Shown here: piece after piece, positions 1 through 47,265 of the stretch
Numbering within the stretch: the first letter of the stretch is position 1
Layout of the letters: every line of letters begins with the position of its first letter
From: Terriglobia bacterium
GTDB lineage: Bacteria > Acidobacteriota > Terriglobia > Acidiferrales > UBA7541
Assembly: GCA_020073585.1 (NCBI GenBank)
Contig: JAIQEV010000027.1
Span: 1-47,265 of the forward strand
DNA: 47,265 bases
Direction of reading: 5' to 3'
Notes under the pieces: generated by a model
Databases searched by the model: none
The model's input: only the letters and a program-made list of their open reading frames with translations
Told to the model about the DNA's origin: nothing
Position numbers and translations under genes: made by a program

Positions 1-1
1 C

Positions 2-919
2 CCGGCGCTCTCCGGCCTGGTGGAGCACCCCACGCGCGCGGAGATCTGGGGCGTGAGCACTGCGGGCGGCTACGCCTGGGTTCTGGACGCCAAAAGCAAC
101 CAGGTCGCCGCGCGCATCCCCGTCGGCGCTTCCCCCTATGCCGTCTCTTTCTCCCCGGACGGCCGCCGCGCCTACGTCACCGCCGCTGCTGGCGAATCTC
201 TGGTGGTCGTGGATTGCGCCTCGCGCCAGGTGCTGGCGCGCACGCACATCCCCGGCGAACCCGTCCTCGTGCGCGCCACCCCCGACGGCAAATCCCTGCT
301 GGTGCTCAACGGCCGCGAAGGAAAGTTGGACGTCTACGACGCCGCTTCGCTCGCCCCGCGCGAGGCCATCCCGGTCGTGCCCCGCCCCGGCCAGATCGCC
401 GTCCTCCCCGACAGTTCCTTGGCCTTCATCGCCAGCCGCGAGAGCCGCCTGCTCTCCGTCGTGGACCTGCGCCGCGGCGTCCTTCTCGCCAACCTGGAGC
501 TCGCCGGCATTCCCACCGACCTGCTGCTCAAGCCCGATGGCGGCGAACTCTACGTCCTCTCGCCCGGCGCCCACGGCCTGCAGGCCATCAACACCTGGAC
601 CCACGAGGTCGGCGACTACGTCCTGCTCGGCTCCGCGCCCACCCGCGGCATTCTCAGCGGCGATGCCAGCCTGCTCTACGTTTCGGACACCGCCGCGGGG
701 CGCGTCGCCCCCGTGGACATCGCCAACCGCCGCGTCAGCCGCCCCGTGCAGGCCGGCGAGAATCCCGCCGTCTGCCGCTTCGATCCCGGCGAAAACCTTC
801 TCCTCGTGGCCAACGAAGCCTCCGGCGACCTCGCCGTCATTCGCGTGCGCACCAATAGCCTGCTCACCCTGATCCCCGTGGGCAGCCGCCCCCGCGAGCT
901 CGCCGTGAAATTATTCTGA
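2..919 (+). CDS. YVTN/NHL-type beta-propeller repeat protein (5' partial)
   Basis: The reading frame is open from the first bases of the window, so the start probably lies upstream; the first internal candidate is a GTG at 20. The product is built from repeated ~40-residue blades with signatures such as SPDGRRAYVT, TPDGKSLLVLN and PDGGELYVLS, typical of YVTN-family beta-propellers. These are usually secreted or periplasmic and act as binding scaffolds or surface proteins. No catalytic motif is visible. About six or seven blades can be counted in the 299 residues seen. The gene ends alone, followed by an interspersed repeat and a convergent GH57 gene. Blade assignment is firm; the exact role is unknown. 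Confidence 0.75.
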   Translation, partial: PALSGLVEHPTRAEIWGVSTAGGYAWVLDAKSNQVAARIPVGASPYAVSFSPDGRRAYVTAAAGESLVVVDCASRQVLARTHIPGEPVLVRATPDGKSLLVLNGREGKLDVYDAASLAPREAIPVVPRPGQIAVLPDSSLAFIASRESRLLSVVDLRRGVLLANLELAGIPTDLLLKPDGGELYVLSPGAHGLQAINTWTHEVGDYVLLGSAPTRGILSGDASLLYVSDTAAGRVAPVDIANRRVSRPVQAGENPAVCRFDPGENLLLVANEASGDLAVIRVRTNSLLTLIPVGSRPRELAVKLF

Positions 920-1001
920 TGGCTCCCGGAAAGAAGCCGAGCGATGTACCTGACTTCGATTGGAAGTTTTTTTATGAATGGTAGGCTGGCAAACAAACCA
1001 C

Positions 1002-1049
1002 CGTCATTCCGAACGCAGCGAAGAATCTCTCTTCGGTCTTTGGCAGCGG
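1002..1049. repeat. Interspersed repeat, family A (copy 1)
   Basis: Read on the minus strand this contains CGAAGAGAGATTC followed by CGTTCGGAATGACG, the conserved ends of a repeat also found near 21131, 37651 and 46272. It sits between two convergent genes. The middle part differs from copy to copy. Confidence 0.7.
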
Positions 1050-1068
1050 AAGAAATTCCCGCCGCGCG

Positions 1069-3270
1069 TTACGTGGCGGGTTCCAGCTCCCACGCGGAAT
1101 GTTCCTCGCCCAGCCCGATTTCCAGCGCGCCTTCCGCCGGCAGCACGTCCACCGGCAAGCCCCCGTGCCACAGCGCCGCCCCCAGCAGCAGTTGCGTCTG
1201 CCCCGCCAGGCTCAGCAGCTCCTTCTGCACCGACACTTCCAGGATGCGGTCGTACGCCACGGTCGCGACGCTGCGCGGGTTCAGCAGGCAGATGCGGTTT
1301 TTCTCCACCGCAAATTCGCTCACCCGCCCCCGTTTCAGCATCACCACGATCGCGATCTCTTCCCCCGCGCCGATGCTGATGCGGAACTCCGGATCGTCCA
1401 GTTGCTCGATGGCCTCCCGGAAGGGATCGATGCGCACGAACAGGCAGTCCTCGCTGAATCCGTAGCGCAGCTCGTGCAGGTAGTAGGTGCGCCCGTGCAT
1501 CGCTCCCCCGCGTCGCTCCGGGGAGTACAGCCCCGCGCCCAGCCACTCGAAGTACGAAGTGTCCCGGCCGTCCACGGTCACCCGCAGCAATCCCGCGGGC
1601 GCCAGCTTCACGGCGTGCTCCGGCTGGCGCTTGATCGGTTTGCCCAGCTCTTCCGGCGCCGTGCGCCCCAGCGCCAGGTACACCCCGGTCAGGTGCTTGC
1701 GGAAGAGCGCGTCGAACTCCGCGTCGTTCGCCGTGCTGTGCTCCGGCCCGAACCACCAGCACCAGTCGCTGCCTTCCGCGGTCAGCAGCGATGCGTAGGC
1801 CGCGGCCAGCGCCGTTTCCGCCGGCGCGCTCTGCACTCCCTTGGCCCGCGCTTCCACCGCACGGGTGTACGCTTCCCGCGCATCCCACAGCAGATCCCAG
1901 GCCGAGACGTCCTCGCTGTGCCCGATCCACACGTCGAAATTGGCGTTGATCCACGAGGCCGGAAAGATCACCCGCGACGCCGGCAGCTCCCCGTCCGCGG
2001 CGATCGCTTCCGAACCCGTCAGCGGGCGGATATCCGCATCGTCCTGCACGCGGCGGTAGAACTCGCGCAGGAATGCGCGCCCGTTCCCGGGATAGTATTC
2101 CCAGGCATTTTCGCCGTCGAGAAACAGGCAGACCGTCAGGGGATGCTCCGCGGCCACGCTCTCGCCGATATGCCGCAGCCGTCCATGCAGGTCGGCCGCC
2201 GCTTCCTTGCCGTCCAGCCGGCTGTAGACGAACCCAATGAGGTCCGAGAGGTGGTGGTCGCGGAAGAGTCCGGCGATCTCCTTCCCGCCGGGCTGAAAGC
2301 GCCACGGCTGGTACAGGCGTTCGGCGTTCGCGGGCAGCCCCGCGGCATCGCGGAAGAAGCCCACGTTCAGCGTGCGTCCCAGCACGCCCTCGTCCGTGCC
2401 GAACCAGCGGAAGCCCTCTTCCGCGGCCAGCAGCAACGTCTGGTCGGAGACCGAGCCCTCCGACGGCCACAGTCCCGCCGGCGGCGCGCCGAACACCCGC
2501 TGGTGATACTCGCGCGCGCGCCGCAACTGTTCCCGCGCATCCTCGGGGTGGCGAAACGCCCGCCGCGGCAGCGGCGTGCCCGGATTGGCCACCCGCGCAA
2601 TGTCCGAATCGCACAGCAGCGGCAGGATCGGGTGGTAGAACGGCGTGGTCGTCAGCTCCGCCTGCCCGCGCGCCGCCGCCTCGCGGTAGGCCGGCAGCAC
2701 CAGCCCCAGCAATTCCAATTGCTTGGCGCGCAACTCCGCCTTGTCTTTCTCCGTGTAGTCCTTGCCCTTGGTCGCCAGGCGGCTGACCACGGGATCTTTT
2801 TCCAGCCAGTATTCGTCCATCCACGCCAGTTGCGAGAGCAACTGCAGGTCCCGCCAGTCACGCAGCGAAAAGGTCACCAGGGCCTGCGCGCCGCCCGCCG
2901 CCCGCGACCATTCATACAGCTCGACGAAGCGCGGCCAGCGCGCCAGCAGCCGCTCGTGATTCACCTGAAACGCCCGCGCCAGAATCTCCCGCTTGTCCTC
3001 GCCGCTCAGCTCCTCGGCGGGCCGGAAGGCCAGCGCGAACCACGGCTCGTTGAACGTGCCGCCGGCGTACTCCTCGAGCTGCAGGCCCAGCGAAGGCACC
3101 ACGTTGAACGTCGCGTGCACCCCGGGGAACTCCCGAAGCAGCTCGACCATGCCCCAGTAGTCCTTGAGGGCGTGCAGGCGCGTCCAGGGCAGCACGTAGG
3201 TTCCGCTCTCCGGATCGCGATACTGCGGCTGGTGCATGTGCCACAGCAGTACCAGGTGGACCTGATTCAT
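1069..3270 (-). CDS. Glycoside hydrolase family 57 protein
   Basis: This 733-residue protein begins MNQVHLVLLWHMHQPQYRD, the GH57 region-1 motif (HxHQP at residues 11-15). The nucleophile region LWPSEGSVS places the catalytic glutamate near residue 271, and FLDGENAWEYY near residue 385 supplies the acid/base aspartate of region 4. GH57 enzymes act on alpha-glucans (amylases, 4-alpha-glucanotransferases, branching enzymes, amylopullulanases). This long form is of the type often annotated only as a GH57 family protein, so the linkage acted on cannot be set. There is no signal peptide, so a cytoplasmic glycogen or maltodextrin role is likely. It is divergent from lptFG, with 56 bp between the starts. 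Family assignment is firm. Confidence 0.9.
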   Translation of the reverse strand: MNQVHLVLLWHMHQPQYRDPESGTYVLPWTRLHALKDYWGMVELLREFPGVHATFNVVPSLGLQLEEYAGGTFNEPWFALAFRPAEELSGEDKREILARAFQVNHERLLARWPRFVELYEWSRAAGGAQALVTFSLRDWRDLQLLSQLAWMDEYWLEKDPVVSRLATKGKDYTEKDKAELRAKQLELLGLVLPAYREAAARGQAELTTTPFYHPILPLLCDSDIARVANPGTPLPRRAFRHPEDAREQLRRAREYHQRVFGAPPAGLWPSEGSVSDQTLLLAAEEGFRWFGTDEGVLGRTLNVGFFRDAAGLPANAERLYQPWRFQPGGKEIAGLFRDHHLSDLIGFVYSRLDGKEAAADLHGRLRHIGESVAAEHPLTVCLFLDGENAWEYYPGNGRAFLREFYRRVQDDADIRPLTGSEAIAADGELPASRVIFPASWINANFDVWIGHSEDVSAWDLLWDAREAYTRAVEARAKGVQSAPAETALAAAYASLLTAEGSDWCWWFGPEHSTANDAEFDALFRKHLTGVYLALGRTAPEELGKPIKRQPEHAVKLAPAGLLRVTVDGRDTSYFEWLGAGLYSPERRGGAMHGRTYYLHELRYGFSEDCLFVRIDPFREAIEQLDDPEFRISIGAGEEIAIVVMLKRGRVSEFAVEKNRICLLNPRSVATVAYDRILEVSVQKELLSLAGQTQLLLGAALWHGGLPVDVLPAEGALEIGLGEEHSAWELEPAT

Positions 3271-3326
3271 TTCTCGCTCCGTTCCCCGGACTTCTCCCGC
3301 ATCGTGCTACACTGGGCTCCCGTTCT

Positions 3327-5645
3327 ATGCGCATCCTGGACCGCTACATCGTCCGCGAAATTTTTCGTCATGCGCTTCTCGGGCTAATCGTCTTTTCGTT
3401 CGTTTTCTTCATTCCCCAGCTCGTGCGCCTGATGGAACTCTTCGTGCGCCACGCCGGCTCCAGCGGGCAGATCCTCACCTTGCTGCTCTGCGCCTTCCCC
3501 GGCATCCTGGTCTTCACCCTGCCCATGGCCGTGCTGGTCGGCGTGCTGCTCGGCCTGGGGCGCATGTCCGCCGACAGCGAATTGATCGCCCTCACCGCCC
3601 TGGGCATCGGCCGCCGCCGCGTGCTCCTGCCCGTCGCGGTCCTGGCCGCCGGGGGCACGCTGCTCACCCTGCTCATGACCCTGTGGGCCAGCCCTCTGGC
3701 GCTGCGCACCTTCCGCTCCATCGAGACCGGTCTCATCGCTTCCCAGGTTTCCTTCCAGGTGCAGCCCCGAGTCTTCGACGAGCGCTTCCCCCGCCTGGTC
3801 TTTTACGTCAACGACGTGTCTCCCAGCGGGACGCAGTGGCGCGGTGTTTTCCTCGCGGAGGCCGGCGGGGAGAGCGGTTCGCGGCTCACCTTGGCGGAAG
3901 AAGCGATTGTAATTGCCGAATTGCAGCGCGGCAAGCTCGAGCTGCACCTGCGCGGCGGCACCACCCACGAATTCGCCCGCAAGGAACCCGCGCGTTACTC
4001 GGTCACAGCCTTCGGCGACAGCGACTGGCCCCTCGAACTCACCGATCTGGCCCCCGTCTCGCAGCGCCCGCTGAGCAACGCCGAGCGCTCGGCCGGCGAA
4101 CTCCTCGCGGTCACCGGCCCCGCGTGGCGCGAAGCCCGCGTCGAACTGCATCGCCGCCTGGCCTTCCCCGCGGCCTGCCTGGTCTTCGCCCTCGTCGCCG
4201 TGCCCTTTGGCGCGCGGCCCCGGCGCGGCGGCCGCGCCGCCGGCTTCCTCCTGGCTGTCCTGCTCATAGCCTCCTATTACCTGCTGCTGGTACTTGGCGC
4301 GGGATTCGCGCGCCAGGGATTCGTTCCGCCCGCCGTGGGCATCTGGGCCGCCAACGCCCTGCTCGCCGCGCTGGGCCTGATCCTGCTCCCGCAAATGGAA
4401 CAGTACCGCGGCGACAGCCCCCTGGTGCACCGCCTGGAAAAACTTGCCGCCTGGTTCCGTCTGCTGCGCCGCCGCCTGCGCGCCCGCGCCGCCGAGCGTG
4501 CGGCCAATGGCGCGCGCAGCGGCCGCGAGGCCGCCGTGCCTTCCGGCTCCAGCTTTCCCCGGCTGATGGACTTCTACATCCTGCGCCGCTTCTTCTCCTT
4601 TTTCCTGCTGCTGATGGGCGCCTTCGTCTTCCTCTTCGAGACGTTCACCTTCTTCGAGCTGCTCGACGACATCGCCCGCCATCGCGTCCCGTTTCTCGTG
4701 GTGATCAACTACTTCCGCTTTCTGACGCCCTATCTGCTCTATCAGCTCGCCCCGCTCGGCGCGCTTATCGGGGTCCTGGTCACCCTGGGAGTCATGTCCA
4801 AGAACAACGAGATCGTGGCCTGCAAGGCCAGCGGCATCAGCCTCTACCGCCTGGCCCTGCCGCTGCTCCTCGCCGGCCTGGCCCTGGCGGGCACCATGGT
4901 CCTCCTCGACGATACCTATCTGCCCTACGCCAACCAGCGCCAGGACGCCCTGCGCAACCTCATCAAGGGCAAGCCCGCGCAGACCTTCTTCCACCCGCAC
5001 CGCCAGTGGATCTTCGGGGAGAACTCGCGCATCTACAATTACGACCTGTTCGACCCCGCGCGCAGCTTCTTCGGCGATTTGAGCGTTCTGGAGCTGGACC
5101 CCGCCTCCTTTCAGATTCGCCGCCGCGTCTACGCCGAGCGCGCCCACTGGGAGGAAACCCAGAAGCTCTGGATTCTGGAGTCCGGCTGGATCCGTGACTT
5201 CTCCGGCGGCACGATTACCCGCTTCGAGCGCTTCACCGTCACCTCGCTTCCCGAGCTCACCGAGCCGCCCAGCTATTTCCACCGCGAGGTGCGCCCGGCC
5301 TTCCAGATGAGCTGGAGCGCTCTGCGCGCCTATATTGACGACCTGCACCAGGCCGGCTTCGACGTCTCCGCGCTCACCGTGCAGTGGCACAAGAAACTCG
5401 CCTACCCCCTGATCGCCCCCATTAGCATTCTCCTGGCGATTCCCTTCGCGTTTTTCGTGGGCACGCGCGGCGCCGTCGGCGGCGTGGCCCTGGGTGTACT
5501 CATCGGCATCCTGTACTGGGCCGTGGCCGCCCTGCTCGAAGCCATGGGCGGCGTCGGCCAGCTTCCCCCGTTCCTCGCCGGCTGGTCTCCCGACCTGATT
5601 TTCCTCTTCCTCGGGCTGTACTTCTTTCTGAAGATGCCCACCTAA
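3327..5645 (+). CDS. Fused LptF-LptG lipopolysaccharide export permease
   Basis: The 772-residue protein contains two complete YjgP/YjgQ-type permease units in tandem. Unit 1 (about residues 1-390) begins MRILDRYIVREIFRH and has a periplasmic beta-jellyroll-like region between its second and third helices. Unit 2 (from about residue 413) begins MDFYILRRFFSFF and repeats the same layout, ending with LLAIPFAFFVGTRG and a final helix pair. In most diderms LptF and LptG are separate proteins. Together with the LptB ATPase they extract LPS from the inner membrane and pass it to LptC/A. The fusion would fix the two halves 1:1. A basic linker (residues about 375-405) joins them. No lptB or lptC is in the window. 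Confidence 0.9.
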   Translation: MRILDRYIVREIFRHALLGLIVFSFVFFIPQLVRLMELFVRHAGSSGQILTLLLCAFPGILVFTLPMAVLVGVLLGLGRMSADSELIALTALGIGRRRVLLPVAVLAAGGTLLTLLMTLWASPLALRTFRSIETGLIASQVSFQVQPRVFDERFPRLVFYVNDVSPSGTQWRGVFLAEAGGESGSRLTLAEEAIVIAELQRGKLELHLRGGTTHEFARKEPARYSVTAFGDSDWPLELTDLAPVSQRPLSNAERSAGELLAVTGPAWREARVELHRRLAFPAACLVFALVAVPFGARPRRGGRAAGFLLAVLLIASYYLLLVLGAGFARQGFVPPAVGIWAANALLAALGLILLPQMEQYRGDSPLVHRLEKLAAWFRLLRRRLRARAAERAANGARSGREAAVPSGSSFPRLMDFYILRRFFSFFLLLMGAFVFLFETFTFFELLDDIARHRVPFLVVINYFRFLTPYLLYQLAPLGALIGVLVTLGVMSKNNEIVACKASGISLYRLALPLLLAGLALAGTMVLLDDTYLPYANQRQDALRNLIKGKPAQTFFHPHRQWIFGENSRIYNYDLFDPARSFFGDLSVLELDPASFQIRRRVYAERAHWEETQKLWILESGWIRDFSGGTITRFERFTVTSLPELTEPPSYFHREVRPAFQMSWSALRAYIDDLHQAGFDVSALTVQWHKKLAYPLIAPISILLAIPFAFFVGTRGAVGGVALGVLIGILYWAVAALLEAMGGVGQLPPFLAGWSPDLIFLFLGLYFFLKMPT

Positions 5646-5679
5646 GTATCGCCGCCCCTATCCTCCCGCTACCGGTTAC

Positions 5680-5716
5680 CGCCACGCGTGACCTCCATCA
5701 CTGACTCTGCGTGGCG
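5680..5716. repeat. Inverted repeat after lptFG
   Basis: CGCCACGC and GCGTGGCG form an 8-bp stem with a 21-base loop, 35 bp after the lptFG stop. It lacks a T tract, so a terminator role is only possible. Confidence 0.35.
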
Positions 5717-5805
5717 CCCCAGCCATACTTGTCTGGCCGCAAGCAACGGGATGTTCCCAGTCCCCCCTCCCGCACTTCCAGCCTCGCCGGAAAGGATGGC
5801 AAATT

Positions 5806-6333
5806 ATGCGCAAACTCTTCTTCCTCCTGGCCGTAACTCTCCTCGCCGCCGCGCCCCTGGCGGCGCAGCGCAACGAGACGCCCCTGGCGGAACTCTACGC
5901 CGGCGCTTCGCTGCTGCGCAATGACGCCTTCGCCTTCGGCGGACGCGAACTGTTTGGGGGATGGCAAGCCAGCCTGAACTGGAATCACTCGGACGTGCTG
6001 GGCTTCAAGGGCGACTTCGGCGGGCACTACCGCAGCATCGGCGGGATCAACTTCCACCAGCACGAATACCTCTTCGGGCTGCAGCTTTCCGCGCGCTCCC
6101 ACCGGGCCACGGGATTCCTCCATGCGCTGGCGGGCGCCGTGACCTTCGGCGGGGCCGGCATCAGTTCGACGGGCACGGCCCTGGCCTTCGGCGGCGGCGT
6201 GGACATGCATGCGGGCAAGCATTTCGCCATACGCGCCGTGCAGGTGGATTACCTCCCCAAGCACCTCGAAGGCGAGTGGTTCCACGACGTCCGCGTCAGC
6301 GCCGGCATTGTCTGGCGTATTGGCGAAAAATAA
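5806..6333 (+). CDS. Small outer-membrane beta-barrel protein
   Basis: The 175-residue product starts with a clear signal peptide (MRKLFFLLAVTLLAAAPLAAQ), with cleavage likely after the AQ at residues 20-21. The rest alternates polar and hydrophobic residues with many glycines and aromatics, as in eight-stranded barrels of the OmpA/OmpX N-terminal type. Examples are GGWQASLNWNHS, LFGLQLSARSH and VSAGIVWRIG, the last forming the C-terminal strand. Acidobacterial genomes hold many such proteins of unknown role. An A/G-rich GGAAAGG sequence lies about 10 bases before the ATG. The gene is convergent with the MFS gene, with under 20 bp between their ends. The barrel fold is inferred from pattern only. 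Confidence 0.7.
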   Translation: MRKLFFLLAVTLLAAAPLAAQRNETPLAELYAGASLLRNDAFAFGGRELFGGWQASLNWNHSDVLGFKGDFGGHYRSIGGINFHQHEYLFGLQLSARSHRATGFLHALAGAVTFGGAGISSTGTALAFGGGVDMHAGKHFAIRAVQVDYLPKHLEGEWFHDVRVSAGIVWRIGEK

Positions 6334-6351
6334 ATTCGCGCGCGAAATCCT

Positions 6352-7650
6352 TCATGCGGCGGGCGGCGTCCGAGTGTCTTTCGGCAGGAGCAGAACCAGC
6401 CCCACCCCCGCCAGCAACGACACCCCCACCGCCGCAAAGCCTCCCTGCACGCCCCACTTGGTCTGCCGGATCGCCCCGATCATCCACGGCCCCGCGATCC
6501 CGCCCAGATTGCCCACCGAATTAATGAACGCAATCCCGGCCGCCGCGGAAAAGCCCGTCAGAAACTCGCTGGGCATGGACCAGAACGGCCCCAGAAAGCT
6601 GTAAATCCCCGCAATCACCAGGGCCAGCAGGGTCACCGAAAAGAACGGCGAGCGTGCCGTGCCCAGCAGCATCAGGGCCAGGCCGCCCACGGCCACCGGA
6701 ATCGCGGTGTGATACCGCCGCTCTCCGCGCCGGTCCGAACTCCACGACACCAGCAGCATCCCCAGCAAACCCGCGAGGTACGGCGCCATCACCAGCAGCC
6801 CCACCGTGCTGTTGGAGTACCGCGCGGAAAGCGCCTTCACCGTCTGCGGCATCCAAAAGCTCATCGAGTACAGCCCGATCATCAGCGCGAAGTAGGTTCC
6901 CGCCAGGTGCCACACCCGCCCGTGCCCCAGCGCCTGCAGCGCCGACGCCCCATGCGCGCCCCGCTTCTGCTCTTCCTCGCGCCGCAGCTCCGCCACCAGC
7001 CACTCTTTTTCCTCGCGTGTCAGGAATTTGGCCTCCGCCGGACGGCTGGGCAGCAGGAAGTACGTGAGCACCCCGCACGCCACCGCGGGGATGCCCTCGA
7101 GCACCAGCAGCCAGCGCCAACTGCTGATCCCCAGCCAGTGCACATGATCCAGAATCAGCCCCGAAAGCGGCGCCCCTACAATCGAAGTTACCGGCAAGCC
7201 CGTCAGAAAGAGCGCCAGGGTCTGCGCCTGCTCCCGCTGCCGGAACCAGTAGGTCAGATACAGAATCATCCCCGGGAAAAATCCGGCCTCGGCCACTCCC
7301 AGCAGAAAGCGCAGCACGTACAACTGCGTCACGCTGTGCGCCAGCCCCGTCAGCACCGCCACCAGCCCCCACGTCAGCAGAATCCGCGCCATCCACACCC
7401 GCGCCCCGGTCCGATGCAGCAGCAGATTGCTCGGAATTTCGAAGAGGAAGTAGCCGATGAAGAAAATGCCCGCCAGCAGCCCGAACTGCCGGCTGGTGAT
7501 TCCCAGCTCCTGGTTCATCGTCAGCGCCGCAAAGCCGATGTTGATGCGGTCCAGAAACGCCACGATGTACAGCACAAAGAGAAACGGCAGCAGCCGCCCG
7601 CGCAGCTTGCGCCGAATCCGCGCTTCCATCCCGCCCGCCGCAGCCGTCAA
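6352..7650 (-). CDS. MFS transporter, anion:cation symporter (ACS) type
   Basis: About twelve hydrophobic segments are visible in 432 residues. The N-terminal signature DRINIGFAALTMNQELGIT is typical of the ACS group, which imports organic anions such as hexuronates, phthalate, tartrate or glucarate. The start is taken as TTG at 7650: it is preceded by GAGGAG at an 8-base spacing and overlaps the TGA of the upstream gene (TTGA). An in-frame ATG at 7629 has a poorer ribosome site and would shorten the protein by seven residues. The gene is the last of a three-gene operon with a TonB-type receptor and an unknown membrane protein, which points to shared uptake of an external substrate. Substrate unknown. 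Confidence 0.88.
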   Translation of the reverse strand: MTAAAGGMEARIRRKLRGRLLPFLFVLYIVAFLDRINIGFAALTMNQELGITSRQFGLLAGIFFIGYFLFEIPSNLLLHRTGARVWMARILLTWGLVAVLTGLAHSVTQLYVLRFLLGVAEAGFFPGMILYLTYWFRQREQAQTLALFLTGLPVTSIVGAPLSGLILDHVHWLGISSWRWLLVLEGIPAVACGVLTYFLLPSRPAEAKFLTREEKEWLVAELRREEEQKRGAHGASALQALGHGRVWHLAGTYFALMIGLYSMSFWMPQTVKALSARYSNSTVGLLVMAPYLAGLLGMLLVSWSSDRRGERRYHTAIPVAVGGLALMLLGTARSPFFSVTLLALVIAGIYSFLGPFWSMPSEFLTGFSAAAGIAFINSVGNLGGIAGPWMIGAIRQTKWGVQGGFAAVGVSLLAGVGLVLLLPKDTRTPPAA

Positions 7651-8324
7651 GTAACCCGCTCCTCAGCTGGCGGCGAATTCATCGCGCCGCGCTTTTCCGG
7701 AAAGACCCGGCGCAACAGCAGATGCGCCGGCACATACGCCACCGCCAGCAACCCTAGAAAAATCACGCCCAGGTGCACGGGCCCCGGCCCCCAGGCGCGG
7801 TGCAGCAGCGGATCCCGGAAGGCAAAATTGAGGTTTAGTTCCGGACGCACGAAGCGCGACACCAGCAGCAGCGCCGCGGCAATTCCCGACTGCGCCGCCA
7901 GCCCCCGCCGGTCGTAGCCCGTCTTGCGCAGCGTCCACAGCAGCACCGCGGGCAATCCGACGTGAAAGAGCGAGAGCAGCCGCACCCACGCGGGGTAGCG
8001 CGCGTCCCACAGGTACTCGGTTCCGCCGAAGAGATGCCGGCCCAGGGCGAGCCGCCAGCCCGCGTCCAGGCCCCACAACAGCGCGGCGACCAGCGTGCTC
8101 ACCGCCTGGCTGGAAAGCAGCAAGCGGCTCCCCCGCCGCAGGCCGAGGCACGTGAGGATCACCGCGGCGTCGCACCAGAGCAGCAGGTTGGCCCAGCCCC
8201 ACACCCAGGCATACGCCGGCAGCCACAGCGCCATCCACAGCAGCGCCAGCCAGCGCAGCACCGGAAACGGATGTGTGGTGGATGACGCCGGCATTCCCTG
8301 TTCTTCGGGCGCACCGCTGCGCAT
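7647..8324 (-). CDS. Unknown multi-pass membrane protein
   Basis: The family is not recognised. The 225-residue product has about six hydrophobic segments (for example LALLWMALWLPAYAWVWGW, LAAQSGIAAALLLVSRFV and VIFLGLLAVAYVPAHLLL) and a basic C-terminal tail. The start is the ATG at 8324, whose A is shared with the TGA stop of the receptor gene upstream. The gene's own stop overlaps the TTG start of the MFS gene downstream. Such end-to-end overlaps imply translational coupling, so the three proteins are probably made together. No catalytic motif is seen; tryptophans are abundant in the first two helices. A longer in-frame extension upstream lies inside the receptor gene and is rejected. Confidence 0.7.
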   Translation of the reverse strand: MRSGAPEEQGMPASSTTHPFPVLRWLALLWMALWLPAYAWVWGWANLLLWCDAAVILTCLGLRRGSRLLLSSQAVSTLVAALLWGLDAGWRLALGRHLFGGTEYLWDARYPAWVRLLSLFHVGLPAVLLWTLRKTGYDRRGLAAQSGIAAALLLVSRFVRPELNLNFAFRDPLLHRAWGPGPVHLGVIFLGLLAVAYVPAHLLLRRVFPEKRGAMNSPPAEERVT

Positions 8325-10816
8325 CACTTGCGGCCCACAAAGCGCAGCCGCATGGTGAACGCCCGGCTCTGCCCGCCCGCGAACGCCAGATAGTTCGGCG
8401 CGGTGATGTTGTTCACCACGGTCTCCGGATTTTCCCGGGCGAGCACATTCACCGCGGAAATTCGCGCCGCCCAGTAGTAGCCGCGAAACTGGAAGCGCTT
8501 CTCGAGGCCCAGATTCAGGCTGGCGTAATCCGGGAAGCGCTGCGCGTTGGCCGCACCAGCGAGCTGCTGGTACTGATCCACGCTGCCGAAGGGATAGCCG
8601 CTCCGATACTCGAAGAAATAGCTGAGGAACAGGCCCCAGAAGGGTGTCTGCGCCCAGCCCCAGGTGAGCAGGCGGTTCGGCGCGTCCCACGGAAGCGGCC
8701 CGGACTGCTGCGCGGCAAACTGCAGCGGGCCAAGCGCCGGGTCCAGCGCTTCGTTGGAATGCGCGCGCGACCTCGTGTAGCCGGCGAAAAGCTCCGCCTG
8801 CTGCGCAAAGGCGTGCCGCGCGGAAAACGTCGCGGAGCGGTAGCGGTCGCGCCGCGTGTTCTGCAGCACGAATACCGTGCCGGGCTGTCCCGGCTGCTGC
8901 GCCGCGTACACCAGCCCGTCGCGGCCGTTGCGGGCCAGCAGTTCCACGCCGAGCAGCGTGTCCTTTCCGATTTTCTGCTGCCAGCCGGCGCTCGTGGTGG
9001 CAAAGCGCGGCTGCGTCAGCCCGCCCGCCGGCAGCGCAAACCGGCTGGCCGCCGGTCCGGCCACAGGCACGACTCCGCTCGCGTCATAGAAGGTGTCCAC
9101 CTGCGCCTGATCCCCGGCACGGCCGAGTAGCGAGAGATCGAGCGGCGCGTTCGTCAAGCTCCAGCCGAGCGAAAGCTTGGCCGTGTCTTCTTTCTGGAAC
9201 GGCAGAATGTTCACGGCCACGTGCGGCCCGGCCATGGCGTGCTGCACGAGACGGTCCCAATCCGCGCGCACGCCGGCCTGCACGATCAGCCGCTGTGCGA
9301 TCTTCCAGGTGTCCTGCACGTAGCCGCCGGCCTGGGTGTTGGAGAGGCGCAACGCCGCATTCCCGCTGAAGGTGCTGAGCCGCGCCAGCGTACCGTCGCC
9401 GCGCAGCACGTCCATTTCGCCGCGCATCGCGGCCTGCGAGAACGCCAGCGCATTCACGTTAAAGCCGGCTGCCAGCTCGTGCGTGCCGTGCCAGCGCCGC
9501 GAGGGAGCCGCCACGCTGCCCATGCCTTGCAGCCGCCGCCCGCGCCGCCGCAGGCGCTCGAAATAGTTGCCCGAAGAGCCCGCCGGCGTCAGGACGTATG
9601 GCGCGCTGCCCTGCGGCATCCGCTCCAGGACTCCGCTGTCCACGGCGAACCCCAGCGTGATCAGCGTGGAATGCAGCCAGAGTTGATCCTTGAGCGCCAC
9701 AAACGAGCGGCGGAGTTCGGCGTCGAGCGTCGTGGAAACGGGGTCGAAGGCGTCCAGACCCAGGTGCGTGCCGCTCTCGCGGTTGTAGAGATAACTCGCG
9801 GAGAGGATATGCCGCGGCGTGAGGTTCCCTTGCAGCCGCAGCAGACTCTGCCCGGCCCACTGCGACGTCTCGTCCGCGCCGGGAGGCTGCTGCTTCACCA
9901 GGGTAAAGGTGTGCTGCAGGCTTACCGCTTCCGAAAACCACGCCCGTCCGCGCGCCAGCGGCCCCGAAAACTGAAACCGCGGATACCAGTTGCCGAGGTG
10001 CCAGCCGCGCTCGACGTGAATCCCGGGGATAAAGTTCGTCGTCCCAAACCGCCAGCGGTCGTCTCCGGAGATCGAGTCCAGCGTGAGGATGCCGGCCCCG
10101 GGATGCGCGTAGCCGCTGCCGAAGCGCCCCGCCTGCACCTCCGCCGAGCGCGTGGCATCCACGCTGAAGCGCGCGTTCAGTCCGCCGGTCGCGGGGTCGC
10201 CAATCTCGAAGCCGTCGAGCAGATACTGCGTTTCCCCGGTGCGCGCGCCGGCAACGTGGATCGCCCCGGCGTTGTCGCGGACGATGTCCGGCAAAACCAC
10301 CAGGCTATTGAGAAGCGTATGCGTGTTCGGCACGGGAACGTCGCGAATCTCCCGGGCCAGCAGCGTGGCGCGTTGCGCCGTCTCTTCCGGGTCCATGCGG
10401 CCCGCGCCGGCGGAAACTTCGACCTTTTCGTGGAGCTCCTGCTCGTGGTTCAGGGTGTAGGAGACTTCGTTCTGCCCTGCGCGCAGCGTGAGCGGCTGGC
10501 CGGCCAGAACGAAGAAGCCCGGTTTGCGCAGCGTGACGCGGTAATCGCCTGGGCGGAGGTTCGTGAAGGAAAACCGGCCCAGGTGATCGGTCAGGGCGGT
10601 CAGGACCAGAGAAGCCAGCGGGGCGGCTGGAGGTTTCGCGCCCGCGGTCCCTCCGGTGGCCGATTCCAGCAAGACCTCCGTGGCGGGAACTGGCATGCCG
10701 TTTTCGTCAACCACCTCTCCGTGAAGCTGCGCTGTGGTTTGCGCACAGCTTCCGTCGAGAGCACCCAAGAGTGTCCACAAGGCAACCGAAAACAGCACTC
10801 TCCGCACGTTGCACAC
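8324..10816 (-). CDS. TonB-dependent receptor with carboxypeptidase-regulatory domain
   Basis: The 830-residue protein has an N-terminal export signal (residues 1-25, ending near GSCAQ). A carboxypeptidase-regulatory-like beta-sandwich follows (about 28-120, with LHGEVVDENGMPVPATEV and GRFSFTNLRPGDYRVTLRKPGF). Next is a plug-like region (about 150-240, with RTGETQYLLDGFEIGDP) and a long beta-barrel to the C-terminus. This is the OAR-like receptor type that is greatly expanded in Acidobacteriota. It should lie in the outer membrane and take up or bind a large substrate. The start is a GTG; an AAAAGG sequence lies about 9 bases upstream. It heads an operon with a membrane protein and an ACS-type MFS transporter. 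The substrate is not indicated. Confidence 0.85.
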   Translation of the reverse strand: MCNVRRVLFSVALWTLLGALDGSCAQTTAQLHGEVVDENGMPVPATEVLLESATGGTAGAKPPAAPLASLVLTALTDHLGRFSFTNLRPGDYRVTLRKPGFFVLAGQPLTLRAGQNEVSYTLNHEQELHEKVEVSAGAGRMDPEETAQRATLLAREIRDVPVPNTHTLLNSLVVLPDIVRDNAGAIHVAGARTGETQYLLDGFEIGDPATGGLNARFSVDATRSAEVQAGRFGSGYAHPGAGILTLDSISGDDRWRFGTTNFIPGIHVERGWHLGNWYPRFQFSGPLARGRAWFSEAVSLQHTFTLVKQQPPGADETSQWAGQSLLRLQGNLTPRHILSASYLYNRESGTHLGLDAFDPVSTTLDAELRRSFVALKDQLWLHSTLITLGFAVDSGVLERMPQGSAPYVLTPAGSSGNYFERLRRRGRRLQGMGSVAAPSRRWHGTHELAAGFNVNALAFSQAAMRGEMDVLRGDGTLARLSTFSGNAALRLSNTQAGGYVQDTWKIAQRLIVQAGVRADWDRLVQHAMAGPHVAVNILPFQKEDTAKLSLGWSLTNAPLDLSLLGRAGDQAQVDTFYDASGVVPVAGPAASRFALPAGGLTQPRFATTSAGWQQKIGKDTLLGVELLARNGRDGLVYAAQQPGQPGTVFVLQNTRRDRYRSATFSARHAFAQQAELFAGYTRSRAHSNEALDPALGPLQFAAQQSGPLPWDAPNRLLTWGWAQTPFWGLFLSYFFEYRSGYPFGSVDQYQQLAGAANAQRFPDYASLNLGLEKRFQFRGYYWAARISAVNVLARENPETVVNNITAPNYLAFAGGQSRAFTMRLRFVGRK

Positions 10817-10873
10817 CCCGAGAGGCCTTTTCCCCTGTCCCCGTATCCTCTACCGTTACTTTCGATTTCGGAC

Positions 10874-13588
10874 TCAGCGCTTGCCGTTGGCCTTCTTTTT
10901 CGGCTTTTTCGCTTCAAGTTTTTCTTGAATAGCCGCCTGCGCCGCCGCCAGCCGCGCAATGGGCACCCGGAAGGGCGAAGCGCTCACGTAATTCAGCCCC
11001 AGCTCGTGGCAGAACTTCACGCTCTCGGGGTCGCCGCCGTGTTCGCCGCAGATGCCCACCTTCAGATTGGGCCGCGTCGCGCGGCCTTCCTTCACCGCCC
11101 AGCGCATCAGCAGCCCTACGCCGGCCGTATCCAGCGACTGGAAGGGGTCGGAGGCGAAGATGCCGGCCTTCTTCTCGTCCACATAGTCGGGCAGGAAGCG
11201 CCCGGCGTCGTCGCGGGAGAGCCCCATGGTGGTCTGCGTCAGGTCGTTGGTGCCGAAGGAGAAGAACTCCGCCACCTTGGCGATGCTGCCCGCCAGCAGC
11301 GCCGCGCGCGGCAACTCGATCATCGTGCCCACGGCGTAGGGCAGCTTGACCTTGGCCTTGGCGATGAGCTCCTCGGCCACGCGCCGGGTGCCCTGTTCGA
11401 GAATGCGCATCTCCTTCTCGTCCAGGGTGAGGGGATGCATGATCTCCGGTATTACTTTAACTTTTTCGCGCTGGCATTCGATCGCCGCCTCGATGATCGC
11501 CCGCACCTGCATCTCCAGAATTTCCGGATAGGTGATGGCCAGGCGGCAGCCGCGGTGCCCCAGCATGGGATTGGCTTCGTGCAACTGCTCGACGCGCCGG
11601 GCCACGTGCTCCACGGTGATCCCCAGCTTCTTCGCCAGCTCCTCCTGCTTCTCGCGCTCGTGCGGCAGGAACTCGTGCAGCGGGGGATCGAGCAGGCGGA
11701 TGGTCACCGGATAGCCGTCCATGGCTTTGAAGATGCCGATGAAGTCGCGCCGCTGGAAAGGCAGCAGCTTTGCCAGCGCCTTCTCGCGCGCTTCCCGGGT
11801 CTCCGCCAGGATCATCTCCTGGATGGCCAGTTGCCGCTCGTGGCTCTTCTCCGGCTGCTCGAAGTCGGTGAAGAACATGTGCTCGGTGCGGCAGAGGCCA
11901 ATGCCCTCGGCGCCCATCTCCCGGGCCTTGCGCGCGTCCTGGGGCGTGTCGGCGTTGGTGCGCACGCGCAGGCGGCGCAATTCGTCGGCCCACTTCATCA
12001 GCGTGGCGTACGCCGGCGGAAGCGTCGGGTTGCCCAGCGGCAACTGCCCCTGGTAGACGAGGCCCTCGCTGCCGTCCAGGGTGATCCAGTCGCCCTCGCG
12101 GATGACCCGCCCGCCGGCCTGCATCTGGTGCGCGTTGTAGTCGATGTCCAGGGCATCGCAGCCCACCACGCAGCACTTGCCCCATCCGCGGGCCACCACC
12201 GCGGCGTGGCTGGTCTTTCCGCCGGTGGCCGTCAGAATCCCCTGCGCCACGGCCATGCCCCCGACGTCCTCGGGGCTGGTCTCGCGGCGCACCAGGATGA
12301 CCTTCTCGCCGCGCTCGGTCCACTCTTCCGCGCTCTGCGCCGAGAACACCACTTTTCCGACGGCGGCACCCGGCACGGCATTGATGCCCCGCGCCAGGAG
12401 CTTTTTCGCCAGGCCGTCGGTGTCCGCGTTGGCCTTGATCACCGGATAGAACAGCCGTTCGATGTCCGCCGGCTGGATGCGCTGCACGGCATCTTCCTTG
12501 CCGATCAGCTTCTCCCGGACCATGTCCGCGGCCATGCAGAACGCCGCCGCCGGGGTGCGCTTGCCGGTGCGCGTCTGCAGCATGTACAGTTTGCCGTCCT
12601 CGACGGTGAACTCCATGTCCTGCATGTCGCGGTAGTGGCGCTCGAGTTTGGCGCGAACTTTTTCGAGCTGCGCGTACACCCGGGGCATGCGCTTTGCCAT
12701 TTCCTCGAGATGCATCGGGGTGCGGATGCCGGCCACCACATCCTCGCCCTGGGCGTTCACCAGGTAATCGCCATAGAAAATCTTTTCGCCCGAGGACGGG
12801 TCGCGCGTGAAGCACACGCCGGTCCCGGAGTTGTCCCCGGTATTGCCGAACACCATCTGCACCACGTTCACCGCCGTCCCCAGCAGTCCGGTGATTTTTT
12901 CCACGCGGCGGTAGGTCACCGCCTTTTCCGCCATCCAGGACCCGAAGACCGCGCCGATGGCGCCCCACAACTGTTCCTGGGGATCCTCGGGGAACGCCGC
13001 GCCGGTCTTCTCCTGGAAGTATTCCTTGTAGTCGCGGATGAGGTCTTTCCAGCCCACGGCGCTGACCTGGGTGTCTTCCTTCACGCCCAGGCGCTGCTTC
13101 ATCGCGCGCAGGCGCTCTTCCAGATGCTCCTTGGGCAGGCCGGTCACCACCGTGGAATACATCTGCACGAAGCGGCGGTAGGCGTCATAGGCGAAACGCT
13201 CGTTGCCGGTGGATCCGGCAATGCCCTGGACCGAGCGGTCATTGAGTCCCAGGTTGAGGATGGTTTCCATCATGCCCGGCATGGAGCGCGCCGAGCCGGA
13301 GCGCACGCTGACCAGCAGCGGATTCTGCGGATCGCCGAGCTTTTTGCCGGTGATGCGTTCGAGCCGCGTCAGGGCCTTGGTCACTTCTTGGCGCATGCCG
13401 GGGGGATGTTTGCGGCCGTTCTTGTAGAAGTGATCGCAAGCTTCGGTGGAGATGGTGAAGCCCGCGGGAACCGGCAGACCGATGCGGGTCATTTCGGCGA
13501 GCCCCGCTCCCTTTCCGCCCAGCAGGTCTTTCCAGTCGCCCCTGCCTTCTGCTTTACCCACGCCGAAAAAATAGACCCATTTCTTCAC
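10874..13588 (-). CDS. ppdK: Pyruvate, phosphate dikinase
   Basis: This 904-residue protein matches the family in length and order. The N-terminal ATP-grasp domain opens with GGKGAGLAEMTRIGLPVPAG and contains SVRSGSARSMPGMMETILN. The phosphohistidine domain has GGKTSHAAVVARGWGK (catalytic His near residue 453). The C-terminal PEP/pyruvate barrel has GTNDLTQTTMGLSRDD and GICGEHGGDP with the catalytic cysteine. It interconverts ATP, phosphate and pyruvate with AMP, diphosphate and PEP, in gluconeogenesis or in reversible diphosphate-linked glycolysis. The tail is lysine-rich (KKPKKKANGKR), an unusual extension. No PPDK regulatory protein gene is nearby. A 14-bp perfect palindrome lies 80 bp upstream of its start. 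Confidence 0.97.
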   Translation of the reverse strand: MKKWVYFFGVGKAEGRGDWKDLLGGKGAGLAEMTRIGLPVPAGFTISTEACDHFYKNGRKHPPGMRQEVTKALTRLERITGKKLGDPQNPLLVSVRSGSARSMPGMMETILNLGLNDRSVQGIAGSTGNERFAYDAYRRFVQMYSTVVTGLPKEHLEERLRAMKQRLGVKEDTQVSAVGWKDLIRDYKEYFQEKTGAAFPEDPQEQLWGAIGAVFGSWMAEKAVTYRRVEKITGLLGTAVNVVQMVFGNTGDNSGTGVCFTRDPSSGEKIFYGDYLVNAQGEDVVAGIRTPMHLEEMAKRMPRVYAQLEKVRAKLERHYRDMQDMEFTVEDGKLYMLQTRTGKRTPAAAFCMAADMVREKLIGKEDAVQRIQPADIERLFYPVIKANADTDGLAKKLLARGINAVPGAAVGKVVFSAQSAEEWTERGEKVILVRRETSPEDVGGMAVAQGILTATGGKTSHAAVVARGWGKCCVVGCDALDIDYNAHQMQAGGRVIREGDWITLDGSEGLVYQGQLPLGNPTLPPAYATLMKWADELRRLRVRTNADTPQDARKAREMGAEGIGLCRTEHMFFTDFEQPEKSHERQLAIQEMILAETREAREKALAKLLPFQRRDFIGIFKAMDGYPVTIRLLDPPLHEFLPHEREKQEELAKKLGITVEHVARRVEQLHEANPMLGHRGCRLAITYPEILEMQVRAIIEAAIECQREKVKVIPEIMHPLTLDEKEMRILEQGTRRVAEELIAKAKVKLPYAVGTMIELPRAALLAGSIAKVAEFFSFGTNDLTQTTMGLSRDDAGRFLPDYVDEKKAGIFASDPFQSLDTAGVGLLMRWAVKEGRATRPNLKVGICGEHGGDPESVKFCHELGLNYVSASPFRVPIARLAAAQAAIQEKLEAKKPKKKANGKR

Positions 13589-13667
13589 GGTGTACCTCGC
13601 TCTTCATTCCCGGCGAATCGCTGCCGAAGGAACTTGTCCCGAAGACCGTTTCACACTCGCGTTGATG

Positions 13668-13681
13668 GTCGGCGCGCCGAC
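13668..13681. repeat. 14-bp perfect palindrome (family F, copy 1)
   Basis: The sequence GTCGGCGCGCCGAC lies between the ppdK start and the glyS stop. Identical copies lie at 15590 and 17561, and a one-base variant at 16596. Confidence 0.7.
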
Positions 13682-13731
13682 ATCCGGCCGCGCCGCAGTT
13701 CAACTCACTTCAAGTAACACTTTCAATTCAC

Positions 13732-15870
13732 TCAACGCGTTTCTTCCCCGCCTAATTCCGAAAAATCGGCAATGGTGGTGAATTCCTTGAGCAGCTCCGC
13801 CAGGAGCGCCAAGCGGTTGCGCCGCACCGCTTCCTGCTCCGCCATGACCATCACATCCACGAAGAAGCGGTCCACCGCTTTGCGCAGGCCCGCGATCGTC
13901 TCCAGCGCCTCGCGGTACTTCCCGGCCCGCTTCTGCACCTGCACGCGGGCCGCGGCCTCGCGCACAGCGGCATGCAGTTCGCGCTCCGCCTCCAGTTCGA
14001 AGAGATCCGGTCGCAGCGCGTGGCCCTTCTCCTTGGCGTCCGCCTTTTCCAGAATCTTGCGGGTGCGTTTGAAGGAGACGGCCAGGGGCTCGAAGTTGCG
14101 CGTCTTGCGGATGGCGCACAGCGCATCCAGCCGGTGATGCGCATCCACCAGGTCGTCGGCGCCCGCGCGGAAGACCGCGTTCACTTCGTCGTAGGCGAAG
14201 CCCAGCTTCTCGCGGAAGACGAAGCGCGCGCGGTCGAGGATGAACTCCAGGATCTGCGCCTCGCGCTCGGGAGCGACCGCCAGCTTCGGCGGGTTGGCGT
14301 GCAGGGCGCGCGTCGCGGCCCCCAGCGCCTGGGAGAGCGAGAGCGTCAGCTTGCGCTCCAGGATGATCTTGACGATGCCCTGCGCGGCGCGGCGCAAGGC
14401 GTAGGGATCGCTCGAGCCCGTGGGAATGATCCCCACGGCGAAGCAGCCGGCCACGCTGTCCAGCTTATCGGCGAGGGCCACGGCGCAGCCCGTCAGGTTG
14501 CCGGGGATGGGATCATCGAGCCCCAGGGGGCGGTAGTGGTCGTAGACCGCGTCGGCCACTTCGGGAGCTTCGCCTTGCGCGCGCGCGTACAGCCCGCCCA
14601 CGATGCCCTGCAGTTCCGTGAACTCCTTGGTCATCTCCGTGGCTAGGTCGCACTTGGCGAGTTCCGCGGCGCGGTCCGCGTCCGGCACGTGCGCCTGCTT
14701 CATGCCCAGGTTGTACCACTGCTCGGCCAGCCAGCGGGCGATGGCCCGCATGCGCTCGACCTTGTCGCGGTAGCTGCCCAGGCGCGATTCGTAGGTGATG
14801 CGCTCGAGCTTCGGCAGATAGTCGGCGAGCCGACATTTCTGGTCCGACTCCCAGAAGAAGCGGGCATCCGCAAAGCGCGCGCGCAGCACGCGCTCGTGCC
14901 CCGCGCGCACCAGCCCCTTGGGATCCTTGGGCAGGTTGATCACCGCCAGGAAATGCGGCGCCAGCTCCCCGTTGCGCTTCTCCACGGCGAAATATTTCTG
15001 ATGCCCGCGCATCACGGTGACCAGAATCTCGTCCGGCAGATCCAGATAGGCGGGATCGAAATCGCCCTGCAGCACCGAGGGGCACTCGTTCAAGAAGGTC
15101 ACCAGGTTGAGCAGTTCCGGATCTTCGTGCAGGCGCCCGCCGGTTTTCCGGATGAGCGCGGCAATCTCTTTTTCGATTTTGGCGCGGCGCGCTTCGGGCC
15201 GCAGCAGGACGCCATTGGCGCGCAGCTTGGCTTCGTAATCCCGGAAATTCTTCACCCGCAAATTCGGGCGGCCGAGGAAGCGGTGGCCCTGGGTGCGGTC
15301 GTCGCTGCTTACGTCGCCGTAGCTGAAGCGCAGCGGCTTGCCGTCGAAGAGGGCCACGATCCAGCGGATGGGGCGGATGAAGCGCGCCCCGGAAAGTCCC
15401 GTCCAGGTCATGGAGCGCGGCCAGGAGAGGTCGTGAATCACGCGGGGCAGCAGCTCGGCGAGAATCTTCTCCGCCGCGCGCCCGGGGATGACCTGCCGCG
15501 CGGCAAGATATTCGCCCTTGGGCGTGGAGACGAATTGGATTTTGTGCAGGGGGATGCCCTGCTTTTCGGCGAAGCTGACCGCGGCGCGTGTCGGCGCGCC
15601 GACCGAATCGTAGGCCACCGACTTCGGCGGGCCGGTCACCTCTTTCACGGCATCGGCTTGCTTTACGCGCAGGCCATAGACCACGCCGGTGAGGCGCCGC
15701 GGCGCCGCATAGGCCGCGACGCTCGCGCCCTCCAGGAGATTTTCCGCCTCCAGGGCTTTCTCGAGAAGCGCGCGCAACTCCACTTCCGCGCGCGGCAGCA
15801 TTCCTGCGGGAATCTCTTCGCAGCCGATTTCAAACAGCAATTCCGCGCGCCGCTCCAGGGACTTCTTCAT
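13732..15870 (-). CDS. glyS: Glycine--tRNA ligase beta subunit
   Basis: The 712-residue product starts [23 protein letters not shown] and has family landmarks such as [26 protein letters not shown]-like [11 protein letters not shown], and [11 protein letters not shown]. The C-terminal part (about 600-712) is the anticodon-binding DALR domain. With GlyQ it forms the tetrameric bacterial glycyl-tRNA synthetase; the beta subunit binds the tRNA. The ATG at 15870 overlaps the glyQ stop (ATGA), so coupling to glyQ fixes the start. A longer in-frame opening upstream lies wholly inside glyQ and is not coding. The gene is the last of recO-glyQ-glyS. Confidence 0.96.
15590..15603. repeat. 14-bp perfect palindrome (family F, copy 2, inside glyS)
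   Basis: A second exact GTCGGCGCGCCGAC, here coding for part of the VGAPTR stretch of GlyS. Confidence 0.7.
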
Positions 15871-16817
15871 GCGCGCACCTCGCCCGCCGGAACGCTCTCT
15901 TCCCCGCTCATCTGCTGCACGAAATATTGCGCGGTGCGGCAGGCCAGCGTGCGCACCCGGGCCATCAGCGCGGCGCGCTCGGTGGTGGAAATCACCCCCC
16001 GCGCATCGAGCTGATTGAACAGGTGCGAACACTTCAGGCACAGATCGTAGGCGGCCACCAGCGGATAGCGCTCCCGCGCCGGCCCCTTGGCGCGCTCGAA
16101 CCCCTCCAGGAGCCCCTTGGCCTCCTTCTCGTGAATCTCGAACTCCGCGCGGATGGCCGGTGCGTCGCTGCGCTCGAAGCTGTACACGGAAAGCTGCTGC
16201 TCTTCGCGCAAGCGGATCTCCCCGTAGCTGCGGTCCTCGGACCAGCGCAGGTCGTAGACGCTCTCCACGCCCTGCAGGAAAGAGGCGATGCGCTCCAGTC
16301 CGTAGGTCAGTTCCACGGAGACGGGATCCAGATCCACTCCCCCGCACTGCTGGAAGTAGGTGAACTGCGTGATCTCCAGGCCGTCGAGCAGCACCTGCCA
16401 GCCGATGCCCCAGGCGCCCAGCGTGGGCGACTCCCAGTTGTCTTCTTCAAAACGAATGTCGTGCTCGGCGAGGCGGATGCCGATGGCCTCCAGACTTTCC
16501 AGGTACACGTCCTGCACGTCCGCCGGAGAGGGCTTCAGGACGATCTGAAACTGCAGATGCTTGTAGAGGCGGTTGGGATTTTCGCCGTAGCGGCCGTCGG
16601 CGGGCCGACGGCTCGGCTGCACGTAGGCCACGCGATAGGGAGCCGCTCCGAGAACGCGCAGAAACGTTTCCGGATGCATGGTGCCGGCGCCCACTTCCAC
16701 GTCGTAGGGCTGCTGGAGCACGCAGCCGCGATGCACCCAGAATTGGGAGAGCGCGAGAATCAAATCCTGCACGGTGAGTCCCTGTTTCTTTTTCTCAAGT
16801 TTTACTTTAGCTTTCAC
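15867..16817 (-). CDS. glyQ: Glycine--tRNA ligase alpha subunit
   Basis: The 316-residue protein has the class II synthetase core of GlyQ. Landmarks are [19 protein letters not shown], the strand [19 protein letters not shown], the tRNA/ATP region [19 protein letters not shown], and [27 protein letters not shown]. It activates glycine and works with GlyS. The start is taken as the GTG at 16817, which overlaps the recO stop as GTGA; the next 11 residues ([11 protein letters not shown]) are a basic leader before the conserved core. The frame stays open another 350 bp upstream, but that is the shadow of recO. The C-terminus overlaps glyS. Confidence 0.96.
16596..16609. repeat. Palindrome variant (family F, inside glyQ)
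   Basis: GTCGGCGGGCCGAC differs from the family F palindrome by one central base and lies in the glyQ coding region. Confidence 0.5.
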
Positions 16818-17554
16818 GCCGTCTCCAAGAGTCCCCGGGTAATCAATTTTCGTTCCGTGTGATGCTCGATCCAATCGAGAGCGGCTGCGAGCAATTCCGC
16901 CGCGAGCGCCGCCGGCACGGCGGCATCTGCGATTTTGTCCAGACGCTCGCTTTTCAAAACCGCCGCAAGCTTGCGCGCCGCGGGCGAAAGCGATTGCATT
17001 CCGGGACGCCGGCAATCCTCGCACAACAATCCCGGGCTCCAGGAGGCATGATACCCCGGGCGCGCACCGAGAACCGCGCCGCACTTCCCGCAGCGCTCGA
17101 GAGGCGGCAGCCAGCCTCCGAGCTTCACGGTCCAGAAGGCGAAATAACTGGCCGGAAGGCGCCAATCCTTGCGCCGCTCAATTTCTCCCGCGGCCAGGAG
17201 AATCAGCCGGAACATGGCCTCCGCCGGTTCGCGCTCCGGCAGGACCATCTCGGTGATCTCGCTGATCAGCGCCAGCCCGGTGGCCAGCGCGTACTCGCTC
17301 TGCGCCGCGTGAAACGATTCCAGCAGGTCGCACTGCTGGATGCGCACCAGGTCGCGCGTTTCACGCTCGATGTAATCCATCTGCACGTGCGCCAGCAGTT
17401 CCAGCGTCGAGCCGTAGCGGTTCTTGAGCCGGCGCGCGCCGGAAGCCACCCCGCGCATCCGGCCGCTGGTCCGCGAAAGAAAACTCACCAAGCGGTCGGC
17501 CTCGCCCAGAGGAAATGTCTTGAGGATGATCGCTTCCGTTTCCAGGGCAGGCAT
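16814..17554 (-). CDS. recO: DNA repair protein RecO
   Basis: The 246-residue protein starts [22 protein letters not shown], the RecO N-terminal OB fold. It contains [22 protein letters not shown] (DNA contact region) and a zinc-binding pair, CGKC near residue 152 and CEDC near residue 178. RecO loads RecA onto SSB-coated single-stranded DNA with RecR. The ATG at 17554 is chosen because homologues start at this point. An upstream in-frame extension would cross a perfect palindrome at 17561 and has no family similarity. It is the first gene of recO-glyQ-glyS; the stop overlaps the glyQ start. Confidence 0.92.
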
Positions 17555-17872
17555 ATCGCTGTCGGCGCGCCGACTCGCGCTTGCACGGAGCAGAAGAGCC
17601 GGCAAACCATCGTCGAAGCGGCTCTTGTTTACTTACCACACCCGCCACGCCGGCGCAATGTCTGCTTCACCCCGCGGCACAAAAAAAAATCTTGCTCGCT
17701 TTTCCTTTCTCTTCCCCGCAACCACTTGCCGCTCTGCACCATCCGGTCATTCCCACGTTCTGTTAACTACGAATTTCCCTGGAAAGTAATTATCGGACGC
17801 ACCTCTTCTTCCCCGCCGGCCTTTGCAAATTCGGTTGCTTCCGCTACATTCCTCAAGACCCGGACAGACGAC
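17555..17872. other. Intergenic region between divergent recO and rhomboid genes
   Basis: These 318 bases hold the promoters of two diverging genes. A family F palindrome starts at 17561. The middle (17625-17870) is much lower in G+C than its surroundings and includes an A9 run near 17685. No gene, tRNA or clear DnaA box was found. Confidence 0.5.
17561..17574. repeat. 14-bp perfect palindrome (family F, copy 3)
   Basis: The third exact GTCGGCGCGCCGAC lies 6 bp upstream of the recO ATG, where a binding site or hairpin could affect recO expression. Confidence 0.7.
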
Positions 17873-18529
17873 ATGTTCATCCCACTCAAAGACCTGAATC
17901 CGCGCCGCGGCATACCGTTCATGACGGTGCTGCTGATCCTTGGCAATGTGGCGGCATTTGCCTACCAGACCACGCTCACGCCGCACGCCGAGAAGGCTCT
18001 GGTCTTTGCTTACGGTACGGTTCCGCAGCGCTTCCCCGCTTTGCTGGCCGGGCACGGAGAGTGGACAGCGGCGCTGCTGCCGCTGGTGACCAGCATGTTC
18101 TTGCACGGGGGATTGCTGCACCTCGCGGGGAATATGCTTTTCTTGTGGATCTTCGGGGATAACGTCGAGGATTATTTCGGGCACTTCGCGTATCTGCTGT
18201 TTTATTTTGTGTGCGGAATCGCGGCGGGGCTCCTGCATGTGGCCACGAATGCGCATTCCGCACTTCCCGCGCTGGGGGCCAGCGGGGCGATCTCCGGGGT
18301 GATGGGGGCGTACCTGGTGCTGTACCCGAGGTCGCGGATTCTGACGCTGGTGTTCATTTTCCTGGTGCCAATTCCGGCGGTGATCATTCTCGGGTGGTGG
18401 TTCGTGCTGCAGTTTCTGAGCGGGATGAGCACGCTGGGAATGCGCACGGCGGGAGGAGTGGCCTGGTGGGCGCACGTGGGCGGCTTTCTGACGGGCATGG
18501 CGGTGACGATCGGGGCGCGGCGGAAATGA
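17873..18529 (+). CDS. Rhomboid family intramembrane serine protease
   Basis: The 218-residue product has six hydrophobic segments. The catalytic serine is in GASGAISGVMGAY (Ser137) and its partner histidine in AWWAHVGGFLTG (His201). The HxxxN oxyanion element is HLAGN (His83, Asn87), after the amphipathic WxxxTSMFLHGG loop. Both catalytic residues are present, so it should cleave membrane substrates; the natural substrate is unknown. The start is the ATG at 17873 (MFIPLKDLNPRRG, a usual N-terminus in this subfamily). The ribosome site is weak. The frame is open much further upstream, but that is the antisense shadow of recO. Confidence 0.92.
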   Translation: MFIPLKDLNPRRGIPFMTVLLILGNVAAFAYQTTLTPHAEKALVFAYGTVPQRFPALLAGHGEWTAALLPLVTSMFLHGGLLHLAGNMLFLWIFGDNVEDYFGHFAYLLFYFVCGIAAGLLHVATNAHSALPALGASGAISGVMGAYLVLYPRSRILTLVFIFLVPIPAVIILGWWFVLQFLSGMSTLGMRTAGGVAWWAHVGGFLTGMAVTIGARRK

Positions 18530-18545
18530 ACGGAAGAAGAAAAGG

Positions 18546-18585
18546 AATTAACGCAGAGACACAGAGGACACAGAGAAGAAAACCG
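18546..18585. repeat. Interspersed repeat, family G (copy 1)
   Basis: This starts AATTAACGCAGAGACACAGA and ends with GAAGAAAACCG, an intergenic repeat type seen in many environmental genomes. A second copy follows 25 bp later and carries an inserted hairpin. Confidence 0.65.
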
Positions 18586-18608
18586 GCGGTGACGGAAAGA
18601 AGAGAAAG

Positions 18609-18669
18609 AATTAACGCGGAGGCGCTCCGATAGGATCGGAGCAAGCTCCGGGCGCAGAGAAGAAAACCG
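18609..18669. repeat. Interspersed repeat, family G (copy 2, interrupted)
   Basis: The sequence has the same ends as copy 1 (AATTAACG and CGCAGAGAAGAAAACCG), but the middle contains a hairpin GCTCCGAT-AGG-ATCGGAGC at 18624-18642 that copy 1 lacks. Confidence 0.6.
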
Positions 18670-18715
18670 AGGATTTCGGGTAGCAGAGTTCAGCTTAAAC
18701 AAGCGCTTTGAGTCG

Positions 18716-19801
18716 CTACTTCGCATTTTTGGCCACGTAGTCTGCCAGCCAGTCGCCTACGGCGGCGGTCTTGAGCGCGCCGCCGAGGTCGGGGGTGACT
18801 TTGTTTTCGCGCAGGGCGGCGCGGACAGAGTCCTTCAAGAGGGCGGCCTCGTCTTTCCAGCCGAGGAAATCGAGCATCATGCCGGAGGTGAGGACGGACC
18901 CGAGAGGGTTGGCGACGCCCTTTCCGGCGATGTTGGGGGCGGAGCCGTGGACGGGCTCGAAGAGCGACGTAGCGCCGGGGTGGATATTGCCGGAGGGAGC
19001 CAGGCCCAGGCCGCCGGCGAGCTGCGCGCCGAGGTCGCTGATAATGTCACCGAAGAGGTTGCAGGTGACGATGACGTCGAACTGGGAGGGGTCGCGGACG
19101 ATCTCCATGGCCAGGGTGTCAATGTACAGGTGGCGGGATTCGATCTCCGGGTACTCCTGGCGAACCTCCTTGAAGACGCGCTGCCAGAGGTCGTGGGCGA
19201 AAGTCATGGCGTTGGATTTGTCGCTCATGCACAGGCGCTTGAGGTTGTGCCAGCGGGCGTGCTCGAAGGCGTAGCGGATGATGCGCTCGACGCCCTTGCG
19301 GGTGTTCATGTCCTCCTGGACGGCGACTTCGTCGGGGGTGCCCTTTTTGAAGAAGCCGCCGACGCCGACGTAGAGGCCTTCGGTGTTTTCGCGGAAGACG
19401 ATGAGGCGGAGGTCGCGCTCGGAGCGGTTGCGGAGCGGGGTGAGGCGGTCGTGGAGGAGCTCGACGGGGCGGGCGTTGACGTAGAGATCGAGCTTGAAGC
19501 GCAGGCCGAGGAGGATGTCGGCGGCGTGCTGGTTGGAGGGCACGCGGGGATCGCCGAGGGCGCCGAAGAGGATGGCGTCGAATTCGTCGCGCAGCATCTC
19601 GACGGCGCCGGGGGGCAGGGTCACGCCTTCGCGGAGGAACTTGTCGGCGCCCCAGTCGAGGTCCACGAACTCCATGGGGCGATTGACGGCGGCGCGCAGG
19701 ACCTTGACCGATTCGGGGGTCACTTCCCTGCCGATGCCGTCGCCGGGGAGAACCGCGATGCGGGCTGCCGGACCGCCTTTGCGCAGAGGGATGTTGGCCA
19801 C
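18716..19801 (-). CDS. Isocitrate/isopropylmalate dehydrogenase family protein
   Basis: The 361-residue enzyme has the beta-decarboxylating dehydrogenase fold: ARIAVLPGDGIGREVTPES at the N-terminus, the RENTEGLYVGVGG phosphoserine-loop region, KSNAM, the metal and substrate aspartates in NLFGDIISDLGAQLAGG, and the NAD-site HGSAPNIAGKGVANP. It is NAD-type (no isocitrate dehydrogenase phosphorylation loop). The family includes 3-isopropylmalate, tartrate/malate and homoisocitrate dehydrogenases. The LYVNARPVELL stretch is shared by several of these, so the substrate is open. No leuC, leuD or leuA is nearby. The GTG start at 19801 has a perfect GGAGG 8 bases upstream. Gaps on both sides are long, so it is a single-gene unit. 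Confidence 0.85.
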   Translation of the reverse strand: MANIPLRKGGPAARIAVLPGDGIGREVTPESVKVLRAAVNRPMEFVDLDWGADKFLREGVTLPPGAVEMLRDEFDAILFGALGDPRVPSNQHAADILLGLRFKLDLYVNARPVELLHDRLTPLRNRSERDLRLIVFRENTEGLYVGVGGFFKKGTPDEVAVQEDMNTRKGVERIIRYAFEHARWHNLKRLCMSDKSNAMTFAHDLWQRVFKEVRQEYPEIESRHLYIDTLAMEIVRDPSQFDVIVTCNLFGDIISDLGAQLAGGLGLAPSGNIHPGATSLFEPVHGSAPNIAGKGVANPLGSVLTSGMMLDFLGWKDEAALLKDSVRAALRENKVTPDLGGALKTAAVGDWLADYVAKNAK

Positions 19802-19875
19802 GGAGAGAGCCTCCTGAAGTGTGGGAAATGAGTCAGGGCGCACGCTAACATGCGCACTGGCGGGCGTCAATCGGC

Positions 19876-19935
19876 GGGGAAAGTGACTGGTGACTGGGGG
19901 AAAGTGACTGGTGACTCGTGACTTGTTACTCGTGG
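19876..19935. repeat. Degenerate tandem repeat of GTGACTGGTGACT
   Basis: The phrase GGGGAAAGTGACTGGTGACT occurs twice in a row, followed by decayed copies (GTGACTTGTTACTCGTG). It lies upstream of the dehydrogenase gene. Confidence 0.6.
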
Positions 19936-20398
19936 GTGGGGAGAGTCGGACAGGCCCGAGATGGCCGGGGCGAGCGAGGTGCAGGGAGCGGCGGGGAGTC
20001 TGAAGGAGAGCAAACTTCAAGTACTGGTTTAGAATTCTGACTGGATGCCCTACCCCCACCCCGGGTGTTTTTGCAAAGAGTGCGTATTGGCTTGATTTTA
20101 GGAGAGTTGCGGCGCGCTCCTGTTTTTGGAAGAGCGTAAGAGTGTGAAAAGAAAGGAGGTAAAGAGGTAAGGAAGTACCGAGGCAATGAGTGCAGAGGGG
20201 ACGCGGAGGAGGAGGGAGTGGGGTTGCGAGCGGATTTCGAACGCTGGATTGACGTGACACAAAGAAGGATAGCAGATAGGTTACGTTATTTCAAGTGATT
20301 ACTGAGCGGTATTCGAATGGGCTGTGGAAAAGTGTTCGAATGCCCGGCTGCGCTGTGCAGGCGAAAACGAGAGCGGTGCTGGGGCTTGGATCGAAGAA

Positions 20399-20420
20399 CA
20401 CAGACTGAAGTCTGTGCTAC
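20399..20420. repeat. Hairpin repeat, family C (copy 1)
   Basis: CACAGACT-GA-AGTCTGTG forms an 8-bp perfect stem with a GA loop and is followed directly by CTAC. Related elements are at 21084, 21329 and 22243. Confidence 0.65.
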
Positions 20421-20504
20421 TGAAGAGAAGGGCCACCCAAATCCGTCTTAGGGCTTTACGTCTGGGCTAACACTTGGCGACAGCGAGAGGCTTCTAGTTG
20501 GGCC

Positions 20505-21019
20505 TTAGTCGCCCAACCTATAGCCACGACCGTGCGGGATGAGCAGCACTCCCGAATCACTCTCGAACCGCCCCAACAGGAGACGATAGGGCTTTGGCCG
20601 TGGTGGACCGTAAGAGAGGCCTGAGTATTTGAGGTCAAGACCTGATTTCATAAAAGCCGGAAAAGCTGTTCTTGCTTTAAAGGGTCCGTTGAACACGACG
20701 AGCGCGAAGTTCTCTCTTGCTTCGAGCGGTCAATCACTACTACAGCAAAGTCTCTCACGCCATCACCGTTGAAATCGCCGGTCGCAGTGTACGGATGATA
20801 GTCTGGCACGGGCTTCCACGCTCCACCTGACCCAACTCTCATCTGCTTAATGTCGTCTGCGCAGTCGCAGTCTTCATCCGTGGCGACACGATATTCCGGG
20901 TGTCGAGTCAGCCAACTTTCCAGGACCTTTTTCTCTTCCGCTGTCAATGTGTGGCCACCCCAGGCTGGCACAACCAGCACAAGACAGGCCATCAGAAGAA
21001 ACAGCCATTTGGTAACCAA
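20505..21019 (-). pseudogene. Small secreted protein with FG-GAP/EF-hand-like motif, frameshifted
   Basis: The first frame starts at a TTG (21019) with GGAGG 8 bases upstream. It gives a signal peptide (MVTKWLFLLMACLVLVVPAWG) and then HTLTAEEKKVLESWL. A calcium-loop-like motif follows (GDFNGDGVRDFAVVVID). Just after that motif (about 20721-20729) the sense continues only in another frame (EARENFALVVFNGPFKART, on to RGYRLGD and a stop at 20505). One missing base explains this. The intact protein would be about 170 residues. It may be a real pseudogene or a sequencing error; the codon pattern and protein sense stay good on both sides, which suggests a recent event. Function unknown; probably exported. 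Confidence 0.6.
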
Positions 21020-21083
21020 CGTTCGTTCCTCCAAGGGACGGCAACGCACGGCGAGAGGATAGCACTATTTGAAAAAGAGAATC

Positions 21084-21107
21084 CCGCCCTCTGAAGAGGG
21101 CGGTTAC
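21084..21107. repeat. Hairpin repeat, family C (copy 2)
   Basis: CCGCCCTCT-GA-AGAGGGCGG forms a 9-bp perfect stem with the same GA loop as copy 1, followed by TTAC. Confidence 0.65.
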
Positions 21108-21130
21108 AGCACCACACGCCGAGGCGAAAG

Positions 21131-21173
21131 CGAAGAGAGATTCCTCACTCCGCGGACTCCGTTCGGAATGACG
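21131..21173. repeat. Interspersed repeat, family A (copy 2)
   Basis: CGAAGAGAGATTCCTC at the left and CGTTCGGAATGACGG at the right match the ends of the other family A copies. Confidence 0.7.
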
Positions 21174-21328
21174 GCGTTGGCGGGTGGCGCAGCGTGTGTG
21201 CGCTGCATCGCGGTCTTTCTTGATGACATAGCCACGGCGAGAGGATGGCACTTCTGCAATTCATCGGGGAGTTGTGAGACGGGGTGGGCAGGGTAAAGGG
21301 GCGGGGCGTGTCGACGGGAGGATGAAGA

Positions 21329-21352
21329 GCACAGCCAGGTTGGCTGTGCCAC
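21329..21352. repeat. Hairpin repeat, family C-like (copy 3)
   Basis: GCACAGCCA-GGT-TGGCTGTGC forms a 9-bp perfect stem followed by CAC. The stem sequence differs from the other copies, but the layout is the same. Confidence 0.55.
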
Positions 21353-21476
21353 AAGGGCAATGGCCGGGCTGGTGTCGCTCGGGCGGGTGCCCACGGCTAA
21401 GGTTTTAGCAGGCTGCGGGGAAAAGGCTGAATACAGGAGCAGCGGCTGAGTTCAGGCGGACAACGCATTGAATACA

Positions 21477-21525
21477 AGATGCCGGGCTCCCGAGCGGGTC
21501 GGGATAAATTCCGCCCGGCATCTAC
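21477..21525. repeat. Nested inverted repeat, family D (copy 1)
   Basis: The outer stem AGATGCCGGGC / GCCCGGCATCT (11 bp) encloses TCCCGA...TCGGGA and ATTCC, followed by AC. The copy at 31540 has the same core but a different outer stem. Confidence 0.65.
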
Positions 21526-21552
21526 ATAGTCGAGAGAAAGGAGAGCAGCCAG

Positions 21553-22101
21553 TTAAGGCTTGGGCAGCGGGCTATTGGTGTTTGGCGGGGGGATGAGGGG
21601 GGCGGGGCGGGGCGCGGGGAATTCGGCTTCGTGGAGATTGCTGAGCAGCCAGCGGCCGTTTTGCTTGGTCAAGACGGCGATCAGCAGGCCTTTGCGGTCG
21701 GGGAGGTCCGAGCCGTCAGGCGCTTTGGTGCCGGAGATGAGGGTATCGGCGTCGAGGAGGGCCACCTGGGGTGTGAAGAAGCGAATGCTGCGCACCGTGT
21801 CGGCGCGGTGCGCGGAGCGGAGAATGCCGGTGAAGAGAGCCGAGAGGCGCTCTTCGATGGCTTTGCGGCCATGGAGGAGAATTCCGTACATATTCGTTAG
21901 ATCGCCGTCTTCGGCAAAGGCCAGGGCCATGGCGTGCGCGTCGTGGCGGCTGAAATTCGCGGAGAAATCGGCGATGACCTGCTGGATCGCGGCGGAGTCG
22001 GCGTCCGCGGGCTTCGCGGGAGCCTGCGCCTGGGCGGGCGGAAGCGAGAAAAAAAGGAATAGAGCAACCGCCAGCGTTGCGATCCTGCGCGTCGAAGCCA
22101 T
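21553..22101 (-). CDS. Secreted SnoaL-like / SgcJ-EcaC type protein
   Basis: The 182-residue product has a signal peptide (MASTRRIATLAVALFLFFSLPPAQAQA) followed by a domain of about 125 residues. The domain starts AAIQQVIADFSANFSRHDAHAMALAF and includes AEDGDLTNMYG and KQNGRWLLSNLHEAEF. This is the NTF2-like cone fold of the SgcJ/EcaC/DUF4440 group, proteins of mostly unknown role that bind small molecules. The C-terminal 20 residues are proline-rich. The ATG at 22101 has GGAGG 5 bases upstream, better than the longer in-frame option. It is flanked by repeat-rich gaps, so it is probably transcribed alone. Confidence 0.75.
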   Translation of the reverse strand: MASTRRIATLAVALFLFFSLPPAQAQAPAKPADADSAAIQQVIADFSANFSRHDAHAMALAFAEDGDLTNMYGILLHGRKAIEERLSALFTGILRSAHRADTVRSIRFFTPQVALLDADTLISGTKAPDGSDLPDRKGLLIAVLTKQNGRWLLSNLHEAEFPAPRPAPLIPPPNTNSPLPKP

Positions 22102-22436
22102 GGCGCCCTCCAGGGATGGGATCACGTGAGGCAAGGTGACCCAGTGTCGGCTGCGGGATCATACAACGGTTCAGCGAGGAGGAAGAGTTAACAGATCAAA
22201 GTCGACAGTTAACAGTTGAAAGTTGAGAAAGGAAAGAGGGATGCCGGCCTAAAGGCGCGGCGCTACAGTGGTCCACGCCTGCGCTTCCATCGAGGGGTAT
22301 CCCGACACTGCGCACGCATCGAGCCCGGGCCGCCCGCCGGTGAAAATCCAAGGACAAAGAGAGATTTCCCGGCGGCTTCGGCACCTCGAAAGGACTCGAT
22401 TAAGCCGCAGGTGATGGCGCGTTGTGGAATGGCGGG
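22102..22436. other. Intergenic region with low-complexity and hairpin repeats
   Basis: In these 335 bases the stretch 22186-22228 repeats GTTAACAG/GTTGAAAG-like words (a type of intergenic filler found in many genomes). A family C-like hairpin lies at 22243. Nothing else is recognised. Confidence 0.5.
22243..22266. repeat. Hairpin repeat, family C-like (copy 4, imperfect)
   Basis: GCCGGCCT-AA-AGGCGCGGC gives an imperfect stem and is followed by GCTAC, the same tail as copy 1. Confidence 0.5.
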
Positions 22437-24383
22437 TTAGCGGGGATGGTCCTGGCAGAAATTCTGGCAGATGGCGTGGGCTACGTAGCCGGCGGCGGTG
22501 GCGAAAGCGCGTCCGGGGTAATCCACCACCGCGGAGCTGGGGTCCAAACCTTCGGAGACGATTCCGCCGTCCCAGCCGCTGGTACGGAGTATCTTCAGGG
22601 CCCGTTCGCGGCCGCGCGTCAGAGCCAAATGATCGGCGATACTCCAGGAGGTGGTGATGGGCAGGCGGTAACTGCCGGGCAGGCCGGAGGGGCGATCCGA
22701 GTACGAGAACTGGTAGCTCTGGGAATGGAGCCAATCGTAGGTACGGAGGAACACCGGGTCGTTCTCGGAGACGAAGCCCAGAGCGGGGAGCTTCATCAGC
22801 GAGCCGGGAGGAACGTCGGCAAAGAGGGGATTCTTGCCGTCGGTTGCGCAGACGAAGATCGAACCAGAGGAGCCGGGGGCCTGATCCGAGAGGCTGTAGT
22901 GCAGGATCGCTTTTTTGAGGGCCTCGGCGCGCTGGGTCATTTCCTGTGCGCTGGAGGGATCCCGCAAGCGCTCGAAAAGCGCGGCGAGGTCGAGCAGCGC
23001 GCGCCAACACAAGACATTGTCGTAGGTCAAAAACGGCTTCTTCTGGTATTCGTCCTGGGAGTCCTGCAGCGTGGAATAGAGGCCGGTTTCCGGGTCGCGA
23101 CGGGCCAGGAGGCGGTCGCGCAGCAGCAACAGCGCGGCGCGATGGGAGGCCAGAAAGGCCTCGTCGCCGGTGCGCCGGACGTATTCCGAGAGGGCCACAA
23201 GCGGCGCCGACGCCTCATCCAACTGGAATCCGTCCTCCAAAACCACGCCGTCAATGAAGCGGCTGTGGATGCCGGTGTTGCGCAGTTGGGTGGTGAAGGC
23301 GTACTCGAGGGCTTCCCGCGCCAAAGAGGGGTCGATGTCCAGGAGTCCGGGGAAGCTCCAGAGCATGGCATCACGGTCCCAGTAGGCCGCGGAAACGTAA
23401 TACAGCGGGCTGCGGGAAGTGACGCCGACAAACTGTTCGGTGTCCATGGTCCGGCCCCAGGCGTACAGCGCGGTGAACAGGAAATTGCGGTTCATCAGGA
23501 GATCCAGGTCCGCTTGCCCCGTGGTCCGGGTGCGCTGGCGGCACCACTCGGCGGCTTGCGCGATGAGCGCGGCGGCGCCGTTGCGGTCGAGCTGTTCCCA
23601 GAGAGCTTTGGCGTTATGCGGGGCGCTGAACTCCTCGAGGCCCGCGCCCAGCACGAAATCCGCTTCGGCTGTTTCGCCGGCGCCGAGGTCCACGCTGCGC
23701 TGGGTGTCGAGGGCCGGCGAGAGCGTCAGCGGCGGTACGGCCACCTGGGCGACGGAGCCGCGATGGATCAGGGACCAGGCAAACTGCGTGTCGTGAGTGA
23801 CGAAGCTGAAGACCTCCGCGGCATCCACCCAGGGGGCCGCGCCAATCGTGCGCGTCCCGCGCAATTCCACGGGCGTGTAGGTGACGCGATTCAAGGCGCC
23901 CCACGAGGCTTTCACGCCCAGCGTGGCGGCGGCCGCCGCAGTGCGCCGGTTGGTCAGGGTCATGTGCAAAAAGGCCGCGCGCGCTCCCGGGGGCGCGCAA
24001 TAGGTCAGAGTGACCTCGACGCCATCCACGGTCATGCGCGCCACGGGAATCCAGAATTCGAGCAACTCCCATTGCAGGTTCCGCAGGGGAAGGTTCTTGC
24101 CGTTCAGCCGGAAGTACGGCTGCAGGACCGGAGTGCCGCGCTCCCCGAGGACTTCCAGCAATCCCCGGTCGCGCATGGAGAGCACGTTAAAGCTGGTGAG
24201 CGCGCCATCGGCCGCGCGGATGGTGGGGAGGGCGATCCACTCATTGCCCGTAGCGATGACGTCATCGGGCTTGACGGGCAGGGGAATATGCCGGGGAACA
24301 GCGGCAGCGAGAAGCATCTGCGCCGACAGAGAAAGAATCAGGAGAGCGAAAAACTTCAGGAAGCTTGGGAATGTCTGCCGCAT
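22437..24383 (-). CDS. Exported six-hairpin glycosidase superfamily protein
   Basis: The 648-residue protein has a signal peptide (residues 1-27, ending LLAAA), a beta-sandwich N-terminal part (about 40-290) and an alpha/alpha toroid C-terminal part (about 300-640). Toroid landmarks are SAAYWDRDAMLWSFPGLL, RFIDGVVLEDGFQLDEASAP and WSIADHLALTRGRERAL, with acidic residues that could act as catalytic pair (DRD and EDGFQLDE). The architecture resembles GH63, GH125 and related (alpha/alpha)6 families, but I cannot place it in one. It should act on a carbohydrate in the periplasm or outside. There is no linked transporter or second glycosidase, so the substrate is unknown. Confidence 0.7.
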   Translation of the reverse strand: MRQTFPSFLKFFALLILSLSAQMLLAAAVPRHIPLPVKPDDVIATGNEWIALPTIRAADGALTSFNVLSMRDRGLLEVLGERGTPVLQPYFRLNGKNLPLRNLQWELLEFWIPVARMTVDGVEVTLTYCAPPGARAAFLHMTLTNRRTAAAAATLGVKASWGALNRVTYTPVELRGTRTIGAAPWVDAAEVFSFVTHDTQFAWSLIHRGSVAQVAVPPLTLSPALDTQRSVDLGAGETAEADFVLGAGLEEFSAPHNAKALWEQLDRNGAAALIAQAAEWCRQRTRTTGQADLDLLMNRNFLFTALYAWGRTMDTEQFVGVTSRSPLYYVSAAYWDRDAMLWSFPGLLDIDPSLAREALEYAFTTQLRNTGIHSRFIDGVVLEDGFQLDEASAPLVALSEYVRRTGDEAFLASHRAALLLLRDRLLARRDPETGLYSTLQDSQDEYQKKPFLTYDNVLCWRALLDLAALFERLRDPSSAQEMTQRAEALKKAILHYSLSDQAPGSSGSIFVCATDGKNPLFADVPPGSLMKLPALGFVSENDPVFLRTYDWLHSQSYQFSYSDRPSGLPGSYRLPITTSWSIADHLALTRGRERALKILRTSGWDGGIVSEGLDPSSAVVDYPGRAFATAAGYVAHAICQNFCQDHPR

Positions 24384-24519
24384 ACAATTTTGCCGGGAAT
24401 TTCCTTTGGGACCGCGAAAACGGGAGTCATTCTACACCCATCTCTCCTGCCGGCGACGTGGTAAAACGATTTTTCTGTGACAGTAGCGGGCATGACTGAT
24501 GCGAAGAAGGACGGGCACG

Positions 24520-24540
24520 GCCCCGGCTGCTGCCCGGGGC
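24520..24540. repeat. Hairpin repeat, family E (copy 1)
   Basis: GCCCCGG-CTGCTGC-CCGGGGC lies just beyond the eamA stop. The second copy (24874) lies inside eamA and differs only at two positions that pair with each other. Confidence 0.6.
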
Positions 24541-24564
24541 GTGCGTACCGTGCCCCAACGGGGA

Positions 24565-25587
24565 TTATTCGGCGGGGGCGGCGGAGCGGTCCGAACTGCT
24601 GGCCGGGGCGCGGGCGGATTCTACGGTGTAGACGCCGAGGAGGACGACGGCGGCGCCGAGGAATTCGCCGCGGGTGGCCTGCTCGCCGAGCCAGAGAATG
24701 CCGAGGATGGTGGCGGAGACGGGGAGGAGATAGGTGAAGGCGCTGACCTGGGAGGCGGGCATGAAGCGCAGGAGCCAGTAGTAGAAGAGATAGGCGATGA
24801 CGGAACCGAAGACGGCCATGTAGGCGGTGGCGGCCCAGGTCTGCCAGGGGATGGCGCGCCAAGCGGCGGCGGGGCCCCGACTGCTGTCCGGGGCGAAGCC
24901 GAGGCGGCGGGCTTCGAAGAGGGCCAGGGGGAGAACGAAGAGGGCGCCGGCGAAGTGGTTGTAGGCGGTCATGGTGAGGGCGTCGTAGCGGCCGGCGACG
25001 CGCTTGCCGAGGACGGCGTAGATGGAGAAGCCGACGGAGCCGCAGAGGGTGATGAAGTCGCCGTGGAGGGTCGGGGAGTGCGTGGAGATGCCGCTCTTCC
25101 CGGCCATGAGGGTGACGCCGGCGAGGGCGATGGCCATGCCGCCGGCCTTGCGCCAGGTCCAGCGCTCGAGGCGCAGGAGGACGGCGAGGACCAGGATGTA
25201 GATGGGGCCCATGCCGACGATGACCGAGGCATGGGTGACGGAAGTGTAGTGCAGGCCGGCGGTGAAGCAGATCTGGTTGACCACGACGCCGAAGAAGCCG
25301 AGATAGGCGAAAGTGGCGTAATCGCGCAGGGAGAAGCGGCGGCGGCGGGCGGCGGCGGCTTCGGCGAAGGCGGGGAGGCGGAGGCAGAAGAGATAGGTGG
25401 GGAGCATGGCCAGGCCGGCGAAGACGACGCGGAAAGAGCCCATGGTCAGCGGGGAGAGGTGGCGCAGGCCGATCTTAGCGGCGATGAAGTTGACGGCCCA
25501 GATGGCGACGATGAGGGCGACGGAAAAGACGATGAAGGCGCGGCCGGGCGCGGACTTTGCGGGCGAAGGGGCCGAGGAGGAGTTCAC
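24565..25587 (-). CDS. EamA/DMT family transporter
   Basis: The 340-residue protein has ten hydrophobic segments in two five-helix EamA repeats. Landmarks are VAIWAVNFIAAKIGLRHLSP near the start, VIVGMGPIYILVLAVLL at the end of the first repeat, and LLPVSATILGILWLGEQ in the second. The family exports amino acids and other metabolites. The GTG start at 25587 is only 4 bases after the racemase-like gene stop, so the two are cotranscribed. The loop between the repeats contains APDSSRGPAAAW, which is encoded by a family E hairpin, apparently inserted in the coding sequence. The C-terminal tail is Ser/Ala-rich. In this operon it may export or import the amino acid handled by the racemase. Confidence 0.88.
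   Translation of the reverse strand: MNSSSAPSPAKSAPGRAFIVFSVALIVAIWAVNFIAAKIGLRHLSPLTMGSFRVVFAGLAMLPTYLFCLRLPAFAEAAAARRRRFSLRDYATFAYLGFFGVVVNQICFTAGLHYTSVTHASVIVGMGPIYILVLAVLLRLERWTWRKAGGMAIALAGVTLMAGKSGISTHSPTLHGDFITLCGSVGFSIYAVLGKRVAGRYDALTMTAYNHFAGALFVLPLALFEARRLGFAPDSSRGPAAAWRAIPWQTWAATAYMAVFGSVIAYLFYYWLLRFMPASQVSAFTYLLPVSATILGILWLGEQATRGEFLGAAVVLLGVYTVESARAPASSSDRSAAPAE
24874..24894. repeat. Hairpin repeat, family E (copy 2, inside eamA)
   Basis: GCCCCGA-CTGCTG-TCCGGGGC keeps the length and core of copy 1. The G-C pair next to the loop in copy 1 is A-T here. Confidence 0.6.
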
Positions 25588-25591
25588 GGGA

Positions 25592-26698
25592 CTAGGCCAG
25601 CCTCTCCTTGCGGACGGTGAGTTTTTCGATGAGATCGCGGCGGGGCGCGAAGCCGATGCCCGGGGCGGTGGGCACGCGGATGGTGCCCTGGGGGGAGACG
25701 GTGACTTCGGGGTCGATGATGTCCTCGAGCCAGTAACGGCGGCTGGCGGTGATATCGCCGGGGAGGGAGAAATTGGGGAGCGTGGAGAGGGCGATGTTGT
25801 GGGCGCGGCCAATGCCGGATTCGAGCATGCCGCCGCACCAGACGGGAACGCCGTGCTGCTGGCAGAGGTCGTGGATGCGCTTGGCGGGGGTGAAGCCGCC
25901 GACGCGGCCGAGCTTGATGTTGATGATTTTGCAGGCGCCGAGGGCGAGCGCGGCGCGGGCCTGCTCTTCGGTGTGGATGCACTCGTCGAGGCAGATGGGG
26001 GTTTGCAGCATCTTCTGGAGCGCGACGTGGCTGTAGAGGTCGTCCCAGCCGAGGGGCTGCTCGATCATCATGAGGTAGAAGCCTTCGAGCTGCTGGAGGA
26101 GGGGCAAGTCGGAGAGGCGGTAGGCGGAGTTGGCGTCGACCATGAGGCGGATCTTGGGAAACTCCTGGCGCAGGCGCTGGACGGGAGCGAGGTCCCAGCC
26201 GGGCTGGATCTTGATTTTGACGCGCTGGTAGCCGGCGGCGACTTCTTTGCGGACGGCGGCGACGAGTTCGTCGAGGGTGGGCTTGATGCCGATGGAGACG
26301 CCGCAGGCGATTTCTTCGCGGGTGCCGCCGAGGAGTTTCGCCAAAGGCAGGCCCCGGAGTTTGGCTTCGGCGTCCCAGAGGGCGGCTTCGAGAGCGCCCT
26401 TGGCCATGTTGTGGCCGCGGACGCGGGCGAGGAGGTCCCAGACCTCGGAGGCGGAGGAGAATTCCCTGCCCCGGAGGAGCGGCCAGAGATGATCGCGGAG
26501 GATGTGCCAGGCGGTCTCGACGGTTTCCGGGCTGTAGGAGGGGTCTTCGCCGGCGACGCACTCGCCCCAGCCAGTGACGCCGTCGACGGCGGCTTCGAGA
26601 AGCATGATGCGGCGGACGGTGGTGACGCCCATGCTGGTTTGGAAGGGGGCGACCAGCTTCATGGGGAGTTCGCGGAGAGTGATTTCCCGGACTTTCAT
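25592..26698 (-). CDS. Enolase-superfamily o-succinylbenzoate synthase / N-succinylamino acid racemase
   Basis: The 368-residue enzyme has the muconate lactonizing subgroup layout. It has a capping domain (1-125) and a barrel with the KIK motif (Lys161, Lys163) and metal ligands Asp188 (MVDAN), Glu213 (MIEQP) and Asp238 (CLDEC). The second base is Lys262 (INIKLGRVGG). All catalytic residues are present. The family makes o-succinylbenzoate for menaquinone and/or racemises N-succinylamino acids; sequence alone rarely separates these. No other men gene is in the window. The neighbour is a GNAT acyltransferase, as in the described D-to-L amino acid conversion clusters of Geobacillus, which favours the racemase role. 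Confidence 0.85.
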   Translation of the reverse strand: MKVREITLRELPMKLVAPFQTSMGVTTVRRIMLLEAAVDGVTGWGECVAGEDPSYSPETVETAWHILRDHLWPLLRGREFSSASEVWDLLARVRGHNMAKGALEAALWDAEAKLRGLPLAKLLGGTREEIACGVSIGIKPTLDELVAAVRKEVAAGYQRVKIKIQPGWDLAPVQRLRQEFPKIRLMVDANSAYRLSDLPLLQQLEGFYLMMIEQPLGWDDLYSHVALQKMLQTPICLDECIHTEEQARAALALGACKIINIKLGRVGGFTPAKRIHDLCQQHGVPVWCGGMLESGIGRAHNIALSTLPNFSLPGDITASRRYWLEDIIDPEVTVSPQGTIRVPTAPGIGFAPRRDLIEKLTVRKERLA

Positions 26699-26739
26699 GC
26701 TGTCGTCGGTGTCCTTTCGTTGCGGGAAGAAACCATAGC

Positions 26740-27480
26740 TTAAAATTCGCTCCACGGCGCGAGCAGATAGGCCGAGCCGGCGGAGGTGGTGCGCGTGGCG
26801 ATGGCGGCATAGCCGCGCGCGAACCAATCCTGGAACTCCTGGCGGGTGCGGGCCTGCACGCGCGCGACTTCTTCGGGATTGCCGCGCTTCCACTCGTCCA
26901 ATTCGGGGGGAAAGGAGATCAGCGCGGGGGCGTCCAGCGGCTCGGGAACTTTTTCCGAGAGGATGGCGATGACCCGCGGGGAATCGAGATGCCATTCGGC
27001 GACCAGGCGGTCGGTGGGCAGGCCGCGGTGCAGGGGGCTGGAGGTGACGCCGTAGAGATTGGGGAGATAGGTGCGGGCGATGGCGCCGAGGCGGTTGAGA
27101 TTGAAGTGGGCGTTGCGCAGCTCGAGGGGGTCGAAGGTCCACTCGATGAGGCGGATGCCGCGGGCGAGGGCCTCGTCGCGCTGGAAGAGCTTGAGCTGGC
27201 GGCCGACGCCGCGGTCGCGGTAGGGATCGAGGACGCCGGTCATGTGGGAATGCAGGAAGGGCCGGCCCTGGCGGACGCCGGGCAGGGCCAGGGTGAAGCC
27301 GATCATGAGCGGGCCGTCGAAGGCGCCGAAGACCTGGCCGCCGACGTGCGCGGCGACGACGAAGACGGAGCTGGGGGTGACTTCCAGGTCGGCCTCGCCC
27401 CAGATTTCGCGCTGCAACTCGATACAGCGGTCGATCTCGGCGAGGGCGTCGCAGCGCCGGATGAGGATTTCCGCGCTCAT
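26740..27480 (-). CDS. GNAT-like acyltransferase (COG3375 type)
   Basis: The 246-residue product contains the acyl-CoA binding region of GNAT enzymes: SHMTGVLDPYRDRGVGRQLKLFQRDEALARG, where RDRGVGR fills the Q/RxxGxG/A position, preceded by strand VFGAFDGPLMIGFTLALPG. The C-terminal part (LPNLYGVTSSPLHRGLPTDRLVAEWHL) is special to the COG3375 group. Members beside N-succinylamino acid racemases act as D-amino acid N-succinyltransferases. This gene lies 41 bp upstream of the racemase-like gene, and its ATG overlaps the mazG stop (ATGA). Succinyl transfer to amino acids is therefore the favoured but unproven role. Confidence 0.8.
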   Translation of the reverse strand: MSAEILIRRCDALAEIDRCIELQREIWGEADLEVTPSSVFVVAAHVGGQVFGAFDGPLMIGFTLALPGVRQGRPFLHSHMTGVLDPYRDRGVGRQLKLFQRDEALARGIRLIEWTFDPLELRNAHFNLNRLGAIARTYLPNLYGVTSSPLHRGLPTDRLVAEWHLDSPRVIAILSEKVPEPLDAPALISFPPELDEWKRGNPEEVARVQARTRQEFQDWFARGYAAIATRTTSAGSAYLLAPWSEF

Positions 27481-28472
27481 GGCTTGGGCGGACCGCCTTG
27501 CGGCGCGTGCGCGGGTGCGCGCTCGGAGTGCTTGGCCGCTTCCCAGAGGCGCTCGAGCTCGTCGCGGGGAACGCCGGCGAGAGGCCTTCCCTGCTCCGCG
27601 GCGAGCTTTTCCATGGCGCGGAAGCGGGCGGAGAATTTGCGGTTGGCCTTTTTCAGGGCGATCTCCGGGTCCACGTGGAGGAAGCGGGCGAGGTTGACGG
27701 CGACGAAGAGCATGTCGCCGACTTCTTCTTCGATGTGGGCGGCGTCTTTGGCCTGGAGGGCGCGCTGCAGCTCGGCGGATTCCTCGCGCCACTTGTCGAG
27801 GATGCCGACGGGGTCGTCCCAGTCGAAGCCGATGCGCGCGGCGCGGCGGGTGAGCTGAAAGGCTTCGAGGGTGGCCGGGGCGGTTTTGGGGACGCCGTCG
27901 AGCAAGGAGGGGGAACCGGCGCCGTGTTCTTCTTCGGGGCCGGTGAAACCGGCGGCGGCGCGCTTGGCTTTGCGCTCCTCGGCCTTAAGGTGCTCCCAGT
28001 GCTTGAGAACTTCGCCGGCGTTGCGGGCCTGCACTTCCCCGAAGACGTGGGGGTGGCGGCGGACCATTTTGTCGTGGATTTCGCGGATGACGTCGGCGAC
28101 GGTGAAGCGGGCTTCTTCGCTGGCGATCTGGGAATGAAAGACGACCTGAAGGAGGAGGTCGCCCAGTTCCTCGGCGAACTTGGCGTCATCGCCGCTCTCG
28201 AGGGCCTCGAGGACTTCGTAAGCCTCCTCGAGGAGGTAGGTGCGCAGAGAGGCGTGGGTCTGCTCGAGGTCCCAGGGGCAGCCGCCGGGAGCGCGCAGGC
28301 GGGCCTGAAGGGCGACCAGCTTCTCGAACCAGGCGCCGGGGCCGAGCGGGGGGGCCTGCTGGACAGGCTTTGCCGACTTGGCGGGTTTAACGGGGCGCTG
28401 GGCGGCACGGGCCGGCTGGCCGGCGCGCCGGGGGCGTTTCCGCTTGGCAGGTTTGGAGTGAGTGGGGCGCAT
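27477..28472 (-). CDS. mazG: Nucleoside triphosphate pyrophosphohydrolase MazG
   Basis: The 331-residue protein has two MazG domains. The first has CPWDLEQTHASLRTYLLEEAYE and EELGDLLLQVVFHSQIA (the EExxE...ExxD magnesium site). The second has WDDPVGILDKWREESAELQRAL and IEEEVGDMLFVAVNLAR. It hydrolyses nucleoside triphosphates to monophosphates and diphosphate, cleaning damaged nucleotides or tuning (p)ppGpp stress response. The N-terminal 50 residues are an Arg/Lys/Ala/Pro-rich extension not usual in the family. The ATG at 28472 is preferred; a TTG at 28532 would add 20 residues, and neither has a clear ribosome site. It overlaps the GNAT gene by 4 bases and heads the operon. Confidence 0.92.
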   Translation of the reverse strand: MRPTHSKPAKRKRPRRAGQPARAAQRPVKPAKSAKPVQQAPPLGPGAWFEKLVALQARLRAPGGCPWDLEQTHASLRTYLLEEAYEVLEALESGDDAKFAEELGDLLLQVVFHSQIASEEARFTVADVIREIHDKMVRRHPHVFGEVQARNAGEVLKHWEHLKAEERKAKRAAAGFTGPEEEHGAGSPSLLDGVPKTAPATLEAFQLTRRAARIGFDWDDPVGILDKWREESAELQRALQAKDAAHIEEEVGDMLFVAVNLARFLHVDPEIALKKANRKFSARFRAMEKLAAEQGRPLAGVPRDELERLWEAAKHSERAPAHAPQGGPPKP

Positions 28473-28625
28473 GAGCGAATCGAAACCGTGAAACAAGTGT
28501 TCCACTTTACGGTGCCGGCGCGGGTTTGACAAGCGGGCGCGGAGGCTGCCGCGAGGGGCCGTGGCTACCCAAAGAAGAAACGCGATGCTAAACTAATGAA
28601 GTTTACAAACAGTGAGGGACATTTC

Positions 28626-29111
28626 TTGGCTGACCAAAAACCAGAAGAGACATTCCGCGTCATAGACCGGAGGCCGTTCACGGCGGAAGGCGAGATCCGC
28701 AAGGAGATCGTGGAGCAGGAGGAGCGCGAGGCGGCCAAGGCCGCGCAGGCCCCGCCGCCCGCGCCGACGGCGCCAACGGCGATCGATGCGGGGAAAGTAG
28801 CAGCACCCGCCAAAGAAGCGCCGCGGCGCTCGCCGGCGTTCGAGAACCTGGTGCGCATGCTGGGGAGCAACGCGGCCATGGTGCTGGGGGCGTATGCCGA
28901 CCCGCGCACCGGGCAGCCGATGATCGATCCGGACGCGGCGCGGGAGCTGATTGATATGCTGGACGCGCTGCACGAGAAGACCCAGGGCAACCTGGCGGCG
29001 GACGAGGAGAACCTGCTGGCGGACCTGCTGGGCAAGCTGAAGATGACCTATCTGGAGATCTCGCAGGCCACGGCGCAAGCGGCGCCGCCCCGGGCGAAGA
29101 CGCGCGGTTGA
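28626..29111 (+). CDS. DUF1844 domain protein
   Basis: The 161-residue protein has an acidic N-terminus that then reads FRVIDRRPFTAEGEIRKE, followed by an Ala/Pro-rich linker (about 40-75). The C-terminal DUF1844 domain (about 80-145) includes FENLVRMLGSNAAMVLGAYA and DALHEKTQGNLAADEENLL. The domain is common in Acidobacteriota and Deltaproteobacteria and has no known function. I place the start at the TTG at 28626 (MADQKPEE). It has GAGGGA 6 bases upstream and gives the usual family N-terminus. The ATG at 28596 lacks a ribosome site. It is divergent from mazG and 50 bp upstream of the MBL hydrolase gene. Confidence 0.8.
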   Translation: MADQKPEETFRVIDRRPFTAEGEIRKEIVEQEEREAAKAAQAPPPAPTAPTAIDAGKVAAPAKEAPRRSPAFENLVRMLGSNAAMVLGAYADPRTGQPMIDPDAARELIDMLDALHEKTQGNLAADEENLLADLLGKLKMTYLEISQATAQAAPPRAKTRG

Positions 29112-29118
29112 AGCCGGC

Positions 29119-29134
29119 GCACGGCGCGCCGTGC
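29119..29134. repeat. 16-bp perfect palindrome
   Basis: GCACGGCGCGCCGTGC lies 8 bases after the DUF1844 stop and 27 bases before the hydrolase ATG. It shares the core GGCGCGCC with family F. It could form a hairpin in the transcript between the two genes. Confidence 0.5.
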
Positions 29135-29160
29135 CCTCCATGCACAAGCGTAAATCCGCG

Positions 29161-29955
29161 ATGAAGACGACTTCCCTACGGCTCACAGTACTCGGTTCGG
29201 GCACCTCGATGGGGGTGCCATCGCTGGGGTGCGCGTGCCGGGTGTGCCGGTCCGCGGACCCGCGGGACAACCGGCTGCGGCCGTCGGTGCTGCTCGCGCG
29301 CGGGGAGCAGAACGTGGTGGTGGACACCACGCCGGATTTCCGGCAGCAGGCGCTGCGCGTGGACCTGCAGCGGCTGGACGCCATCCTGCTGACGCACGGG
29401 CACGCCGACCACATCCTGGGGTTCGACGACATCCGGCCGTACAACATCCGGCAGAAAGCGGCGCTGCCGGTGTACGGGTCGGAAGAGACGTTTGCGGTGA
29501 TCCGGCGGACGTTTGCGTATGTGTTCGACGACGGGCCGACGCTGAGCACGGTGCCGCAAGTGTCGCTGCGGGTGGTGGACGGGCCGTTCGAACTGCTGGA
29601 GACGGCGATCACCCCGGTGCCGATGCGCCACGGGGGCATGGAGGTGCTGGGCTACCGCTTCGGCGGAGCGGCGTACCTCACCGATTTCAGCGAGCTGCCG
29701 GCGGAATCCATGCGGCTGCTGGGCGGGCTGGACGATCTGATCCTGGACGCGCTGCGCGACATTCCGCATCCCATGCACCAAACGGTGGAGCAGGCGCTGG
29801 CGCTGGTGCAGGCGCTGCGGCCGCGGCGGGCGTGGTTTACGCATATCGCGCACGACCTGGCGCATGATGAAACCAACAACCGCCTGCGCAAGATGGGTTT
29901 TCCGCACGTGCAACTGGCCTACGACGGGCTGGGCTTCGAGGTGCAGACGGCATGA
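29161..29955 (+). CDS. Metallo-beta-lactamase fold hydrolase (PhnP-like)
   Basis: The 264-residue protein has the motif THGHADHILG (His79, His81, Asp83, His84) and downstream histidines in PMRHGG and HIAHD, enough for a two-metal site. An N-terminal cysteine cluster (Cys24, Cys26, Cys29 in GCACRVC) matches the structural zinc site of PhnP-like phosphodiesterases, which open cyclic ribose phosphates. No phn gene is nearby, so the substrate is not certain. ATG at 29161 starts the protein just before the first beta strand (LRLTVLGSGTSMGVP); no good ribosome site is visible for any option. The stop overlaps the ribF start (ATGA). Confidence 0.85.
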   Translation: MKTTSLRLTVLGSGTSMGVPSLGCACRVCRSADPRDNRLRPSVLLARGEQNVVVDTTPDFRQQALRVDLQRLDAILLTHGHADHILGFDDIRPYNIRQKAALPVYGSEETFAVIRRTFAYVFDDGPTLSTVPQVSLRVVDGPFELLETAITPVPMRHGGMEVLGYRFGGAAYLTDFSELPAESMRLLGGLDDLILDALRDIPHPMHQTVEQALALVQALRPRRAWFTHIAHDLAHDETNNRLRKMGFPHVQLAYDGLGFEVQTA

Positions 29956-30947
29956 GCGTAACGGTGTTTACCTCGGCGGCGGAGTGGGCCGCGCGCTACG
30001 GCGCCGCGGGGCGCGGCAGCATCCTGGCCATCGGGAATTTCGACGGCATCCACCTGGGGCACCAGGCGATCCTGCGCGGGGTGGTGGCGCGGGCGCGGGA
30101 GACGGGGGACGTGGCCACGGTGCTGACGTTCGAACCGCCGCCGCTGAAGATTCTGCGGCCGGAGAAGGCCCCGCCGCGGCTTTCGACCAACGAGCAGCGG
30201 CTGACGTGGTTCGCCGCCGGGGGGCTGGAAGCGGCGGTGGTGCTGCCGTTTACGAGGGAGCTGGCGCAGGTGGGGCCGGAAGCGTTCGTGGAAGAGATTC
30301 TGCTGCGGGGATTGAATCTGCGCGCGGTGCTGGTGGGGGAAAATTTCTGTTTCGGGCACCGGCAGGCGGGCAACGTGCGGATGCTGCGCGAGCTGGGGAT
30401 GCGGCTGGGCTTCGAAGTGACGATTGTGCCGCCGGTGGAGTTCCGCGGGGAGATCGTCTCGAGCACGGTGATCCGCAGGGAGATTGCCGCGGGGAACGTG
30501 AGCCATGCGGCGCGGCTGCTGGGGCGGCCGTTCGTGCTGACCGGGCCGGTGGTGGCGGGAACGGGGACGGGAAGAAAGTTTACCTTCCCGACGCTGAATC
30601 TCGCGGCGGAGCAGGAAGTGCTGCCGTGCGAGGGCGTGTACATCACGCAGACAAAGATCGGGGATGTAAGCTACGACTCGGTGACCAACATCGGCAAGCG
30701 GCCAACGTTTGGGGGAACGGAGCTGAGCGTGGAAACGCACCTGCTGGGAGTGTCCGGAGAGGTGCCTGCGGAACGGCTGAAGATACGCTTCTGGAAGCGG
30801 CTGCGCGGGGAGCAGAAATTCCGCGGGGCGGACGAGCTGCGGGCGCAGATTGCGCGGGACATCGCGCATGCGGGGCGGTTTTTTGCGCGGCTGCGGCGAT
30901 TCCGGGCGCTAAGGCGGGCGGGATCTCTGCCAGCGAACAAATCATAG
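29952..30947 (+). CDS. ribF: Bifunctional riboflavin kinase/FAD synthetase
   Basis: The 331-residue protein has an N-terminal FMN adenylyltransferase domain with GNFDGIHLGHQAIL (nucleotidyltransferase HxGH motif) and the flavin site LVGENFCFGHRQAGN. The C-terminal kinase domain holds GRKFTFPTLNL (PTAN-like) and NIGKRPTFGG. It converts riboflavin to FMN and then FAD. The kinase motif reads FPTLNL rather than PTAN, a common variant. The ATG overlaps the stop of the hydrolase gene, so the two are coupled. The C-terminus is rich in Arg/Phe. It is convergent with the Fur-family gene, with 79 bp between. Confidence 0.95.
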   Translation: MSVTVFTSAAEWAARYGAAGRGSILAIGNFDGIHLGHQAILRGVVARARETGDVATVLTFEPPPLKILRPEKAPPRLSTNEQRLTWFAAGGLEAAVVLPFTRELAQVGPEAFVEEILLRGLNLRAVLVGENFCFGHRQAGNVRMLRELGMRLGFEVTIVPPVEFRGEIVSSTVIRREIAAGNVSHAARLLGRPFVLTGPVVAGTGTGRKFTFPTLNLAAEQEVLPCEGVYITQTKIGDVSYDSVTNIGKRPTFGGTELSVETHLLGVSGEVPAERLKIRFWKRLRGEQKFRGADELRAQIARDIAHAGRFFARLRRFRALRRAGSLPANKS

Positions 30948-31026
30948 GGCGACCTTCCAACAATCCTGGCGGGCGGGCTTGGGCCGGGAAAATCAAAACC
31001 AAAAGAGCAAGAGAGCGGCGTGGGAA

Positions 31027-31518
31027 TTACAGACCGACGTGCTTGAGGCATTCGGCGCAGTAGCCGCCGACTTCGGTGCGGGAGAGGGTGACCTTCATGT
31101 GGAAGTCGCGCTCGATCTGCTGCTTGAGCTGCTCATAGAGGCGGCTTTCGAATTCGCGGACCTTGCCGCAGCGCAGGCAGGCGACGTGGATGTGATCGCG
31201 GGGGCCGTGGGACTCGTAGTAGTGCTGATCGCCGCGAAGGTGCAGGAGGTCGAGCTCGTCGATCAGGCTGTGTTTCTTGAGCAGGTCGAGGGTGCGGTAG
31301 ACGGTGACGCGGTGGACGCCGGGATCGATCCTCTGGGCGCGCTCGAGGATGCTGCCGGCGTCGAGGTGGCGCTCGGCGCTGTCCATGACCTGAAGGATGA
31401 CGCGGCGCTGGCGGGTCAGGCGGATGCCGCGGGACTCCAGGGCCTTCTCGAGTTTTCCGCTGGCGTCCGGGGCGTTGATGCGCTCGCCGGTGGAAGCCCT
31501 GTGCGGGGAGGTGGCCAT
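31027..31518 (-). CDS. Fur-family metalloregulator
   Basis: The 163-residue protein has the Fur winged-helix DNA-binding domain (about 15-90: RLTRQRRVILQVM, HRVTVYRTLDLLKKHSLI) and a dimerisation domain. The dimer domain has metal-binding GPRDHIHVACLRCGKVREF and a second CxxC (CAEC near the C-terminus), giving a structural four-cysteine zinc site. It could be Fur, PerR, Zur or Mur; the regulatory histidines do not settle which. The ATG at 31518 has GGAG 9 bases upstream and is preferred to the TTG at 31533. It follows rseP at the end of the uppS-cdsA-dxr-rseP run, separated by a family D repeat upstream of it. The Nramp locus 5 kb away is a possible target. Confidence 0.9.
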   Translation of the reverse strand: MATSPHRASTGERINAPDASGKLEKALESRGIRLTRQRRVILQVMDSAERHLDAGSILERAQRIDPGVHRVTVYRTLDLLKKHSLIDELDLLHLRGDQHYYESHGPRDHIHVACLRCGKVREFESRLYEQLKQQIERDFHMKVTLSRTEVGGYCAECLKHVGL

Positions 31519-31539
31519 GCTGCTTGACTCCAAGAACGG

Positions 31540-31584
31540 AGCACAGGCTCCCGACCGAGCCGGGAGAGATTCCGCCTGTGCTAC
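31540..31584. repeat. Nested inverted repeat, family D (copy 2)
   Basis: The outer stem AGCACAGGC / GCCTGTGCT encloses TCCCGACCGAGCCGGGA and GATTCC, followed by AC. The core matches 21477; the outer stem does not, yet it still pairs. Confidence 0.65.
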
Positions 31585-31602
31585 TCCTGCTGCGAACGCG
31601 GA

Positions 31603-32928
31603 TCAGCGGACGGGCAGAATCCGCATGACATCGTTATACATCACGATGACGAAAAGCAGCAAAAGGAAGACGAAGCCCACCTGGACGAAGCGCTCCTTGA
31701 AGGCCAGGCTGAGGTCGCGGCGGCGCAGGCCCTCGATGGCCAGCAGGAGAATGTGCCCGCCATCGAGAATGGGGATGGGGAGCAGATTCAGGACGCCGAG
31801 ATTGAGGCTGATGAAGGCCATGAGCTGGAGGACCGAAGAAGGCCCCCTGCGGACGGCCTGACCGGACTCGCGGGCGATGCCGACAACGCCCTGCAACTGC
31901 TTGACGGAGACGCGGCCGGAGAAGAGCTTGCCGACGACGCCGAGGAGCTGATCGATGCCGGCGGCGGTGGTCATGACGGCGTACTTGCTGCCGCCGATGA
32001 AGCCGACGCGGCGGTAGGCGATCTCATCGCGGCGCTGAATGCCCACCTGCCAGACCGGCTCGCCGCGCTCGCTGGCGCCCTGGCGCGGGGTGACCTCGAG
32101 CTGCAGGACCTGACCGTTGCGCGCGACGCGCAGGGCGAGCTTCTGGCCGTTGGAATGCTGGACGCTATCCACGAACTGCGCCCAGGTTTCGATGGGCCGG
32201 TCGTTGATGGCCAGAAACTTGTCGCCGGGGCGCAGGCCCGCGCGATAGGCGGGGCTGCCAGAAACGACCTCATCCACAACAGGGAGAACCGGGGGATAGC
32301 CGAGGAGACGCTCGGCATCCTTGACGGGCGCGGAGAGGGTGCGGCGCGCGCCGGCGTTTTCGACTTCGAACTGCAGGGTGCTGCCGGGAGCGGCCTGACC
32401 GACGAGGTCCAGGGCCTTCTCCCAAGTGGGATTCTGGACGCCATTGAGAGCGAGGACGCGGTCACCGACCTGGAAGGGCGTGGCCGCGGCATCCGGAACG
32501 GCGGGCGGCAGAGCGGTCACCCGCACGGGGAGATCGAGAAAGGCCGGATAGGGGACGCCGACGCCGATGAAAAAGACGCCCAACAGAATAACCGGGAGAA
32601 TGAGATTGACGAGCGGGCCGCCGAAGGAGATGAGGGCGCGCTGCCAGCGCGGCTTGCTCATAAGCTCGTCGGGAGCGCCGCTGGGGCCTTGCTCGCCGGA
32701 ATCCACTTCGGAGAGGTCCTGGCCCGCCATGCGCACGTAGCCGCCGAGGGGCAGAGCGCTGATGCGGTAATCGGTGTCGCCGCGCTTCCAGCCCCAGAGG
32801 CGCGGGCCGAAGCCAATGGAGAAGACGTCAACGCGCACGCCGAAGAGGCGGGCCATCGCGAAATGTCCCCACTCGTGCACCAGGATCATGATGCCGAGAA
32901 CCAGAACTACGCCAAGCAGAACATGCAT
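31603..32928 (-). CDS. rseP: RIP metalloprotease RseP (site-2 protease)
   Basis: The 441-residue protein has HExxH at residues 18-22 (LVHEWGHFAMARLFG) in the first membrane segment. A second metal ligand is in NLLPIPILDGGHILL near the end. One PDZ domain (about 205-285, with SPAYRAGLRPGDKFLAI) and part of a second (about 115-180) lie between membrane segments. RseP cleaves membrane-bound anti-sigma factors after a DegS-type cut and clears signal peptides. All catalytic residues are present. It follows dxr by 54 bp in the conserved order uppS-cdsA-dxr-rseP. The start MHVLLGVVLVLGIM is typical. Confidence 0.95.
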   Translation of the reverse strand: MHVLLGVVLVLGIMILVHEWGHFAMARLFGVRVDVFSIGFGPRLWGWKRGDTDYRISALPLGGYVRMAGQDLSEVDSGEQGPSGAPDELMSKPRWQRALISFGGPLVNLILPVILLGVFFIGVGVPYPAFLDLPVRVTALPPAVPDAAATPFQVGDRVLALNGVQNPTWEKALDLVGQAAPGSTLQFEVENAGARRTLSAPVKDAERLLGYPPVLPVVDEVVSGSPAYRAGLRPGDKFLAINDRPIETWAQFVDSVQHSNGQKLALRVARNGQVLQLEVTPRQGASERGEPVWQVGIQRRDEIAYRRVGFIGGSKYAVMTTAAGIDQLLGVVGKLFSGRVSVKQLQGVVGIARESGQAVRRGPSSVLQLMAFISLNLGVLNLLPIPILDGGHILLLAIEGLRRRDLSLAFKERFVQVGFVFLLLLFVIVMYNDVMRILPVR

Positions 32929-32982
32929 CGGGTATTGCTTCCCTTCTCCGTTGGTCTTCGCCCGCCGGGGGGCAATGAAACT

Positions 32983-34170
32983 TTACGGCGCCGCCGTGGC
33001 GGTGGCCGTCAAACGCTGCACTTCTTCGCGGGCCATGCGGCGCGCTTCCGCGTCCGCGGCCAGCACCTCATCCATCATAGCAAAGCGCGCGCGCGGGGTG
33101 CGGCTGAGTACCCGTTCGATTACCTCGGGGATGCCCAGGAACGGCAGCCGCCCTTCCAGAAAGGCGGCCACGGCAACTTCATCCGCGGCATTCAAAGCGC
33201 AGGGTAAAGCGCCGCCCTTGCGCATCGCCTCCCGGGCCAGACGCAAACAGGGGAAGCGCCGAGTGGAAGCCGGTTCGAAATCGAGGCGCCGCAAACGCGC
33301 CCAGTCCAGCTCCACCTGGTTGGATGCCACACGCTCGGGATAGGTTAGCGCATATTGGATGGGCATGCGCATGTCCGTGGGGCCCAACTGTGCGAGAACG
33401 GAACCATCCACGAATTCGACGAGGGAGTGCACGGTGGACTGGGGATGGATGACGACCTCGATCTGATCGGGGCGCACGCCGAAGAGCCAGCGGGCCTCGA
33501 TAATCTCGAAGCCCTTGTTGACCATGGTGGCGGAATCGATGGAGATGCGGTTGCCCATTTTCCAGTTGGGATGGGCGAGGGCCTGCGCGGGGGTGACGGA
33601 GGCCAGATTTTTCAAGGGCGTTTTGCGGAAGGGGCCGCCGGAAGCGGTGAGGACGAGGCGGCGGACCTCTTTGGGCGTGCCGCCGCGGAGGCACTGGTGA
33701 ATGGCGTTGTGCTCGCTATCCACGGGCAGGAGTTCGCGGCCGGCTTTCTGGGCCGCGGCCATGACCAACTCGCCGGCGGCGACCAGGACTTCCTTGTTGG
33801 AAAGGGCAACCTGCTTGCCGAGGCGCACGGCTTCGTAGGTGGCCTCGAGACCGACGACGCCGACGGCGGCGGAAACGACGATATCGGCGTGGGGATGGGC
33901 GCCCACGGCGCGCATGCCCTCGCGGCCGTGGTGAATTTCCGGCGCGCGGATGCCCTTCTCGCGGAGGAGGGCGGCGAGCCGGGCGGCGCAGGCGGCATCG
34001 CCGACGGAGACAAGCTCGGGGGCGTGGCGCTGGATCTGGCCGAGGAGTTCTTCGAGGTTGGCGCCGGCAGCGAGCGCGGCGACGCGGAAGCGCTCGGGCA
34101 GGGCCTCGACGACGGCGAGGCATTGCCGGCCGATGGAGCCTGTGGAGCCGAGAATGGCGAGCTGTTTCAC
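32983..34170 (-). CDS. dxr: 1-deoxy-D-xylulose 5-phosphate reductoisomerase
   Basis: The 395-residue enzyme begins with a NADPH-binding loop (LAILGSTGSIGRQCL). It has the metal and substrate site VDSEHNAIHQCL, the flexible loop region KMGNRISIDSATMVNKGFEIIEA, and NAADEVAVAAFLEGRLPF. It makes 2-C-methyl-D-erythritol 4-phosphate, the committed step of the MEP isoprenoid pathway, which supplies the UppS substrate. The start is the GTG at 34170 (VKQLAILG), with an AAGGAAG ribosome site about 8 bases upstream; the longer in-frame option has no such site. A large inverted repeat lies 54 bp upstream of the start, between cdsA and dxr. Confidence 0.96.
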   Translation of the reverse strand: MKQLAILGSTGSIGRQCLAVVEALPERFRVAALAAGANLEELLGQIQRHAPELVSVGDAACAARLAALLREKGIRAPEIHHGREGMRAVGAHPHADIVVSAAVGVVGLEATYEAVRLGKQVALSNKEVLVAAGELVMAAAQKAGRELLPVDSEHNAIHQCLRGGTPKEVRRLVLTASGGPFRKTPLKNLASVTPAQALAHPNWKMGNRISIDSATMVNKGFEIIEARWLFGVRPDQIEVVIHPQSTVHSLVEFVDGSVLAQLGPTDMRMPIQYALTYPERVASNQVELDWARLRRLDFEPASTRRFPCLRLAREAMRKGGALPCALNAADEVAVAAFLEGRLPFLGIPEVIERVLSRTPRARFAMMDEVLAADAEARRMAREEVQRLTATATAAP

Positions 34171-34223
34171 TGGGTCATCTTCCTTGCAAAGTACAGCGGT
34201 CCGGCCGTGGGCCAAAGCGCCGC

Positions 34224-34276
34224 GAGTTTCCCGGCTGCGCACGGAAAGACGGCCAGCCGGCGTGCCCGGGAAACTC
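34224..34276. repeat. Large three-part inverted repeat between cdsA and dxr
   Basis: The outer stem GAGTTTCCCGG / CCGGGAAACTC is 11 bp. Inside it GCACG pairs with CGTGC, and the innermost CGGC-CA-GCCG pairs too. The whole element is 53 bases and lies in the transcript between two cotranscribed genes. There is no T tract, so it is not an obvious terminator. Confidence 0.6.
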
Positions 34277-34290
34277 CCAAAGTTCCGGCC

Positions 34291-35166
34291 TTACTTTCCG
34301 GGGGAAATGAACAAACTCCAATAATACCAGACAACGGGGATGGCCAGGATGAGGGCGTCGATGCGGTCGAGAATGCCACCGTGGCCGGGGAGGAGCGAGC
34401 CGGAGTCTTTCACGCCGGCGCTGCGCTTATAGGCGGATTCCAGGAGATCTCCGGTTTGCCCGGCGACATTGCCGACCGCGGCCATGGCGCACAGTTGCGC
34501 GGGCACGATGTTGATCCAGCGGGTGAAGACCAGGGCGACGAGGAGCGACCCGGCCATGCTGGCTACGGCGCCTTCCCAGGTTTTCTTGGGGCTGAGGTGC
34601 GGAGCCAGAGCATGGCGGCCGAAGGCGCGGCCGACGAAATAGGCGGCGGTGTCGCCCACCCAGGTGATGACCAGGGCGAAGAGGAGCAGCCAGGGGCCGA
34701 CGGAGGGAACGGCCTGGAGGCGCACGGTGAAGCTGAGGGGAAAGGCGACGAGCAGCAGGGCGCTGGAGCTGATGCCCGCGGCGGGCAGGCCTTCGACGAG
34801 GGGGCGGCGGGTGAAGAGGGTGATGACGGCGAGGCCGGCGACGAAGAGGAAAAAAGCGTCGTGGACGGCGAGCAAGCCGAGGAAAAAACGGCCGAGGGCG
34901 CGCCGCAGGGTGAGGCCGCCGGCAAGTTCGTAAGCCGAGGTGACGGTGGCGAGCCACTGCAGGTAGAGGAGGACGAGGGCGCAGGTGGCGGTCCAGAAAC
35001 GGTAGGCGCGGTGACCGATGGCTTCGCCAAGGGCGAAATATTCGAAGAGCGCCAGGAGGGTAACGAGGGCGATGGCCAGAGTGACGGCGGCGGTGGAGCC
35101 GCGCAGGACGAGAGCCACGACCAGGGGGATCAGGACGGCGGCGGTGAGGATGCGTTTCCAGGTCAT
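34291..35166 (-). CDS. cdsA: Phosphatidate cytidylyltransferase
   Basis: The 291-residue membrane protein has about eight hydrophobic segments. The CdsA signature is GDLLESAYKRSAGVKDSG...LPGHGGILDRIDAL, with the conserved aspartates for two metals. LSPKKTWEGAVAS just before is the other family hallmark. It makes CDP-diacylglycerol from CTP and phosphatidate for all phospholipids. The ATG at 35166 begins MTWKRILTAAVLIPLVV, the usual start; a long in-frame opening upstream is the shadow of uppS. The gap to uppS is about 100 bp. Confidence 0.95.
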   Translation of the reverse strand: MTWKRILTAAVLIPLVVALVLRGSTAAVTLAIALVTLLALFEYFALGEAIGHRAYRFWTATCALVLLYLQWLATVTSAYELAGGLTLRRALGRFFLGLLAVHDAFFLFVAGLAVITLFTRRPLVEGLPAAGISSSALLLVAFPLSFTVRLQAVPSVGPWLLLFALVITWVGDTAAYFVGRAFGRHALAPHLSPKKTWEGAVASMAGSLLVALVFTRWINIVPAQLCAMAAVGNVAGQTGDLLESAYKRSAGVKDSGSLLPGHGGILDRIDALILAIPVVWYYWSLFISPGK

Positions 35167-35269
35167 GCGGCAGAGATCCCCTGCGCGGGTTGGCGCGACA
35201 GCGAAGCGAAGGAAGCAAGCACGGGAGAAGTTTACGCCGGAGGGGGAGGAACAATCCAGAGGAGCGGGG

Positions 35270-36124
35270 TCAGCGGGCGGAGGCGCGGACGGGCGCGGCG
35301 ACGAGGGGCTGTTCGCCCTCGCGAAGGGCGCCGTAGCGGCGCTCGCGCTTCTGGAATTCGAGGAGCGCTTCGATGAGGCGGGGGCGGCTGAAATCGGGCC
35401 ACAGGGTTTCGGTGAAGTAGATTTCGGCGTAGGCGATCTGCCAGAGGAGGAAGTTGCTGACGCGCATTTCGCCGCTGGTGCGGATGAGGAGATCGGGCTC
35501 GGGCATGCCGGCGGTGTAGAGATGGCCGGCGAGCTGGGATTCCTGCACCTGCTCCGGGGCGTGGGCGGCGCGCTGTTCGGCGAGGATGGAATTGACGGCG
35601 TCAACGATTTCGGCGCGGCCGCCGTAGTTGAGGGCCAGAGCCAGGATCATGCCGGTGTTCCGCGCGGTGAGCTCGGCGGCTTCGCGGACCTCGCGCTGGA
35701 CGCTGGCGGGGAGTTCGTCGCTGCGGCCGAGGACGCGGAAGCGAATGTTGTTCTTGTGAATGAGGGGCAGCTCGCTGCGGAGATATTCGCGGAGGAGCTG
35801 CATGAGGAAATCGATTTCGGCCTTGGGGCGGCGCCAGTTTTCGACGGAGAAGGCGTAGAGGGTGAGGGCCTCGATCTTGAGGCGGGCGCAGGTTTCGATG
35901 GCCATGCGCGCGGACTGCACGCCGGAGCGGTGACCGGCGACGCGAGGGAGGTGGCGGCGCTGGGCCCAGCGGCCGTTGCCATCCATGATGATGGCGACGT
36001 GGCGGGGCAGGCGCTGGAGATCGAGCTCGGCAAGCAGGAGCGCTTCCTCGGCGGAAACAGTTCCGAGGAGCCCGGAGGCGGCGACCTGCAGGGTGCGATG
36101 GTCTTTGGTGTGCGGCACGGTCAA
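35270..36124 (-). CDS. uppS: Isoprenyl transferase (undecaprenyl diphosphate synthase)
   Basis: The 284-residue enzyme contains the cis-prenyltransferase motifs: VAIIMDGNGRWAQRR (catalytic Asp), GHRSGV, TLYAFSVENWRRP, and LLIRTSGEMRVSNFLLWQ. The C-terminal EIYFTETLWPDF binds the magnesium/diphosphate. It makes the C55 carrier lipid for peptidoglycan and O-antigen. The first 35 residues (MTVPHTKDHRTLQ...) are an extension; the TTG start at 36124 or a GTG two codons on are both possible. It heads the uppS-cdsA-dxr-rseP group. Two palindromes of family B lie 34-75 bp upstream, where they could act as operators. Confidence 0.94.
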   Translation of the reverse strand: MTVPHTKDHRTLQVAASGLLGTVSAEEALLLAELDLQRLPRHVAIIMDGNGRWAQRRHLPRVAGHRSGVQSARMAIETCARLKIEALTLYAFSVENWRRPKAEIDFLMQLLREYLRSELPLIHKNNIRFRVLGRSDELPASVQREVREAAELTARNTGMILALALNYGGRAEIVDAVNSILAEQRAAHAPEQVQESQLAGHLYTAGMPEPDLLIRTSGEMRVSNFLLWQIAYAEIYFTETLWPDFSRPRLIEALLEFQKRERRYGALREGEQPLVAAPVRASAR

Positions 36125-36157
36125 AGAGACCAGTCTTCCTCAGCAATCTTCTCAGAG

Positions 36158-36176
36158 TGGACCGCGAAGCGGTCCA
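36158..36176. repeat. Palindrome, family B (variant), upstream of uppS
   Basis: TGGACCGC-GAA-GCGGTCCA is a perfect 8-bp dyad with a 3-base centre. It matches the 17-bp palindromes near 39000-39380. Confidence 0.6.
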
Positions 36177-36184
36177 GTCAAGTG

Positions 36185-36198
36185 TGACCGCAAAGCGG
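36185..36198. repeat. Partial palindrome, family B
   Basis: TGACCGCAAAGCGG is the left part of a family B site; the last bases differ. It is directly next to the complete site at 36158. Confidence 0.5.
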
Positions 36199-36270
36199 CG
36201 GCACTGCAACTTTATGCGGCAAAGTTAACATACCGTTCGGCACGGGCGCAATCCTGGGTTACCCGCGGAG

Positions 36271-37602
36271 TTACCCAGGAGTGACCCCGAGCGCGGTGGG
36301 ATGAAAGACGGTGGCGTAGAGGAGGATGAAGGTGAGGACGATCATGGCGATGGCCGTGGTCCAGGCCACCAGATTATCGCCGAACTTGTTCGTATGCTCG
36401 CCCAGCAGGTCCTTGCGGTTGATGAGCAGAAGCATGAAGACCAGGACGATGGGCAGCCAGATGCCGTTGCCGACCTGCGAGAGGATGAGGATCTTAAAGA
36501 GCGGGGCATGCGGGAGGAGAATGAAGCCCGCGCCCACGACGATGAGCACGGTATAGAGCCAGTAGAAGATGGGGGCATCCTTGAACTTGTGATCGATACC
36601 GGCTTCGAAGCCCAGGCCTTCGCAGACGACGTGGGCAGTGGAGAGGGGGAGGATGGAAGCGGCGAACAGCGAGGCGTTGAGCAGGCCGAAGGCAAAGAGG
36701 TAGCTGGCCCAGCGTCCGGCAAGGGGGACGAGGGCTTTGGCGGCGTCGGCGGCGTCGGTGATGTTGCGGTGGCCGGAGACGTACAGGGTGGCGGCGGTGC
36801 ACACGATGATGAAGAAGACGATGACCATGCAGGTGATACTGCCGGCCAGGACGTCGGCGCGGGCTTGCTTGTACTGGCGGGGGCCGACACGCTTTTCGAC
36901 GAAGCCCGCCTGGAGATAGAAGAACTGCCAGGGGGCAATGGTGGTGCCGACCAGCGCGGTGAGGGTGAGCAGGTAGCCGGAATCGAATTGGATGCTGGGA
37001 ATGGCGACGTATTTGGCGGCCAACAGCCACTGGGGCTTGGCGAGAATGGCGGAAAACAGATACGTCAGGTAAAAGGTGCAGGCGATGAGAAAGATTTTTT
37101 CCACCTGCTTGGAGGTGCCGCGGACGACGAGAACCCAGACGAGCAGCGCGGCGAGGGGGACGGAAACGTATTTGCTGACCCCGAATATCTGCATGGCCGC
37201 GGCCACGCCGGCGAATTCGGCGACAACGTTGAAGAGATCAACGAAAAAGCCGCCGGCCATCATGAAGAACGTGGAGCGGAAGCCGAACTCCTCGCGGATG
37301 AGGTCGGAAAGGCCCTTGCCGGTGACCACCGCCATGCGCGCGCACATCTCCTCGGTGACATAGAGGGCGATGGTCATGGGAATGAGCGACCAGAGGAGAG
37401 CGTAGCCGTACTGGGCGCCGGCGAGGGAGTAGGTGGAGATGCCGCCGGCATCGTTGTCCACGTTGGAGGTGATCAGGCCGGGCCCCAGGACGGCCAGGAA
37501 GAGGGCCAGGCGGCGGCGCCAGCTGCGGCCGCGCTTGCGCAGTTCTGCGCCGCGATCGCGCCAGGCCTGCACACGAGAAGTAAGCTGCATCCAATTCATC
37601 AT
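36271..37602 (-). CDS. Nramp-family transporter, Nramp-related magnesium transporter (NRMT)-like
   Basis: The 443-residue protein has about eleven membrane segments and the Nramp layout. In helix 1 GPG (40-42) is followed eight residues later by DAGG (51-54), where transition-metal Nramps have DPGN. In helix 6 TIAPWQFFYLQ (221-231) replaces the usual TIMPHN, so the metal-binding methionine is Ala223. Loss of both soft ligands is described for the magnesium-transporting branch. The gene is immediately downstream of a soluble MgtE-N/CBS gene, which also points to magnesium. ATG at 37602 or 37599. Transport of Mg2+ (or Mn2+) is inferred; the usual DMT/MntH function is unlikely. Confidence 0.85.
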   Translation of the reverse strand: MMNWMQLTSRVQAWRDRGAELRKRGRSWRRRLALFLAVLGPGLITSNVDNDAGGISTYSLAGAQYGYALLWSLIPMTIALYVTEEMCARMAVVTGKGLSDLIREEFGFRSTFFMMAGGFFVDLFNVVAEFAGVAAAMQIFGVSKYVSVPLAALLVWVLVVRGTSKQVEKIFLIACTFYLTYLFSAILAKPQWLLAAKYVAIPSIQFDSGYLLTLTALVGTTIAPWQFFYLQAGFVEKRVGPRQYKQARADVLAGSITCMVIVFFIIVCTAATLYVSGHRNITDAADAAKALVPLAGRWASYLFAFGLLNASLFAASILPLSTAHVVCEGLGFEAGIDHKFKDAPIFYWLYTVLIVVGAGFILLPHAPLFKILILSQVGNGIWLPIVLVFMLLLINRKDLLGEHTNKFGDNLVAWTTAIAMIVLTFILLYATVFHPTALGVTPG

Positions 37603-37650
37603 CCGGCCTGGGCCTTCCTGATAAAATCGGCTTTACCGCGACCGCAAAAT

Positions 37651-37709
37651 CGAAGAGAGATTCCTTCCGACACGGTCGGAATCTCCGATCGCTGCGCTCG
37701 GAATGACGG
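37651..37709. repeat. Interspersed repeat, family A (copy 3)
   Basis: CGAAGAGAGATTCCTTCCG at the left and CGCTCGGAATGACGG at the right match the other copies. The centre contains an extra palindrome (CCGACACGGTCGG). It lies between the MgtE-N and Nramp genes. Confidence 0.7.
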
Positions 37710-37746
37710 CATTCCATACGCCGTCCGCTTATCCATGAAACCGGCG

Positions 37747-38985
37747 CTACGCACGGACGAGCCGCGAGACCACGTCGTCCACGGTGATGGTGCCGATGGG
37801 CAGATTGCCGTCATCCACCACCGTGAGCATGCGCAGGTTGTACTTGTCGAACAGCTCGAAAACTTCCTTTTCCTCGGCGTCGGGCTTCACGCTGACGAGC
37901 GGCTCGGGCCGGAGATCCTTCATGAGCTGGCCGGGCGCGGCCAGGAGCAGGCGGGCCACGGGCACAATGCCGGAAAACTGCGCGGTGGTGTCCACGAGCA
38001 CCACGGTATCCAACTGGTCGAGGTTGAGGTCCTGGCCGCGCATCCAGGCGAGGACCTCGTCGCGGGTGGCGCTTTCGCCGACGAAGGCGAATTCCGGGTT
38101 CATCATGCCGCCGGCGGTGGCGGCGTCGAACTGCAGGAGTTCGCGCACTTCCGCGGCTTCTTGGCCGGGCATCTCATCGAGGAGTTCGTCGGAGGTTTCC
38201 TGGGGCAGCTCGGCGAGGACGTCGGCGGCGGCGTCGGGGGCCATCTCTTCGAGAATGTCGGCGGCTTTTTCGGGATCGAGCTTTTCGACGATCTGGGTGG
38301 TCAGGCGGGCATCGAGCTCGCCGAGTACGCCGGCGGCGGTCTCCTCGTCGAGGGAGGAGATGATGGCCTGGCGCTCGGAGGCGGAGAGGTCCTCCATGAT
38401 GTCGGCGAGGTCGGCGGGATGGATATCCTCGAGTTTTTCGTGGGTGATTCGCAGCTTGACGCGGCGCAAGGGGTCGGGCTCGATGAGGTTGACGAACTCC
38501 CAGAGAATGGCGCGGGCGGGCAGCTTGCTCTGGAGCTTGCGGATGAGCGCGGGGGAGGCGATGCCCTGGAGCAGGCGGCGAAAAGCACCGGGCAAGCCCA
38601 CGTCCACCTGCAGGAGGCGGAGCTCGACGTTGCCGTTGACGCGCTGCTCGGCGAGGTCCACGTCGTTGACGCGGACGACTTTGCGGCCGCTGGTGTCAAT
38701 GATCTGCTGGTCGAGGAGGTCCTTGCGGACGGCGAGCCAAGCCTCGTTGGGCTCGTAAAGATCCAGGGCCCGCTCGCTGCAGTTCAGGCGCAGGTTGCCG
38801 GGAGAGATGGAAGCGATCTGGTCGTGGCGGGCGACGAGGGGCTGAAAACGGCCCCGCGAAAGCAGAAAATGAGCGATGCGGTTGGGGGCCTCGGCGGGCT
38901 CAATAAAAAGTTCGCGCACGCGGCCAACGAAGTTGCCGTGCGTGTCGTAGGTTTCCGCGCCCATGAGTTCGGTGGCGTGCAGCAT
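37747..38985 (-). CDS. Soluble PRC-barrel / MgtE N-terminal / CBS domain protein
   Basis: The 412-residue product has no membrane segment. Residues 1-75 are PRC-barrel-like (YDTHGNFVGRVRELFIEP), and a similar piece follows at about 92-140. Residues about 175-290 form the MgtE N-terminal superhelix (LEDIHPADLADIMEDLSASE, LDPEKAADILEEMAPDAAADVL). Residues about 295-412 are a CBS pair (GGMMNPEFAFVGESATRDEV, PIGTITVDDVV). In MgtE channels these same domains sense cytoplasmic magnesium and gate the pore. Here the pore is missing and the next gene encodes an Nramp-like transporter. I infer a magnesium sensor acting on that transporter. It starts at the ATG at 38985. Confidence 0.88.
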   Translation of the reverse strand: MLHATELMGAETYDTHGNFVGRVRELFIEPAEAPNRIAHFLLSRGRFQPLVARHDQIASISPGNLRLNCSERALDLYEPNEAWLAVRKDLLDQQIIDTSGRKVVRVNDVDLAEQRVNGNVELRLLQVDVGLPGAFRRLLQGIASPALIRKLQSKLPARAILWEFVNLIEPDPLRRVKLRITHEKLEDIHPADLADIMEDLSASERQAIISSLDEETAAGVLGELDARLTTQIVEKLDPEKAADILEEMAPDAAADVLAELPQETSDELLDEMPGQEAAEVRELLQFDAATAGGMMNPEFAFVGESATRDEVLAWMRGQDLNLDQLDTVVLVDTTAQFSGIVPVARLLLAAPGQLMKDLRPEPLVSVKPDAEEKEVFELFDKYNLRMLTVVDDGNLPIGTITVDDVVSRLVRA

Positions 38986-39006
38986 AAAACGAGTCCTCGA
39001 TCAAAG

Positions 39007-39023
39007 TGACCGCGAAGCGGTCA
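39007..39023. repeat. 17-bp palindrome, family B (site 1)
   Basis: TGACCGC-GAA-GCGGTCA, 21 bp upstream of the MgtE-N ATG. First of three within 70 bp. Confidence 0.7.
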
Positions 39024-39031
39024 AATCTTTG

Positions 39032-39048
39032 TGACCGCAAAGCGGTCA
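39032..39048. repeat. 17-bp palindrome, family B (site 2)
   Basis: TGACCGC-AAA-GCGGTCA; its centre is 25 bp from that of site 1. Confidence 0.7.
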
Positions 39049-39058
39049 ACAATCTCTG

Positions 39059-39075
39059 TGACCGCTTTGCGGTCA
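39059..39075. repeat. 17-bp palindrome, family B (site 3, opposite centre)
   Basis: TGACCGC-TTT-GCGGTCA; the same site read on the other strand, 27 bp from site 2. Confidence 0.7.
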
Positions 39076-39117
39076 ACAAAACCGAGATGGTCCTGCGCGC
39101 GGCGCCGGGGGCGGGAG

Positions 39118-39156
39118 AAATAAAAAGCCCGCGAACCCCAGCAGGGCGGCGCGGGC
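39118..39156 (-). terminator. Intrinsic terminator upstream of the MgtE-N/Nramp operon
   Basis: On the minus strand GCCCGCG (39156-39150) pairs with CGCGGGC (39133-39127), followed by TTTTTATTT (39126-39118). The 16-base loop holds CTGCTGG, which can instead pair with CCAGCAG at 39174-39168. Confidence 0.8.
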
Positions 39157-39361
39157 AAGTCCTTATGCTGCTGGAACTTACCTCTAGCCGCGGGCAGCCC
39201 CTCCCCGAACAACCGGCCGGCAGGCTGTGCTCCGTCCATCCACAATCGCTATCGGCCTGACCAGGCGAACCCTTACCCCACAGCGCTCCGCGAGGGAGCT
39301 ACTAGGGCCAGGGTCGTGTTCGCTGGGCGTGCTCATCGAGCAGAATCCACCTCTGTATGCG

Positions 39362-39378
39362 TGACCGCGAAGCGGTCA
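39362..39378. promoter_or_regulatory. 17-bp palindrome, family B (site 4), operator-like position
   Basis: TGACCGC-GAA-GCGGTCA begins about 3 bases downstream of the predicted RNA start site. A bound repressor would block this promoter. It may also fold as the 5' hairpin of the RNA. Confidence 0.55.
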
Positions 39379-39387
39379 ACACTTGTA

Positions 39388-39416
39388 GAAATAAGCTGCG
39401 CACGCAACAAAGTCAA
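39388..39416 (-). promoter_or_regulatory. Sigma-70-like promoter for the structured RNA
   Basis: On the minus strand TTGACT (39416-39411) and TATTTC (39393-39388) are separated by 17 bases. The -35 matches consensus at five of six positions and the -10 at about four. The start site should fall near 39381. Confidence 0.5.
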
Positions 39417-39452
39417 GGCTAGAGTGGCTGGAAAACGAAGTTTTTTAGGGGG

Positions 39453-40094
39453 TTATGGCCTTTTAGCAAAGAGCATGTCGCGCGGAGGCTGGCCCCGGCG
39501 GCGGCAATCGTCGAGGTAGAGCTGCAGATAGTTGGTGAGGAGATAGTCGCGGCGGGAATAGCCCAGGAGCGCCGCGGCACGGTCGATGGCCGCAGCAGGC
39601 CCCTCGAGTTCGACAAAGGTGCCGATGGGGGTCTCGTCGAGCTCGATCAGGAGGCCGCGGGCCCAGCGCACGGCGGCGGGCAGGAGATAGGTGGTGCGGT
39701 ATTTCTCGTAGCGGAACCAGCCGCGCAGGCCGAGGCCCTCGAAAATCCTGGTGAGCAGCTCCGCGCTGGCCACTTCGACTTCCCTCTCTTCGCGGACCTT
39801 GTGGGGGCCCGCGGCGTCCACCACGGAGGCGACGGGGCTCTTGAAGGTGCAGATGACGCGCGCGGGCGGTGCGCCGCGCTTTTTGCGGCTTCCCTGCCGC
39901 GGGGTTTCGGTGCGAATGCGCAGAAGCTGGCCGTGCTTGGCGAGGCCGCCGTCGGGAGTGTCGAAGATGACGTTGAATTCGTGGACGCGGACGGGGGCGC
40001 TGCCCCGCGCGGCACGGGCATGGAGCTTGCGCAGGGCGCGCAGGAAGAGCTTGCGGTCGGGAATGCGCAGCTTGATCTCGGTTTCGCGGGCCAT
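39453..40094 (-). CDS. CYTH domain protein
   Basis: The 213-residue protein begins MARETEIKLRIPDRK, the ExExK signature of CYTH enzymes (class IV adenylate cyclase / thiamine triphosphatase fold). Alternating charged strands follow (LRIRTET, RVICTFKSPV, VREEREVEV, LLIELDETPIGTFVELEGPA), lining a tunnel for a triphosphate. Bacterial members act as class IV adenylyl cyclases or as inorganic triphosphatases; sequence does not separate them. The ATG at 40094 is directly before the motif. It is divergent from the oligopeptidase gene, and a much longer in-frame opening upstream is the antisense shadow of that gene. Confidence 0.85.
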   Translation of the reverse strand: MARETEIKLRIPDRKLFLRALRKLHARAARGSAPVRVHEFNVIFDTPDGGLAKHGQLLRIRTETPRQGSRKKRGAPPARVICTFKSPVASVVDAAGPHKVREEREVEVASAELLTRIFEGLGLRGWFRYEKYRTTYLLPAAVRWARGLLIELDETPIGTFVELEGPAAAIDRAAALLGYSRRDYLLTNYLQLYLDDCRRRGQPPRDMLFAKRP

Positions 40095-40229
40095 GGTTCG
40101 CCGGTGCGCGGCGGGCAATGTCTGGCTACCGCCGCGGACTTTGGTTAGTATAACGGGCGCGCGGTGCTTTTGCTGGTGCGGCGGGGGCGGAGTTCCCTGC
40201 CGCGCGCAGCCAGCCGACCTCTGCTCAAA

Positions 40230-42356
40230 ATGAGACCCATGACCAGCGAGACGCATTCCATGAAGCCCACAGCAGCACGGCCCGCGGCGGGCACGGGGGC
40301 GCCGCAGCCGCCGGTGGCCAAGCGCCACACGGTGGAGCATGTCATCCACGGCGAGCGGCGGGTGGACGACTACGCGTGGCTGCGCGAGAAGAAGAATCCG
40401 GAGGTGCTCGCCTACCTGGAAGCGGAGAACGCCTACAGCGACGCGGTGATGAAGGGGACGGAAGGGTTTCAGGAAGCGTTGTATCAGGAGATGCTGGGGC
40501 GGATCCAGCAGACGGACCTGTCGGTGCCCTACCGGCTGCGCGGGTATCTCTATTTCACGCGCACGGAGGAGGGCAAGCAGTATCCGATCTATTGCCGGCG
40601 GCGGGACGCGGAAGGCAGCGCGGAAGAGATTCTGCTGGACCTGAACGAACTGGCGCGGGGGCACGCGTTCATGTCGCTGGGAACGCTGGAGGTGAGCGAC
40701 GACAACCGCTGGCTGGCCTATACCACGGATACGACGGGGTTCCGGCAGTACACGCTGCAGGTGAAGGATCTGCTGCGGGGGAGATTGCTGGGCGAGCGAA
40801 TCGAGCGGGTAACCTCGGTGGCCTGGGCGGCGGACAACACCACGCTGTTCTACACGATCGAGGATGAGGAGACGAAGCGCTCCTACCGGCTCTACCGGCA
40901 CACCCTGGGGGCGAGCGGGGCGGATGCCCTGATTTTCGAGGAAAAAGACGAGCGCTTCCGCGCGGGGATCGAGCGGACGCGCAGCCGGGCGTTTCTGCTG
41001 CTGACGACGCAGAGCCACACGGCGAGCGAAGTGCGCTATCTGGCCGCCGAGCAGCCGGGCGGAACGTTCCGGCGGATCGCGGAGCGCGAGGAAGAGCACG
41101 AGTATTACGTGGAGCACCACGGCGGGCTCTTCTACATCCGGACGAATTCCGGGGGGCGGAACTTCCGGCTGGTTACCGCGCCGGTGGCGGAGCCGCGGCG
41201 GGAGAACTGGCGGGAGGTGCTGGCGCACCGCAGCGAGGTGATGGTGGCGGGGCTGGATGCGTTTGCGACGCACCTGCTGCTGCTGGAGCGCGAGGGCGGG
41301 CTGCCCTACCTGCGGATCGTGGATTTGCAGGGCGGCGCGGGAGACCTGCTAGGGGCGTCGAAGCGGATTGCGTTCGACGAGCCGGCGTACAACGCGGCGC
41401 CGGGTGCGAACCCGGAGTTTGCCACGGAATTCGTGAGGTTTCAGTACGAATCGCTGGTGACGCCGCGGTCGGTCTACGACTACCACGTGGGGACGGGCGA
41501 GCGGGTGCTGCGGAAGCAGCAGCCGGTGCTGGGCGGCTACGATAAGTCGCTGTATGCCAGCGAGCGGATCCACGCGACGGCGGCGGACGGAACGAAGATC
41601 CCGGTGTCGCTGGTCTACCGGCGGGACACGCCGCGGGACGGCTCGGCGCCGCTGCTGCTGTATGGATACGGCTCGTACGAGATTTCCATGCCGGTGACGT
41701 TCGGTTCGAACCGGCTGAGCTTACTAAACCGCGGGGTGATCTACGCGCTGGCGCACGTGCGCGGCGGCGGCGAACTGGGCAAGCCGTGGCACGACGGCGG
41801 GCGGATGATGAAGAAGCGGAACACGTTCACCGACTTCATCGCCGCGGCGGAGGATCTGATTGCGCGGCGGTACACGGCGGCGGAACGGCTGGTGATCGAA
41901 GGGGGCAGCGCGGGCGGGCTGCTGATGGGCGCGGTGACGAACCTGCGGCCGGAGCTGTTCCGCATGGTGATCAGCCACGTGCCGTTCGTGGACGTGCTGA
42001 ATACGATGCTGGACGCTTCCCTGCCGCTGACCGTGGGGGAATACGAGGAGTGGGGCAACCCGCACATCCCGGAAGAGTACGAGTACATGAAGAGCTACTG
42101 CCCGTATACGAACCTGGAGCGCAAGGCTTATCCAACGATGCTGGTGAAGACGTCGCTGCACGACAGCCAGGTGATGTACTGGGAGCCGGCGAAATACGTG
42201 GCCAAGCTGCGCACGCTCAAGACCGATGCGCACCCGCTGCTGCTGAAGACGAACATGAAGGCGGGGCACGGCGGGGCGTCGGGGCGCTACGACTATTTGC
42301 GGGAGATTGCGTTCGACTATGCGTTTCTGCTGACGCAACTGGGGATGCGCGGGTGA
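40230..42356 (+). CDS. ptrB: Oligopeptidase B (S9A serine peptidase)
   Basis: The 708-residue enzyme has a seven-bladed propeller (about 70-420) and an alpha/beta hydrolase domain. The nucleophile is in GGSAGGLLMGA (Ser near 559), the aspartate in TSLHDSQVMYWEPA and the histidine in GHGGASGRYDYL. The opening PVAKRHTVEHVIHGERRVDDYAWLR is typical of oligopeptidase B, which cuts short peptides after Arg/Lys. There is no signal peptide. The start is uncertain: ATGs at 40230, 40239 and 40260 are all in frame, and none has a good ribosome site. A 39-bp gap separates it from mutS. Confidence 0.92.
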   Translation: MRPMTSETHSMKPTAARPAAGTGAPQPPVAKRHTVEHVIHGERRVDDYAWLREKKNPEVLAYLEAENAYSDAVMKGTEGFQEALYQEMLGRIQQTDLSVPYRLRGYLYFTRTEEGKQYPIYCRRRDAEGSAEEILLDLNELARGHAFMSLGTLEVSDDNRWLAYTTDTTGFRQYTLQVKDLLRGRLLGERIERVTSVAWAADNTTLFYTIEDEETKRSYRLYRHTLGASGADALIFEEKDERFRAGIERTRSRAFLLLTTQSHTASEVRYLAAEQPGGTFRRIAEREEEHEYYVEHHGGLFYIRTNSGGRNFRLVTAPVAEPRRENWREVLAHRSEVMVAGLDAFATHLLLLEREGGLPYLRIVDLQGGAGDLLGASKRIAFDEPAYNAAPGANPEFATEFVRFQYESLVTPRSVYDYHVGTGERVLRKQQPVLGGYDKSLYASERIHATAADGTKIPVSLVYRRDTPRDGSAPLLLYGYGSYEISMPVTFGSNRLSLLNRGVIYALAHVRGGGELGKPWHDGGRMMKKRNTFTDFIAAAEDLIARRYTAAERLVIEGGSAGGLLMGAVTNLRPELFRMVISHVPFVDVLNTMLDASLPLTVGEYEEWGNPHIPEEYEYMKSYCPYTNLERKAYPTMLVKTSLHDSQVMYWEPAKYVAKLRTLKTDAHPLLLKTNMKAGHGGASGRYDYLREIAFDYAFLLTQLGMRG

Positions 42357-42395
42357 GCAAGCGGGAGATGCGGTGAGGCGAGCGATGGCCAAGCA

Positions 42396-45068
42396 ATGAG
42401 CGAAGCGACGACACCCCTGATGCGGCAGTATCACGCGATCAAGGCGCGCTATCCGCACGCCTTGCTGCTGTTCCGGCTGGGGGATTTTTACGAGCTGTTC
42501 TTCGAGGACGCCATCTCGGCGGCGCGAGAGCTGCAGATCACGCTGACGTCGCGGAACCGGGAGAGCGACCAGGCGGTGCCGATGTGCGGGGTGCCGTATC
42601 ACGCCGCGGACAACTACATCGCACGGCTGATCCGCGCGGGGTACAAGGTGGCCATCTGCGAGCAGATGGAGCAGCCAGGGCCAGGCAAGAAGCTGGTGCG
42701 GCGGGAAGTGGTGCGGGTGATCACGCCGGGGACGGCGACGGACGCGGCGATTCTGGACGCGCGGGAGAACAGCTTTCTGGCGGCGGTGGCGCGGCATCCT
42801 TCGGGGTCACCGGTGGGCGTGGCCTACGTGGATATTTCCACGGGCGAATTCCAGGCCACGGAATTTTGCGGAGAACGCGCGGAAGAGGCGGCGCGGGAGG
42901 AGTTGCTGATCCTGCGGCCGCGAGAAACGCTGCTGGCGCGGCCAAGCGGGCTCTTCGACACGACGCGGGCGTCATTTCTGGAAGGCGCGGGCGGGGTGGA
43001 GACGCGGCTGGATGACTGGATCTTCCAGCGCGACTATGCGGAGCGGCTGCTGCGGGAGCAGTTCGGGGTGGCGGAGCTGACCGGGTTCGGGCTGGACCCG
43101 CACGGGCAGGCGGCCGCGGCGGGCGGGGCGATCGTGCATTACCTGCGGGAAAACGCGGCGCGCGGGGAGGACGGAACGGCACGGGAAACGCTGGGACATC
43201 TGGACCGGGTGCGCTACTACGAGCAGCAGGAGGCGCTGGCGCTGGATGCGGTGTCGGTGCGCAACCTGGAGCTGGTGACACCGGTTTTTTCCGAGGACGG
43301 AGCGCGGAGCGGGCCGGCGACGCTGCTGGCGGCGCTGGACGAGACGGTGACGGGGATGGGGGCGCGGCTGCTGCGCGCGTGGATTCTGCGGCCGCGGCTG
43401 TTGCGCGAGGAGATCGAGCCGCGGCTGGACGCAGTGGCGCGGCTGAAGCAGCAGACGGTGGTGCGCGACGAAGTGCGCCGCGAATTGCAGGGGATCCTGG
43501 ACCTGGAGCGGCTGACCAGCCGCATCTCCATGGGCATCGCGGCGCCGCGGGAGATGGTGGCGCTGCGCAAGTCGCTGGCGCATCTGCCGATGCTGCGGAA
43601 ATTCCTGGAGCCGCACGCCACGGGCGGGACTGGGCGGCTGGGCGATCTGCAGCGGGAGATCGACGATCTCGCGGACGTGCGCGAGCGGCTGGAGCGGGCG
43701 ATTGCCGACGAGCCTCCGGCGCAGGCGACGGAGCCGGGGATTATTCGCGCCGGCTACCACGCGGAGCTGGACGAATTCCGCAGCCTCAGCCAGCACAGCA
43801 AGCAGATCATCGCGGCGATGGAGGAACGCGAGCGGAAGCGCACGGGAATCGGGTCGCTGAAGATCCGCTTCAACCAGGTGTTCGGGTATTACATCGAGAT
43901 CTCCAAGCCCAACCTGCATCTGGCGCCGGCGGATTTCGAGCGCAAGCAGACGCTGGTGAACGCGGAGCGGTTCACTTCGCCGGAGCTGAAGGAGTACGAG
44001 CGGAAGATACTGGCGGCGGACGAGCGGATCCTGGAGATCGAGCGGCAACTTTTCGGCGAAGTGCGCGCGGCGGTGGCGGCGGAGGCGGGGCGGCTGCGAC
44101 GCACGGCGCTGGCGGTGGCGGAGCTGGACGTGCTGGGGACGTTTGCGAAGCTGGCGGCGGAGCGGGGGTACACAAGGCCGGAGTTCAACGCGCGGGGCGA
44201 ACTGCTGATCGCGGGCGGGCGGCATCCGGTGATCGAAGAGCTGCTGCGGCAGCGCGGCGAGCGGTTCGTGCCCAACGATCTGTGCTTCGAGCCGGGGCGG
44301 CAGCAGATTCTGCTGATCACCGGGCCGAACATGGGCGGGAAGTCCACGTACCTGCGGCAGGCGGCGCTGATCGTGTTGATGGCGCAGATGGGATCGTTCG
44401 TGCCGGCGCGGGAGGCCAAGCTGCCGCTGACGGACCGGATCTTCACGCGCATCGGGGCGTCGGACAATTTGGCGCGGGGCCGCTCGACGTTTCTGGTGGA
44501 GATGAGCGAAGTGGCGGCGATTCTGAACGATGCCACGCCGGCGAGCCTGGTGCTGCTGGACGAAGTGGGGCGCGGGACGGCGACGTTCGACGGGCTGTCC
44601 ATCGCGTGGGCGGTGGTGGAGCACCTGCACAAGAAGACCAAGGCGCGGACGCTCTTTGCCACGCACTACCACGAGCTGACCGATCTGGCCGAGCTGCTGC
44701 CGGGCGTGCAGAACGTGCACGTATCGGTGAAAGAGACGCCGAACGAGATCATTTTCCTGCGGCGGGTGGAGCCGGGGAGCGCGGACAAGAGCTACGGGAT
44801 CGAAGTGGCCCGGCTGGCGGGATTGCCGCGCAGCGTGATCGAGCGGGCGCGCGAGGTGCTGAAGAAGCACGAGCAGAGCGAACACCAGCTAACGGAGACG
44901 CTATCGCCGGGCGGGGCGGAGGCGGCGGGGGCCAACGGGCACCAGGAGGTGCTGTTCACGGCGCTGGACCGCGCGGTGCTGGAGGCGCTGCGCGCGGCGG
45001 ACCTCGATCAACTGAAGCCGCTCGAGGCGCTGAATCTTCTGGCGGAGCTGAAGAAGCAGATCTCATGA
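42396..45068 (+). CDS. mutS: DNA mismatch repair protein MutS
   Basis: The 890-residue protein has the mismatch-binding motif GDFYELFFEDA (the FxE wedge, near residues 28-40). The connector and lever domains follow, then the ATPase with Walker A GPNMGGKSTYLRQ (about 643-655), Walker B LVLLDEVGRGTATFDGLS and FATHYHELTDLAE. MutS recognises mismatches and recruits MutL. The C-terminal region ends LEALNLLAELKKQI. No mutL is near. The stop overlaps the anmK start (ATGA), an unusual pairing of repair and cell-wall recycling. Confidence 0.98.
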   Translation: MSEATTPLMRQYHAIKARYPHALLLFRLGDFYELFFEDAISAARELQITLTSRNRESDQAVPMCGVPYHAADNYIARLIRAGYKVAICEQMEQPGPGKKLVRREVVRVITPGTATDAAILDARENSFLAAVARHPSGSPVGVAYVDISTGEFQATEFCGERAEEAAREELLILRPRETLLARPSGLFDTTRASFLEGAGGVETRLDDWIFQRDYAERLLREQFGVAELTGFGLDPHGQAAAAGGAIVHYLRENAARGEDGTARETLGHLDRVRYYEQQEALALDAVSVRNLELVTPVFSEDGARSGPATLLAALDETVTGMGARLLRAWILRPRLLREEIEPRLDAVARLKQQTVVRDEVRRELQGILDLERLTSRISMGIAAPREMVALRKSLAHLPMLRKFLEPHATGGTGRLGDLQREIDDLADVRERLERAIADEPPAQATEPGIIRAGYHAELDEFRSLSQHSKQIIAAMEERERKRTGIGSLKIRFNQVFGYYIEISKPNLHLAPADFERKQTLVNAERFTSPELKEYERKILAADERILEIERQLFGEVRAAVAAEAGRLRRTALAVAELDVLGTFAKLAAERGYTRPEFNARGELLIAGGRHPVIEELLRQRGERFVPNDLCFEPGRQQILLITGPNMGGKSTYLRQAALIVLMAQMGSFVPAREAKLPLTDRIFTRIGASDNLARGRSTFLVEMSEVAAILNDATPASLVLLDEVGRGTATFDGLSIAWAVVEHLHKKTKARTLFATHYHELTDLAELLPGVQNVHVSVKETPNEIIFLRRVEPGSADKSYGIEVARLAGLPRSVIERAREVLKKHEQSEHQLTETLSPGGAEAAGANGHQEVLFTALDRAVLEALRAADLDQLKPLEALNLLAELKKQIS

Positions 45069-46246
45069 GCGCGAAGCCCATGCTGGTTCTGGGGATCATG
45101 TCCGGGACGTCGGCGGACGGCGTGGAGGTGGCGCTGGCGCGCATCGCCGGGGCGCCGCCACGGCTGAAGGCGAAGCTGCTGGGGCACACCAGCGTGGGAT
45201 TTCCGGCGGCGCTGCGCGGAGAGATTCTGCGCGTGGCGGAGGGTGGGCGGGTGACGGCGGGCGAACTGAGCCAACTGCATTTCCGGCTGGGGGAATGTTT
45301 TGCGGAGGCGGCGCTGACGGCTTGCCGGAGGTTCCGCGTGGCGGCGTCGCGCGTGGCGCTGATCGGCAGTCACGGGCAGACGGTGTATCACCAGGGACGG
45401 CGTACGGCGTGTTTCGGGCGGGCGACGGCTTCGACACTGCAGATCGGGGACCCGTCGGTGATTGCGGCGCGGACGGGGATTACCACGGTGGGGGATTTTC
45501 GTCCGGCGGATATAGCGCTGGGCGGACAAGGGGCGCCGCTGGTGCCCTATGTGGACTATCTGCTCTACCGGGATGCGAAGCGCGGGCGGGTGGCGCTGAA
45601 TCTGGGCGGAATCGGGAACGTGACGGTGCTGCCGCGGGGGGCGCGGGCGGAGCAGGTGACAGCCTTCGACACTGGGCCGGGCAACATGCTGATTGACGCG
45701 CTGGTGCAGCAGTTCACGCGAGGACGCGAGCGCTACGACAAGGACGCGCGGATGGCGATGAGCGGGCGGAGCATTCCGGCGCTGGTGGATGAGCTGCTGC
45801 GCGATCCGTATCTGCGGCTGGCGCCGCCGAAGAGCACCGGGCGGGAATACTACGGGCGGGCGTACGTGGAGAAGGTGCTGGCGGCGGGGCGCAGGCATGG
45901 CGCGAAACCCGCGGACCTGGTGCGGGCGGCGACGATTTTTACGGCGCTCTCGGTGGTGGATGCGCTGCACCGGTTTGTTCTGCCGCAGACGAAGATTGAC
46001 GAGTTGATCGTGTCGGGCGGCGGCGCGCGCAATCCGCTGGTGCTGGGGCAGATTGCGGCGGCGCTGCCGGGGATCGCGGTGTTTCCTTCCTCCCGGCTGG
46101 GGATTGCGGTGGACGCGAAGGAGGCGTACGCGTTTGCGCTGCTGGCCTATGAGACGTGGCACCGGCGGCCAGGGAACCTGCCTTCGGCGACGGGTGCGCG
46201 GGGGCCGGCGATTCTCGGGAAAGTTTGCTATGCGCCTGGGCGATGA
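45065..46246 (+). CDS. anmK: Anhydro-N-acetylmuramic acid kinase
   Basis: The 393-residue enzyme has the sugar kinase motifs GIMSGTSADGVEVAL (phosphate loop 1), LIGSHGQTVYH, VGDFRPADIALGGQGAPLVP, NLGGIGNVTVL, DTGPGNMLID and VSGGGARNP. It phosphorylates and opens 1,6-anhydro-MurNAc during recycling of peptidoglycan, and so implies lytic transglycosylases elsewhere. The ATG overlaps the mutS stop, which fixes the start. A longer frame upstream is the shadow of mutS. A family A repeat follows within 25 bp. Confidence 0.95.
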   Translation: MSAKPMLVLGIMSGTSADGVEVALARIAGAPPRLKAKLLGHTSVGFPAALRGEILRVAEGGRVTAGELSQLHFRLGECFAEAALTACRRFRVAASRVALIGSHGQTVYHQGRRTACFGRATASTLQIGDPSVIAARTGITTVGDFRPADIALGGQGAPLVPYVDYLLYRDAKRGRVALNLGGIGNVTVLPRGARAEQVTAFDTGPGNMLIDALVQQFTRGRERYDKDARMAMSGRSIPALVDELLRDPYLRLAPPKSTGREYYGRAYVEKVLAAGRRHGAKPADLVRAATIFTALSVVDALHRFVLPQTKIDELIVSGGGARNPLVLGQIAAALPGIAVFPSSRLGIAVDAKEAYAFALLAYETWHRRPGNLPSATGARGPAILGKVCYAPGR

Positions 46247-46271
46247 GATGGGGCTTGCCCGTGGCGGACAT

Positions 46272-46337
46272 CGAAGAGAGATTCCTCGTTCCGTAAGACC
46301 ATCCGGGACGCACAGAACGCGCTGCGCTCGGAATGAC
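46272..46337. repeat. Interspersed repeat, family A (copy 4)
   Basis: CGAAGAGAGATTCCTCGTTCCG at the left and CGCTCGGAATGACG at the right frame a longer middle than in other copies. It ends next to the GTG start of the next gene. Confidence 0.65.
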
Positions 46338-47265
46338 GTGATCTTTGGGCTCGGGCGACAAATTCGCAAATCTCGGCCTTTCTTTACTTCCTTACTTCTT
46401 TGCGTCCTTACTTCCCTGCTCCTGATGGGCTGCGCGCGGCCGGCGGCGTTCGACCCGTCTTCGCTGACGTTTCTGATTGAGGCCAACCCGACGAACCTGG
46501 ATCCGCGGTTTGCGACGGATGCGCAATCGCAGCGGATCGACGGGCTGCTCTTTTCGAGCCTGGTGGAGCGCGACGAGCAGATGAACCTGCGCGTGGATTT
46601 GGCGGAGCGCTGGGAAACGCCGGATGCGCTGACGTATGTGTTTCACCTGCGGCGGGACGCGGCGTTTCACGACGGGCGGCGGGTGACGGCGGCGGACGTG
46701 AAGGCCACCTTCGACTTTCTGCTGGATGCGGCGAACCGTTCGCCGAAACGCGGCGCGTTCCGCATGGTGGCTTCGGTGGAGGCGCGAGACGCGGCGACCG
46801 TGGTGTTTCACCTGAAGGAACCGTACGCCTCGTTTTTGTGGAACGTGTCGCGGCCGGCGGTGGGGATCGTGCCGGCGGGCGCGGGAGCGGATTTTGCGCG
46901 GCATCCGGTGGGATCGGGGCCGTTCCGGTTCGTGAGCCAGGCGCAGGACGACGAGGTGGTGCTGGAGCGCAACACCGGCTATTTCCGCGGGGCGCCGGCA
47001 ATCGCGCGGGTGCGCTTCCGGGTGGTGCCGGATGCGGTGGTGCGCGCGCTGGAGTTGCGCAAGGGCACGGCGGACATGGAGATCAGCTCGCTTTCGCCGG
47101 ACAGCGTACCGGTGCTGGCGCGGCAGGGGCACCTGGAGGTGACGGAGCGGCCGGGCACGAACTTCACCTACCTGGGATTCAACCTGGAGGATGGGGTGCT
47201 GGCGCGGCGCGAGGTGCGGCAGGCGCTGGCGCTGGCCACGGAGCGCGCGGCGCTGATCCGCTATT
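46338..47265 (+). CDS. Peptide-type ABC transporter substrate-binding lipoprotein (3' partial)
   Basis: The window ends inside this gene; about 309 residues are visible. An N-terminal basic region (GRQIRKSRPF) and a hydrophobic stretch lead to a lipobox LLMGC, so the protein should be a lipoprotein with the mature Cys at about residue 32. The rest matches the family 5 (DppA/OppA) binding fold: NPTNLDPRFATDAQSQRID, LAERWETPDALTYVFHLRR, FHDGRRVTAADVKATFDFLL, HPVGSGPFRFVSQ and VRQALALATERAALI. It would bind peptides or other solutes for an ABC importer. The start is the GTG at 46338, just at the end of a family A repeat, or a nearby codon. Confidence 0.85.
   Translation, partial: MIFGLGRQIRKSRPFFTSLLLCVLTSLLLMGCARPAAFDPSSLTFLIEANPTNLDPRFATDAQSQRIDGLLFSSLVERDEQMNLRVDLAERWETPDALTYVFHLRRDAAFHDGRRVTAADVKATFDFLLDAANRSPKRGAFRMVASVEARDAATVVFHLKEPYASFLWNVSRPAVGIVPAGAGADFARHPVGSGPFRFVSQAQDDEVVLERNTGYFRGAPAIARVRFRVVPDAVVRALELRKGTADMEISSLSPDSVPVLARQGHLEVTERPGTNFTYLGFNLEDGVLARREVRQALALATERAALIRY

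Follow-up and report, generated by a model that had tools for sequence, protein, structure and literature searches.

The operon of mgtE-N and nrmT in a Terriglobia bacterium (Acidobacteriota) is probably controlled by a leader-peptide transcription attenuator in which the ribosome acts as the sensor of Mg2+. The element lies on the minus strand of what we call the window, the whole stretch of 47,265 nucleotides that was analysed (contig JAIQEV010000027.1, assembly GCA_020073585.1). An initial annotation had read this region as an attenuator with mutually exclusive pairings. A cis-acting attenuator is indeed supported, by a leader ORF and by folding of the RNA under a masked ribosome footprint, but the pairing put forward at that time is not the conserved one. 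The accompanying suggestion of a new metal-responsive leader was apparently right in that the element is probably metal-responsive; a structured metal-binding RNA is probably the wrong form for it, the sensing part being, in our reading, the leader ORF.

The leader ORF, its promoter and its relatives

The leader ORF (MSTPSEHDPGPSSSLAERCGVRVRLVRPIAIVDGRSTACRPVVRGGAARG) has 50 codons and lies at 39184..39336 on the minus strand, with the stop codon TAG at 39186-39184; comparison with relatives and tests of neutrality and frame support it. The stretch of about 260 bases of RNA-like sequence described previously exists, but 153 bases of it are this ORF with its stop, and its structure is not unusual: the fold z-score against dinucleotide shuffles was -1.40 for 271 bases (17 of 200 shuffles were as good) and -0.16 for a 225-base version.

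Homologues of mgtE-N were found in 33 of 36 genomes of the genus and in 252 of 299 genomes of the class at E 1e-60. The leader set consists of the regions upstream of mgtE-N in 72 genomes of the window's family, f1: the genus contributed 32 of its 33 mgtE-N genomes, and the 40 remaining ones are those from the rest of the family in which mgtE-N was matched; the same region in 22 genomes outside the family served as the comparison set. An objective scan, which accepted any ATG ORF of 20-90 codons with a strong terminator within 95 bases, found ORF and terminator at 65 of the 72 family loci, 59 of them with Glu/Asp-Pro in residues 2-15, as against two of the 22 outside loci, none of which had the motif. 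By curation, the leader is present at 68 of the 72 family loci, in the same place and orientation; eleven plus two of the curated leaders were chosen by eye, and automatic counts accompany the curated ones. Duplicate loci (L001, L025, L027 and L029) were excluded, and the folding tests also leave out L073 (65 of 66 leaders).

Four family loci have no leader by curation. At L054, the sequence between mgtE-N and the end of the contig is made up of tandem repeats with a unit of about 30 bases, and at L068 there are 13 codons only. The other two, L061 and L074, represent both g30 genomes and carry a TTGACA 67 bases before mgtE-N; for these genomes, the absence of the leader predicts expression free of attenuator control. 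In an order-level relative, L072, a 35-codon ORF with a late VPDP lies 103-211 bases upstream of mgtE-N and is followed by a terminator; this ORF is possibly a distant form of the leader. Two records titled Betaproteobacteria and Bacillota (L130 and L165) contain the locus at 76 and 67 per cent identity to the window's protein and are probably mislabelled metagenome bins.

At the DNA level, 16 of 61 genomes, among them that of the window, matched the element in a search; the element was complete, and 86 per cent identical, in one. The matches in L023, L024, L026, L028, L030 and L031, where tblastn found no mgtE-N, look like chance; L023, L026 and L028 have one conserved coding-like stretch in common. 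The plasmid database searched with the element yielded no match.

A typical leader peptide of the genus reads MSTSNELEPGP...GWGGFTGG, and N-termini from other genera include MSYSLDQEPLP, MSESEELEPFP, MESSSNPEPGG and MERSSNSEPGS. Among 21 genus leaders of equal length, pN/pS was 0.88 for codons 2-13, 1.0 for codons 14-42 and 0.65 for codons 43-50. The 66 curated leaders contain 0, 144 and 89 stops in frames 0, 1 and 2, a count biased by the fact that these leaders had been selected as ORFs. A fairer test is provided by GGyAAGT, a landmark present in 28 of 32 genus leaders: its distance from the ATG takes seven values (142, 148, 151, 154, 175, 184 and 193 bases) and is equal modulo 3 in 27 of the 28. 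The sole exception, L040, has one base missing after the stop. A Shine-Dalgarno (SD)-like 4-mer stands ahead of the leader ATG in 37 of 66 leaders, compared with 64 of 396 control windows. The frame is kept while the middle codons evolve neutrally; these are the marks of a leader gene in which the act of translation, and not the peptide produced, is what counts. A real small protein was rejected on the same neutrality of the middle codons. Control of termination by the leader ORF is very likely.

The promoter was read in the sequence as a -35 box TTGACT (39411..39416, minus strand) and a -10 box TATTTC (39388..39393, minus strand) separated by 17 bases, exactly as first annotated; transcription is predicted to start at about 39381 on the minus strand. 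This assignment is supported by relatives, since TTGACW is present somewhere upstream of the leader ATG in all 66 curated leaders, mostly at a distance of 50-85 bases. In many relatives the -10 region, equally far from TTGACW, reads TATCAA/TATCAC or TACTAG/TAACAA. A consensus scan of 38900-39600 did not report the leader promoter because its -10 box is too weak for the scan threshold.

The leader 5' UTR contains a palindrome, TGACCGC-NNN-GCGGTCA (39362..39378), which is a copy of a genome-wide repeat. Four TGACCGCNNNGCGGTCA palindromes lie around the attenuator (39007-39023, 39032-39048, 39059-39075 and 39362-39378), where 0.02 would be expected in the window, and three of them are clustered between the terminator and mgtE-N. 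Forty-one other sites of the genome match the leader element solely across this palindromic repeat.

Codons 6-11 of the leader, E-H-D-P-G-P (39304..39321, minus strand), form an acidic-Pro motif which we propose as the ribosome-destabilizing sensor. [DE]P occurs in residues 2-15 of 61 of the 68 curated leaders, whereas 2000 residue permutations gave a mean of 6.6 and a maximum of 17, and the acidic residue is residue 8 in 46 of the 68. An automatic choice of ORF, which took the longest one starting with ATG from promoter to terminator, put the motif within the first 20 residues at 53 of 59 parsed loci (of 72). The longer form [DE]-x-[DE]-P is found in 39 of the 68 leaders (31 of 32 in the genus, eight of 36 elsewhere), and [DE]x[DE]PxP in 28 of 32 genus leaders versus seven of 36 others. 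The seven leaders without [DE]P are those of L019 (EVKPGP), L055, L066, L069, L075, L076 and L086.

Several observations on the leaders count against our main reading. The doubly acidic form of the motif is mostly confined to the genus, and neither g30 genome has a leader. The leaders of g27 (L063, L065, L066, L075 and L086) are short, with 33-34 codons, and keep the terminator and a C-terminal PGI; three of the five have no Glu/Asp-Pro though leader and terminator are kept, which makes this group a natural test of the necessity of the motif. Moreover, the motif never has more than two acidic residues, whereas PMC9718836 tested sequences with 10 D and yeast ORFs with 4-8 D/E. By analogy, we lean slightly towards ribosome destabilization at the acidic-Pro motif as the sensing event. 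The natural variants, 61 leaders with the motif and seven without it, would allow tests of the destabilizing residues and their positions.

A second conserved feature inside the ORF is an SD-like run, GGGGAGGGG (39198..39206, minus strand), proposed as a pause site. Of 66 leaders, 54 carry GGAGG, GGGAG or AGGAG in the interval -36..-9 relative to the stop; the controls gave a mean of 12 and a maximum of 23 in 500 codon permutations, and 13 of 189 windows from the leader body. The run starts mostly at -19 (23 leaders) or -23 (17 leaders), and the codons used differ between genera. None of the nine counted leaders of g27, g29, g31 and g32 has it. We suggest that the run, by slowing the ribosome, may keep it over the antiterminator strand until the terminator emerges.

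Competing helices and the proposed role of ribosome position

The intrinsic terminator hairpin GCCCGCG...CGCGGGC (39127..39156, minus strand), with TTTTT next to it at 39126-39122, is confirmed in the sequence. It was also reported by the consensus scan, which gave three terminator-like sites on both strands of 701 bases versus 0.6 expected in shuffles. The second GCCCGCG noted upstream of it is present as well. The initial annotation had further paired the terminator loop CTGCTGG with an upstream CCAGCAG. This pairing exists in the window but is not conserved: L010, the closest relative, retains six of its seven bases, and in the other 64 of the 66 curated relatives the pairing is missing. 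Being complete in the window only, it was rejected as the switch pairing.

Conservation is seen instead for another pair of mutually exclusive helices. The 5' strand of the antiterminator (39176..39189, minus strand) consists of GGC (39189-39187), the stop TAG, an A and GGTAAGT (39182-39176); its 3' strand (39148..39160, minus strand) consists of ACTTGCC (39160-39154) and GCC (39150-39148) and overlaps the 5' arm of the terminator. GGTAAGT pairs with ACTTGCC and, outside this helix, the last codon GGC pairs with GCC of the terminator 5' arm, so that the stop codon is spanned. In alignment A1 (27 genus sequences), 98.8 per cent of antiterminator cells are paired, falling to at most 55.4 per cent if the strand is slid by one to three columns; the corresponding value for the terminator in the genus alignment is 94.7 per cent. 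A search of 36 genus genomes for the antiterminator pattern placed 24 of 31 matches at the leader locus; the seven elsewhere are about as many as the five given by a reversed control pattern. One match, G026:C409:6110-6140, comes from a genome of the genus that yielded no mgtE-N, and may reflect either chance or an assembly gap.

Covariation, proposed at the outset as a check, is absent within the genus and receives modest support between genera. Neither antiterminator nor terminator covaries beyond chance within the genus, because the helices hardly vary. The comparison between genera rests on 34 curated leaders. Where the arm is GTCG, the leader end has CCGAC in seven cases, CTGAC in one and CCGGC in one; where it is GCCGG, CCGG stands at the matching place of the leader end in 13 and CCGAC in none. 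In four more leaders (g27 and g31), CCGG occurs elsewhere only, and eight (g29, g2 and three of g26) have no such pentamer. A duplex-energy test of own versus foreign arms gave a genus-level permutation fraction of 0.027, a weak result; the own arm was preferred over 95 per cent of foreign arms at 12 of 66 loci, and nine of 66 loci beat 95 per cent of shuffled segments.

The effect of a ribosome on these helices was modelled at 65 loci by masking a footprint from -15 to +13 on the leader stop. The terminator probability rose in 41 of them and fell in seven, the mean going from 0.65 to 0.84. A control mask at -60..-32 raised it in 18 and lowered it in 20 (mean 0.67); a second one at -44..-16 produced a small rise, from 0.65 to 0.71, which we count against the main reading. 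For the window itself, the probability was 0.43 when free, 0.79 with the stop mask, and 0.38 and 0.36 with the two controls. In a minimum-energy version of the test, the terminator forms at 61 of 65 loci with the ribosome and at 46 of 65 without it; at 55 of 65, however, some pairing of the arm with upstream sequence persists under the mask as long as the 3' arm has yet to be synthesized, which also counts against our reading. As the mask at the stop raises the terminator probability, the prediction is that termination is favoured by a ribosome arriving at the stop and not by one that is lost early. The switch appears to depend on the position of the ribosome.

We propose the following course of events. 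RNA polymerase would start near 39381, and the leader ORF would be translated at once. If Mg2+ is sufficient, the ribosome would pass the acidic-Pro motif at codons 6-11, cross a spacer of indifferent amino-acid sequence and slow at the SD-like run. So slowed, it would sit over the last codons and the stop, covering the 5' strand of the antiterminator; the sequences and the folding model suggest that the terminator would then form and the operon would be off. If Mg2+ is low, the ribosome might, by analogy with MgtL, stall or drop off at the acidic-Pro motif and leave the end of the leader free. The antiterminator could then pair with the 5' arm of the terminator, and, again as with MgtL, the transporter genes would be transcribed.

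The presumed operon, its likely signal and other explanations

According to Pfam, the first gene of the presumed operon (37747..38985, minus strand) encodes a protein of 412 residues with PRC-barrel, MgtE_N and CBS domains, in which no MgtE membrane domain was found; the NCBIfam mgtE model covers it only over the N-terminal positions 15-249 of the 450 in the model. An Nramp-related transporter with the residue signature of NRMT (Mg2+) is encoded at 36271..37602 on the minus strand. Its closest solved structure is 7qia (E 2.9e-100; the next PDB match has 3.3e-28), which we take to be EleNRMT, and the NDAGG and TIAPW of the window protein are the same residues as in 7qia. They fit the changes described for EleNRMT, Asn to Gly in helix 1 and Met to Ala and His to Trp in helix 6 (PMC8806188). 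The Nramp gene is present in 77 of 80 named relatives; among the 76 that cover both sites, DAGG is found in 71 and T[IVL]AP[WY] in 72.

A further indication comes from family f6 of the same class, where an M-box precedes the homologous mgtE-N gene; the leader attenuator stands where f6 has this riboswitch before the homologous operon. In Bacillus subtilis, the M-box controls mgtE by Mg2+ (PMC4072509). M-boxes were found in 27 of the 299 genomes of the class, 26 of f6, one of f7 and none of f1, the f1 genomes in this search, which used stricter filters, numbering 71 if the draw was the same as for the mgtE-N search. At least 15 of 31 M-box matches lie 72-257 bases upstream of an mgtE-N homologue on the same strand, and a Rfam search of 20 class loci gave M-boxes in two, both of f6. 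Of four genomes (G184:C121, G181:C312, G168:C345 and G175:C430), three have a same-strand M-box some 1.8 kb ahead of mgtE-N, and in the fourth the starts of two M-boxes are 1.9 kb from each other.

The annotation of a probable Mg2+ operon is thus supported by the NRMT signature and by the M-box of f6, and is weakened by the A. capsulatum homologue, a member of the same transporter group that has no riboswitch. The metal of the operon is uncertain because this homologue acted mainly as a Mn2+ transporter: the Mn2+ defect was fully rescued, and the Mg2+ defect was rescued only in the presence of low millimolar Mg2+ (PMC4072509). We nevertheless regard Mg2+ as the likely signal, and the attenuator bears on the question of which metal mgtE-N/nrmT operons handle.

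The same attenuator could instead respond to proline supply, to EF-P activity or to the general speed of translation. Ribosomes would then slow at Pro codons if charged tRNA-Pro or EF-P is scarce; there is a precedent in the mgtCBR leader of Salmonella, whose mgtP senses charged tRNA-Pro (PMC8092293). In the 21 genus leaders, the Pro that follows the acidic residue is invariant, a second Pro follows two residues on in 36 of 68 leaders, and the motif Pro codons are CCT in 43 and CCC in 11 of 61. However, most leaders have no run of Pro codons, and the acidic residue is kept while its codon varies (GAA 28, GAG 28, GAC 3 and GAT 2). In addition, the target resembles a metal transporter, and in f6 a Mg2+ riboswitch precedes the homologous gene. 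We consider a signal other than Mg2+ of this kind unlikely.

Another conceivable sensor is an arrest peptide whose genus-conserved C-terminus would stall the ribosome at the stop under the influence of a ligand. The pN/pS of 0.65 at codons 43-50 within the genus does point to some protein-level constraint. Yet the C-termini vary between genera, being GWGGFTGG in one, REARPGLK in another and PGI in a third, and the conserved nucleotides are those of the SD-like run and of the antiterminator strand, which can explain the conservation; an arrest peptide is quite improbable.

The promoter and the terminator form a complete unit, and the element might be a small gene or small RNA that is independent of the operon, ends at a terminator of its own and lies beside it by chance or history. 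This reading, which includes the new small RNA suggested in the initial annotation, is probably wrong and in our estimate very improbable. It would have to accommodate the same place and orientation at 68 (curation) or 65 (objective scan) of 72 family loci, the concentration of the genus antiterminator pattern at the leader locus (24 of 31) and the lack of selection on the middle of the peptide. No promoter was reported between the terminator and mgtE-N either, in a scan that also misses the leader promoter.

The initial annotation had recognized no known riboswitch core, and the searches of known RNAs agree with it. At gathering thresholds, Rfam gave no match in the whole window or at 20 loci of relatives (18 from the family); with E up to 10, nothing credible was found in the leader stretch, where the best match (E 0.039) was a microRNA family, scoring far under the gathering threshold of that family. 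The M-box covariance model (RF00380) had no match in the window or in the 20 relatives' loci. As for the check on 6S or another housekeeping RNA, none was found in the leader stretch, including 6S RNA (RF00013). The only 6S match of the genome is a sub-threshold one on another contig, L032 (G000:C38:12260-12448; 37.6 bits, cut-off 46.4), possibly its divergent 6S RNA. A metal-binding structured RNA with an incidental ORF would suit an intrinsic terminator before a probable Mg2+ operon and the M-box at that place in f6, but it is hardly credible and was set aside on the Rfam result, on folding not clearly better than that of shuffles and on a coding signature: the frame is conserved, while in its middle the element shows no conservation as an RNA.

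Comparison with known systems

In attenuators of the trp/his type, the position of the ribosome on a leader ORF chooses the antiterminator or the terminator. The proposed Mg2+ attenuator likewise lets ribosome position choose the helix; it differs in having no run of codons for a single amino acid, and the quantity sensed appears to be ribosome stability, not charged tRNA. Its leader of about 50 codons is also longer than MgtL, which presumably has fewer than 20, and its motif lies usually at about codons 6-11, that of MgtL at codons 2-5.

MgtL of Escherichia coli contains EPDP, where ribosomes drop off if Mg2+ is low, with transcription of mgtA as the outcome (PMC11282234, PMC11552253); direct sensing by RNA is not fully excluded in the account of PMC11552253. 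Both systems have a short ORF before the gene of a known or, here, probable Mg2+ transporter, with an acidic-Pro motif near the N-terminus, and our proposal shares the logic that full translation leads to termination and failed translation to expression (PMC11282234, PMC11552253). In the targets of EttA, acidic residues stand next to each other, or with one residue between them, close to the start of the protein (PMC11282234); the E-x-E/D-P of the genus leaders is arranged in this way. Unlike MgtL, which uses Rho, the leader described here has an intrinsic terminator, though Rho might act as well, and an antiterminator that includes its own end; it also has an SD-like run before the stop, and belongs to a different phylum and transporter family. 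By eye, there is no sequence likeness to MgtL beyond the motif, and Rfam gave no match.

In mgtQ, of the Salmonella mgtCBRU operon, Asp/Glu codons appear to destabilize ribosomes and thereby raise expression of the Mg2+ transporter (PMC8092293). It is similar in being a small ORF with acidic-codon ribosome destabilization, as proposed here, and dissimilar in having eight codons, lying inside the operon and acting on translation of mgtB (PMC8092293). The M-box (RF00380) resembles the leader in its location, as it too precedes the mgtE-N homologue in f6 and, elsewhere, nrmT operons (PMC4072509); it is, in contrast, a metal-binding RNA and was unmatched in the window and in the f1 genomes of the class search. 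The main text of PMC4072509 does not contain the term 'leader peptide', and in searches of the open-licence literature no description of the leader attenuator was found.

In the papers cited here, ribosome destabilization as an environmental sensor is an enterobacterial story, that of MgtL and mgtQ. We tentatively suggest, as a proposal whose merits and difficulties nearly balance, that leader peptides which sense Mg2+ evolved a second time, independently, in the Acidobacteriota. In this class the stability of the ribosome itself would be the sensor, with an early acidic-Pro test, a delay over a neutral spacer, an SD-like pause holding the remaining ribosomes on the stop codon and a readout by the intrinsic terminator. 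If true, such a convergent design in a distant phylum would suggest that MgtL, mgtQ and the leader described here embody a general solution to Mg2+ sensing.
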